Of a DNA stretch of 64,000 nucleotides, positions 1 to 64,000 are shown one piece after another. Under the pieces are notes generated by a model. It saw nothing but the letters and a program-made list of their open reading frames with translations, was not told the origin of the DNA and made no database searches. Both the position numbers and the translations under genes were made by a program. The stretch's first letter is position 1. Every line of letters starts with the position of its first letter. The stretch is from Allacma fusca (lineage: Eukaryota > Arthropoda > Collembola > Symphypleona > Sminthuridae), in the NCBI GenBank assembly GCA_947179485.1, contig OX359245.1, positions 60,065,067 to 60,129,066 of the forward strand, given 5' to 3'.

Positions 1-2
1 CA

Positions 3-1709
3 TCTACAGAAAGAATTATTATAGAAGAAGTAGAAGAAGTAGAAGAAGATATAGTAGAAGTAACTACAAGATCAGAGGAATTACAAGATGAAGAGATAGC
101 AGAAGATTTAATCTCATTTGAGGAAATCAATGAAAGAAGCGAAGAGATTGAAACAGTTCAAAGCTCAACGACAGCAGAACAGTCTGAAAACTCATTTGCT
201 CAATTTGATATGTTTGGAAATTTTCAAATAATTACTCCACAAATTAGAGAAGAAGAACAATTCATACCTGCAACAGATTTCTTCAACAACTAAAGGCAGA
301 GAACACAAGTTTTTTCAGAAGATTCTTCAGAGGATAGTGTGAATTCTTCAATTATTAGTGACATTGTTTCTACGCGGAATCCAGATTCTGCGAAATTCGA
401 TCTAGAGGAAGACATAGACATAAGTGAATCTTCAATTACAAGTGCTATGAATGAATATTTTAATAATAGCCGTAGATCGAGGTTATCATTAATTTCTACA
501 GTTTGTTCCAGTCGTAATATCGAAAGTGTGAATACAATTTCTACAGAAAGTGAACATAGTGATTTAGTAGCTTTATCAGATTTAAATATAAGTAATGACA
601 TTAATTGTGAGAATAAAAATCAGAACGAGGAAATTATATTACAGGAAAACCAAAATTATTTAGAACAAGAAATTAGTAATTTATTCGAGAACAGTAATGA
701 ACCTGAAAATATAGACAATATACCTATGGAAGTGAATTTCTCACCTACCGATCCTAAACCAGAGTGTAATTTACATCGCTTTAACTTCATTTTTGAAGCT
801 TTTCCTAGTTTGATTAGCGACAGTTATGAAAAGCGCCTACATAAAAAGACACAAGACATTACAATTAAGGAAAATAATTTGGAAAGTGAATACTTACAAG
901 AATATGAACATTTAAATATATTAGTGAATTACCCTAAATGGGAAAATAAGTTTTCAAAAATAGTGAGGAAGGAGAAGAAAATAAGAAGTGTAAACTTACC
1001 TGGTGAGCTCATACCGGAGCAAATCCTTACAGTTGCAGATTCTGTAACAAATCCTATACCTACACAGATTTTCCACACCACTATACCTATAATAGATACA
1101 CAACCATCACAATCCTATATTTCTAAAGGTAAAAAGTTGAAAACTCCCAAAACCAAGATAGTAAAATCAGGCAGAATTGCCAAAGCCAAATCCAAATTAC
1201 TTACTCCTAAAGTCATTCACACCAAAGGTAGTTTACCTATTCCTAGTCCTGTATATTTATTCAAAGGAATACCTAGAAAGGTAAAAATTAATTTAAATCC
1301 TGAAGTACAAAATGCCAAAAATAAGGCTAAGGTAAATATACACACTTTAGAAACTTTAAGTAATGATAAGCCTAGAAGTGATAACACTAGTGAAGGAACT
1401 AATTTAAGGAATGTAAATCGTAGAAAGAGAATTTTAAGTATACCTGTTAGTACAGAGAGTAGTACAAATGTAGAAGTAGCAAATACTCAGGTAGATCAAG
1501 CCCAGCCCGTTAAGCTTGTTGAAGAGGAAATATTTGAGTCGGTGTTGCCAGATTCGCCACCGAATCCCAATGTAAAAAAGAGGCGTCTGTCGGCCAGCGG
1601 AGAGTCAAGAATGCTCTTCCAGCAGGCAGCACGTTTTACATCTGAGGAAGTATGGCAACGTCCAAAACGAAAAGCCGCTCAAAAGCCGTCAGAGTATTAT
1701 AAGGAATAA
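3..1709 (+). pseudogene. Disordered acidic/basic ORF of a retroelement, 5'-truncated, with one in-frame stop
   Basis: One reading frame is open from the window edge to a TAA at 1707-1709, apart from a single TAA at 291-293. The part before the stop is very rich in Glu, Asp, Ser and Thr. After it come an acidic Ser/Asn-rich stretch, then a Lys/Pro/Thr-rich basic stretch, and a C-terminus ending in basic clusters. The whole looks intrinsically disordered, and no enzyme motif is visible. There is no ATG near 339, where the codon is GTG, so the ORF either starts left of the window or is read through the TAA. It lies upstream of a zinc-knuckle ORF and a putative LTR, so I infer a retroelement ORF. 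A fast-evolving host nuclear protein is the alternative. Function unknown. Confidence 0.45.
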
Positions 1710-2438
1710 GATTGGGGGAGGAATTTCTCTTCCCTCAGTCAGTCCAAATGTAGAAGTTAACTTGTGTTAACAGTTGTGTTGTGTAAATCTCATTATTTTA
1801 TCCCAACTTAGAAGTAAGATTTTAATAACTCTATTTTTTATACATACTATTTTATTTATTTTACTTTATTATTCTCTTAACTAAAGGGAAAATACAAAAA
1901 TATTTATTTTTATAGTACATTTTAAGATGTAAATACAACATTTTAATAGTTTTTAAGCTCACGCAAGTTTTAAAGTGTACATAGTTAATACATTTTTAAA
2001 ATACGCTTTATTTTATTATTGTGCTTGTAGTACTGTGAATTATTGTGATAATTTCAGTTATCTATTTTAAATCACAGGAAACAAGGAAAATACAATTACC
2101 AATAAGTGCTTGCCTGAGATTAATATGTTCTTTTGTGTTTTTACCAGAACAGTGAACCTATAGTGAACTCAAAGGAGATTCCAAGGAGGAAATCACTAAG
2201 AGATTTCGGTTATTTGTCTCAAGGTTCTGAGGTCTTGGTACTAAGGTATTGTATTCAGCACGCACATCTTATTAAATAAATTATATAAAGAATTCTAGAA
2301 TAATTTTAATTCTTAATTTGTAAATAGCGCAATTTAACAGCATTTATTATAAGTCTAAGGAATTATTATGAGATTTTGGAAACTGAAACATATGATTTAA
2401 TTTTGTTTCGATTTCGAAATATACGTATTTTATAGATA
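1710..2438. other. AT-rich non-coding spacer between the two retroelement ORFs
   Basis: No ORF of note. A purine-rich tract (gggggaggaa) lies just after the ORF1 stop at about 1715-1724, and the rest is AT-rich. I saw no convincing LTR boundary here. Confidence 0.4.
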
Positions 2439-3332
2439 ATGTCAAATCCATTGAAAGAAATTATCAGGTCAGAAACGCTAGCAGCGTTGTCAGCCATCAC
2501 CAATGAATTCGAAAGGGGAGAAGAATCTCTTATACAACTGGACAGAGCTATTCGGTGTTGTCAAGCATACAGACAATATTTCTTCCCCAAGATCATCAAG
2601 CAAGATATTGAGGTCAAGACTATTGTGAAGACCGAATCTGGGGCCATTTCAGATGAGGAGATAGAAGTTCCCACTGGAATGGTACTCAGCATTCACACTT
2701 CGAGCGAGCAATGTAAGTGTGAACATTGCAAAGTGAAACTACCGTATCTCGAGGCACTTACAGTCCATATGAAGCTACATATGCAAATGAAGAATAAAGA
2801 ATTCCCGATGCTGAGGTTTCCTAAGGACACCAAATACCACGACATCCCAGAAAAAGACGGAGGATCAACTTTTTACAACACTTCGATCTTGGTCCTAAGA
2901 GAAATCTGTGGGGCGTTACTAGGAAGCAGAGGATCGATCAAACATGTCATTCATGGAGATTGTTTCAGTTTCGACATTGACCTCTGGCAAGTGGACCGAA
3001 GAGAAAGGTTGATTCATCTCCAAGGTACTCCAAGGCAGCTTTATGAAGCTCAGACCAGAATCTGGATCAAAATGTTCGAGGTCAAGGCATGGAACCACAA
3101 GGAAACCTACCTACTGGAGATGAAGCCGACTCCATATCCATTGGACTACCCGAGAATCCTTCAGATGAATCCAGCCGAGGTTACAATTATAGCAAGATTA
3201 TGTTCTCATTGTCGGAAGACCGGACACATCATGTTTCACTGTATGAATTTTGGAGACCTTTGTAAAGCATGTTTGATGCCAGGACACATTTATATGAAGT
3301 GTCCAATTCGTGAAATGTTCAAACATTATTGA
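2439..3332 (+). CDS. Nucleic-acid-binding protein with C2H2 finger, KH-like segment and two zinc knuckles
   Basis: A 297-residue intact ORF starts at the ATG at 2439. Around residues 92-113 it has a C2H2-like finger (CEHC followed by HMKLH). Around residues 150-215 it has a KH-like segment with a GALLGSRGSIKHV loop, resembling the GxxG region of KH/STAR proteins. At the C-terminus it has two zinc knuckles (CSHCRKTGHIMFHC and CKACLMPGHIYMKC). Paired knuckles at the end of a protein are typical of Gag nucleocapsids, but KH plus knuckle also recalls the splicing factor SF1. A polypurine tract and LTR-like start follow about 270 bp downstream, so I favour a Gag-like retroelement protein. A domesticated host gene is possible. 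No reverse transcriptase is visible nearby. Confidence 0.55.
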   Translation: MSNPLKEIIRSETLAALSAITNEFERGEESLIQLDRAIRCCQAYRQYFFPKIIKQDIEVKTIVKTESGAISDEEIEVPTGMVLSIHTSSEQCKCEHCKVKLPYLEALTVHMKLHMQMKNKEFPMLRFPKDTKYHDIPEKDGGSTFYNTSILVLREICGALLGSRGSIKHVIHGDCFSFDIDLWQVDRRERLIHLQGTPRQLYEAQTRIWIKMFEVKAWNHKETYLLEMKPTPYPLDYPRILQMNPAEVTIIARLCSHCRKTGHIMFHCMNFGDLCKACLMPGHIYMKCPIREMFKHY

Positions 3333-3602
3333 ATGAATGCGTGTAAATTTAAGGTAAAAGAGAAAAGGAATCGTACTAAAAGGAAGTAATGAAATTAATT
3401 AGAATGAATTAACAATGAATTAAATTGATGTAATAAGGTAAACGATTTGATATAATAATTTAAATGAATTGATTGTAATTATTATATTAGAATGATTTTT
3501 TTAAACCCAATGTAATTATATGAAATCAAAATTTTTTTGTTTTGAAAATGTTATCAAATTTTTTTTTGAATTAGAAGTGAATAACGAGGTCGTTATTTTT
3601 TC

Positions 3603-3613
3603 AGGGAAGGGGC
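3603..3613 (+). other. Putative polypurine tract
   Basis: The purine-rich run gggaaggggcg directly precedes TGTCACATTGTAAG, the form expected for plus-strand priming just upstream of the 3' LTR in metazoan Gypsy-like elements. Confidence 0.45.
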
Positions 3614-3902
3614 GTGTCACATTGTAAGATTCATGTGAACGTCTCCTGAGCCTTATTTACCTAAAGATAATATACACTAAGGAAATGTATGAATAATGTC
3701 ATGAGAGAATGTCAAGAGAGACTCCAGAACTCAGGAGTCGAGGTAGAGAGCTTGAAGAGAGAACAAGTGATACTCAGAATAAAAGTACGATTCCTCAGTA
3801 CATTGATAAGTACAAAGTATCCCATATCCCTCGACTCATTACACTCATTATACGAAGTATCATTTACCCTTCACCAAACTAGATTACCCGTGTCGGATTG
3901 AC
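3614..3902 (+). repeat. Putative 3' LTR
   Basis: The segment begins TGTCACATTGTAAG after a polypurine tract and ends GTCGGATTGACA, so it has the TG...CA ends of an LTR and a length of about 290 bp. The start closely resembles the usual LTR start of arthropod Gypsy-class elements. The 5' LTR would lie left of the window, so the pair and the target duplication cannot be checked. The 70-codon reading frame inside it is not regarded as a gene. Confidence 0.4.
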
Positions 3903-4132
3903 AGTCCCCTCATATTATCAAAATCCGGAGTTTGTGAGGCAACTCCTTGGTGCCATTAACCGCTAAGCGAACACTTACGATATTGTACTTAGGTAACATT
4001 ATCATATACGAACATACACCATAGTGCACCAAAACAACCCGTCTCAGCAGTATGTGTAAATACGTTTGCTCATATAAAGTCATGGAGTCAATGTTGTTCT
4101 CAGGTTTCGCAACAGTTCTAATTTCGTAACAA

Positions 4133-5857
4133 TATGTACAGTTCTCAAGCATTGCTTGAGATGTCAATATCTGTAATATTACAAAACTACAAAGTCCACA
4201 TATTCTATGTCAATTAAAATCTCAAGGGGGGCTTACATTCCATGAGTATTTCAATGCGGCGTGAGTCTTTACAGTATAATTATATTCACAAATAAATATA
4301 ATTACATCGTCAAGGGATTGGTATGTGTATGCAAGATATTAGAATCAGATTTGTACATAATTACGTATAAAGTAGTCTTTTGCAGCAATAGAAATGAATC
4401 TTCTTAAAAGAACAAAATATAGTTTTACACTTTCTGTTGGAGAAACTAAAAATAACCGATCAATCCTTAACAGATTGCAGTTCATTCTTTTCATTGAAAG
4501 TACTTCCATTAAAGAATAAAAGTAATGTTTAAAATATAATAGTCTTTTAATGAGATACATTTCCATACCTTCAAAATGCCCTATATCTGATTATAATATC
4601 TTGCATCTGGTCTCTATCCTTTCGTCAGTAAGGTAATTTTGGCAATAAATAAGTCAGTTCAAATTTTGCCAACTGAAATATTGACAGCGATAAGATAAAT
4701 CTGAGAATCTTAAGAATCTGTCAGGGCGTATTAAAATAAGTTCCGATTTTTTTAGCCTTTCCAGTAAAATCCTTGTGCAAAATTGCGATACAGTGTGAAA
4801 TTCTTGTCCTATTTGAGTGTCAAAATAAGTGTTGTAAATATAATATTTGCTAAAATTTTTAGTGCAAATAAAGCTAGATATATGACGCATTAGTATCAAA
4901 AAGAAGCAAAGCTTTCCAACTGAAGACTTCCAATAGCATTAAAATCTTTTATTTTTAAATGACACTTTTTTGTAAAGTAAAGCAAGGTATTTTTAGTTTG
5001 TGAATTGATAGAGTAAAAGAAAAATCAATATAAAATAAGTAATTATACACATGTGAAACTGCTTGGCAGGAAATAATTCAGAAATTAAATTTTCAACAAT
5101 CAAGAAAGTACAAGCATGCTATTGCATCCACACTACCCTGGTTCACAAAATGCTTACTTTTATTACGTATGTAGATACATATGGTACTGAATAGTTTTAT
5201 TGTTGATATTTCCATGCCACATATGTATACATATGCCGTATAGACACGTGTGGATGGCGGTGTGTGTGAATATTCAACTTTGTAACTCAACAGTTCTCAA
5301 ACAGGTTTTCCTGTAATGATTTTAACGGCGGAATTATTACAAGACTTGTAATCAAATTACCTTAATAAAATAGAATTTGTAGACATGGGTAGCTTGAAAT
5401 TGAGTTCCCTCCATAAAATATATAATTCCTTTGTCAATTCATCCTCAATTAGCTCATTATTTTAGTGGAAATCACGACATGGCAGGTACAATTCATTTGC
5501 ATTGCTTACCAGTATGCATACAAAAAAATCTTGTTTATTAGGGGCAAAGTGAAACAAAGTTCCTTTCTATGGATATCGTGTTGCTGGATTGACTGGTCCG
5601 CATGACAATTGATGCATCAGGGATATCATTGGAATCAAATTCTGGATTGCTCAAGTTAATGTATTTTCCAAATAAAACTAGCAGAGGAAAGCTAATCTGC
5701 ATATATTTTTCAGATATATTTAAATATAGAATTATTATCTTTCGACCAGCAATTGATCTCAAAAATTAAGTACCATTTTTGAATATGTGATTCAAATTAA
5801 GTTTTATTAAGTTATATTACCATACACGGGCTTACATTTTTAAAATACCTATATACA
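4133..5857. repeat. Duplicated block A, left part (paralogous to 40.54-42.9 kb)
   Basis: This non-coding stretch is repeated in direct orientation in the 40.5-43 kb region. Matching landmarks include the 'tacagttctcaagcattg' start (4138 and 40541), 'agtatttcaatgcggc' (4246 and 40664) and the stretch around 'attgacagcgata' (4680 and 40870). Several short minus-strand reading frames here are not conserved between the copies and are not genes. Confidence 0.7.
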
Positions 5858-6911
5858 GGCGCGTAGCCAGGAATTGGCCAAGGGGGGGGCAACATTAATT
5901 AGAACGTACATATGTAAACTGGCACATTCTATGGGAAATCCAATTCACGAATGTAAAACGCATGAAATTTTGCAAACTGAACTTCAGATTTTAAAATTCT
6001 CCACGTTTTACGATTCCATCAAATTTTAATAATTTTGGTCCAGATTTTAAATTGGGCTTGATCCGATTTCGGAGAATTTCGAGACCTGGGTTCGCTTCTA
6101 TCGTTTCAGCTCGTGCTTAACCTACTGTTCCTGTGACACACGTCTTTGCTTCGAAAAGAAACTTCGGATATCAGGCGTGCTTGACCTTTTCATAATGAAG
6201 AATTAAATACAATTCACTAATTTAATAATTCTATCCAGCTTAAAAATTCCCTCGAAGCGATGCGTGTAAATTACAGAAGCTAAAAGCTTTTAATATGAAA
6301 ATATTTAAAGCCGCTGTTACCATACTTTTGTTGCCGTTGAAGGTTGAAGTCAAATCGACGAGGCAAAGGTCAAAGTGAAATCGGGATTTTGCAATGCATT
6401 CAAATCACCCGCTAAGCAAGGATGAACACAATAAAAATACTCTATAATCACCCAAAACGTCTCTTTATTGAATGGTTTATTACCCACGGCTTCTTCCCGT
6501 CAAAATTTGACACATCCATACTCGCGAAAATCGTATCGAAATGCTTTTCCATTTCGATAGAAATTTTTTGATCTAGAAATCCTTTGCTCTCGCAATGGAC
6601 AACATTGCGATGCGATTTTCGCGCGTATGGATGGGTCAGTTAATGACGGGAGGAGCCGTGGGTAATAAATCATTCACACGAAACATGGAAACTTCATGGG
6701 TGATTCTAGAGTTATGCTGTTTATACACAGATATTTACATGGAATACTGCATATGTTGAGTTTCGAAGTGATTTTTTTTACAAATAAAAAAAATTGTACT
6801 GTCAAATCACTAAAAAGGTTTGCATGTCTCGGTATGGACTGATTTATTTTTAACTTTTTGAGTGATTTGAGAGTATTTTATTTCGAAATGGGGGGGGGGC
6901 AATTGCCCCCT
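5858..6911. mobile_element. About 1.05-kb non-autonomous element, absent from the paralogue
   Basis: The left end reads caggcgcgtagccagg followed by a G-run, and the right end is a G-run joined to a palindromic ggggcaattgcccc. The paralogous block near 42930-42970 passes from 'cctatat' to 'ttttatatatattcattgg' without this kilobase. The insertion is therefore seen directly, although the exact ends and target duplication are not resolved. The left end resembles a terminus common in arthropod MITEs. No coding sequence is visible. Confidence 0.6.
6469..6676. repeat. Inverted repeat (foldback) nested in the 5.86-6.91 kb element
   Basis: Left arm 6469-6538 and right arm 6608-6676 are imperfect inverted copies, including attacccacggc against gccgtgggtaat and cgcgaaaatcg against cgattttcgcg. 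The arms are about 70 bp around a spacer of about 70 bp. Weaker pairing (actctataatcaccca against its complement near 6700) extends the structure outward. A small palindromic MITE is the likely origin. Confidence 0.65.
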
Positions 6912-7345
6912 TTTTTTATATTCATTGGAAAAAGATGTATATATTATTTATTCAATTTTAGAGTGTAGCAGTCATTGAGGTACATATGTATATGCCTATC
7001 ACGGGTCACATGACCCATGGTGCTAGCCCGTGTAGCGAAACATTCAAAACACAAATGCTGTGTTGGACCTCCCGGTTTATGTGTACGTATTTGCCAATGA
7101 TTATACATATGTGAGCCAATTAATTTCCCCGAGGACAAAACAATGACCCGATAAGTTCTCGATGTCAATGAAAAAAATGTAGAAATTTGATGTTACCACT
7201 GGGTTGGGCAGTAATAATAAAACATACGCAAGTATTGGATACAAAATAAGACTTATCCAACCGGGACTTCGCCTCTGAAAGAACAGCTGTTGGATTCCTG
7301 GTCTCACAATGTATGTAGATACAACATTTGGATTGGCTTTATGTG
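6912..7345. repeat. Dispersed repeat present three times in the window
   Basis: A segment of about 430 bp runs from 'tatattcattgga' through 'gacctcccggtttatgtgtacg' to 'cacaatg...ggattggcttt'. It recurs at about 41877-42310 and 42970-43400 with moderate divergence. It belongs to the duplicated blocks, and block B carries it twice. Confidence 0.7.
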
Positions 7346-7434
7346 AGTTCCCATTACTCCGATTGCACTGCTAGATAATGTTAGGGAAATCCCGAGCAGC
7401 TCACAGGACAGACTGACAAAAACATCAGTCCGGA

Positions 7435-7540
7435 CGGATTGGGGTTGGGATTGGGATTGACTGTTTGAATGTACAGAGGGATTGAGACGGAGTGGGATTG
7501 ACGCAAATATGTAGAAAACAGAGTGGGATTGATGAAATAA
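7435..7540 (+). repeat. Degenerate GGGATTGG short tandem repeat, left copy
   Basis: Repeated gggattg/ggattgg words are interspersed with unrelated bases. A similar tract lies near the other end of the candidate element at 13800-13930. Such subterminal repeats are common transposase-binding regions of hAT elements, which is inference here. Reading frames rich in Asn-Pro or Ser-Gln across this tract are artefacts of the repeat. Confidence 0.5.
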
Positions 7541-7825
7541 ACCATGACACCACCCTCCATCTGTTGTGTGATTGTAAGTGAAGTTGTGAAGAACATAAAG
7601 ATGCTGCAAACGTCGAATGCTCCTCATTGTCAGAATAAAACAACTGACCTGGCCGTTAATGCATGCAAGCATTTGCAACCGTAACCGTCAATGTCAGTCA
7701 TTCATATACACTTCATTATTTCTTGCTTCCGTGAAAAAGGCATTTAGCAGAATTTTAACTTGAAAGTTTTAAGTATATTTTATTCAACATATGCTTTACA
7801 TTTAAAACAATTTCCACATTTTCCG

Positions 7826-10499
7826 ATGAATTTCGTCAAAACAGATGAAAACATCTACGAAGGTACGTATACTTCCATTCAACTGAAGTGAAATTTTTTA
7901 AATTTTGGAATCATTTACTATCATATACACTAGCTTGCGGAGAGATCTGTGAGACTGTGGCTTGTACACTGTACTACTCCAGACTTTGATCGATTTTAAT
8001 TATTCATGTATCTAGATGGGATATTTTCTGACCAGGAAGTTGAGACTTTCAATCGGTCTGATAAGACTCAACAGAGAACCTTTGTAGCACTATCGGCTTC
8101 GCAATCCACTCCGCGACATTCTCGAGGACAAGAAATCTACGAAAGTACGTACATTCTCTCTCAGTGAATTGAAATATTTCGTATTATGTAATCAATTACT
8201 ACCATACATTAGCCTTGCGGATAGATTAGTGAGACTTCCTTGCCCACGTTACTACTTTATACTCTGATCGATTGTATTTATTCCTGTATTTAGATGGGTT
8301 ATTTTTTGAACGGGAAGTTGAGATTTTCAGTCAGCCTGATAAGACTCAACAGAGAACCGTTGTAGCACTATCGGCTTCGCAATCCACTCCGCGACATTCT
8401 CGAGGACAAGCAATCTACGAAGGTACGTACATTTACCTCTCAGTGAATTGAAATATTTTATATTTTGAGATCAATTACTACCATGCATTTGCTTTGCGGA
8501 GAGATTAGTGAGACTGTTCCTTGTCCAGTGTACTACTCCAAACTTTAATCGATTTTAATTACTTCTGTATCTTGATGGGATAATTTCTGAACGGGAAGTT
8601 GAGATTTTCAGTCAGCCTGATAAGACTCAACAGAGAACCGTTGTAGCACTTTCGGCTTTGCAATCCACTCCGCGATATTCTCGAGGACAAGAAATCTACG
8701 CAGGTACGTACATTTACCTCTCAGTGAATTGAAATATTTTATATTTTGAGATCAATTACTACCATGCATTTGCTTTGCGGAGAGATTAGTGAGACTGTTC
8801 CTTGTCCACTGTACTACTCCAAACTTTAATCGATTTTAATTACTCTTGTATCTAGATGGGATAATTTCTGAACGGGAAGTTGAGATTTTCAGTCAGCCTG
8901 ATAAGGCTCAACAGCGAACCGTTGTAACACTATCGGCTTCGCAATCCACCCCGCGGAATTCTCATCGACAAGACAGAAATTGGATTAGATACTACTTCGG
9001 CAAGAATTCAGGTTGGTACCAGCAAGATTTCACAATGAATGTGATAGTAGAAGCTGAGTAGAAATATTCTGGTAACGATAAATCATAATTTTCCGTGACT
9101 TGCAGATCCGGTACAAAACGCAAGTCTCAACGTAGCCGGATTAATCGAATCAAATAGCAATAATCTTCAACAGACTGCAGATTCTCAGATAGTTGTAGCA
9201 TTTACTGAGCCCGAATTCCATCCTGATGAGATTTGACAGTGCAATGTCGTTGCACCATCGAATGGAGCAAGTAAAAGGAAAGTGCATACTTCTCATGTTT
9301 GGGAACATTTTGACAGAAACGTTGCTAAGGGTTCGATGAAGTGTAAGTATTGTATTCGGGTGTTAGAAACAACAATATCCAGCAACGCAAAACGACTTTT
9401 GAAAAGTTGTAAACCGTCTCTACTTGAACTTGTAGAGAAAAAAGATAAAGTTGTTAAGAATATCCCTGATAATCCACCGAAACAACAGAAGCTCAGTTGT
9501 TCTCCATTCTATCAGAACAATCATCCCAAACAACATCAATTTAGACAAAATCTTGCACTTCTTTATGGACCCACATCGATATCTGCTAACGTTACACATA
9601 CCGACGAATTTCTAGATTGCTTGAGGGTACTGGACAGCCGTATTCAGGTTGGAGATTTTAAAACTATTATTAAAGATGCAAAACATCTTGTTGAAGAGAG
9701 TGTCGTGAAGATAAAAGCAATGCTTAAAACCGTGAAAAGACTCACTATTATGTCTGATATTTAGACTAAAAAGGGAATGAGAACCAGTTTTCTCGGTGTA
9801 ACTGCTACATTCTTTTACCCACCTTTACAAGAAACGGTTAACGTGATTCTTGGGGTACAAATGTTTACCACAGGTACGCACAAGGCCGAGGACATTATTA
9901 GGGAAATGAAAGTCGTCATGAGGAGATACGAAATAAAAGGAAGTCAAGTCTGGAGAGCACTTACTGATGGGGGCTCCAATATGATATGCAGTCATCGTGC
10001 TGATCGAAGGATCTTCGAATTGCAGCAGGAGGAAATCGGGAACAGTGACGCTGAAGCTAGTACCTTTCATAATGAATCAGACACTGGGTCTGAATCGGAA
10101 GACCAGTATCTGAGCAATGGAGTTGGCTGCAGGACAGAGATTATTTTGGACCTTCAGGATGAACCAAGTCCAGCATATAGAAGACTCACCTGTTTCATTC
10201 ACACAACTTTGGTCTGCCTACAACAGATTGATGTTCAACCGCTTTTGAAACCAGTGGAGGACGATGTCAAGAAGCTCGTAAGGAAGTTCACAACCTCCCA
10301 CAAGCTTACCGCTGCTTTAGTTGCTGATGCAGGTGTGGGATTGATCTCTTTCGGCGAAACACGGTGGAACTATATTTATTTAGTATTTGCAAGAATATAT
10401 CAAGTTAAAAGTTCCATTCAGAAGGTCATAATGACGTACGGGAAGGACAAGTACCGAGTAGTTTCCGAAAAAAATCCATTTATGCCATTCCACGGGTAA
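7826..10499 (+). pseudogene. hAT-family transposase gene with multiplied exons, inactivated
   Basis: The inferred exons are 7826-7862 (ATG start), 8016-8144, 8294-8422, 8575-8703, 8856-9011 and 9106-10499, all joined in phase 1. The last exon encodes a degenerate BED finger (HVWEHFD, then CKYC). It then has the hAT catalytic-domain landmarks: MSDI-TKKG, where the TAG at 9762-9764 replaces the usual Trp, then RALTDGGSNM, CFIHT and TRWNYIY. The C-terminal hAT dimerisation region is missing. Breaks are a TGA at 9234-9236, the TAG at 9762, and TTG in place of TAG at the acceptor of the exon at 8575. hAT transposases cut and paste elements with 8-bp target duplications, and several such elements lie in this window. 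Family assignment is firm, and activity is very unlikely. Confidence 0.8.
8016..9011 (+). repeat. Four-fold tandem duplication of a 129-nt symmetric exon with its intron
   Basis: Four units of about 280 bp each hold a 129-nt exon (the last extended to 156 nt). Each is preceded by a tag acceptor, except unit 3 (ttg), and the first three are followed by a gtacgt donor. All exons are phase 1-1 and open in the same frame, encoding near-identical 43-residue modules with EVE(T/I)F and QQRT.V.LSA.QSTPR. Any number of modules can therefore be spliced without a frameshift. Units 2-4 are closest to each other. The module is not recognised. Confidence 0.8.
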
Positions 10500-10511
10500 C
10501 AGCATCAGCGA

Positions 10512-10547
10512 GAGCGAATTCAGCCTCCCGGGAGGCTGAATTCGCTC
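10512..10547. repeat. Perfect 36-bp palindrome without spacer
   Basis: The two 18-bp halves are exact reverse complements centred on cccggg. It lies 12 bp after the transposase stop codon, close to where the transposase similarity ends. It could be a breakpoint scar, a regulatory hairpin or an assembly artefact. Confidence 0.85.
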
Positions 10548-10969
10548 ATGTTAGATTCAATAATGTTAGCGTGGAATTCGTAGCAAGCCGTGTGGACGTG
10601 TTAGAAGAGCCGGCTAAATAACAAACATTTGCCTTTATTTTTTTAAGTCACCGTTTTGACGATCAATTATTCACAATAGTAACTACTACAGTTTGATTAT
10701 CTAGCTTCTACCCAGGAAGAACTTGCAAAGCCGTCATTAAAGTGACAACTATCAGCATAACTATGAGCCCTTAAGCAATTGTTATTCAAAAACTAAAGAA
10801 TATTCATTGAAAGCAATATATACACTTTCTAAATTAAGAAATAAAAATACATAAAGCATTGTAATTGTTATTACGTTGGATGCAAAATTCATGGAAAAAT
10901 ACATGAGAAACATTAATGTTTGAAAACAGGAATGAAGGAAGGTTAAGAACATTCCAGTTTAATATTTAC

Positions 10970-11762
10970 CTATTGTGGGTGTGCTGTTTTGATTATGCGG
11001 TGAAACTTGATTCTGAAAATGGCTTGGTATATTCGAAGAATGTGCATTAAGTTTAGGTAGCGGTAACTCACTAGGAGCTGGATTTTGTGCTTGGGAGTAC
11101 AGATCTAAAACCTGTTGACAAATGTCTTCAAGTAATTCAATGGACTTGTCTTCCACGAACATATCCCACCGTCTCAGATGATGAGTCCGCGCCTTCCAGT
11201 CCACCACTTCAAATTTGCTCAGTTTGCCAGCCAAGTACATCAACGTGATGGCAATTATTTCTGGTTCCCATTGAAGACACAACGTGGTACACAAGCTAAG
11301 TATTATAAATACAATGCATGAAAATCGTACAAGCTCGAAATGGTTTTCAGTCTCAAAAATAAGAAAAAAGAAACATCAAAACTCAAATCTATACCTGTCA
11401 TTAACAAATGTCCAAGCCATTTGAACCATTTTCTGAAGCCTGCTTTTATCCCCTTTCAGACATTTGGCCTACTTGAGCAAGAATACGTACGGATGTTCTA
11501 CTTGTAAATCGAATTTTATTGTCTGAAGGAGAATCCTCTCCGATGTCACTTCCTCCATCAAAATTATTTTAAATTTGGAGTATTAAATACAAGCCCAGAG
11601 TACAAGATACAACCTTTTTCACTTTACGAAACACACACAAAGCACGGTACTCCCAAAATGATTTCTGATGTCATCTCCAAACTGCTCACAGAACTTGTCC
11701 TTTTCTAACCGATCCAGTACAACTTGAGCTGACTTAATCACGTCCTTACACTTACTGGCCAT
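10970..11762 (-). pseudogene. Cyclin K gene fragment (three exons) with nonsense mutation
   Basis: Minus-strand exons at about 11651-11762, 11395-11552 and 10970-11295 encode consecutive pieces of cyclin K: KCKDVIKSAQ...CEQFGDD, then [16 protein letters not shown]...[19 protein letters not shown], then SLCTTLCLQWEPEIIAITL...FVED...LLEDICQQVLDLYS. The second and third exons join in phase (AG|C). These cover the end of the first cyclin fold and much of the second. The first fold's beginning is absent. An in-frame TAG replaces the expected Tyr in FLLK-Tyr-AK. Cyclin K partners CDK12/13 in transcription elongation. Introns are retained, so this is not a retrocopy. It sits between the transposon ends at 7.38 and 13.94 kb. 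Confidence 0.75.
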
Positions 11763-12241
11763 CTATTCCACTTTCACAGCCAGAAATAATCAAGCACACG
11801 ATGTGGGCTGGAATTACAACGTCATAATTATATCATACCTATTTACACACACATATATCCGGAAACAAAATATTTGTCACGCTTCGTTTATACCCCATAT
11901 ATACACTCAGCATACACCCTGGATCATTCAGGAATTAAAATAAATGTATATGTAAATATCAATAAAATAATAAATTAATAATGTCTGGACAGAACATACT
12001 TGCTCGCTTTAAATCCAAGACGGGACGGGAAGAAGACAACTCGAAGTCTCACTGACTACTAAATAACCTCACTAGGGCGATTTTAGACGAATGAACTATG
12101 AATTGTATCAGCTTTTCAACGTGCTTTAAACGGTTCGCAAACTACTAGTCATAGTCTCATAATAGCTAATGTGATGTGTGTAATTATAATGAAATAGTTG
12201 GTAAAAAATAAGATTGTCACTATAAATGACCACTCGCACTC

Positions 12242-13299
12242 TCAAATATTGTAGTCGAAATCTCGCCAGTCAGGCTTGCCGGCAGGCCTCTGCCTGTATT
12301 TTTTGGTGGTTTTGGAGCAGTGGCACCTGTCACCTACATCCAATTTTGCTGGTTTGGATGACCTCTGAATGCTTCCATACGTTGTGCTGTCCGGATGTTT
12401 CCTTTTGAGTACTAGCATTCTTTTCGCCACTTTCACGGTCATTCTTGCATCCGCAATAGCGGAATGCAAGGAACATTGGAAATCTGTCTTCTGAGGGAAC
12501 AAATGTTGAACCAAGTCCGACAATCGAAATGGCCCCTTCGAATCCCGGAAATAGTCTTGAATTTCCATTATAGTTGTTTTGTTCGACTTGAAATCGTAGC
12601 CAACACTATCCAGATCCTCTTGAACTGCTGCTCCTACGACCGTATTATTAGCCAGAACCTTTTTGATTAGAGCTTTTGCCTGTAAAAATTTGAATGCATT
12701 ATTTTTCACTGGAGATTACAAGAACTTGAAGTACATAAATGTTTAAATCACATGTTCATTTCAATAAACCTGAGCAACAGTTATCCCGTCGTTGATTTTT
12801 CCCGCATCTAATCCTGTTAGTTTGGGGAAGTACTGACAGATGTTTTCTTGTTTGATTATGCGCCATAAAATAAGCTCTCGACGGGCATCAACAATAGCAA
12901 CGGTACCAGCCACCATTTTATGGGAGTCTTTAACATTCAATTTTTCAATATCCATAAAAACCAAGCCATTTTTGGGGATTAGGTCTCCGCGGTAAATCAG
13001 ATCAAATCTATAGTGTTACAAATAATCAGGCACAAATAATTGATTATGACCTGAAAATAAAAAATATTTTAATTCCACTCACTTTCCACGCTGGAAGGCA
13101 CACGCGTGGGGAGCTAGTGAGACCGGTACATTGGTCCACTTTGTCACCCAGCATTAGCCGTTTATTGGCGATGAAGTTTTTGATTTTAGCTAATTTTGGT
13201 TTGCTCAAATCAGGCAAGCTCTTACATACTACATCCACATACTCGTCTTCATCCAGATCATACAACTCATCAACACTTTTTTCTGAAATAAGAACCAAA
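12242..13299 (-). CDS. DEDDh-family 3'-5' exonuclease (REX4/ISG20-like), 5' end incomplete
   Basis: Three exons are visible. 13080-13299 begins after a ttcttatttcag acceptor in phase 1, so an earlier exon must exist. 12770-13007 carries exonuclease motif I (FMDIEKLN) and the LTGLD...INDG segment. 12242-12679 carries motif II (VVGAAVQEDLDSVG) and motif III (HSAIADARMTV), then a basic tail. All four acidic residues and the His of a DEDDh exonuclease appear present, so the catalytic core looks intact. RNA exonucleases of this group trim rRNA, snRNA or viral RNA 3' ends. The donor after 13080 (phase 0) does not match the acceptor at 13007 (phase 2), which means a missed micro-exon or a frameshift. 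It lies in the transposon-bounded segment next to the cyclin K piece and may be a captured copy. Confidence 0.65.
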
Positions 13300-13799
13300 T
13301 TTTCAACTCGGATTACATTTTATTCCAAATACATGAGTAAAAAAGGCATTGAGTTGAAAATATGTATAACTTGTAGCATTTCAAAGACAATAATGCAAAG
13401 CATCAGCGTCAGTTAGACGTCATTGAAACTACACATAATAATTACACCATAGCATTTGTGTTCATCATTACCTCCATAATTAATAATTGCATAAATCCAA
13501 AATTATAGCATCTTTATTCGGAAAAATGCTAAATCCTGTATTAGAATGACTGCCAGTTCATTAAGTCGACTGTTAAATGGATCAGGCATAAAAACATCTT
13601 CAATATGTTTAGATCGAATTTGGTGTGCTATGATTTTCGAAAGTCGTAAACTATTTTTGTTAAAATAAAAATAAACTAACAATTACTTCGATCTTTACTC
13701 TCGAATATGGCCATCCTGACGGTTAAATTAGAGTAGGTAGGAATAGGAACGGGTCTAAATTTTCAACCGTGGTGTATACACGTGGGACTGACTGAGTGA

Positions 13800-13930
13800 G
13801 TGGGATTGATTATACAGAGTATATTTGAGATTGGGAGGGATTGGGAGTTTCCGCTGTAATGCATGGAGTGATTGGGACGGAGTGGGTGAAGAGGTGCCGA
13901 GAGTGAATGGGGATTGGGAGTCTTGGAATA
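13800..13930 (+). repeat. Degenerate GGGATTGG short tandem repeat, right copy
   Basis: Words such as gggattgg, gattgggagg and ggggattggg recur irregularly up to the inverted terminal motif at 13931. It is the counterpart of the tract at 7435-7540 and is in the same orientation. Confidence 0.5.
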
Positions 13931-14026
13931 GGGATTTCCCTAAAATTACTGCTAGAGATAAAATCCTGCAAGTCAAGAACATGCGTATAATAACTAACAA
14001 AAGATACTACAAAAAGCATATTCATG

Positions 14027-15155
14027 CAGGCACTCCGGAATAAGGGGGGACAGGAGGGACAATGTCCCTCCCAAAAAACATCAGGGAGGGACACGCTATA
14101 CAACTGTCCCCCCCACTTTTCAAAAAATCAAATAAGCCTTTTCCTGAATTTTTGCCGTCAAAAATACAATAAAGCTTAAATTTTTTTTAAAAAACCTGTC
14201 CAAGTTTCTATTAGTTGTATTTAAAACACACCAAAGAATTTATGTTTCATGGTTTGGTGGAATTTATGGCTTACACCGTGTTGCCAAATATCCTATTCAT
14301 CCCGCAATATTCTTACTTTTGGAGATAGGTTCATTTAAGTAACTGCTAGAATAAAGTAGTGACAGTTGTGGTTCATGACACTAGTCCGAAATAGACTTTT
14401 TAAAGCGACCCATTTTATCCTTGATAATGATTTTGAACTTATGTGATTTTATGTCAGTATTGCAATACTTTCATGGTTGAATTTGTGCGATAGAGTGGTA
14501 ATATAAATAGCTTAGGAATTCAACGCAAGGCCGCTCATCAAGGAATTAGAGGATATTTGTATATCCTTCATTCTTGGCTATTGGTGACCTTTTTTAAATT
14601 TGGTATATTGTTTCCCACTACCTATGACGAACAATTTGATCTTCTCTTACCAGATAGATCCAGACCAAAACTTTGATCTGGATCAAAAGTTCCATTTGGT
14701 CTGGTCCAACGGATGGACCAGGCCATGTACTTCTAAACCAGTAAATCTATCGGATAATGTTCCTTGGACCAAGATTGTGGAACAGATCTTGCTTGGACCT
14801 GACGAAAGTCAAAAAAATCAAAGAACAGATTGAACCATTCCCATAGCTAGTTAGCAATCAATGCATGAATCTAGGATACCTCTATTTGAAATCCATAAAA
14901 TTTTGCTAGTGTTTGTACGAAAATGTTTCTAATATATGAGATATATGAGATCTTTTGTGAAAGCTCGTTCCTTTAATTTAAAAAAAAAATAGAACATCTA
15001 TAATTCACACAGAATTATACGATTAGCTACCGAAAAATTATGTGTAACCTTATATGTACATACATACATACGTTTGTATATGGTCACTAGCAAAGAAACT
15101 AAAACTAATTGAAAAATGTTGTCCCCCCACTTTGTCGGACGTTCCGGAGTGCCTG
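14027..15155. mobile_element. 1.1-kb non-autonomous hAT element with 8-bp target duplication
   Basis: The terminal inverted repeat caggcactccggaa at 14027 matches the inverse ttccggagtgcctg ending at 15155. Further inside, ggggggaca pairs with tgtcccccc. The direct repeat tattcatg flanks it at 14019-14026 and 15156-15163. Eight-bp duplication and CA...TG ends are the hAT signature. Internally there is no transposase, only short non-conserved frames and a ggtctggtcc-rich stretch around 14690-14720. Confidence 0.85.
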
Positions 15156-15163
15156 TATTCATG

Positions 15164-15975
15164 TGTAGTAAAAGTAAATACATACATATATAGTAGTTAT
15201 TCCATGTATGTAGCAATTATATACAGAACACGGATACACTTATAATTACTATAATTACTAAATAATACCTATGTATATGTATAATTATGCATATATACTT
15301 ATTCTAAATAGAGCTGATACGTTTATGATCACTATATATGTATATGTATGGATATGTGAGTGTGTATGTACAGCTAAAATCTGAACATTTTTCCTCTAAC
15401 TCTCATTGTTAAAGTTGGGATCGAATAAGTTAATACCAAAAGGCTGAAATTTAAGTAAAGAAATATTTAATGAATTAAAAGTGTACAAATTCCTATTTAA
15501 AACTTACGGATATTGTGAAAGCAACATTGTCACCCACCTATTTCCAGTTACATGTTTTGCACTACATGCCAAAATCATTTGTTTTAAAAGCTCTATAGTA
15601 AATTTCTATGGAACATTACAGAATATATTTTCCAATCTTTTGAAATTAAAATTATCTACACAAATCAATTGGGAAGCCCCAACTGAAAACAGGGTAATTA
15701 TCTTTTTAGTACTAAATGTAATATTTGCGTCTAATATTCTGAAGGCATATGAACTTAATATTCAATTGCTTATAAAAGTTCCGTTTCCAAAGTTACTGTA
15801 TTTATTGGTGGATTTTAAGGAATAATTTTGTGAAGCTGTTCAAAATTATGTTTCTCATAAATTTTGCCAGTTAATTAAAAATTAAATTTTAGGTTTTTGG
15901 CCCTCCGTTCACACGCTTGAGCTGACTTGTGCATTTATCTTGATACGATATTTGGAGTCAGATCGTTCCGTGATA
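15164..15975. repeat. 5' flank of the mpaB-like gene, duplicated in block B
   Basis: The sequence from about 15180 aligns to 44640-45336. Shared landmarks are 'atatacagaacac', 'taatctgaacattt' and 'cttgagctgacttgtgca' just before the gene. The 114-codon frame at 15481-15825 lacks an ATG and is not preserved in the other copy, so no gene is called. A promoter must lie here but no TATA box stands out. Confidence 0.6.
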
Positions 15976-17757
15976 ATGCGACTTCCAATATATTATTTCC
16001 TTCTAATAGCTGCAATTTCACGGGGGGAAAGATGCGCAAGACTTGTTGACGAAACTGAGGGAAAATGTTCACCGCTCAACATCTCCAGAATGGTCTCAGC
16101 AAAGGACAATCCAAAACTCAGTGAATATGTACCTGTAACCTCAGAAGCAGTACCTCTTTTCCCACCTTGGTTTGATTTGGAACTTGCAAGGACCGGCCAG
16201 GAATTTGCTTGTAAATATTTTGCCCAATTGGTCTTCGCTAATATAATGAGCTTAGTAGTCGGCCTGTCCGATCTTCCGACTCGTCGTGCGCTATTCCTGA
16301 CAAGGAAATCCAACACCCCTGAAAGGGCCTTCAAAAGATACGTTTCAACTGCGCAACAAGTTCATTTATGGTACCATTCCGACATCCTCGACCCCTCTTG
16401 GGCAAAAAGTATCTCAAATGTTCGGGAAATTCACAATTACGCGTCAAATTATCTAGAATCCCTAAATCCCACAGTCTTAAAATCAGCCGTCCATCCGGAG
16501 GGCAATCCCACGGGTTTCCAGCCCAACGAGAGATTATGGAAAGCTTTTAAAATGGACCTTGTCAAATTAAATTACAAAGATCAACCTACGGATTATTATT
16601 ATTCAGCTCCAAAATTTCAGTTCAAACAGTACAACTTGCAAATGGCAATCTGGCCTTTTATTGCATTGCCTATTTTGAACCCGGAAACTCTGGGGATTGA
16701 AATGCCCAGTGATGAAAAAGGACTCAAGGGCTTTATCCACTTATGGTCAGTCATAGGCTATGCTTTGGGAACTGACGAGGAAAATATTTACTGCAAAGAC
16801 GCTTGGTCTAAAAATGAATGGCAGGGATGCAAGCGTCGATTGAGGGATGCACTTTTTAAACTTTTGCTGCCCCAACTTATGAACTTGGACTTCGAGGGAG
16901 AGATAATGATAGAGTCTGTGCTTTTGGTAATTGTAATTTTTACATTTATAGTTGGTTAGGTCACGTGTTCTTCACGGTACACAAATTATTTAAACTTTTT
17001 CCCATAATCAACTTGAAGGAAGAATTACCGATCTATACATTCCAAATCCTCAATAAGGAGGTCAGTTATATCTCATATCTGACTGTCCCTATAAATTTAG
17101 ATACAATTTTGTGTGCAATAATAAAAGTAGTATTGCTGAGGTTAAGAGGGAGAATTAAATATTTACCTCTCCAATGGATATTCTTTTGCCAATTGTTGCA
17201 TTCCAAATTTGATGACTTATTCCTAGTTTATTGACATGGCACAAAATGAACCAATTCAATTATAAATAATCCCAACAAATTCTTATTTGCCTTTACACGA
17301 AGGAAAACATTTCGCCTTTACTATTACATTTGCAAGAAAGCCTTTTATTACAAAAAAAATTAACCCATTTAAAGAGCAAAATTTCCTTTATTATTAAGAT
17401 ACTTTTGTGGAAACATTTCAAAGACTTGACACAAAATCTAATCGGGGTTTTATTTTGGGTTTGAAGGGTTTTACAGCCAGGTTAGGCGTTTACCCGTTAG
17501 AGGCCGTGTTGAGCAACTTACTGGAAGAACATTTGGGAGTCAGCGCGACGCATGTGCGAGAGCAGTGTAGCTTTCTGTCACTTGTGATCGGAACGACTGC
17601 GAATAACTTCCTCACTCGATATTCAACATATTTCCCACCACTTCGGTGGTTGGCAAACACATTTGACATTGCTACGCTTCAGTTAGCTAGTCTAAGTATC
17701 TTCGGAAATCTTGGGACCAACTCCACTGTTGTATCAAACAACCAATTTTATTACTAA
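15976..17757 (+). CDS. mpaB/rubber-oxygenase-like (DUF2236) secreted or ER protein, copy A
   Basis: Two exons are inferred, 15976-16926 and 17467-17757, joined in phase 0 (donor gtaatt, acceptor tttgaag), giving about 413 residues. The ATG at 15976 starts a signal peptide (MRLPIYYFLLIAAISRG). Family landmarks follow in order: PPWFD near residue 65, LARTGQEFACKYF, RKSNTPERAFKRY, VHLWYHSDILDP, VREIH, AIWPF, LGIEMP and GFIHLWSVIGYALGT. These match arthropod members of the ER-bound oxygenase mpaB/B'/rubber oxygenase catalytic domain. The conserved His residues are presumed haem ligands. The physiological substrate in arthropods is unknown. If the donor is not used, the first exon ends at a TAG at 16957 after a hydrophobic tail. 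The sister copy at 45337 shares the donor, which supports splicing. Confidence 0.75.
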
Positions 17758-18850
17758 GGAATTTGCCTTTTGTGTGGTTGATTAGGAATGGTAATCACTA
17801 GTAATTGTCATGTTGTAGCGTTTCATTAAGAGCAAATTACCATTAAACAATATTTACTATTGCCTCTGTGATTAAGTTTTGAAATGCGAATGTTTGTCTC
17901 TATAGGACATCCCATATCATTTTTAGAAACTGAAACTTTCTTATACATTCATACCATCCCTCCTGTCGGCACCCAAAAGTTTGTGAGTTCAATATTTCCT
18001 ACAATACGTTACGTATAAAACCTTGTACTAGTCCCAAAATGTCGGCAATTAACTCTAGTTGTACCTTTTCATACTTTCAGCCCAATTGAATCTGTTGCAA
18101 TAGCGAAGTTAAATTCATGATAGCTTTGCACTGCATGCACGAGACATCTACACTACACTGGAGCACTTAAATGGCTAATTGTAATAACGTACGAAGTACG
18201 AATCAAAAGATTAGCATTGGAGATGGCGCTTGTATTGATGTAACTATCCTAATCCATAAAGAGATCTGTCAAAAGATAATTAAATACATATAATTATTAT
18301 ATTCCTTATCAATTCTTTTCTGTGGACTAAAGAATCAATTAGAATTATCATGCTAAACATTTTAGCAACCCAAATTATTTCCTCCTAACATGAGATCGAG
18401 ACCCAGTACAGAAGGACATTTTGATTTTAAAAACGGAGTAGAACAGAACTCCTCTTATTGCATGTAAAATTACAACTTACTTAAAATGTGAAAGCTTTAT
18501 TAAAATTTCATTTTGTTGGGGAGTCTCGGGGGAACTGAGTAGCTGTAGTACACATTATTTTTGAACTCGCAAGTGTCACAGAAGTAGGAAAAAGGAAGGG
18601 AAAATCTTCGGGAATATCTCTTTAATATATTGGAACTTCTAGCTCACGTGACTTTAATCATCCCAGGACCAACACCATATGCCAGTTTCACTTTCCCACA
18701 CCAGCAAATACAGTTTGCGTAAATTCGTGCAGTGCACGGATTTTTATCATTCCTACATCGTATATGTGGGGAAATAGCACAGGCCAGATATTTCCAAATA
18801 AAATGGTCTTCCTTCAGGATTTCAAGGGGTAATTATTAGAATTTAAAAAA
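17758..18850. repeat. 3' flank of copy A, homologous to block B up to about 48480
   Basis: Non-coding. The first 180 bp after the stop match 48224-48400 closely ('gattaggaatggtaa', 'agtaattgtcat'), and a weaker match resumes near 18770 ('aaatggtcttccttcaggattt' against 48450). The right edge of the duplication lies near 18850. Confidence 0.55.
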
Positions 18851-19201
18851 TGTGTTAAAATAAATTGCCTATACTTATATAGTAATACTGTACACTATCA
18901 GTTCAAGACTGAGTTTATTACACGCAGAGGTGTGGAAAATACATTAAATTTATTATTAAAATTCAAAATACAAATACATTTCAGAATCATTAAAATAAAA
19001 ATATAAAATACAGTTACTAGGAGTAACTTAGCTAGCAAGCAAAGTCTTCCGATGTGAACTTCAGAATTAAATGAAAATTGGTGGAATTGTAGGCACTGCT
19101 AAAAGTGTTCACACCAACCACAAACTTGATGCCATCTCATCTGGGTTCGGGCAGTAGGACATTTGAAAGTTTGATTTTTTTTTTGAAAGTTTGACAGGGG
19201 G

Positions 19202-19490
19202 GATTCTCAAAATTAAAGGAATTATTTGATTGAATTCATCTAATTATAATTTGTTTCCCATAAATATTATTGTTTTCAGTTTCACAGCCCAAAAATAATG
19301 TAAGTGTATCAACACGTGCATACGTAAACCTTTTCAATATAAAATTGCATTTGTATTTCATTAATCAGAAAAGGTTTACGTGTTGATACATTTACATTAT
19401 TTTTCGGTTGTGCAAGTGAAAATAATAATATTTCTGGGAAACAAATTATAGACGAATTCAATCCAATAATTCCTATAATGTTGAGAATTG
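19202..19490. repeat. Large imperfect hairpin (arms about 125-135 bp, loop 32 nt)
   Basis: Left arm 19202-19335 and right arm 19368-19490 are inverted copies with scattered mismatches and small indels. Examples are tgattgaattc against gaattcaatcca, aataatgtaa.tgtatcaac against its complement, and cgtaaaccttttc against gaaaaggtttacg. A transcript would fold into one long stem. It may be a MITE formed by inverted duplication or a source of small RNAs. Confidence 0.75.
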
Positions 19491-21589
19491 GCTTATTTCT
19501 CCTCAAATTGTGTACCCTTGAAGACGGGACTAGATCATTTTTATGTATGAACATGTTTCGAGCATGTGTGAACATTGGTTTGGATTTTGTTCGAGTTGCG
19601 AAAATAGATTACAAATATGACCTACTGAATGAAATGAGTACAATGGAAATTACAAGTACAATACAAATGAAACTCCTTTCCATTTGATTTCATGGAATGA
19701 ACTTTGCATGAAATCCTTTCTCAGAAACTTCTCCCTATCAGACAGTAAGGGTTGAGCCCCAGGTAAGGAGGGCATAATTTCAAGGGGAATAATGCCAGAA
19801 TTACCGCCAGTAGTACTAAAAATAACTGCTCAAATATAATATGAACATAATTCTGAGGGATCTGCGACAGTTACTATTCAATATAACTGGCAGATCAAAA
19901 GGCTGAGATCCCTCCAACGTGCTTTTCTTCCTTCGTAAAAATCCAAACGAATCAACATGAGGCCAATTTTGGAAAACACTGTCTAGACTCGCGTGCATAC
20001 ACAAAAAATTCGTTAAAGTTTCACATCACCCCGACTTACAAAATAGCATTCTATCGAAATCGCAAAATAAATTAAATTGAAACACGAAGGGTCCGATTGC
20101 TAATTAAATATTAAAAGCCATTGTATAAATTCACAAAAAATACTCCACGATAATTAACTAAAGGTTCAATTTCCTGAGACATTTTAACTCTAGTACACTT
20201 GACAGTTCAAAGGGCATTTAAATGTAGATTGTAGACTTGGGATAAGTACTTTTATGTCAATGTACGCAAATCATGTACGTATTCCTCCAAGCATGCTTGC
20301 GGTAGGATACAAACAACATTAAGAGTTTTTATTCTATAAATTTGCACAAGCAAACATTTGGAGACTTATTCAAGTGATTTTTATATTCTTTTCTATATAG
20401 TTTTACGTATTTGTATTATACACATGCTGGCAGAGCGTCTGAGGACAAAGATTGGAAGGATTTGTGATTCATATGAAGGAGCTGAAAGGGACTGTGTTGT
20501 ATGTACTCATATACAGTAGATATAAATAAACGCCTACGACTTTTCTTCCAAGTGGCTTAATATTCTTTTATTAACAGCATATTAACTTGCTATTGTATGC
20601 TCATACGTGCGTAGAACTTTAGATTTTCTTCCGACTGTTGTTGACAACTGAATGTAAATAAGTTCATGGACGTTGTCTCTGCTAATTGTATTGACTGACA
20701 TGCTGTATCTATCTATAATTATACATAACTATAGCATGTCAGCTATTACAAGGGATACGTACTTACGTATAACAAGGGTGACAGCTTTCTCCGTGCTTCA
20801 AAGAGATTAACTAAACTCTGAATCTAAACTTATGGTGAGTGACGCGGGATCTCTTTTTAATAGATTTCTTCCATCCGTCAGGATGGAAAATTGAACTAAT
20901 GGTTTTTCCAGGGGATTTCCAAAATCGAGTACCTACAAGTGTACAATAAGTGCCAATCATTTATAGTTTCAGAAGATGTGCCCCTTTAAATCTCCTTATT
21001 TACATAAACTAAGCGTTTATATCTATCTATATCTACACATCTGTATTACGGTCTGCAACAGGACAAAATACGCACCTCATATTTAATGCTTTAAATAACA
21101 CTGGGATGAGGAGAAATGTATTCACAAATGATTCTTCCTATATGCTCTTAAAATCAAAAAGAGAAGCACTTGTAGCAAAAAACACTTAGCATTTGTATGT
21201 ATGTACATCTTTGCTTGATATTACAGTATTATCTGTAGATTCGGATTTCAATCGCGTCTATTCTAATAAAACGAGATTCATACCTTTGGCAAACCTGATC
21301 ATCTTTTCAACATTGATTTTACTGTAATTAATAGTGAGCACGATCCCTGTATAACTTGAAGTACTTCCTCCTATAAAAGGTAACCATAGTGGGCTTTTTC
21401 TCATCCCAGGGCATTTTGTTTCCCGTGACACAATTTTTAATTGACAATTGAAATATGCAATATCCCATGTAATGTGTCGGATAAGGTATTTAAAAATTCA
21501 AACAAACAGACAATAGTATATTTTGATGTGAAAGCATCTTTCAATTGCTTTTAAGTGTAGCAAATTTTAAAATTGAGCACCTCAATCTC

Positions 21590-22707
21590 TTGTGGACGTT
21601 TATAGTATAGCCGAAAGTTTAGGTAATTACGACATTGTGAAAGCAAAGGAGGCAGTGAAAACTTGTGAAAGTTCTCTGGGAATGCGTGAATAAGGGAAGT
21701 TTAAGAAATTGTTTTCTTCTTGTAGCATTCAGTCTTTTGTCGTCGTAGTCCCTCGTATGTTGTTCCTATACTCATTGCTGGCACGTAACTCAAAAAAACT
21801 TCTTGTAAGTTGAAACTAAAATATACACATGCTCAATTTGGGCTAGTAGTTTATTTACATTGAGGAAACACTAAAACTTTATATTTGTTGTAAATACTAC
21901 AGTATTTTAGTGTCTTCTTTCCTATTTTTTAAAATGGATATTTTCTATAAGCACCGTTAAAATTCCAGAAATACCAAGTTTTGTTCACATCTCTGAATTG
22001 ACATTGTCTATTTTGAATGAAGTCAGTTTTGATAAGCAAATATTCTAATATTTGAGTTTGAGTTGATCAAATATTACTTTTTATTTCCAGTTCTAAATAA
22101 GAGATCAGGTAATTATTATGTATAGCCATTGTTAGCAATTCAAAGTGTACTCGTCGGCCTTGATCTAGCAGAAAGTTCAGGGGAGTTATTGTGAAAGGAA
22201 AGAAAAGGCAGTGAAAACTTGTGGAAGCTCACTAGGGCTGCGTGTATATGCATTCCAAGGGAAGTTTAACAAGTTGCTTTCTCCGTGTAGCATTCAGTCT
22301 TTGTTCGTCATAGTTTCTTCTATGTTGTTTCTACTCACTGCGGCTTCCTTACGCAACAAATTTTTCTTGTAACTTGAATCTGAAATTTACATAGATACAT
22401 TTGTTGAGTTTGGCCGCGTATTTAATAATGAGGATTTGCTAGAAATTAATATCTGTTCTAATTAAACAAGTAACGTAGTGTCTAAACTGGCTAATTTCAG
22501 TAAGCTTCTTTTAAATTCCAGAAATGCTAACTTTCGTTCAAATCTATGAATAGCCACTGTACTGTTTCTACTTTGAAGGAAGTAACTGTTGATAGACAAA
22601 TATTCGAGGTAACTTATGATTAGTTACTACAATATTCTTTTTTTTATATTTCCATTTCTAAGTAAATAAAAATTGTAATAATTATTTATCCTTTGTTAGA
22701 AATTCAA
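21590..22707. repeat. Two-copy tandem duplication, about 555-bp unit
   Basis: Unit 1 is about 21590-22141 and unit 2 about 22142-22707, diverged but collinear. Shared words include cagtgaaaacttgtg, tgtagcattcagtctt, tatgttgtt and agcaaatattc/gacaaatattc. No long reading frame is shared. It lies 0.7-1.8 kb upstream of the GPCR start codon, so it could include 5' regulatory or untranslated sequence. Confidence 0.7.
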
Positions 22708-22900
22708 ACAGGGCCGTGCAAATGGAATCAGAGGCTTTGCAAAAATGTCACTAACATTTGAAATTTATTCTATTCTCGTAAAGACATTGCCAATAATCTT
22801 GTGTAACAACTTTAGTTTGGAAAAAGAGTGGGATTACTAACCTCAAACTACCCTATTGGCAGGTAAGTCCACATTATACTTTCCATTATGTTGGCACAGT

Positions 22901-23276
22901 GGTCGGATTTTTGTGGGAAGACGGGAAGATTCTTCCCAGGGAAAAAATATTTCTGGCAGGGAAAATCTCAAGGTAAGGGATTCTACATCTCGAACAGGGA
23001 TTTTAAAACTTGTTGATCTTTTGTTTTGGCAGGGATTTTAACATTTATTGGTATGCTTCAGGGAAATTTGTTAGGCAAACGGATTTTTAGATTGGTTGAC
23101 CTTATTTAACAGGGATTTGACGATTTGTAGAGAAATTATTTTTGCCATCAGGGATTTTGAAAATTGTTGGCCTTTTTTTCGTCAAGGATTTTTGAAATTG
23201 TTAAGGACCTCCCTACAGGGACATTTGATTCCGCAGGGAAATTTAGATCTTCCAGGGAGATTTAAAAAATCCGACC
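22901..23276. mobile_element. Small TIR element (MITE) just upstream of the GPCR gene
   Basis: ggtcggattttt at 22901-22912 is inverted as aaaaatccgacc at 23265-23276. The interior consists of degenerate repeats built on cagggattttnaaanttgttgg. No clear target duplication was found. It ends 97 bp before the receptor ATG and so may lie in its 5' leader or promoter. Confidence 0.6.
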
Positions 23277-23373
23277 CATGTACATATAGACACAAAACTA
23301 TTTTACTGTTTTATTCACCGTCATTCACAGTTCATCAGCCGTGTCAGCTTGAAGTGGAGTATCTACGTCAAAT

Positions 23374-25940
23374 ATGAAAAACAGCAGCGTTTCCTACCTT
23401 GACATTTATGAATATGAGGATGAGCACATCTTCGAAAATCCCAGAGTTCGGGCACTACTCATTCTTGCGTACTCTGTGGTTTTTTTCTTTTGTTTTTTTG
23501 GTAAGTGTATAATTATTTCTCTTGCAACTATAGTTGATACAATTATGTATAATATCACGTAACCATCTTTTAAGCAAAACGTGTTGTCATATTTGAGTTT
23601 AGAATGGGAACTTACTTGAGATCTCTCCCTATCCATGTATTATGTCTATGTATGTCTCACACTGACGGTGCTATTTGCTATCAACACACACCTGTTCCAC
23701 CAAATTCCATGTAGGAACGAAATGACTGTTATTGTATAATTATGTTTTCCAGGAAATCTGACAGTTGTTCTTGTAATGTGTCTGCATTGGAAGATGCGAA
23801 TAGCCAAGAAATTCTGCTTGTGCAATCTTGCTTTCGCTAATTTATGTGTGGGAACATTCTGCATCTATCAGGACCTCTTCATGTACCTCATGGACAGGTG
23901 TGAAGCTTTCTTAATATTAATTTCCTTGTGGCGATTTCCTCCTATGTATAGATATTCCAATGTCAATAGAAATGAAATCCACAAAATTTGTTTTGGTACA
24001 TTCTCAAGTGTGATAGTATTCATAATTGGTATGAATGTTTAGTTACTATTTTCCAAAAACCCATAATACAGGATATGAACATTTAAACAAGGAATTCATG
24101 CTTGCAAATGATCCTTATCTAACACAAAACAACAAACTTGATGAATGGATTTCAACTGTTTTAGACATGGTGTAAAAATTCACTGGTTACTGAAGAAATC
24201 CCTTGGGAAAAAATTTCAAAATTTTCGTATAAGGGACTTTTTTATATTCTAATATTTTGTCTTGTCCCTTATAAAAGGGCTCAAGTATAATAAATGTTCA
24301 AATCTTGAAAAACTTTGCCTTGAATTCTTGGCGTAATGAAAAATAAGTAATCCGAACGCTACTTAAAGTGGATTTTTGTGAAACAATTGTTCACTGCTTT
24401 TATTTTTAGACAAAACCTTACAAGAAGGTCAGCCACATTTGATAGTTTAAGTTCAAACGATTTCCTATAAAATGTTCCCCACGGGATGGCCAAATACCCG
24501 CCAATGTATAGAGAGGCCACAATATCTTCTCAGTATTTACATAATGTATGTAGATACTCTGTGTATGGAATTCTGGGTAGGATTTAATCTTCCTTATATA
24601 AAGGGACAGTCATATAAGAGGAAACCACTTTACAAGAACCGGATTTACAATAACAAACACTTGGATTGTTTCCCCCTTACAAGCGTCTTTATTTAAGCTG
24701 GAATAAGCGTTAAACCTTTCCTAAAACTTGAGATTTATGGGTCAAGTTTCCTTAACATAAAAGTGTCTTAATAATGAGCATTCCTTTGAATTTCAGCTGG
24801 GTCTTCGGGAAATTCTTCTGCAAGATGCACCACTTCACAAAGGACTTGGCCCACACAGCATCCATACTTATTCTAGTTGTCATTGCAATTGAGCGCTACT
24901 TCGCAATCCTGAAACCCTTCAAGTGTCAGCGGATCTTTACTACCCGGAGATTGAGAGTATGTTTGTATTACAATGTTCCTATATTAAATTTATTTTGTAT
25001 CGTAAAACAAGTAAATTTTTAGATATTCTGCGGAAGTTTTAACGCTGGAAATTTGCAATAGTTTGTAATTCTTGGCGCGTGGGTTGTAAGCGCACTGCTC
25101 AGCTCCCCCCGACTGTACTACACAGTGACAATGACACATTCCATGTTTGGGAAGAAGGAAGTGATCTGCACTCTGCTCTTGACCATCTACGACTCCGACA
25201 CTGCTTCTGTAATTCAGTTCCTACTGCTCTTCCTCATCCCATTAACGGTCATTTCATTTCTGTACATCAAAATCGGACTTTACCTCCGCCAGCGTGAAAC
25301 ATTCGTCAATTCCTTTGCCATGGGAGAGTCAGGAGCTAAAACTTACTCTGGAGAGAGAACTATGCCAATAAATTCTAAGAGTTCAGCCGTTGAAAATCAA
25401 AATGAAAATGTTACCATTTCGGAGGAAGCTCCCCGGAAGGACACCCAAGAAGATCAATGTAATCATTGTAAACAAGGCAAAGGTATTACATGTCCAGCAT
25501 GTGAAGTAAAAGGTAATATTGTAAGTAGCACCAAGAATTTGTTCGAAAGAATTTGGAAGGGAGTTTTCAATTGGCTTGAAGACTCAAGGATTAGCCGTGG
25601 CGGGAGGTCAGTTCAAGGGGAGGTCAACAGAAATTGTAATACAGTTACCTCTCTAAAAAATACACATAAGGACGTGGTTAGGTTGCTCATTACCGTTGTG
25701 ATTACTTTTGCTGTGTGCAATTTCCCCTATCATGTGAGAAAACTTCATGAGATTCTTATTCCAGCCGGGCAGGCTGATAGTGTATGGTCGGATCTGGCAA
25801 CTCCCGTGACATTTTTGCTACTGTACACTAATTGTGCCGTGAATCCCATTCTGTTTGCATTTATGAGCCAGGGCTTCCGATCTTGTCTTTTGGATTGTCT
25901 TCGGTGTCAAGTTAGGAAGCCTTCGAGGATTCGTGGCTGA
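23374..25940 (+). CDS. Class A GPCR, trissin-receptor-like neuropeptide receptor
   Basis: Four exons, 23374-23500, 23753-23897, 24797-24956 and 25062-25940, join in phases 1, 2 and 0 to give 436 residues. TM1 is split at the FFCFFG|GNL junction. Class A landmarks follow: LAFANLCVG in TM2, the extracellular Cys in WVFGKFFCK with its partner in the EVIC loop, an ERY box at the end of TM3, CNFPYH in TM6 and NPILF in place of NPxxY in TM7. The N-terminal FENPRVRALLILAYSVVF segment and overall pattern match insect trissin receptors, which bind the cysteine-rich peptide trissin and signal through G proteins at the plasma membrane. The third cytoplasmic loop is long and contains a CNHC...CPAC motif. 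The ATG lies 97 bp after a MITE. The exact ligand is inferred. Confidence 0.8.
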
Positions 25941-28900
25941 GGGATTCATTCATTCAGTTGCAAGCATCTCTGTCTATAAAATTCACTGCAATTTGTTCTG
26001 GAATTATTTAGTTGATAGTTGTCCTCTTTTCTGTTTTAATCGAGTCATTAATTACGTTATGACTTTTCTATGTATTTAGAAGTTGTATTTAATACCTGCC
26101 TTTACTTATTTTATTATACTATTTTCTAAATGACATTGTTACATTTATGTATATACATTATATTGTTTTTTTATGGACATTATGAAAATGTTATGTGGCC
26201 AATTTAAATGGCCTGACTACTTTCCATAAGGGAATTTTGCCACAGTTTGAGCAATACTTATTGCTCGGTGCTACCTTATTGTAGGTTCTTTAATAATTAT
26301 TTGTGTTTACACAAATTAACCTATACATAGATCCACATGTGCACAGGTTATTATTGCATCGGTGTTCCTGCGTACATAAATGATATTCTAAAGAAACAAT
26401 TAAAATATAGGCAAAGCTTCTCTGATTTTTTCTTGAAGGATTATTGGTAAAACAGTAAACTTAAATACATTTTTAGGGTATAGTTATGAGCTTACATTGT
26501 CGGGATATAACTGTATGTGGAACATTTTTTGAAAATTAAAATTATTTTTACAGTGAGCTTGGGTTTTTTTTACGTTGAGGTTGGTGCGCATTAATAACTG
26601 TAGTAGAACTGAATATTACTTTTATATATTATTGCTGTAGAGAGAGAGTATGTATGAGAACAGGCCTGGATGAATTACAAAAAAGAATACGAAAAATAGT
26701 CTTCTTTGCTCAGTAATCCACCTAGCACTGGGAACTATAAGAAAATGCACTGTAATAAGCAACGTTTTTCAACAGAATCATTATTTCATAGTGTTCCAGG
26801 TGTAAAATATGTGACTAAATTGTGGCGGCCAAAAGGATCAGCCTATCATTGATCATGCTTCCCTTGTGCGAAAATGTTTACCATACTTATGTATGTACAT
26901 AAGTTACTACTATTGGAAAATCAAATAATTGAGATTTTGTTGCCTCTACATGTGTTTTTTTCAAAAAATTTCTGTATCTGTTATTGCTTTAGGTTTTACT
27001 ACAGAAGGTTTTTAGTTAAAACGGGTTCCACTCGAAACAAATTTGGTTATCAATGTTAATAACGGTATTCGCATAGTTTATAGTACATTTTAGTACGTAC
27101 TTGGTTAAATCTTTTTAGCAAACTGTTTAGCAAAAATTAAAAAAATAATCAAGTATAATTAATAATTTTAAATTGAGTTAAATGCGTTAGCATTTTTTGA
27201 TTTTCAAAGTAGTTACCTAGTTTAGTTCAAGAGGTAAATGTTCTAGGTCAGTGGGGTCGGAACAAAATATTATTTAAGTTGAGGTAGCTTTGACTGAGGT
27301 GACAGAAACGTTCCTCGATATAACGCTACGCAGCGAAGGTTTACAACGGTGGCTAAAAATAGTTCTGGAATTTTTGTCCCATTCAAAAATTACATTTTGA
27401 AAATAAAAGTTAATTAATGTAACACTTGTTATAATTAGATGTTTATTAGGGCGAGGGTTTGTTAAAGGAACTTTAATAAATGTGACTGTTTTTAAGAATA
27501 ATTGTTTTTACGTGCTGTAACTGACACCCTACACTAATAGTATGTCAGATAAATCAATTGATTGCATAATACTGATACTTGATATGTAAAATGATTGATA
27601 TTGATCTGAGAATTGGTCAGTATCTAGTTGTGAATGCGGATGAATAAAACAGTACGTGACAAACGAAAGCGAGACTCGCTGACATGTAATTATTCCAGCC
27701 ATTACCTCTCAAGGGTTCTGCAATCTTACTAGTGGCATGATGACTATCATATTTGGACAATGATAGTCGTATCTACGTTTAAGCTATTCTAAGATGAATT
27801 TTAATTTTCTTTTAATTTTTTTAGTATCTGAAGAAAGCATCATAGTATAATCTTTATTTGTAATGTAAACGAATAACCACGTTTGCTACAGCTACAATGA
27901 ATTAAAATACTTTGGTCACTTCCACATACACGTATTAATTTTATATGCATTTACATGAAGTCTACCATCCCAGTATGTACACATAGATATTGTTAGGTCT
28001 AGCTACATATAGTTGCAAGAAACGGAGTTTGTAAGCAATGTAAGTGGACGATTTTATTGCCTGTAATAAATTCTGAGTCAGTGAAAATGATCTAGTCACT
28101 AGATGTGACAAGAGTTTGACGAATCCCTGACGACGGACTTCCCACGTTCCCAATTTAGTAGTTACACAGTCACAAGTGTTAATTTTACATAGGGATGTCC
28201 AAACGATATTCGATGTAGTAATTCAATAGTGAGTAGTCAAGATTTGTAAGATTTATTTAAAGCTCTCTGTACTCTCCATTCCTTCCTGTACTATTGTATT
28301 AACTATATTACTATTGTATGTACTAACTGTTGTGTAACTTGGAAGCGTATAAAAGTAAAAAATTATTGATTTGTCACATTTTTCTGAAGAAATGTATGCC
28401 ACATTTTACTAAACTTTGCATGAGATTTACGTTTTTGAGTTTCAAATGTAAATACACATTTAGACGTAATAAGGAATATAATTCGAGAGACTTATAAGCC
28501 ACGATTATAGTGATGTTTAAGGCATTGATTTACGAAATCGTAGTTCCAGAATAATCCCCGAGATTTTTGGATTGCATCACTTTGACAACATTTTCTGTAT
28601 GTACATATTTGTTTTAATTTGGCCTAATTTATCCATGGGAGTTTATTTCTACGTGAAATCAATTTTCTAGAATAAAACATTACCGCTCTCGAAACCCACA
28701 AACTCTTTAAATCAGTTCAATTGCTTCACTCACATTTGCGCCAAATTTCTGATTTCTAAAATGTTCCGAAGCCATTGTGAGTCACATGAAAATACAAATA
28801 TTCTATTCCGTGTGTGGAACAACTTGTGGAAAGCAAAGTGGAAACGAACTATAGTTAGCACGATTTGGAAAATCCTCTAAGTTGGTCAATATGTACATAC

Positions 28901-30391
28901 ATGATGGCGAGTTAACATACAAACACAATATAAGAGTATGGAATCTATTCCTAACTTGAAGTTTGAAACTATACTACATACATAATGAATCGATTCCATA
29001 CCCACCCCTGTGTATATATAATGTCATCCACAGTAATTTACCGCTTGTAAGGTGTTTGGAATAGTTGTTCCAATATATAAGTTTTCGAAAATTCTTCCTG
29101 AGATCAATTTGATTTTTTATATTCATACTGGTTTTTAATGTCAAATTGTATTAATACCAATGGAGTTCTGCTGTGGACCAGAAACAAACATCACAAGCAC
29201 AAGAAAATCTCGAACATATCTCTTCTTCTCAGAGCATATTCCTCCTATAATTTACATGTGTATACAAGGTTCAAGTATTTGTCATTTTATGATTTTCTCA
29301 AACGTTGACACTATGATTCAACGATTTCGGCTACAATTTACCCCCGCTGTTACATAGGGTTGTACATGTTAGTGATGATTGGTAGCGAATAATGACACAA
29401 CGGTTAAACACAACTGTTTAGTAGGAAAGAGATGGTTGGAGTTTTTTCAGAGGAAGCAGAAAGGTCTAATTGTGTGAGAGAGTAGTGTGAGAGACGCGAT
29501 GTCCGTGAGACGAAGTTTTCACGTGTTCGACAACGTATATGAGAGCGTGCGGGTTAAAAGCAAACGTGCAACGAAAATATTAACTTCTCAGTCAATTTTT
29601 GTATTGACACGGTTGGTACAGGATGCGACTACATGAAACAGGAATAAACTGGTTACATGTTCCAGGAGAATAATGAGAGGAATATTCTCTTTTGTAAAAC
29701 GCGCTCACACGTGTAATCAGGTTCCACCATGCACATACACTTAACATTGCTACAACATAATACAACCAAAACAATGAATGAAGGCAACATAGTTGTGCAA
29801 ATAAAAGTGAAATATGCACACTCGATTTTCTAAATTTAAAGGGAATGGGATTGATTTTACAATGATTCAAGAACAAAAGTAAAAATATCAATTATTAACA
29901 AACTCGGCTCAAACCATTTTGAAAAATAAATCCACAATTTGTTAGAACAATTCATGCAGGATTCAAATTCGGAAACGAAAACATCATAAACGATTACATG
30001 TCGTTCCATTCCGCTGGTTTTGATTGCAATGGGTTGACCACATTTATGTTATCACAAATATTACTTCGCTGCTTGAAATAAACATTGCAACTACAGTCGC
30101 AAAATCAATATGTTACAATCAGTTTAGAATAAGGAGAGAATCAGAGGATAAAAGTATGCAATAGACGCGATTCTCAATGAGATTTAGCAAACCAAAAATA
30201 TATTAAATTTTCAATTCAATTGACACTTGTACGGTACACTTACTGTACGACTGTTTACAGTTACTGTTTTTGGGTCTGATATGATTTGAAAATATATGTT
30301 TTTGATATTTAAGAATTCACATTCTACAGTTCTTCAATAACTGAGGAGGTAAATATTTATTAAAATCGTCAGACTTTATTTTTTGAATTAT
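25941..30391. other. Long non-coding stretch downstream of the GPCR
   Basis: No reading frame here resembles a known protein, and no repeat or transposon ends were found. The first kilobase probably includes the receptor 3' UTR. The rest is AT-rich intergenic sequence. Confidence 0.5.
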
Positions 30392-30619
30392 ATGAAAACA
30401 TTTCGTAGAAGGGGACTTGAGCAGATTATATCTACTAGAATGATTAAAACAAAACACGATGTAAATCGATGGGACAATGGGCAAATGCGCAGTGTCCTAT
30501 GCACACATATACGCGTGGCAGTTTTTAATTTAATACAAGAAGAATACCCTAAAGAAGTAAAACTAAATTTAAGACACCATTACATTTTTGAGGAACAATA
30601 TTTAAAACGTTGGACCTAA
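30392..30619 (+). CDS. Small hypothetical ORF, doubtful
   Basis: An ATG at 30392 opens a 75-codon frame to a TAA at 30617. It has a charged composition, a plausible acceptor (aaaatcgtcag) 20 bp upstream and good codon-like structure (RWDNGQMRSVLCTHIRVAV). I do not recognise it. It could be a last exon of an otherwise lost gene or a chance frame. It lies tail to tail with the reductase gene, 31 bp away. Confidence 0.2.
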   Translation: MKTFRRRGLEQIISTRMIKTKHDVNRWDNGQMRSVLCTHIRVAVFNLIQEEYPKEVKLNLRHHYIFEEQYLKRWT

Positions 30620-30650
30620 TTCTAAACAACACGATTATATCGTTCGCAGC

Positions 30651-32824
30651 TTAATACAGGCTGAGCCCATCGACGAAGCTTTTTATAAAGGATTCCCAGT
30701 TTATTTGCCCAAAGTCGATGTAAAATATTTTTTGGTCTTCTGGATTCATTTCCTGATGTAACTGTTTCATGTTTGTTGTAATAAAGTTCCATTCGTTTAA
30801 TGAAAACGGCATGAATGTTTCGGCGATCTTGAACTTTTTCAGTTGATTTTCCAAACTGTAATACATTAAAGATTGCTCTAAATTTTAATACCAGAAAATT
30901 TTAATAAATACTGCCTATCGGTGTCTTGAATTTAAGCGAAAGTTATGTGTGCTAGTCTTACTTAGTAAGGATTTACTGTTTTTTTAATGAACCCCCTTCA
31001 ACGAATTTTGAATTCGTTGTAACAAAAGATTGGTTTTTAAAACAATACAAGATGTTGTCAAAATCAACAGTTTAAAATATAATTCGATATTTACCTGTGT
31101 TTCCTATTTCTGCTCCAAGGATCCTTTAAAAGCGAACATACCTCAAAACATAGTCGATTTTTTAGGCGAAATATGTAATTACTGGTGGAATATCCGGGCG
31201 AAAATATGTAACGAACGAGTGGGTTTGATCCTTTGATTACACTTTCATAGCCCCAGTTAATAATTTGCCCGTGCAAAACCAGGTTTTCTGCTGTCGGGAC
31301 ACAGTTATACACAACAAAACCACTGTCGGAGCTAACAAAAATAAAAACATTTGGATGCGAAAATAAATATTTGAGTAAGTATTTTCAAATCATCATTGAT
31401 CTTACAATGCTCCACGTCTCCAAGCAGCTGCCAGAATTGTATTCACTGCGTAATCAACTGGTGTAACAGCAAATGTCCCGTTTTGATTAATTAGAAGTGT
31501 TTGGTAGTACCCTGAAAATAGCATGTGATAATATCGGCTAATACTTGAGCTGGTGTTACTCCATCCTAAAAAAGGCTCCTTGTATGCACCTAGAACTAGT
31601 AAAAAATGTATTTTACGTTCAAGAGCTATTTTGAAATTTTTGTTCTAATCCGATTGGGTTTTAAATGTTTTTAAAATCTTATGACAGCTTACTGGCACCC
31701 GGACGAACTACGCAAACTGGAATCTGGTCTTTGAATGATTCTACAAGATTTTCGGCCATATACTTTGAATACGAATAAGAGTTTGGTTTTTCTTCTAAAA
31801 TTCTGATTTAAAAAGAGGAAGCATCCCAATATGTACAACTGCTTTGGATATATTTTAAGAATATCAACGTAGATAGCACTTGTTACGTTTTGGTTAAAGA
31901 TTGGAGGCACTCTTGAGACATGTTTTGGAAGGATTTCAACGCCTCTAATGGACCAATATTTGTTTCATAAACCTTTTCTTCCAACGGAGTGTCGTGGTGC
32001 ATACAAAACGCCGTTGAAACATATACAAACGCCTGTGTGTGACAACAGTAATCGATGATCATAAACTCTAAATATTGCGAAATGTTTCATAGCTCTTGCT
32101 GTTCTGCTTAAGATTTACCTTGACGTTCCTCATTGACATTGCGACAGTAAGGACGTTATAAGTACCCCCCACATTTATCTTCATAACTTGTGGCAGATTC
32201 ATGTTGAAGTAAATTGCCCCGGCGCAGTGTATCACTATCTCAACATCTCTTATTAGTTCCATGATTGCTTTGTCAAATCCACAGTTTGGAAGAGTCATGT
32301 CTCCTTTTAAATAACAAATTTTATCCAGCAAATCTGGTCTGTCTTTCAAAATAAGTTCGAACACCTGTAATTCATTAATATTTATATTTTGAATAATAAT
32401 AAACAATTTCTACATGTACTGATGTACAACTTGTTTTATTCCGTTTTTTTCAGTCAAAGTAAGCGTAAGTGACATGCCTTAGTTTTACACTTGAGGTTTT
32501 TAAGGGATGTTTTAAACATAGTTTTCGAATTTTTAATATATTTAATATTAACCTAAAATAATCCGTAAGATCACTGAGCGTGTGGCGTATAACTATATAA
32601 TTGCTCTACTGTACCTTCGAGTCTACAATTCCTGATTGTGTATTCCCTTGTTGTATTTCGTCCATGGAATCTGGTTTGACACGAACTAAAGCGTAGATGC
32701 GAACAATTTCGGAGCAAGAAGTAAGAAGTTTATTCAGAATGCATTTTCCGACAAACCCGGTTGCTCCAGTGATAAAAATGGATCTACCTGCGTAGAAATC
32801 GGAGATGCCTTTTTCAAATTCCAT
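30651..32824 (-). CDS. Fatty acyl-CoA reductase, lacking the hydrophobic linker exon
   Basis: Minus-strand exons 32615-32824, 32119-32364, 31887-32032, 31693-31802, 31406-31589, 31183-31331 and 30651-30855. The first six join in phase (0, 0, 2, 1, 2). The NADPH-binding motif TGATGFVGK is near residue 20, VIHCAG and FVYVSTAF follow, and the active-site YSYSK lies in [27 protein letters not shown] and YNCVPTAE follow. Exon 7 is the C-terminal FAR domain (LNEWNF...[13 protein letters not shown]). The enzyme reduces acyl-CoA to fatty alcohol for waxes, pheromones or ether lipids at ER/peroxisome membranes. Exon 6 ends in phase 1 but exon 7 needs phase 2, and the usual 80-100 residue hydrophobic segment between them is not found in the 327-bp gap. 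The model gives about 416 residues against about 500 in the family, so this may be a decayed gene. Confidence 0.8.
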
Positions 32825-34487
32825 TGAGACTCGAATTACGCTGTATTCGTATTTACGAAATACAGGTCTCTAAAAAAATACAGTTTCTAGTTTTTACAGT
32901 TACGTTTGATGTCTCGGTCACTAATTCCTCCAAAGTAGGAATATGAACTGACAATAAAAAGCCTTTTAATGAATATATACTCTCACAGATTAGCAAGTAC
33001 GGCTATTTATTTCACTATTATGGGAAGTTTTGATGGGCTTATGGTGTCGTCTTAATTGAAGCATGTCCTTCAACATTGGTGGATGGCGGCGAAGTTTGTG
33101 TTCTGACAGCAGTGAGTAAGTGTGAGATATGTAAACCTCATTATCCACATTAGACTCATTGGTTTTCATTACACGGAATTGTATTATCTTATCTACTCTC
33201 TGAAATATTTTTTTGTGTGTAGCATCTGAATTGACAGGTCACTTTCTTCCTTGAAATAAAGCTCATGCAGTAGATGCGCTTGCGTCATTCGAACGTGCCC
33301 TGTAAATTTGTTTCAGAAAATATGTGTGTGATAAAACAACTCTTGGGATACAGACAAAACTTGTTTCCCGAATACAAGGGAGAGTAAGTGCTTTTATACA
33401 AGAACTAAGAATAATAAATAAGAATAACTAATTTTCATATCCGCAATTTGATTAGTGCACGCCCTTGATTTATAATTATAATTCCAGATTCGTATATGAG
33501 CGTAGTGTGAATTTCCACTAGGAAGAAAGAGGGGAGTGTTGATGATCTTTTTATAGAAACTCACTGACCGTAATAAAAATATTTCATCACCTTGGGATTA
33601 TTTGAAATGTCATAAAAACTCATTTGATCCTAGCACGATCTTCACTAATCAATCGCTGAGGTCACCAGAATTGAAGATATAAAATGGCTTCAAGGTATAA
33701 AAGCTTTTTCCTGTGACATTGTTGCTTCATGTTTTCCATAATGAATTCTCCAACATTGATGTCAGTTTGTACGGGTCATGTCATGCACAATAAGTGGGGA
33801 CATATTTGCGTAATTAGGGATATTAGGCGAATTAGCGACATATAGGCGTAAGGGAAGAAAAACAATAAAAATAAAGAATACACTAAAAGAATGCATTTCA
33901 TATTTGTTTACTAATTTATCTTTCATAAGCCTTCCATCACAATTTGAATCATTTCGCCCATCTATCAGCCTTCCTCGAAAAAACGTTTTCATTTCGAGAT
34001 ACCATTTATTGCAGAATATTAGAAATGGCATGAAAACTTACCTGGAATTTGAAAACGAAGTAGATCTGCTTAACACTGTCGTCACCAGGGTTTCACAGAT
34101 TATACATAAAACAAATGTTGGTGTACAGATTACACTCGTTTAAAATATATAATGTTTATCTATAGCTTATGTTTGATGTGCTGTAGAAAACTTTAAAACA
34201 CTTAATACATATGTACATACGTATATAAACACGTTTAAAAGACTGCAATTACAAGGTTTGGATTATATTGGGAAAATCTAATTTTTGGATTGTGATTACG
34301 TTTTAAATATACGGAGGTTTGACTACGGATTGCATATTTTATTTATTTAATTGCGACGGCGGGGATATTATTTTTATTCAAATGGCCACGATCTCAAGTT
34401 TCTCCAACGATATTCATTTGTTGCTGTGATATTATTTCCATTTTTCCTCCTAATTTATGTATGAAATTCAGCATTCATATTAGATAA
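32825..34487. other. Non-coding upstream region of the reductase
   Basis: No gene is supported. A ggtataaaag TATA-like word occurs on the plus strand near 33694 with no ORF after it. The segment 33900-34090 ('cataagccttcc', 'ttgaaaacgaagtag') weakly matches 48560-48700 and is a dispersed repeat fragment. Confidence 0.4.
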
Positions 34488-36882
34488 TGCTCCGCATGGG
34501 TACTTCAAATTCGTACCCGTATCCGTATACGAAGTACTGTTATTGGAATATTTTGTATTCATGCGCCTATACCCGTACCCGAGTATCTGGGTACACAATT
34601 TTTATATTTACCCCTATCAGCAATGCAATCTGAAATCATGTACATGTGCCCGCATTGTGCCCATACCCGAAAAGTTCTCAAAATGTGTACTCACACTCGG
34701 GTTTATCAGTTTAAAGTACTCGTACCCAGATACATTAAGCAGATTTGTTTGTGTATTAATGCATAACACCTTAGTGTGTAATTTTTGGCTAACTAGAATT
34801 TAAACTAGTATTAGATATTACATATTTTCCTTGACGAATAGTAAAAATTGAAATGTCTATCAGAAAATACGATTACCTTGCAGAAAGATCAAAACATTAC
34901 CCACAGAAGTGTATTAAATTCAAATATAAAATGGATTAAGTGAAGATATTTAAAGCAAATAGAATTTACTACACAGTATCACATTTTTATGTATATCACA
35001 TGGATAAGCATTTCCAAGTTGCAAAAACTTTCCGTCATCCACCTGTAGAAGGAGTAGAGGATAAATAGATATTGCAATCCCGAATGTTTTACACATATAC
35101 ATATAAAAACATTTGTCATGGCATTTTGGTTGAAAGAATACATTTTAGGGTGTATTTTTAGTGTTTTGTTAAAAGTTCAAAACTAAAAAACATTCTGTTG
35201 TACCTATGTATTTGTAAAATTTCCCAGCCTCTCAGCGAGCAATGAAATAGGTCCCTATGCTAATAAAAGTGGATACAATAAGACACAAATGTCACTATTT
35301 TAAAAACAATTCTGTGAAGCAAAATTAGTATATATTTAAGGAAAATATTAAATCAAGTCTACTTCTTGACAGCTCTGTTGTTTCGAACTACGAGCATTGA
35401 ATTAGTTTTTAAAAATCCGTAAGAAACTGCTAACATGTAGGAACGTCAGATATTTCAATCTTTTCATTGTTTGAAGGCTGATGGGCGGAGCGTTTTATGG
35501 CATTCAGCCCTTATTGTCAGAGTTTTCGAATAAAAGACGGTAAAAAATTGCTCGGAGATTGGTACAGCTGTGCATATAATTTATTCAGCAAACCAAAATT
35601 TATCCACGTTTTAATGCCATTTCTACAATTTTGCAATAAATTAAAGCTCGAAATGAAGAAGGCAGGCTTTTAAGGAAGGCCGAAGGAAGAGTAAATTAAT
35701 TTAAAAATTGAAGGGGAGCTGTTGAAAGGCAAACAATTTTAGTGGCTTCATGTACTGGTAGGAAGAAGCACGGCAATTAAAAGTGCTCTTTGATGGCAGG
35801 GAAAAACGGAATCTCTGATTCAGTGACAAAATACATTATTGGAAAGATCGTTAGTACAAACCTTTGGTGAATCCTTTTCTCCACTTCCATTTTGCTTTTA
35901 TCATTTCTCCCGTGTTTATTTAAATATACAGTCAAGCATCCAGGCCCAGACCCAATCAGAATTATTCTAATATTAACGAATAATATGTTAACCTTACTAT
36001 ACACATGCAATGTATCTACACCATAATATTTCACAAATACATTGGCAGCACGTGACATTTCTCAATCATTGTTTTTACTTGTAAACAAACATCATTTACA
36101 TTCGTGCATTGCATTCCTACCAAAAATGGCTCCGAAAAGGAAGATCCTTTCCTGAAGCCAACAGCTGATTAAGTTATTTTGGGTAACAAAAAAGGGAAGA
36201 AGCAATTTCAAGTTGATATATGTAAGAGATACGCTACCAATAAGCTTACGCGTTTTAGAAGACCTGGCAGGACAGCGAAAGATTCAAGCCATAAAACAAA
36301 CTGCTTTGACAGATTCGTTTGATTTAATTATTACTCATGAAGTATTTTTTTAAATTTTGCAAACCCCAGTTCCATAATAACGCATTCAGCAACTAATTAT
36401 GCATATTCCTAGTAGTCAATTAGTTGACTACTCAGTAGTCAACGTTCTCTATAGTCAACTCTTATATGCGGTCCCCTACGATGTGACTATAAAGAGGTTT
36501 TACTGTGCTTCCTGAAACATGTTTCAGGAAGAGCAAATATTTTAGCTACATAGTAATACACGCACTCCAGATAGTACAATTAAAACGGTATATTAACAAT
36601 CAACCATGTATACTCAAAAACTGCTAAAAACGACAGACGTTGCCAACATAAGGGCAGGATGTCACAAAATTCATCAAAATGTCTCAATTCTCAACCTATT
36701 CAAATACTCAGGTACAATGGTTGTGGGTACGAGTAAATGATCTCGTGATACTCGAACCCGGCGGGTATACATCCATTTGCAAATCATTACACCCATACCC
36801 GAAATTTTAAGCCGATTAATGAATTAATACCTACCTTGTACCCGTACCTGTTTAACCGAGTAATATCCATGTCCAGCACTGA
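34488..36882. mobile_element. Candidate decayed hAT-like element with gtaccc-rich ends
   Basis: Both ends (34490-34740 and 36710-36860) are dense in gggtac/gtaccc words. The right end reads ccatgtccagcactg, and the left end has a poor inverse (atgctccgcatggg). Ends of the CAGTGCTGGACATGG type are common in arthropod hAT elements. The target duplication is not recognisable. No coding sequence is visible inside, and the minus-strand frame at 35777-36058 is not credible. Confidence 0.3.
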
Positions 36883-37395
36883 TACGTAATTATTATTTAA
36901 AACCTTCTTTAATGTTTATGCTATTAGTAATTATTAGTAATTATTACAAGTATTTTATATATTATTCTTTATTCTTATTACGCTGAATAAACTTTTTTGT
37001 TCGTCAGAATTATATTCTGATTCAATTAATATTGTTTCTTAATCATGAACTAAAATTATTTTAATCACTAAAAAATAATGCAATACTAGCAATTCATTAA
37101 GTTAATTAAGCCATGAGCTTTACTGGATTTCGCTCCTATCGTTTTCAAGATCCATACTCTTTAGTTCTTGATCAACATCAATTCAAATTGAACCCCAACA
37201 CTATTTTGACGAATTTAAATGTTAAGTAAGAATAACTATTAATTTGGCTTCACATTTAAATTGGTTTCAGTGGAATCCATTCTTTATTATAAATAGCAGG
37301 TTTTCAACTCCTAAAACTATTACAGCTAACTTCCTTTCACATTGTAAAAGTTTTTTTTTTACAAAAAACTGAAATATTAATTTATATAAATATTT

Positions 37396-37713
37396 TTAAT
37401 TTATATTGATTTTTGGAATAATTAGTTTCCAAGCCCCACTTACAATTAGTACATAACCCTTATTGGAGTTCCACAAGGGATGTTTACTTTGTTCAATTAT
37501 TAATTCTTTTTTCATTTCCTTTAAAAATGGCATAGGTTCTTTTAAGATGAATTTACAATCTGACCATTTAATCCGATGTTTCAATTTCGTCTTAGGTATA
37601 TTGTTAGCTACAGCAGATTTCGTGTACTCATTCTTTTCTACATGGGATTTGTGTACAATAATTCTGACTGCTAGAAGACGTCCCGTTTCTCCAATATATA
37701 TATATATTAACAT
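37396..37713 (-). pseudogene. Penelope-like element fragment, GIY-YIG endonuclease end
   Basis: A minus-strand frame of about 105 residues begins with IYIYIGETGRLLAVRI followed by a His-rich/basic segment (HKSHVEKNEY) and a downstream E...I...W pattern (ELIIEQSKHPLWNSN). This is the layout of the C-terminal GIY-YIG nuclease of Penelope retroelements, with the Tyr-Ile-Gly and the conserved Arg visible. The reverse transcriptase that should precede it is absent upstream (37714 onward), so it is a 5'-truncated dead copy. Confidence 0.65.
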
Positions 37714-40540
37714 TGAAAATGCTCCAAGTAATTGTAATTATTCCTAACACTGTAAACATTAAATCAACTTCTACAATAATTGTATATTTTTGTAATATAT
37801 ATTTTTTACTGAAACTTAAAAATTACACACCTAGAAACACAGCTTCATTTTGAAATCAAGTTTTTTCCTATGAACTGGATCAGACCCTAAAGGTCATTTT
37901 TGTCTTGTAAAACAATTTTCTAGCGCAATTAAAGTTAATAACTAAGTACTGTTAAGCGCTAATCGGGTTTAGGAATTACAGATAGGAATTATTGTTATTT
38001 TGAACTCATCTATTAGAATGGAAATATGTTATCAAGGGAATAACTGGTAAAAGGTGGGGATTCGTAGTACTGTGGAAAGGTACACTTATTGTGAGTGAGA
38101 GAATTTTGTGAACTGGGGCTATTTATGCCCAAATTATCCATATGTAAATATGCAAAAGATTCACTCAAAGTTATAGTCTTTATTTCTGTAATTATGTGTT
38201 GGGAGTTGTGAGTGCAAACGTTGTCACAAAATTCCACCCTCTCAACCAACCGTCTCAGATGTGTTAATCGTCAACAAGCGTTCCCTTCCCAGCTCTCGAT
38301 CTCGTCTCTGGGATGTCATCCCGAGTGTGAGACTGTCGTTCTCGTCTATACAGAGCAGGGCGCTTAGTGTCCCCCTCCGAGACAATTTCATGAGTCAACA
38401 ACATTTACATAGTAACAAGTACATACCTAACAGTTTTTGTATGTCATCATAACAAAGCATATATGTACTTTAATGGTAATATCATACGCAAAATATGTTT
38501 AAATATCGGCTACCAGTGCTCAAGTATTTACTTGAAGTTACAGTGATGTATGTACATTAATTGAGACAATTGAACTGAGTTAGATTTAACGTTCAAGCAA
38601 AAACAAAATGTCGTCACGTGCGAAAATTCCATTCGCGAAGTAAAATTTAAACTTCCACGTTTATGACACGTGAATATTGCAAAAAACCTAATACGGCAAT
38701 AAGTATATGGTCAATGACGATTAATTTTATGTCAAAAATCATCGGTGTTCAAATAGTTTTCAGAACTTGTTATTCTGACATGGAGAGAGTATACAAGCTC
38801 GAATAAAAGTAAAACAAACTAAGGAAAAGAGTTGCTTCTGTATGCCTGTAAATCATAGGGCCAGTAAAAATTATTAAGCAAGCTTAGTTACATTAAATTG
38901 TCCTGATTTTTCAAATTCAAGGAAAATAAATTTGCATTGCTGTAAATAGCAGAATCAAAAGCAAACCAAACTTGGCTTGTCCCTGTCTTTAATATATACA
39001 TTGAAAGTTGAGTGGAAAAGTTTCTCAAGGATATACTCATGCATCATGTTCTTATGGGGAAGATGCTCGCTAACAATTAGCCATGCGGTCTGATCCACAA
39101 TTTATGAAACTGGTCTATTCCAAAGGACAGACGCGACCAAAGACCATGGTCCAGAAAACTATACTAAAGAGTAATTAAATCATCAAGTTTTATCAAGTGA
39201 AATTTTGATTTTATCCCTAAAACCTACAAGTTTTATCGTTACATATGATTTTGTGAATCCCTAAAGTTTTCATTTTGCGAAAGATAAGAATCATGGTTCC
39301 TTGGTCTGGTCTGGTTCTGATACTGGACCAATTGAATCTGGTCTGGTCCAACACTTGGGCCAGACCGGACATGACGGTAATAATTATTTTCTGTCATGTA
39401 TGTAATTATATTTTAAACATATGTAATTAATTAATAACATATAATTATTTATAATAATTACACATCATAAATGGTCCGGACCAGACCATTGGCATCCCTA
39501 CCCCAAAGTCTTCCTTACATGTACAAACTGCTTCGTACCTGTCAATACTTCCATTAATTTTCTAATGTACGTACATACATACGCAAGCTTCAGCACCTCA
39601 AACTTGTATTCCATTCTTTAATTCTCACAAGTGTTGTAAACGGGGAATGTGATGGAAGTCGGAGAATTCCGACGTAGATGGATAACCTTGGGGGATAAAG
39701 TTTTACTTTATGTAATTACGTTATGTGCATCACTAAATATAATTAATTACATATTTGCTCTCATGATGGGATTCACTGAACCCAATTAGATTTTACGATT
39801 TCAAACTTGAATATAGTGACGCTATGCCGCTTACAGTATGCACCTTGCTTTATTTTTCTACTAATAGTTCACTCTATATCTCCCTTTTACGTATAATTAT
39901 CCTTGCTACATCATTATTATTAGGAAGTGATAGGTTGTAATTACATATCCCTTGTATTCCTTCACGCTTGTTATCTTTGTTGTGCCATAATGAGTTCATC
40001 CTGTGTTTAGCCTTCTCACACTAACAATTACTTAAAATTACTTCATTATAATGGTACTTAACCCTTGCTGTAGGATGTAGCAAATATGTTGGTCTTTATG
40101 ATGAATTCTTTCTTATCTGTGATTGAAATTCCGGACCGACTGAAGGGCTTGTTTTGTGTCTCCAGGGAAAAGTTACTATCGATGGAGAAATTTAATGATG
40201 GCCATTTCAAGATGAAAGTAAGTTAGTAAAGCGAAGTGAAGTATTGTTGAGCACAGGCATTCCTTCCCTTATGACAGGAATTTCCTTCTAATTATTCAAG
40301 GATTCCTTATATAAGCATATATGTATGTATCTCTTTACCTACTACTTTAATTTTATAATAATTCATAATGTAATTACATAATTACATATGTATATGTAGT
40401 ACTATTAGACTACTAGTATCATTTAAAAAGCAGAAGCGTATAACTTTTGTGTTAGTTACAGTATATGTTTAAACACGTGTTCTTGGGTAGAGCCCGTGTT
40501 GTTTTCAAGGTTTCACAACATACATGTCAATCTACATATG
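37714..40540. other. Non-coding intergenic region
   Basis: No gene is supported. Around 39295-39500 there are inverted ggtctggtcc/ggaccagacc words similar to those inside the hAT element at 14027-15155, probably another small transposon remnant. The rest is AT-rich with short tacata-type microsatellites. Confidence 0.4.
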
Positions 40541-43424
40541 TACAGTTCTCAAGCATTGTTTTGTCATTGTCCACTGTCAGTGTCAGCCCGAATAGATTAC
40601 AAAACTGGAAAGTCCACGTGTACTTCGGGTTAATAAAATCCCAGTGAGTATGTACATTCCATAAGTATTTCAATGCGGCCTTAATCTTTAGAGTACACTT
40701 ATATTCACAATTAAATAGAAATCGTCAAGAGATTGTTCTGTGTATGCAAGATATAAACATATTTGCACGTGTGTAGTATGTGTTCTTTCGTCAGTAAGGG
40801 AATGGTGGATTCATTAATTATAAGTATAAAATTTTATAAATTAGTCAGTTCAAATTTTGTCATGGGAAATATTGACAGCGATATGATAAATCCGAGAATC
40901 TTAAGAACCTGTCAGGGTGTATAAAATACGTTTTAAAATTTTTCTAATAAAATCCCTGTCCAAAAAGTGGGATACAGTGTGAAATTTCTGTCCTGTCTGG
41001 GCGTCGAAATAACTGTTGTAAATACATTTGATAAAGTTCCAGGGGCAAATAAAGCTGTATGACATATATTAGTATCAAAAAGAAATAAAACTTTCCAAGG
41101 GATGGGTTCCGAAAGCATTTCAGATCCTTGAATTGTTCACAAAAAATGTGTACAATTATAACATATGTATGTAATTATATGGCTCTGAATAGTTTTATAA
41201 TTAATATTTCAGTGCCAATGTGCATCTGCCGTATACACTCCTGTGGATGGGGGTGTATGTGAATTTCTAACTTTGAAACTCAACAGTTCTCAAGCAGATT
41301 TTCCTATTGATTTTCTGATATGATATTAACGCCGGAATTATTCCAAGACTTGCAATAAAATTAAGTTCCCTCCATTTAAAATATAATTCCTTTGTCAATT
41401 CATCCTCAATTAGCTCATCTGTTTACTGGAAATCAAGTCCTGGTAGGTGAAATTAATTTTCTTTGCTTTGCAATACGTACATAATTTTTCGTGTTTATTA
41501 AGGGCGAAGTGAAACATAGTTCCTTCAATGGATGTCCTATTGCTGGGTTATTATTGCAATGTTCAATGTGGCCATCCTTATTAGTAAAGAGCACTTTAGG
41601 TCCGTTTATTTAAAGTTCCGCGCGTTCACAGTTAAATGGCCTCACACAACGCCCAAAAGGTGGCATGCCAAGCAGTTCTTAGTATTAACGAGCACTACCT
41701 GTCCATTTATTTAAAGCGCAACTCTTATTATAAGCGCGCACGATTTAGGCATACACTAAGTCTCTACGACAGGGCTTGATTCGTAATTCGTTTAGCTTTT
41801 AATTTCTACACTCACACTAAAGCCTCTCCAATTGAGTCAAGTCCCTTTGAATCACAGGGTTTTTACTGTAGCTCTTTGATATTCATTGAAAAAGTGTGTA
41901 TGGAATATTTAACTAAATATAACACGTAGCAATCATTGAGATACATATCAAGGGACACATAGTACTAGCCCTTGCAAACGAAAAATATCAAGCACAAATG
42001 CTAAGTATTGGACCTCCCGGTTTACGTGTACGTATTTGTACCTGAGTATACATACATATGTGAGCCAATTAATTTCCTGAGGAAAAACGGATGACACTAT
42101 AACTTCCAAAAACGATTTATGAAGTCATCGATGTCAATGAAAAAAAAATAGAAATGTGATGTTATCACGGGTTGGGCAGTTATAACAAAGCACACACAAA
42201 TATCGAATCCAATAAGACATACATATATGCAACGGGGACTTCGCCTCTGAAAGCACAGCTGTTGCCTTTCTGGTCTCACAATGAAGATACAACATGTGGA
42301 TTGGCTTTTGAGTTGAATCAGATTTGTACATATGTATAAAGTAGTATGTATGTATGTCTTTTGCAGCAATAGAAATGGATCTTCTTAAAAGAACAAAATA
42401 TATATGCCGAAAAATAAATATATAATATATATATACATATACATATAGAATATGCCGTATAGACACGTGTGGATGTACGTGTATGTGAGTATCCAACTTT
42501 GCAACTCAAAAGTTCTCAGACAGGTTTTCCCGTTCTGATTTTACAAGACTAAAGTTTAAAATAACGTTAATAAGTTCCCTTCATAAAATATATAGATAAT
42601 TGCTTTGTCAATTCATCCTCAATTAGCTCATTATTTTAAAGGAAATAACACTATGGCAGGTGGAATTAATTTGCTTTGCTTTCCAGTATGCATGACAAAA
42701 ATCGGGTTTATTAGGGGCAAAGAGTAACAAAGTTCCTTTCTGTGGATAGCGAAAAATACAACACAAATGAAAGCTAACCGGCGTATATTTTTCAGATATA
42801 TTTAAATATAGAATAATTATCTTTCGACCAGCACTTGAACTCAAAGATTAAGTACATTTTTGGACATTTGATTCTAATTAAATTTTGTAGCAAATATCAT
42901 TATACATAGACGTGCTTAATTTTTTAAAATTTCCTATATTTGTAGTTAGCGGGACCATTGTACTTGTTTTTTATATATATTCATTGGAAAAGTGTGAATG
43001 TAATATTTATTTAATTTTAGAGCGTATGTAGCTGTCATTGAGGTATATGTTTATAACGGGACACATGACACATATGGTACTAGCCCTTGCAAACGAAAAA
43101 TATTAAACACAAATGCTGAGTGTTAGACCTCCCGGTTTACGTGTAATTACGTATTTGCCTCTAATTATACATATACCAGCCAATTAATTTCCAGAGGACA
43201 AAAGATTAACCCGATAACTTCCAAAAACGAAGATTTATGAAGTTCCTAATGTCAATGAAAAAAATATAGAAATTTGATGTTACCACGGGTGGTGCAGTTA
43301 TAATAAAGCATACACAAATATTGGATACAACAAAACATATCCAACCGGGATTTCGCCTCTGAAAGCACAGCTGTTGGCTTTCTGGCCTTCCATATGTAGT
43401 AGTTATTCTAGGTATGTATTATAT
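40541..43424. repeat. Duplicated block B, left part, internally duplicated
   Basis: This matches block A (4133-7345), but parts occur twice, once in about 40541-42300 and again in 42310-43400. For example, the tatgccgtatagacacgtgt words, 'caattcatcctcaattagctcat' (41397 and 42610) and the 'gacctcccggttta' segment each appear twice. Non-coding. Copies of the cttttgcagcaatagaaat stretch make recurrent minus-strand frames that are not genes. Confidence 0.65.
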
Positions 43425-44639
43425 CGTCGGTGAAACTTCCTAACCGGCTAAAATAAAAAATGCTTAGAATACAGACCGGCTATTTAGCGCTGTCGCTCAA
43501 TACTCACAACAGCCATAATTCCCCCATTTCCCTTAACTTGACCACACCTTCCGCTCCCCTTACACTAATCTCCACGTACGTACTACCATACGTACTACAT
43601 CTACACTCTCCATCCCATTATTTCCCCTCCACCTCCAGTCCACGTCCTTTCCCCTCCATTTCCACACCACTTAACCTCCACCTCACATTATATTACACTC
43701 CCCACCACTTACCCTCCGCTTACCCCTCAATTACATTCCCCTCCACTTGCCCTTCAATTACATTCCCCTCCACTTCCCGTCCGCTTACCCTTCAATTACA
43801 TTCCCCTCCACTTTCCCTCCACTTTCTTTCCATTTTCCCTCAACTTCCCTCCACTTTCCCTCCACTTCCCCTTCAATTATATACCCCTCCACTTAACCTA
43901 CAATTACATACCCCTCCACTTTCCCCCCACTCAACCTACAATTACATACCCTCCACTTTCCCTCCACTTCCCCTTCATTTAAATACTGAGAGGAGAAGTT
44001 GAGGGGAAGTGGAGGGGTTGAGTATTTAAAGGGGAAGTGGAGGGAAAGTGGAGAAAAAGTGGTGGGGTTATGTATTTGAAATGGAGTGGAGGGTAAGTGG
44101 AGGGGTTGAGTATTTAAAGGGGAAGTGGAGGGAAAGTGGAGGAAAAGTGGTGGGGTTATGTATTTGAAATGGAAGTGGAGGGTAAGTGGAGGGGTTGAGC
44201 ATTTAAAGGGGAAGTGGAGGGAAAGGGGAGGAAAAGTGGTGGGGTTATGTATTTGAAATGGATGTGGAGGGAAAGTGGTGGGGTTATGTATTTGAAATGG
44301 AAGTGGTAAGAAAGTGGAGGGGTTGAGTATTTGAAGGGGAGGTGGAGGGGTTGAGTATTTGAAGGGGAAGTGGAGGGGTTGAGTATTTGAAGGGGAAGTG
44401 GAGGGGAAGAGGAGGCGAAGTGGAGGGTAGTGGAGGGAAGTTAAGGGTAGTGGTTTCGAAGTGGACTGGAAGTGGAGGGGAATTGTGGGATAGTGGAGGT
44501 AAACTCCACTCCACTTACATGATACACTGCAAAGGGGAATTATGGCCGGGTTTCACTTTAGAGTTTCTTGCGGAAGCGCTATAGCCGGTTTTCATTTTAG
44601 TCATTTTAAATTATAGCCGGTTAGGAAGTTTGGCCGACG
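43425..44639. mobile_element. 1.2-kb TIR element made of a strand-switching purine/pyrimidine minisatellite
   Basis: The ends cgtcggtgaaacttcctaac (43425) and the inverse gttaggaagtttggccgacg (ending 44639) form a TIR of about 30 bp including ccggcta. It is flanked by atat on both sides (or by a TA duplication if the ends start one base further out). Block A has the uninterrupted site (attatatacag near 15215). The left half is pyrimidine-rich (ccctccacttcc) and the right half purine-rich (ggaagtggaggg), switching near 43985. The 180-codon Ser/Pro/Thr frame at 43460 is a by-product of the repeat. Confidence 0.8.
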
Positions 44640-45336
44640 ATATACAGAACACTAATTATTCTGAATAAAATAGACACATTTTTATTACTATAATTATATA
44701 TAAATATGTACATATAAGTGTTTATGTATAAATATAATATAATCTGAACATTTTACCTGCAGCTCTCATTGCTAAAGCCGAGTTGGAATAAGTTGATACA
44801 AAAGGCTTGAATTTAAGTACAAAACATTTCATAAATTAGTTGTAGAACAATACCCGTCTAAAACTCTTGATATTGTGAAAAGGACACTCATCCAAGTATT
44901 TTCAGTTACATACTTTGCGTTATACCCCAAATTAGTTTGTTTCAAAAGCGCTATAGTAAATTTCTATGAAACATTACAGAATATATTTGACAAGCTTTTG
45001 AAATTAAAATTACCTACAAAAAACAGGTGAGAAGTGTCAACTGAACACACGACAATTAATTATATTTTTAGTACTAATTTCAAGACTTGCAGCCAATATA
45101 AAATTAAAATTCAATTAATTATTTATAAAGGTTACGTTTTTAAAGTTACTTTATTTTTAGGTGGATTTTAAGAAATAATTTTGTGCAGCTGTTCAAAATT
45201 ATATTTCCCATAAATTTTGCCAGTTAATTAAAAACTGAATTTTGGAATTTTAGCCCTCCGTCACCACGCTTGAGCTGACTTGTGCAATTATCTAGATACA
45301 ATATTTGGAGTGCGGTTGTTCCATGTGCGTCCGATA
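44640..45336. repeat. 5' flank of mpaB-like copy B
   Basis: Collinear with 15215-15975 of block A up to the start codon. No coding sequence. The strongest conservation is in the last 100 bp ('gccctccgt', 'cacgcttgagctgacttgtgca'), which likely includes the shared promoter or leader. Confidence 0.6.
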
Positions 45337-46287
45337 ATGCGACTCCCAATATACTGTCTCCTTCTCATAGCTGAAATCTCTCGTGGGGAAAAATGTGCAA
45401 GACACATTGACAAAACTCAGGAAGAATGTTCCACGTTAAGCATCTCCAAAATGGTCTCAGCAGAAGACAATTTAAAACTCAGTGAACATGTGCCCGGAGC
45501 CCCAGAAACAGCACCTCTTTTCCCACCTTGGTTCGATTTGGAACTTGCAAGGACCGGCCAGGAATTTGCTTGCAAATATTTTGCCCAATTGGTCTTCGCT
45601 AATATAATGAGCTTAGTAGGAGGCCTGGCGGATCTTCCGACCCGGCGTGCGATATTTCTGACAAGGAAATCCAACACCCCTGAAAGGGCATTCAAACGAT
45701 ACCTTTCAACTGCACAGCAAGTACACTTGTGGTACCATTCCGACATCCTCGACCCCTCTTGGGCGAAAAGTATCTCAACTGTTCGAGAAATTCACATTTA
45801 CGTGATAAACTATCTAGAATCCCTAAACTCCACAGCTTCGAAATTTAATGTTAATCCTGAAAACAATCTAACTGGTTTCCAGCCTAATGAGAGATTATGG
45901 ACAGCTTTTAAAATGGACATTGCCAAATTAAATTCCGAGGATCAACCTCTTGAGATGGAAGTTAAACAGTACGGCTTGCAAATGGCAATCTGGCCTTTTA
46001 TTGGATTGGCTATTTTGAACCCGGAACCTCTGGGGATTGCAATGCCGAGTGAGGAAAAAGGACTCCAGGGTTTTGTCCATTTATGGTCAGTCATAGGCTA
46101 TGCTTTGGGTACGGACGAGCAAAATATTTACTGCAAAGACGTCTGGACTAAAAATGAATGGCAGGGATGCAAGCATCACTTGAGGGAAATACTTTTGAAA
46201 ACTTTTCTACCCCAACTTATAAACTTGGACTTCGAGGGGCAGATAATGATAGAGTCTATGATAATGGTAATTATTTCATTGACATGA
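45337..46287 (+). CDS. mpaB/rubber-oxygenase-like (DUF2236) protein, copy B, 3' exon lost
   Basis: The ATG at 45337 opens a signal peptide and a frame open to a TGA at 46285, strongly similar to copy A throughout (PPWFD, LARTGQEFACKYF, RKSNTPERAFKRY, VREIH, GFVHLWSVIGYALGT). About seven residues are missing after DQP relative to copy A. The conserved donor gtaatt follows 46266. The matching second exon is ruined: at 46521 its frame meets a TAA at 46536, and a transposon sits at 46597-48008. If not spliced, the product ends after about 317 residues. The open first exon suggests recent loss or a functional truncated form. Confidence 0.65.
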   Translation: MRLPIYCLLLIAEISRGEKCARHIDKTQEECSTLSISKMVSAEDNLKLSEHVPGAPETAPLFPPWFDLELARTGQEFACKYFAQLVFANIMSLVGGLADLPTRRAIFLTRKSNTPERAFKRYLSTAQQVHLWYHSDILDPSWAKSISTVREIHIYVINYLESLNSTASKFNVNPENNLTGFQPNERLWTAFKMDIAKLNSEDQPLEMEVKQYGLQMAIWPFIGLAILNPEPLGIAMPSEEKGLQGFVHLWSVIGYALGTDEQNIYCKDVWTKNEWQGCKHHLREILLKTFLPQLINLDFEGQIMIESMIMVIISLT

Positions 46288-46520
46288 TATAAAATGAACC
46301 AATTCAATTATGAACAATCCCCCCAAAAAATTTAATTGCCTCTATACACGAAGAACAACATTTAGACTGTACTATTACATTTGCCAGAAAGCCATTTGTT
46401 TTTTAAATTCACCCAAATGCAAATGCATTTAAGGAGTTTAATTTTTTTTAATAGGATCCTGTTGTGGAGATAATTCAATGAATTTACACAAATCCGATGT
46501 GTTTTATTTTGGTTTTAAAG

Positions 46521-48223
46521 GGTTTTACAGCCAAGTAAGGCTTTTACCCATTGGAGGGCGTGCTCATCAACTTACTGGAAGAACATTTGGGAGTTAGGGA
46601 GTGTGCACATATTACGTTTCATTTTTGGGGGAGGGAGGGGGTCTTGAAGCTGATGATTTTGTGTATACCAAGGGGGGGGGTGGGGGTAATCTTGCTGATG
46701 ACGTTTCACCGATTCTCACAAAAATGGAAGGAATAAACCCGGATAATTGTTAGACTAGCATTTTAAGTAACAAACTTTTATTGCCGAAAGACCACTGATA
46801 CAATTTATAAACATACTGAAGGCGTACATTAGTCCAAATGTCCTGCAACCATTAATATTCCGAAAGCTCATGGCTTACGCAGGAATGGCTACAAAATCAC
46901 CTCCGTCAATTTCAGTTTTGCAAATAATTTGTTGTCATGATCCCAGTTGCTGTCGCCCTTGGCGATGCAACTTGGACTAAGTTTTAATATCGAAATTTCT
47001 CCAGGTTCCGGTGCTCTTTAAGCAGGATGATTCTGCAGTTTTTATTTGAAACCGGACGATTCATCTGCCTACTTTGGCGGTTTTTAGCAACATGTCATGC
47101 TAAATGTCTGGAAATTGGAAATTATCCTGTCTAACATTGCCCCAGAATTCAAGACAGCCTTGAAAGCCAAATCTATCATGCATGTAATCACTATTTTGTT
47201 AGAAACATTGCATATGAATCCCACAAAAGATCTGCTCATAAAAATTCGTTAGAAAGCATCTGAATCTATAAAACCATGAATCTGTTGTTCAGTTATCAAT
47301 TGCAATTTTCCACAGCACGTGATTCGGGTCGGAAACACCCCTGGAAATTATTGTAAATGTGGTTGACTCGATACAGAGCGAATTTGCCGATATTACTGAT
47401 GTTAAATGTCAATTTTATAGTAATAATAGGTTCTTTGCAAAAACAGTAACTGCAATTTCAGGTTTTTCTGCGAAGGAGAAACCAAAAAAAAAATTGCGGC
47501 GACCTCAAGTTCCCAGCCAGTATTCATTTGTTGGCCATTGTTATAATTTTGTTTCTTCATTCAAAATTTAGTTGATTTTGTTTAAGTACGAATACATGGA
47601 CCGATTTCAACCAATAACAGACATCCGAATTAGTGGACTAAAAATTTTGAACAAAATCGGTAGAGCATTTTCAGAGGAAAGTACACATTTTATATTTTTA
47701 CGCACGAACACGCTGAACGATTTCAATCAATAACGAACTCATACGAGGTTTCGGCCTAAACACGATAACTTTGAACGGTGTAGTCTAGTAGTTTCGGAGG
47801 AAAACTACCAGATATCACGGACAACACTATCTTATAATGGGGTTGACGCCGCCATAAATTGGTAGACTAACCTTGTTTTTTTGTCTTTGTTTTTGCATTG
47901 ATGACGTTTACAGGGGAGGGGGGTCAAGGAATAATGACGTTAGGATGACGATAGGGGGGTAGGGTCCAAAAACGATGAAAAAATGAAACGTAATATGTGC
48001 ACACTCCCTTAGCGCGACGCATGTGCGAGAGCAGTGTAACTTTCTGTCACTTATGATTGGAACGACTGCGAATAGCGTCCTCAAATATTCAACATATTTC
48101 CCACCACTTCGGTGGTTGTCAAACACTTTTGGCATTGCTATGCTTCAGTTAGCTAGTCTAAAAGCCTTCGGGAACCCTGGGACGAACTCCACTATTGTGG
48201 CAAAAAACAATTTTTATTACTAA
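46521..48223 (+). pseudogene. Broken 3' exon of mpaB-like copy B, split by a transposon
   Basis: Homologous to copy A exon 2 (17467-17757). The left piece, 46521-46596, has an in-frame TAA at 46536-46538 and then FYPLEGVLINLLEEHLG. The right piece, 48012-48223, continues HVREQCNFLSLMIGTTAN to a TAA. The interruption is the TTA-flanked element at 46597-48008. Copy A reads straight through at the same point. Confidence 0.75.
46597..48008. mobile_element. 1.4-kb non-autonomous element with TTA target duplication (PIF/Harbinger-like)
   Basis: The TIR gggagtgtgcacatattacg and its inverse cgtaatatgtgcacactccc end at 48008. Pairing continues inward into tttcattttt, giving about 30 bp. TTA flanks both sides (46594-46596 and 48009-48011). 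Copy A has the unoccupied site gagtcagcgcg (17538), so the insertion is certain. A three-base TWA duplication and GGG ends fit PIF/Harbinger. No transposase is encoded, and the frames inside are short and unrecognised. Confidence 0.85.
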
Positions 48224-49783
48224 GGAATTTACCTTTCGTATGGTTAATTAGGAATGGTAAGCACCAGTAATTGTCATTTTGTAGCGCTTCTCAAAAATAA
48301 GAAACAATTGACATGACAATAAACAATGTTTACTGTTGGATCTTCCGTCTATGATTGAGTTTTGAAATCGAATCTTTTTCTCTTAAGGGTATCCTATGTC
48401 ATTTTCATCATTCCTAGACAACAGCACAGAGCAGAGATGTCCAGATAGAATGGCCTTCCTTTACGATTTTAAGGGGCAATTTCAAAAACAATGTCTTCTT
48501 CCTACCAATGAATGAAGCCTTTAAAATTATTTGCCTTCCATCTTCCTTCCTTCAGTTTTAAAACTAATACACCCTTCCTTCAGCCTTCCCCGAAAAAAAA
48601 ACCTGCTTCGTTTTGATCCTTGATTCATTACAAAATTATACATAGAAATGGTATCCAAATGTGCATGAACTTTGAAAACGAAGTAGTTTGGTTAACAAGT
48701 CACATCAGAATATGATGAATGAAAGTCCATGGAAATATTTAATAACGCCTACCTTGTATTTTCAGCATCAAGCATCATCATCCGCATGAAACCTTCATTA
48801 CATTTGAAGACTATCCTTCAAATCCACCCTTCCTTCTATTTCTATTTCCTCCTACTATTTTTAATAAATTTTATGAAACCTTCCCTCAGCCTTCGGGAAA
48901 AAAATCAACTCACCTTATATATCCCTTTCTGGGTTTAAGAACCGGTGAGCCCCCTTCAATGAAGCAATTGACGACTAGCCTTCGAATGCTGGAGAGGAAT
49001 GTTGTACTTTTTAATCCGACACCCTAATAAATATTTTCTTGTTCGTTAGGTTACCAGCAATATGTCAGTGGTAGTAAACAGAAATTTACATTCAGCATTC
49101 ACATAGACGATAGGAAAATACAGAAAATTTCAAATCCTCTTAAACCTCCGTCCTCATAGAGAGGAACATGATGTTAAATTTATGCTCCTCGCATTTTAGC
49201 AAAATTTCTTCCAGATTTTGCAACAACTTTGAAAGAAAAGAAAACTATTTAAATTGGTGGCTACTCACGGAAACAATCAATAAAACTTGCCTCACATTTT
49301 CACTCTAAATCGATTTCGGAAGATCATATTTGATTGCCCATGAAATTTACTGCTTGGGTTTGCAAATATATATTGCTTATGAAACCAGGACCATTGAATT
49401 CCAAGGAATGGCATGATAGAAATTCGTGCATAAGGTAATACAAAACGCATCTCATATTTGAATGGTCAGCACAAAGTTAGTTTCCCTTCCCTATCCACGT
49501 ACATACATATATAGGTATGTATCTGTGAATTTGCGTATCATACCCTGAATTTATAAGGTTAAATGTACAATCCTGTGTAGAATTGACATTGCATAGAGTA
49601 CATAGGGTTTTGTATAAAACTCCTTACTTACGATGCAAAACAAAAATAAATATTCACTACAAGGTTTTTCTTTGCACTATTTACTTCCACAGAAATTTAA
49701 AACGGGCAGAACTAAAAGTACGATATTAGATATGAACACCGAATCAAATTTCATATACGGAGAAAATAAAAGTGTCTAATGGC
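48224..49783. other. Non-coding: end of block B, then start of the tandem secreted-gene units
   Basis: 48224-48480 matches 17758-18850. 48720-48960 matches 54700-54915 and 62610-62815 ('agcatcaagcatcatc', 'ccttccctca', 'ttcgaa'). 48990 onward matches 58770 and 63200 ('aatccgacacc'). No gene is seen, and the 69-codon frame at 48729 is not conserved. Confidence 0.5.
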
Positions 49784-50825
49784 TCAGTTCCAAAAATCCC
49801 TGTGTGTCTCTTGAATCGACCGACTCAAGCCCTCCCATAGCTCAACCAATTTGGCTTCCTTCACAGCATCACCATTTGCGCATGATTTCAAGCCAGGTGT
49901 GATGCATCCGAAAAAGTGGGCCATATCCCTACATTTACGAAAATGCAAATTTAAAGTCCATTTACTAATATTTCCTTAATTATTAATACTAGAAGTGAGC
50001 AAAATGCTACTCAATGGGAACTTACCTTATGTACTGGTCTTTCAATCCCTGTCTCTTGTTAACGCACTTCAAAGATTGAACCCGAACAGCATCAGAAGCT
50101 ACACACTCCCATAACTTCTCCTTTAGTGCATCTATTAAAAGTAATTTTTTAAAATCGCAAGTTTTCAAAAAATTCTTGAATTATTTTTCTACATTTGAGA
50201 GTCAAGACTTGACAACGTCTCACACGGCATTAACTTACCTTTCATTAAATTCTTAAAGTTGGTCGCCCTCGTTGGGTTACAAAACAGTTCGGAAAGAACG
50301 GCGTCATCATTCACGAGTTTCATATACTTAACCTCATTTCGATCATCCTCATTGCATCTGTCGCTCTTCATATGATCCAAGAGACATTTCCTGCTTTTGG
50401 GCCATGTTGGACAGAATTCGGCGCTCAGGTTTGCAAAGGTAGTTTCGATGTCACCTCCTGTCAGAAGGTTCAGGAATTTATCTTCGTCAACGGCTACAAA
50501 GCATCCTCGTCCCTATCGAATTTGAAGTATTACAATTTATTGAATGGATTTTACAAATTATTTGTAATATTTATTTGATTCAAATAGAAGATTGTTTGTG
50601 TACCTCCGAGTCAACAGCAAAATAAGTTCTGCTTGTTATTTCTTCACTTGACGGATTTTCAGCCAGAAGAAAGCACCTTGAGGATGCCTCAGATGAGGTT
50701 TCCTCAGATGAGGCTTCATCCAGGCCTGCTCCAAGTTCCGGATTGTGCGTGGGTAAGCTGCAAACACAGCTTAGCACACTTGCAATTAGAATTATTGCAC
50801 TTGTGAATGCAATCAAGTTCTTCAT
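49784..50825 (-). CDS. Secreted cysteine-rich protein, DUF1397 (27-kDa haemolymph glycoprotein)-like, copy 1
   Basis: Four minus-strand exons, 50604-50825, 50239-50512, 50026-50131 and 49784-49928, splice in phases 0, 1 and 2 at GT-AG sites into 248 residues. The start is a signal peptide (MKNLIAFTSAIILIASVLSC), followed by a Ser/Glu-rich linker. The mature part has ten Cys, at about 51, 78, 108, 117, 127, 152, 175, 188, 209 and 217. GDIETTFANL...FC, ELFCNPTRATNF, LWECV and the C-x12-C spacing resemble the arthropod DUF1397 haemolymph proteins (GDLDxxF, LxFxC, ECF...C). Function is unknown in that family. A TATA box lies about 100 bp upstream. A near-identical gene at 59543 and a third at the window end form a tandem family. 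Confidence 0.75.
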
Positions 50826-50926
50826 TGTTGAGTGTTTTCTGTTTCAACTGTTGGGATAAAATTGATGGTTTAGTGTGTTCACTGGTAAATGTAACTCTTA
50901 ATTGGCAGTAGTTCAAAATTACGGAT

Positions 50927-50934
50927 CTTATATA
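50927..50934 (-). promoter_or_regulatory. TATA box of secreted gene copy 1
   Basis: TATATAAG on the minus strand, about 105 bp before the start codon at 50825, in a stretch conserved with copy 2 (gagctgagagtac upstream, aactact downstream). Confidence 0.5.
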
Positions 50935-50939
50935 GTACT

Positions 50940-52569
50940 CTCAGCTCTGTGGTAATGATACACATTACAATACAAGCTATTTACAGCCTATGAATATCTC
51001 TGTTTATTGACGTATAGATAAGGAAGATATCGGAAAAAATCTCTAGAAACTTTGTGTAAAGCTTGCTCTGTATAAAGCGTTTTCCAGAATTTATATATAT
51101 CTTGAGTTTTGAGGTGGCCTAATTGACCTCAAGTTGCAAATATGGAAATCCCGATTACAGATTTATATACACAGTAATAGTGCCTCAACCACATCTCTGG
51201 TGACGTCGGGGATGCAATTACACAGGGATAGCATTAAATGCATGGTTTCTTGAAATCCTCAAACGTACATATGTATGTGCAGATAGCTCCATGCGTTTGG
51301 GAAATTAACTGTGGTTGATATAAGTTTTGACCCAAGGTCACTTCAGATGTCTAAACAGGAGAGGATGATTCACAGGCTTGCGTAGTATATCTGTAATTGA
51401 TGTAAATATTTTCTTAGGAATTAAAAAATGTGAGGAGTGATAAAAATAATTAGCATTCAAAAGCGCACTTGCATTCAATAGATAGGCCCTGAATTTAATT
51501 CCATATGAAAATAGTGTTGCTCATATTAAGAGTGCACAGTCATCTGATGCAATTTCCCACGCTGACAGTATCTTTTGGGGAATCCTTAATTTATCTTAAA
51601 GGGTAAGAATATGTAAGGTTTGATTGCACGTTGTCATTTTGCAAATGTAAAACGTGGAAGCTTGACTCATCGGGTTGTATATAATACGTTGGGCCTTCCT
51701 TTTGTATGGATTTTCTTCTGAGGCAAATAATATTTCCTAAATATTGCCAGGAAATTAGACACTTAATTTTAAATACCCTCGTTCGTTTGCATTGATAATG
51801 TTAACCCCAGTGCTATCTGGGGGTGTGTGGGAACCTGCGGTGACCTAATTGACATTATGGCTGTACAAAGTTTTTATTTGGGGCTTACAGTATCTATTTA
51901 TACTTACAATCTATATCTACCACTGTCTATAACCTTCATGGACTTCCATATCTACGGTGTGGTTGCAATTACGAAGGGATACTATGAGATCGGTTTCTTG
52001 GAGTCCGTAGCATTAGCTGCATACTGCACAAACCTGCAGTGGAAAGATTGTTTGCCAAAAATCAAATGCATTGACCCCGTCCTCGATTTGGGTTTTCTGT
52101 GTTCAAATTTTACTCAAGTCTGTACAATTCAACTTGGTAGCATAATATTTCATGTGAGTCAATTTGAGAATTTTTAGGGTTTTTAACGCCGCTGAAATAA
52201 TCATCGTACGTTTATCAAGGATTTAAGGTAGGTAAATGTATTTCTAATTTACAGGTCTGTATTAATAGGAGCTATGCATATACTACGTTTCACAGTCCAG
52301 AGGGATTTTAAGATTGATACGTTTGTGATTTTGCAAGAAGGTTTTGGGTAAATCAAAAACACTTATATTCATTGGAACGTTTTAAAGCTAACCCTTGCCG
52401 CGCATTCCTAGAATCGGTGACCACTTAGAAAAAATATAATTATTACACCCGATTAAATCTGCAGGAAATTCCCTATTTGCGGCTTCATCTATTCAGCTCC
52501 TTCCTCCAACTGAATTTCTTGTTGCCTGAGGGAGATCCATCTCCTAGAACTATAGTCCTTAGTCTTGCT
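50940..52569. other. Upstream and intergenic part of tandem unit 1, non-coding
   Basis: Collinear with 60680-62250 of unit 2. The plus-strand frame at 51827-52177 has a partial counterpart at 61676-61864, but unit 2 carries a stop in the upstream part, and the similarity is what plain duplication would give. No gene is called. Confidence 0.5.
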
Positions 52570-52577
52570 GACATAAG

Positions 52578-52753
52578 CAGGGGTGGATTTACGGGGTGGC
52601 CCACACTGGCCCGGCCAGGGTAAAAAATTTAGGGCCAGGGTAAAAAAGATTTTGACTAAGGCCCTCAGATTACATAAATGCACATGCAAAGGCCCACAAA
52701 TCTATTTTGGGGGTTAGGGCCAGGGTAAAAATCATTTTATTAATCCACCCCTG
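52578..52753. mobile_element. 176-bp hAT MITE
   Basis: The ends caggggtggatt and aatccacccctg are inverted repeats. The flanking direct repeat gacataag (52570-52577 and 52754-52761) is an 8-bp target duplication. Unit 2 at about 62249-62256 has a single gacataag and no insert. All hAT criteria are met. Confidence 0.92.
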
Positions 52754-53230
52754 GACATAAGTATCTTTGAACCAGCAATTCAACTTAAAGTGTAAGTACC
52801 ATCTTTGGGAAACACATGGAGTGAGAACATGAACGGGAACGGGGACAAACTATTTTTTACCCATGATGACCACTGATTAATTATAAAGGAAAGTCCGTCT
52901 GTTTCACCTAATTTGTTCATTAGTAGATTATTAAAAAAATTACAACATAATCGTGTATTATTAAATTATTGTTATATTATTATCAACTAGCAGCAGCCCT
53001 GTGCTTCACAGGAACAATTACTTGGAGAGGTGGTAGTGTGAGTGTAGAGGGGAAATCGCTTACAAATCAAGCCCAGTCGTGGAGACTTCCTGTATGCCTA
53101 AATCTTGCGCGCTGATCTTAAGAGTAGAGCGCGAAAGTTTAATAGCCACAAACTCCATGCCTAGGCGGGTAATTTATAAGGATTAAATTGGTATATCAAT
53201 TTTAACTGCGCAAGTCCAGTGTTCTGCATC

Positions 53231-54610
53231 ACTAATACAATAATTTGGCCGTGGCATAAACTTTATATTTCCCGCCGCCCGCGTCACAAGACTTACTCAA
53301 GTCAACTGTCAAGACTGACTGCTGATACGCAGTGCAGTCAGTTCAGTCATACAGCAAGCTATATGTAATGGAATGAGAGAGCGCGCTACACCTAAAGAGC
53401 TGACGCTGCCGACGGCTACGCCGCTACGGCTGACCGCTCTCGGCTCATCCGTTGTCCTTTCCCTGTCTCTCATACACACAGCGCTTCAGCCGTCAGCCAG
53501 TTGCAGCTGATTAGCTAACATTTGGTTCCCATGTTATGTCAGGACGGAATCGGGGCGAGATTTTTTTTCCCGAAGATTTCGGGACGGGAAGGAACAATAG
53601 ATCGGGACAGAAAATGATGCTGTAACAAATATTGACGTAAATTATTATGTATAGGAATTGTTCCGTTTAAAATTTGCTATTCTATATGAACACTGCTTAA
53701 AGTAACCTTTCACTATTACTGGAGGTGCTCATATATAAACAGTTGAATTTGGAGCTTTTCTTTTAAGACTGGGATTATGATTCGGACCGGACACCCCGAG
53801 GTTTTAAATTTTTGTCCTAATATTATTTCAGGACGGTATCGGGACGAACTTCTTTTGTCCCGATACTTTCGGAAAGGAACGGAATTGTCTGCGGGACCAA
53901 AAAATTGTCCCAAGTATACAAATCCTAGCTGACGGACCTCTCCCATACACATTACACAAGTTGCATATATACTTTGCCATTAATGCCTGTTGGCGCAAGT
54001 GTAATACTATAACGGAACCTTAATACAACGCTGGGTAAAGATCTAATACCCCGTCTAAATTATTACACAACTACAAGAAAATTTAATATTCGCGACTGTC
54101 CTAACAGGCATTATTTATTCCCCGGATTACCTCAAATGATGGTGACTACCCATTTGTTTCAAAGCGAAGGCAGTTTCCTATTAGAGTAAGCTTTGCTATG
54201 TCCATTAACAAATCTGAAGGACAAAGTTTTAAGAAAGCTGGTATTTATTTGCCATAACCCATTTTTTCGCATGGTCAACTCTGTATATGATGGTTTTTGC
54301 AGAGGTAAGTTAAAATATATTATAAAGGTAGTTGCAACGGACACGGCAGAGCTAGGCGAAATAATGATGGGGAAAGGTGAAAGAACGTACACAAGCAATT
54401 GTGTACTTAAGGAAGTTTTGAAACATATAACGTTACATATTTAATAAAAATAAAATGTATTCAAAATCTTGAGGAATATCTAAAGAGTTCAGTTTGAAAA
54501 AATTTGTAACCAAGAATTTTATTATTACTAGCGGTGAAGCCACTAGGCTCCTTCGTACTCTTTTTAAGAGGAACCCTGTAAACCACCGACGCAGGCGGTG
54601 GCTATACTGC
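53231..54610. mobile_element. Helitron-like insertion, about 1.4 kb, decayed
   Basis: Unit 2 passes from gttctgcat directly to ataaaatattcctg (near 62515), whereas here 1.4 kb intervenes. It contains a Helitron-type helicase remnant (54144-54440) and, near its right end, a short hairpin (ccaccg...cggtgg, 54582-54600). This arrangement fits a Helitron 3' end, but the last bases are not a clean CTRR, and no target duplication is seen, as expected for Helitrons. A second extra stretch of about 200 bp (about 52990-53187) is also absent from unit 2. Confidence 0.5.
54144..54440 (+). pseudogene. Helitron helicase C-terminal fragment
   Basis: One frame reads DYPFVSKRRQFPIRVSFAMS, then INKSEGQSFKKAGIYLP, a TAA, and PIFSHGQL. 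This is the last conserved block of the Pif1-like helicase of Helitrons (FAMTINKSQGQ, FSHGQLY). A frameshift then leads to CRGKLKYIIKVV in another frame. Clearly dead. Confidence 0.7.
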
Positions 54611-55939
54611 TATTTAAAATATTCCTGCAGTATCAGCAGAGGCTACAACATGTGCCACCTAGTGTATCATGTTCCATACAATTTTAAATTTGCGACTTGT
54701 ATTTTTAAGCATCAAGCATCATCCTCATGAAGCCTTCACTACATTTGCAGAATAAACTTCTAATCCACCCTTCCTTTGCCTACTATTTCTGGTAAATTTT
54801 GTGAAGCCTTCCCTCAACCGTCGGGAAGAAATTGAGCCCACCTTCCATATTCCTTCTCTGGGCTTAAAAATCGGTGAAACCTTCTTTGACGGCAAGACTT
54901 CGAAGGCTGGACATGTCTGACACGGAGTACGTGATGCCCAAATTTTGAAGCAAATTGTTATCTAAATTTTGTTTACGTTTTTTTGATACAATTTGCTTTC
55001 TTGAATTGCTTATTTTAGCACCTGATGATTGCATTCTGTGGCCGAGTTCTACTTTCCCGGCCACAAAATTACTTTCCACCTTCCACTCACCCATATATAA
55101 ACACTGTAATACATAAGTAACTTCCACCAGACTTCCACCTCCCACCAAACTTTCACTTGACCTTCCACCAGACTTCCACTTGACCTACCACTAGACTTTC
55201 CATCTAACCTTCCACCTTCCCCTTGATCATTCCACCTGACCTTCCACGTGACTACCCACATTACCCATACAGACTCTAATCTGGCTTTGACAATATTTAC
55301 AAAGAACTAACTAAAAAAATACTATATTGCCCCCCCCACCCCCTACATGAGTTACTGCATGGCCGAAGCTAATTTCTTTTGTGAACATTCATTTAAAAAT
55401 GACAGTCTAAGATCAATTTCGGTGTGATAACTTATGTTTCGCATTTTTAATTCGTAAAATTAACACGGAGGTGAAAGCAGTTGAGTGTAGGGAAGCTCAT
55501 GGGAACAGGACCAACCCGGGTATTTGGGTACAGGAACAGGTCCAAAATGAATACAGTTTAAAAGTTCCCAATTGTAAAAGGAACAATACAGGTACTTTTA
55601 TTTTGTACCCAGAAACCCGTGACCACAGTCACAAGCAGGTACAGGAACAAAAGTCGTTCCTGTTTGTGTGTTCCCAATAGGAACAGGTCCACACTGTTGA
55701 ATTACCGACATTTAAACGTGTGGACCCGGGTATACTTTGACGTTTTTGAACTTTAATCATTTCCAAAGCACCAATGAACGCTCGAAATGAATTTTGAGCA
55801 TTCCAGTGCAGTTACTGCAGGTAGGTTTTATTGTAATATAAAAGTAGTTATAAAAATTATTTATTTATTTCCACTGGAAACATTCGGAAGCATTTACGAA
55901 GATAAACTTATCAGCAGGGATGTCAATTTCCAATTTTGT

Positions 55940-56580
55940 GATTACAATTAACGATTAACGATTACTTCAAAAACAAAATGAATTTATAATTACAATTAAT
56001 GATTAATGGGCTTATAACTAATAATTAATCATTACGATTAACGATTACTTTAAAAATATTATTCACTGATGATTACAATTAACGATTACTTTAGAAATAA
56101 TTTTCACTGATGATTACAATTAACGATTACTTTAGAAATAATTTTCACTGATGATTACAATTAACGATTACTTTAGAAATAATTTTCACTGATGATTACA
56201 ATTAACGATTACTTTAGAAATAATTTTCACTGATGATTACAATTAACGATTACTTTGAAAATATTATTCACTGATGATTACAATTAACGATTACTTTAAA
56301 AATAATTTTCATTGTTGATTACAATTAACGATTACTTTAAAAATAATTTTCATTGATGATTGAAATTAACGATTAACGATTATTTTGAAAATTAATTAAT
56401 TGAGGATTGCAATTAACGATTATCTTTTAACAAAATATTTAATTGTCGATTACAATTATTAATGTTTATTTTTTTAAACATTTAATTGTCGATTACAATT
56501 ATTGTTTATTTTTTTTTAACATTTAATTGTCGATTACAATTATTGTTAATTTTTTTTAACATTTAATTGTCGATTACAAT
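55940..56580 (+). repeat. Minisatellite, 41-bp unit, left array
   Basis: Repeats of gattacaattaacgattac followed by ttyaraaataattttcactgat, about eight units, several identical. They pass into shorter units of aacatttaattgtcgatta/caattattg (about four) toward 56580. Confidence 0.85.
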
Positions 56581-56739
56581 TATTGTTCAATCAATCAAGG
56601 CCTGTTCGGCCAGTTTATTGCATTTACTCGGGCTTACCCATAATGCATTACATAGATACAAATTTTTGAATGCATGAAATTAGGAAGAAGGCTAGTTGTT
56701 TACATAGATTCACGTCGGCGTTACAAATATTACGAAGGA

Positions 56740-57165
56740 CTAGTCTCTTGAGATGTGTGAAAAGTACTTAGTTCTAATATCACATAAGTACTTGCAGTCA
56801 TACAGAATGTGCTCAATGTCATAAAGTGTAGGTGGGCCACACAGCTAACAAAATTCTTCATTAAATATAATACAGTTCATTCGATAGATTAGCCTACTGC
56901 TGTTGAGTCGAAACTGGCAAAATAGGGCTTTGAGTGACAATGGAATGTGGGTATTTAGATACTGCTTGCATTTATCATTTTAATAAGCTAACTTGTGCAA
57001 AGGGTGAGACGAGGAGTTCAGGATTCTGTTCATGTCGTGTAAACTGCTCTGATCGTAAACAGAGTGTATTATATCCTTTATATTATCAGCCAGATACACC
57101 GGACACTGCTTAGTAAAAACTTCTTCGAACCCTAGACTGCTTAGAATTTTGGAGACGTCGCCAGC
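56740..57165 (-). pseudogene. Non-LTR retrotransposon ORF2 C-terminal fragment
   Basis: One minus-strand frame with two in-frame stops (TAA at 56980-56982 and a TAG before LCG) reads AGDVSKILSSLGFEEVF, LSLKALFCQFRLNSS and LCGPPTLYDIEHILYDC. The last is the C-x2-C...H-x4-C-like knuckle that ends many non-LTR polyproteins after the reverse transcriptase/RNase H region (first Cys replaced by a stop). Truncated at both ends and dead. It sits between the two minisatellite arrays of the inner hAT element. Confidence 0.6.
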
Positions 57166-57480
57166 CCGATAATTGATGATTACAATTGATAATTGATTTT
57201 TGAAAACGGCTAATTGATGATTACAATTGATAATTGATTTTTGAAAACGGTTAATTGATGATTACAATTGATAATTGATTTTTGAAAACGGTAAATTGAT
57301 GATTACAATTGATGATTGATTTTTGAAAAAGGTTAATTGATGATTACAATTGATGATTGATTTTTGAAAAAGGTTAATTGATGATTACAATTGATGATTG
57401 ATTTTTGCAAAAAGGTTAATTGATGATTACAATTGATGATTATTTCAAAAAATCCAAGCTTACTAAATTAACGATTGATG
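57165..57480 (+). repeat. Minisatellite, 41-bp unit, right array
   Basis: About six to seven units of gattacaattgataattgat followed by ttttgaaaacggttaattgat. The period and the gattacaatt core are the same as in the left array, but the rest differs, so the arrays expanded separately from a common ancestor unit. Confidence 0.85.
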
Positions 57481-58544
57481 ATTAATAATTAGTAATCATT
57501 AATCGTTAATCATTAATCGTGATTATTAATCGTTGACATCCCTGCTTATCAGCAAAAAAGCTTAAAAGTAAAGTTGCTTTTCCGCCCTCAAAAGTAATAA
57601 ACAAGTTACGGTACAATAATTATTTTATAGTACAAAAATATGCAGGAACAATGAAATTATTTATTGAAAAAGCAACAAAATAGTAAAAAAACGTTTAGCT
57701 GAAATTCATATGTTTAAACTAAAGTACCCGGGGACGCAACCGGGTACTTGCATAACTTTTGGGAATGGGTACACGTTTTGGGTACTTTTCAGGAACGGGT
57801 ACAATTTCAGGAACAGGTACAAGATTTAAGACGTGTGAACAGGTACAGGAACGGAAAATTTGTACCTGCAAAAGTTTAGCATAGGTACAGGAACATAAAT
57901 TTTGTACCTGTATTTATGGGTTCGTGTTCAGGAACAGGAACCAAGTTTTTGTACCTTTGCGCTTCCCAAGTTGAGTGTTATAAGTTAAAACTAACTCGTA
58001 ACAGGTTACTGTTACAAAATCATTTTATGTATAAGTATGATGGTCAAATTTCGATGGTGTTGTGTAGAATTATGTCAATTGGCTGAATGTTATTAAAAAT
58101 CAACCACTGAAAAACCACGTGATTAGAAAGAGCTCAGTTGCCGTACTTACCGATGAAGTGATTTTTAACAAAATTTTGAAAATATTTTTAGCAAATTCCG
58201 TAATTCCGTCTAACGATTAATGGTAAGACACAAAATTTTTACTTTACATACTTTTCCCAATAAATTAAAACGTTGATTTACGGTTTGAATAGTCGCATAC
58301 AGGGGGCAACGCATTTACTATCTCCAGTTCGCACTTTGTGTTTCTCCCACCAGAACATATAAGGATATGTTAATTAACACAGGGAACCATCTGGTCAAAT
58401 TTAGGTAAAAGATCTGGAAGGTAAAAAATCTGTAAAATTTTGGTGGAATGTTATGTGGAAGGTCAAGTGGAAGGTCTAGTGGAAGGTGGAAATCCTGGTG
58501 GATGGTGGAAAGTAATTTTGTGGCCGGGAAAGTAGAACTCAGCC

Positions 58545-59542
58545 CATTCTGTGGCTGACTATGCTACATATTTTGTCATGGAAGGTCTCTTGGGCACAAA
58601 AATTGTAGTCTAATATAATTTTCTAGGGTTATCACAACCGTAAACACATCAGCTCAGGATTGTAATGGTTCACCACATCAGATGAAATTGTTGTAATATT
58701 TAGAAAAATGTGTACATTATAGAAATTACGGAGTTTTAGTTATAAACCGAAGTTCCCAAGCCATTGAGAAAGTGTACTGCTCAATCCGACACCTTAATAA
58801 ACATTTTGTTGTTCGCTGGGTTTTTACCGGCATTGTCAGTAGCAGTATAGTAGTTAGAAATTTCCATTCACCACTTACAGAAACTATAGGAAAATAATGA
58901 ACATTTTAAATCTTTTCCACCTGTGTCCCAAATAGGGGGACATGATGTAAAATTTGTAATCCCACATTTTTAAGAAACATTTCCTCCAGATTTTGCAACA
59001 ACTTTGAAAAAAAGGAAGCTAATTAATTTTATTGCTACTCAGCAGAAACAATTAACAAATCTTGCCTCACTTTTTTACAGTAATTTGACTTTGGAAGACC
59101 ATATTTGACTTAATGCCTTAAAAATATTTCAGCTTGGGTTTGCAAATATTGCTTATGAAACCAGGACCATTGATAAAGGAATGGCATTTTAGAAATTCGT
59201 GCATTAGATAATACAAAATGTAACCGATTTTAATTGGTTAGCTAAGTTAGTTTCCCGTTCCTATCCATACATATGTATCTGTACAAAGGAATTTGCTTAT
59301 CGTACGCTGAAATGATATGGCTAAACGTAAAATCCTGTGTAGCACTTACATTGCGTAGAGTACATTGGGTTTTGTATAAAACTCCTTTCTAACAATACAA
59401 TGCAAACAATATTCACTCCGAGATCTTTATTTCCACTATTTACTTCCACAGAAATTCAAAACGGGCAGAACTAAAAGTACGATATTAGATACGAACACCG
59501 AATCAAATTCCATATACGACAGAAATAGAAATGAATAACTGA
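58545..59542. other. Intergenic DNA, junction of tandem units 1 and 2
   Basis: 58560-58730 matches 62945-63130, and 58735-59540 matches both 48990-49780 and 63165-63956. Non-coding, and it includes the 3' UTR of the secreted gene copy 2. Confidence 0.55.
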
Positions 59543-60570
59543 TCAATTCCAAAAATCCCTGTGTGTCTCTTGAATCGATCGACCCAAGCCCTCCCATAGC
59601 TCAACCAATTTAGCTTCCTTCACAGCATCATCATTTGCGCATAATTTCAACCAAGGTGTGATACATCCGACAAGGTGGGCCATATCCCTGCATTTACCAA
59701 AATACAAATTAAAAGTCTATTTACTAATATTTCCCTAATTATTAATACTACAAGTGAGCAAATGCTACTCAATGGGAATTTACGTTATGTAGTGGGCATT
59801 CAATCCCTGTCTCTTATAAAAGCACTTCATAGATTGATCCCGGACAGCATCCGAATCTACACACTCCCATAATTTCTCCTTTAGCGAATCTATTAAAAGT
59901 AATTATTTTTTGCAAATCGTAAGTTTTCAAAAAAATCTTCTATTAACTTTTTACATTTAAAAGTGAAGACAAGATCTCAAACGGCATTAACTTACCTTTC
60001 ATTAAATTCTTAAAGTTGGTCGCCCTCGCGGGGTTACAAAACAGTTCGGAAAGAACGACGTCAACATTCACGAATATGAAACCCTTAACCTCCTTTCGAT
60101 CATCATCATTGCATCTGTCGCTGTTCATATGATCCAGGAGGCATTTTCTGCTTTTGGGCCATGTTGGGCAGAATTCGGCGCTCAGGTTTGCAAAGGTAGT
60201 TTCGATTTCACCTCCTGTCAAAAGGTTCAGGAATTTATCTTCTTTAACAGGGATAAAGCATCCTCGCCCCTATCGAATTTGAAATTTTACCATAATTCAT
60301 TAAAAGGATTTTACAAATTTTTGGTATCTAATATTTGATTCAAATGGATAATTGTTTTTGTACCTCCGCGTCAACAGCAAAAAACGTTCTGCTTATTATT
60401 TCTTTACTGGACGGATTTTCAGGCAGTTGAAAGCACCTTGAGAATTCCTCAGATGATGCTTCATCCTCTCCTGATCCAAATTTCGAATTGTGTGTGGGTA
60501 AGCTGCAAACGCAGCTGAGCACAATTGCAATTAGAATTATTGCACTTGTGAATGCAATCAAGTTCTTCAT
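59543..60570 (-). CDS. Secreted cysteine-rich DUF1397-like protein, copy 2
   Basis: Exons 60364-60570, 59996-60269, 59784-59889 and 59543-59687 have the same phases and nearly the same lengths as copy 1 and give 243 residues. The signal peptide is identical apart from one residue. Exon 1 is five codons shorter in the Ser/Glu-rich linker (ten-residue SEETSSEASS region reduced). All eight core cysteines (exons 2-4) are kept. Differences cluster in exon 3 (SDAVRDQSMKCFYKRQG) and around GCITPWLKLC. The exon 3 donor is ac|gtaaat, weaker than copy 1's ag|gtaagt. No stops or frameshifts, so it is probably functional. Conserved TATA-like word upstream. Confidence 0.75.
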
Positions 60571-60669
60571 TGTTGAGTGTTTTCTGTTCCAAGTATTGGG
60601 ATAAAATTGATGGTTCAATGTCTTTACTGGAAAAAGTAACTTAATTGGGAGTAGTTGGAAATTACGAAT

Positions 60670-60677
60670 CTTATATT
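60670..60677 (-). promoter_or_regulatory. TATA-like box of secreted gene copy 2
   Basis: AATATAAG on the minus strand about 103 bp upstream of the ATG, aligned with TATATAAG of copy 1. The first T is changed to A, which may weaken it. Confidence 0.4.
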
Positions 60678-60679
60678 GT

Positions 60680-63600
60680 ACTCTCAGCTCTGGGGTAAAG
60701 ATGCACATTACAGTACAAGCTATTTACAGCCTATAAATATCTCTGTTTATTGACGGAAAAAATCTCTAAAAACTGCGTAGAAAGCTTTGCTTGTTTCCAG
60801 AATTTATATGTATCAGTATCTTGAGTTTTGAGGTGGCCTAATTGACCTCAAGTTGCAAATATGGGAATCCCGTTTACAGATTACTTTACACATTTTAGTG
60901 CCTCAACCACATCCCTCGTGACGTCCTGGATGCAGTTACGCAGTCATATCATCAAAAGCAGGATAATTCCATACAAATGGGAAATTAACTGTGGTTAACG
61001 CAAATTTTGACCCAAGGTCATTTCAGTTGTTTAAAAATAGGAGAGGATGATTTGCAGGCTTGATTAAATAGGATAATTGTGGTATGTATTTGCTAAGGAA
61101 TTTTAAAATGTGAGGAGTGATAAAAATATTTAATGTTGAAACGTGCACTTGCATTTAAACAGATATTATTCCCAGAATTTAATTACATTTGAAAATAGTG
61201 TTGCTCATAATAAGAGTGGACAGTCATCTGACGCAATTTCCCACGCTGACAGTATCTTTTGAGGAATCCTTAATTTATCTTAAATGATAAGAATATGCAA
61301 GGTTTCATTGCACGTGGTCATTTCGCAAATGTAAGACGTAAGTAAATGGAGGTTGACTCATCAGGTTTTATTGATACGTTTGGCCTTTCCTTTTGTATGG
61401 ATTTTATTCTGAGGCAAGTAATATTTCCTGAATATTGCCAGGAAATTAGTCACTTAAAGTTAAATACCCTCGTTCGTAAGTATTGATAATGTTAACCCCA
61501 GAGATATCTGGGGATGGGGGGGAACCTGTAGTGACCTAATTGACCTTATGGCTGTACAAATTTCTTATACAGTATTTATACTTACAAGATATGGCTACCA
61601 CTGTTTATAACCTTCAAGGACTTCCATATCTACGGTGTGGTTGCAATTACGAAGGGATAACATGAGATCGGTTTCTTGGAGTCCGTAGCATTAGCTTCAT
61701 ACTGCACAAACCTGCAGTGGAAAGATTTTTTGCCAAAAAGCAAATGGATTGACCCTGTCCTCGATTTGGGTTTTCTGTGTTCGAATTTTACTCAAGTCTG
61801 TACAATTCAACTTGGTAGCTTAACATTTCATGTGAGGCAATATAAGAATTTTGAGGGTTTTTAACGCCGCTGAAATAATCCTCATATGTTTACAAAAGAT
61901 TTAAAGTAGGTAAATGTATTTCTAATTTACAGTTCTGTATTACTAGGAGCTATATCTACATATACTACGTTTCACAGTCCAGAGGGATTTTAAGATTGAT
62001 GCGTTTGTGATTTTGCAATAAGGTTTTGGGTAAATCAAAAATACTTATATTCATTGGAACGTTTTAAAGCTAACCCTTGCCGCGCATTCCTAGAATCGGT
62101 GACCACTTGGAAAAAATATAATTATTACACTCGATTTAATCTGCAGGAAATTCAGCATTTGCGGCTTCATCTATTTAGCTCCTTCCTCCAACTGAATTTC
62201 TTGCTGCCTGAGGGAGATCCATCTCCTAGAACTAGTCCTTAGCCTTGCCGACATAAGTATCTTCGAACCAGCAATTCATCTTAGAGTGTGAGTACCATTT
62301 TTGGGAAAAACATTGAGTGAGAACAGGAACGGGGACAAACTATTTTTTACCCATGATGACCACTGATAAATTATAAAAGAAAGTCCGTCTGTTTCACCTA
62401 ATTTGTTCATTAGTTGATTATTAAAAAATTGAAAATATAATAGCGTATTATTACATTATTCTGTTATCTATTAAATTGATGTATCAATTTTAACTGCGCA
62501 GGTCCAGTGTTCTGCATATAAAATATTCCTGCAGTATCAGTAGTGGCTACACAATGTGCCACCTAGTGTATGATGTTCCATACAATTTTAAATTTGCGCC
62601 TTGTATTTTAAGCATCAAGCATCATCCGCATGAACCCTTCACTGCATTTGCAGACTATACTTCTAATCCACCCTTCCTTTGCCTACTATTTCTGGTAAAT
62701 TTTATGAAGCCTTCCCTCAACCGTCGGGAAGAAATTAAGCCCAACTTCCATATTCCTTCTCTGGGCTTAAAAATCGGTGAAACCTTCTTTGACGGCTATC
62801 CTTCGAAGGCTGGACATGTCTGACACGGAGTATGTGATGCCCCAATTTTGAAGCAAATTGTTGTATAGATTTTTTTTTACATTTTTTTTATCCAATTTGC
62901 TTACTTGAATTGGTTATTTTTAGCGCCTGATGATTGCATTCTGTTTCTGACGATGCTACATATTTTGTCATGGAAGGTCTCTTGGGCTCAAAAATATTTC
63001 AAATGCGTCGATAGGAAATCTCATGGGGATGCTGAAACTGATAGTCTAATATAACTTTTTGGGGTTATTACAAACGTAAAAACATCAGCTCAGGATTTCA
63101 ACGGTTCACCACATCAAATGGAATTGTTGTAATGTTCAGAAAAATGTGTACTTTATAGAAATTACGGAGCTTTAGTTACAAACCGAAGTTCCCAAGCAAT
63201 TGAGAAAGTTTACTGCTCAATCCGACACCTTAATACACATTTTGTTGTTCGCTAGGTTAACGACAATGCCCGTGGTGGTAAATAGAAATTTCCATTCACC
63301 ATTTACAGAGACTATAGGAAAATGTAGAACATTTTAAATCTTTTTCAACCTAGACCCCCAAATAGGGGAACATGATGCAAAACTTATAATCCCGCCTTTT
63401 TAGCAAAATTTCCTCCAGATTTTGCAACAACTTTGAAAAAAGAAAGCTAATTAATTTCGTTACTACTCAGCAGAAACAATTAAAAAATCCTGCCTCCCAA
63501 TTTTACAGTAACTTGACTTTGGAAGACTTAATTTGACTTACTAATGCCTTCGAAATTTGCTGCTTGGGTTTGCAAATATTGCTTATGAAACCAGGACCAT

Positions 63601-63956
63601 TGATGAAGGAATGGCATTTTAGAAATTCGTGCGTTAGGTAATACAAAATGTATCTGATATTTAAATTGTCAGCATAAAGTTAGTTTCTCGTCCATATCCA
63701 CAAGAAGGAATTTGCTTGTCGTACGCTGAATTAATGAAACGTAAAATCATGTGTAGAACTTACATTGCGTAGAGTAAATTGGGTTTTGTATAAAACTCCT
63801 TTCTAACAATACAATGCAAACAATATTCACTCCGAGATTTTTATTTCCACTATTTACTTCCACAGAAATTCAAAACGGGCAGAACTTAAAGTACGATATT
63901 AGATACGAACACCGAATCAAATTTCATATACGACAGAAATCGAAATGAATATTTCA
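60680..63956. other. Remainder of tandem unit 2 and start of unit 3, non-coding
   Basis: 60680-62940 is collinear with unit 1 minus its insertions and so supplies the empty sites for the MITE (62249), the Helitron-like insert (62515) and the nested element (62937). From about 63165 the sequence repeats 58735 onward, the beginning of unit 3. No gene is seen. Confidence 0.55.
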
Positions 63957-64000
63957 TCAATTCCAAAAATCCCTGTGTGTCTCTTGAATCGATCGACCCA
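63957..64000 (-). CDS. Secreted DUF1397-like protein, copy 3, last exon only
   Basis: The stop codon TGA (63957-63959 on the plus strand reads tca) and the codons before it match the end of copies 1 and 2 (RSIQETHRDFW) and run off the window. The rest of the gene should lie immediately to the right if the unit is complete. Confidence 0.65.
   Translation of the reverse strand, partial: GRSIQETHRDFWN

Follow-up and report, generated by a model that had tools for sequence, protein, structure and literature searches.

A hAT transposon of Allacma fusca with a tandem array of symmetric exons and a conserved exonuclease gene

The element and its transposase gene

The window analysed here (64,000 nucleotides of Allacma fusca DNA; contig OX359245.1, positions 60,065,067 to 60,129,066) carries a mobile element at 7376-13948 (6,573 bp), flanked by perfect 8-bp target-site duplications, CTGCTAGA, at 7368..7375 and 13949..13956. 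Its 17-bp terminal inverted repeats lie at 7376..7392 on the forward strand (TAATGTTAGGGAAATCC) and at 13932..13948 on the reverse strand, with one mismatch between them. The first ~160 bp of the element (7376-7535) are common to a MITE family, for which there are at least 41 matches besides the window copy and a second copy at C8:36.68 Mb, 38 of them at 96-97% (best 40 of 144 candidates scored). Eight-bp target duplications are visible in 8 of 8 MITE copies among the matches listed, and it was from the inverted repeat and target duplications of this family that the right end of the window element was found at 13948. The similarity over the left 160 bp suggests recent cross-mobilisation. The C8 element spans 10,905 bp between two copies of CCATGCGG, and a third copy, at C1:65.78 Mb, has neither end.

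Gene 1 of the element lies on the forward strand and opens with exon 1 (7826..7862), 12 codons plus 1 nt that hold the sole in-frame ATG found 5' of the BED finger (MNFVKTDENIYE). A 281-bp tandem array occupies 7853..8963 (TRF: period 281, 4.0 copies, 87% matches, score 1642). Each of its four units comprises intron 1 and the 5' part of exon 2, joined to the final ~10 nt of exon 1; where an internal module ends, ~119 nt from the start of exon 2 give way to the last ~10 nt of exon 1 with the exon 1 donor site. Three module exons of 129 nt (8016..8144, 8294..8422 and 8575..8703) precede a terminal module of 156 nt (8856..9011), which is a full exon 2 of ancestral type with a YYF motif near its end. 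All four are on the forward strand, in phase 1-1 and in one open frame throughout. The introns that precede them measure 153, 149, 152 and 152 bp and have GT-AG borders in three cases, the acceptor before 8575 being mutated from AG to TG. The alternative frames contain stops in 23 of 24 module readings, as do all 33 readings of 11 introns. A preliminary description, made from the letters alone, had proposed just such an array of 129-nt phase 1-1 exons with their own introns and one lost acceptor, within a hAT gene and in the frame of the ATG exon, and all of this is borne out. The exon array in the window is real: its TRF score and the recurrence of the same exon edges at three loci exclude chance and a plain satellite.

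The same description had carried this frame on into the transposase exon, and here the claim stands only in part: the modules are open in the frame of the ATG exon, but exon 3 (9106..10454, forward strand), which encodes the hAT core together with the BED finger, is interrupted by stops at 9234 and 9762. Beyond 10454 the homology to the fuller copies is lost, and with it the C-terminal part; given this and the two in-frame stops, the window transposase gene is dead. About 5.8 kb of the C1 copy, between the points that match window positions 10454 and 10471, is missing from the window copy; this stretch carries further open frames besides the end of the transposase gene. A perfect 36-nt palindrome (10512-10547) lies near the deletion junction and is absent from the matching C1 sequence.

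Further to the right, a captured fragment of a cyclin K gene (10959..11375, reverse strand; PDB cyclin K, E 8e-27) lies inside the element in both the window and C1 copies. It occurs at one further place in the genome, C10:23846680, where a gene with 89% amino acid identity to the window fragment is likely the host cyclin K gene. The fragment indicates that this hAT element captures host DNA. The range first described, 7826..10499, does contain the exons, but the mobile element is larger than that range; the reading as a hAT gene was right for gene 1 but missed a second gene, on the reverse strand at ~12242-13319.

PF14372, the hAT-like RNase-H domain, stays below its cut-off of 27 bits (17.5 in the C8 copy, 20.4 and 19.5 in the distant relatives L047 and L048), so hAT membership rests on other features. 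The PF05699 dimerisation domain scores 50.6 bits in the C1 copy (cut-off 21.4) and 49.8 bits in the C8 copy, with one stop inside it there, and is absent from the window copy. The BED zinc finger (cut-off 20.6 bits) is above threshold in the C8 copy (24.7) and L047 (21.1), and below it in L048 (17.6) and the window (18.4). All of the top 11 Foldseek matches are to Hermes (E 1.1e-7 to 1.8e-5), obtained with a low-confidence model (mean pLDDT 51.5) and with TM-scores of 0.22-0.31. The element shares with the hAT superfamily (Hermes, hobo, Ac, Tip100, Buster) its 8-bp target duplications, short inverted repeats, BED finger and C-terminal dimerisation domain; it differs in the tandem symmetric exons 5' of the BED finger and in the reverse-strand exonuclease gene.

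The C8 transposase (L009 + L012) retains a long open frame and reads SYIWT where the C1 copy reads SDIWT; the Asp lost from this motif is probably the first catalytic residue. Matches to the hAT dimerisation domain number at least 150 genome-wide (best 150 of 860 candidates scored), so this genome is very rich in hAT elements.

Elsewhere in the window, the region 43600-44550 consists of C-rich tandem repeats (CCCTCCACTT type) and, after them, the same repeats in reverse complement; the two halves form a large, imperfect inverted repeat in which both strands have open frames. A pair of long open frames that are related to each other (15886-16959 and 45274-46287; 75% amino acid identity over 324 residues) lie about 28 kb apart, and neither has a Pfam match at E 0.01. 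The stretch 55954-57531 holds several tandem arrays that are AT-rich and have a unit length near 41 bp, and the window also carries a 7tm_1 receptor gene.

Copies of the module and history of the array

Searches of the genome with about two units at the DNA level, and with the module at the protein level (E up to 10; 12 of 12 candidates scored), found the module at three loci only: the window, C8:36.68 Mb and C1:65.78 Mb, all of one hAT family. Other module-bearing copies, whose absence would have spoken against the preliminary description, thus exist, and the module number varies between copies: four in the window, three at C8, at least five at C1, where the array is cut at its left end, and one in a more distant copy with a decayed gene, L044 (C1:60.157 Mb), in which the left end and exon 1 are present and exon 2 is single and of the terminal type. 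All 12 modules of the three loci are open (11 complete, one truncated at its left end). Two exon length changes were seen, each of 3 nt, and the introns of 11 units are 149, 151, 152 or 153 bp long.

With L044 as outgroup, a tree built from 11 units unites the three terminal units in one clade (support 100) and pairs the first unit of the window copy with that of the C8 copy (support 98), the other nodes being weak (28-76). The terminal-unit clade and the first-unit pairing indicate that the array is older than these insertions and that its size changed later.

L047 and L048 have long open transposase frames, which are 50% and 48% identical to the C8 copy in a full-length alignment. Both have the three-exon layout seen here, with phase 1 at each junction and a conserved YYF motif closing exon 2, as judged from splice sites identified by eye. 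This shared layout suggests that the symmetric exon 2 probably predates the array. Exon 1 of these relatives holds a duplication of its own, of ~35 residues (SFRCTEIAxSL), whose repeats are 64% identical over 33 residues in L047 and 52% over 25 in L048, so N-terminal duplication recurs in this clade. The 43-residue module shows no clear similarity to the exon 1 repeats (best E 5.6). TRF found no arrays of the 281-bp type in 11 other related loci, scanned over stretches not all of which reach the left end of the element. Tandem arrays with units of 53 bp and 75 bp lie 5' of the BED exon in L029 and L030, respectively (TRF).

The exonuclease gene on the reverse strand

Three open frames make up the second gene: an upstream frame (13044..13319), a frame with the ExoI motif (12761..13015; FMDIEKL, by eye) and a frame with the ExoII (D) and ExoIII (H...D) motifs and a likely splice acceptor inside (12242..12715), all on the reverse strand. 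The window and C8 elements both enclose this gene. By eye, ExoI (DxE; FMD[IV]EK) is present in the window, the C1 copy and L070, and the key residues of ExoII (D; VVGAAVxxD) and ExoIII (H(x4)D; HSAI[AS]D) are invariant in four of four sequences. The Pfam RNase_T family stays below its cut-off of 24 bits (the L070 gene model scores 21.4, that of the window 14.5). Matches in the PDB are weak (ISG20L2, E 0.0075; ISG20, 0.025; plant SDN1, 0.066; PAN2, 0.83), the last exon alone returns none, and the predicted structure of an exonuclease fragment has a mean pLDDT of 44. In viral contigs, relatives were confirmed for neither the transposase nor the exonuclease.

A genome search with the exonuclease gave 25 matches, 14 of them without stops. 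Seventeen of the 25 lie within 15 kb of a hAT locus, at 16 different loci and tail-to-tail in 17 of 17 cases, where 0.11 would be expected under uniform placement; the hAT set used here comprised 55 grouped loci from at least 99 matches (82 of 236 candidates scored). A single place on C5 accounts for two of the 17, which overlap, and the matches at C8:20.9 and 69.1 Mb seem to be recent copies of one another; the independent cases are thus fewer than 17. The other eight matches have no hAT match within 15 kb, and one of these (C10:57166649) is near a hAT dimerisation-domain match at C10:57165732. Among the 55 grouped hAT loci, 39 are not the nearest hAT of any exonuclease match within 15 kb; the second gene is therefore not universal in this wider hAT set.

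Target duplications lie outside both genes in four elements, whose transposases are as little as ~48-50% identical. For L047 and L048, the target duplication was read at the visible end and the predicted far end was then sought by exact search of the whole genome. Each 17-mer is unique genome-wide and lies beyond the exonuclease (C10:21944283 and C8:27066642, respectively; two of two exact-match tests). The right end of L044, which is decayed and was sought with two mismatches allowed, gave 122 sites genome-wide (65 forward, 57 reverse), none of them near 60.16 Mb among the C1 matches listed; a control pattern gave 14 forward and 19 reverse sites.

The exonuclease is under purifying selection. 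Its dN/dS is 0.27 between the window and C1 copies, and in five deeper pairs pS is 0.82-0.91 against a pN of 0.26-0.29 (92 codons). In the C8 copy, two stops interrupt the exonuclease match.

Constraint on the modules and readings of the element

Unlike the transposase body, the module amino acids look unconstrained. Over all pairs of the 12 modules, which are not independent of one another, pN/pS is 0.94; divergence over 11 units is 0.104 for exons vs 0.115 for introns; and exon 2 compared with L044 gives dN/dS values of 0.59 to 2.20 (12 comparisons). Single pairwise dN/dS values scatter widely among modules because few changes are involved. For the transposase body, dN/dS is 0.18 (L043) and 0.27 and 0.39 (L044), and the ratios among the three near copies (0.69, 0.50 and 0.49) have the pattern expected of post-insertion decay. 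The absence of stops from the 12 modules is by itself weak evidence for coding, since a simple estimate under neutrality, from a minimum of 49 changes with 4.8% of changes creating a stop, expects ~2.3 stops and puts P(0) at ~0.09.

The strongest argument for use of the upstream exons is the start codon, which only they provide. In both the window and the C8 copy, exon 1 has the only in-frame Met 5' of the BED finger, in-frame Met is absent from 11 of the 12 modules (the exception is the C1 terminal module), and in all three copies the part of exon 3 before the BED finger has none, the first Met of exon 3 falling within the finger. This supports a need for the upstream exons.

We consider it probable, taking the explanation as a whole, that this is a two-gene hAT element with a dead, internally deleted copy in the window, tolerated growth of the exon array and a co-mobile exonuclease. 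Gene 1, the transposase gene, is built of an ATG exon 1, a symmetric phase 1-1 exon 2, and an exon 3 with the DDE core and the BED finger. Tandem duplication of a segment reaching from late exon 1 into exon 2 would have fused the 5' portion of exon 2 with the final ~10 nt of exon 1, giving a 129-nt hybrid exon that would keep acceptor, donor and reading frame, after which the 281-bp unit would have multiplied. In tandem duplication of symmetric exons, a phase 1-1 exon is copied with its intron and the frame is kept; the present case differs in that the copied exon combines exon 2 with the end of exon 1, and in that it lies in a transposase gene. As we infer the splicing, each added unit could be included or skipped without a frame break, and growth of the array would therefore be tolerated. 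The longer N-terminus, whose sequence is without sign of selection, would probably be flexible, and the number of modules would hardly matter to the protein. We read the array as tolerated growth of the transposase N-terminus, with splice tuning possible. Gene 2, tail-to-tail with gene 1, encodes a conserved, predicted DEDDh-type 3'-5' exonuclease (ISG20/REXO-like) and moves with the element. The most likely job that we infer for it, by analogy with the Kolobok and Dada nucleases, is the trimming of 3' DNA ends during or after cut-and-paste.

Functional modules, whose alternative inclusion would tune transposase dosage, multimerisation or DNA binding, are an unlikely alternative to tolerated growth. 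The exons are frame-neutral with conserved donors, their number varies by copy, both exon length changes are of 3 nt whereas intron lengths differ by 1-4, and the relatives have their separate duplication of ~35 residues in exon 1, all of which would fit such a role; the pN/pS of 0.94, the about equal divergence of exon and intron, and the range of 0.59 to 2.20 for exon 2 against 0.18-0.39 for the transposase body point the other way, and the frame of the window terminal module has no Pfam domain. The selected regulatory or multimerising module that the preliminary description had offered as one interpretation is not supported by these ratios.

A bolder view, which we judge quite unlikely, is of a two-component hAT lineage in which an ISG20/SDN-like exonuclease would be needed for spread and would destroy silencing small RNAs, the array being a quickly adjustable N-terminus. 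Such an anti-silencing role, in place of end trimming, is suggested by the weak similarity to SDN1 together with the known properties of SDN nucleases.

We think it very unlikely that the array is non-coding, that is, a subterminal repeat to which the transposase binds or that acts as an enhancer, its open frame having arisen incidentally when a coding exon was copied. The similar divergence of exons and introns would agree with this, as would the start of the array ~480 bp from the left end of the element and the chance of open modules under neutrality (P ~0.09), but the transposase start codon requires exon 1, and the same exon phases are found in distant relatives that have long open transposase frames and, by TRF, no such array. 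That the exonuclease is a nearby host gene, or entered the element in a single capture as did the cyclin K fragment, which shows that this element takes up host DNA, is extremely improbable: the same gene lies in the same orientation at 16 hAT loci and inside target duplications in four elements with transposases down to ~48-50% identical, its motifs are conserved under purifying selection, and the 17/17 tail-to-tail pairing with the two far-end target-duplication finds excludes a neighbouring host gene.

To our knowledge, hAT elements are usually described as single-gene transposons. Neither a hAT with an exonuclease gene nor a hAT with tandem exons was found among the literature matches listed, which include the excerpted texts of PMC9587614, PMC3706591 and PMC3985635; Repbase and most subscription journals lay outside the scope of this search. 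The combination of a hAT with a conserved exonuclease gene appears to be new. The nearest parallel is KolobokD, a DNA transposon lineage with TTAA target duplications and an accessory DEDDh exonuclease; in the excerpted text this nuclease is described as similar to exuperantia, TREX and ERI1, and 3' end trimming in transposition is proposed (PMC9587614). The element described here is likewise a DNA transposon with an accessory DEDDh exonuclease, but it belongs to another superfamily, makes 8-bp target duplications, and its nuclease has ISG20-like proteins as best matches. Dada, a DDE transposon of Laccaria and Ectocarpus, encodes a DnaQ-like 3'-5' exonuclease, for which the excerpted text proposes processing of cleaved 3' ends (PMC3706591). 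Both transposons thus encode a 3'-5' exonuclease, but the DEDDy domain of Dada is inserted in the transposase, whereas here a separate gene has the DEDDh pattern.

If the two-gene reading is true, accessory 3'-5' nucleases have become part of transposons in at least three superfamilies (Kolobok, Dada and hAT), and the role of such nucleases, in end processing or in escape from silencing, would become testable. The exon array is a clean natural case of in-frame gene growth by way of a symmetric exon, with three copies and a single-unit relative that give its history.
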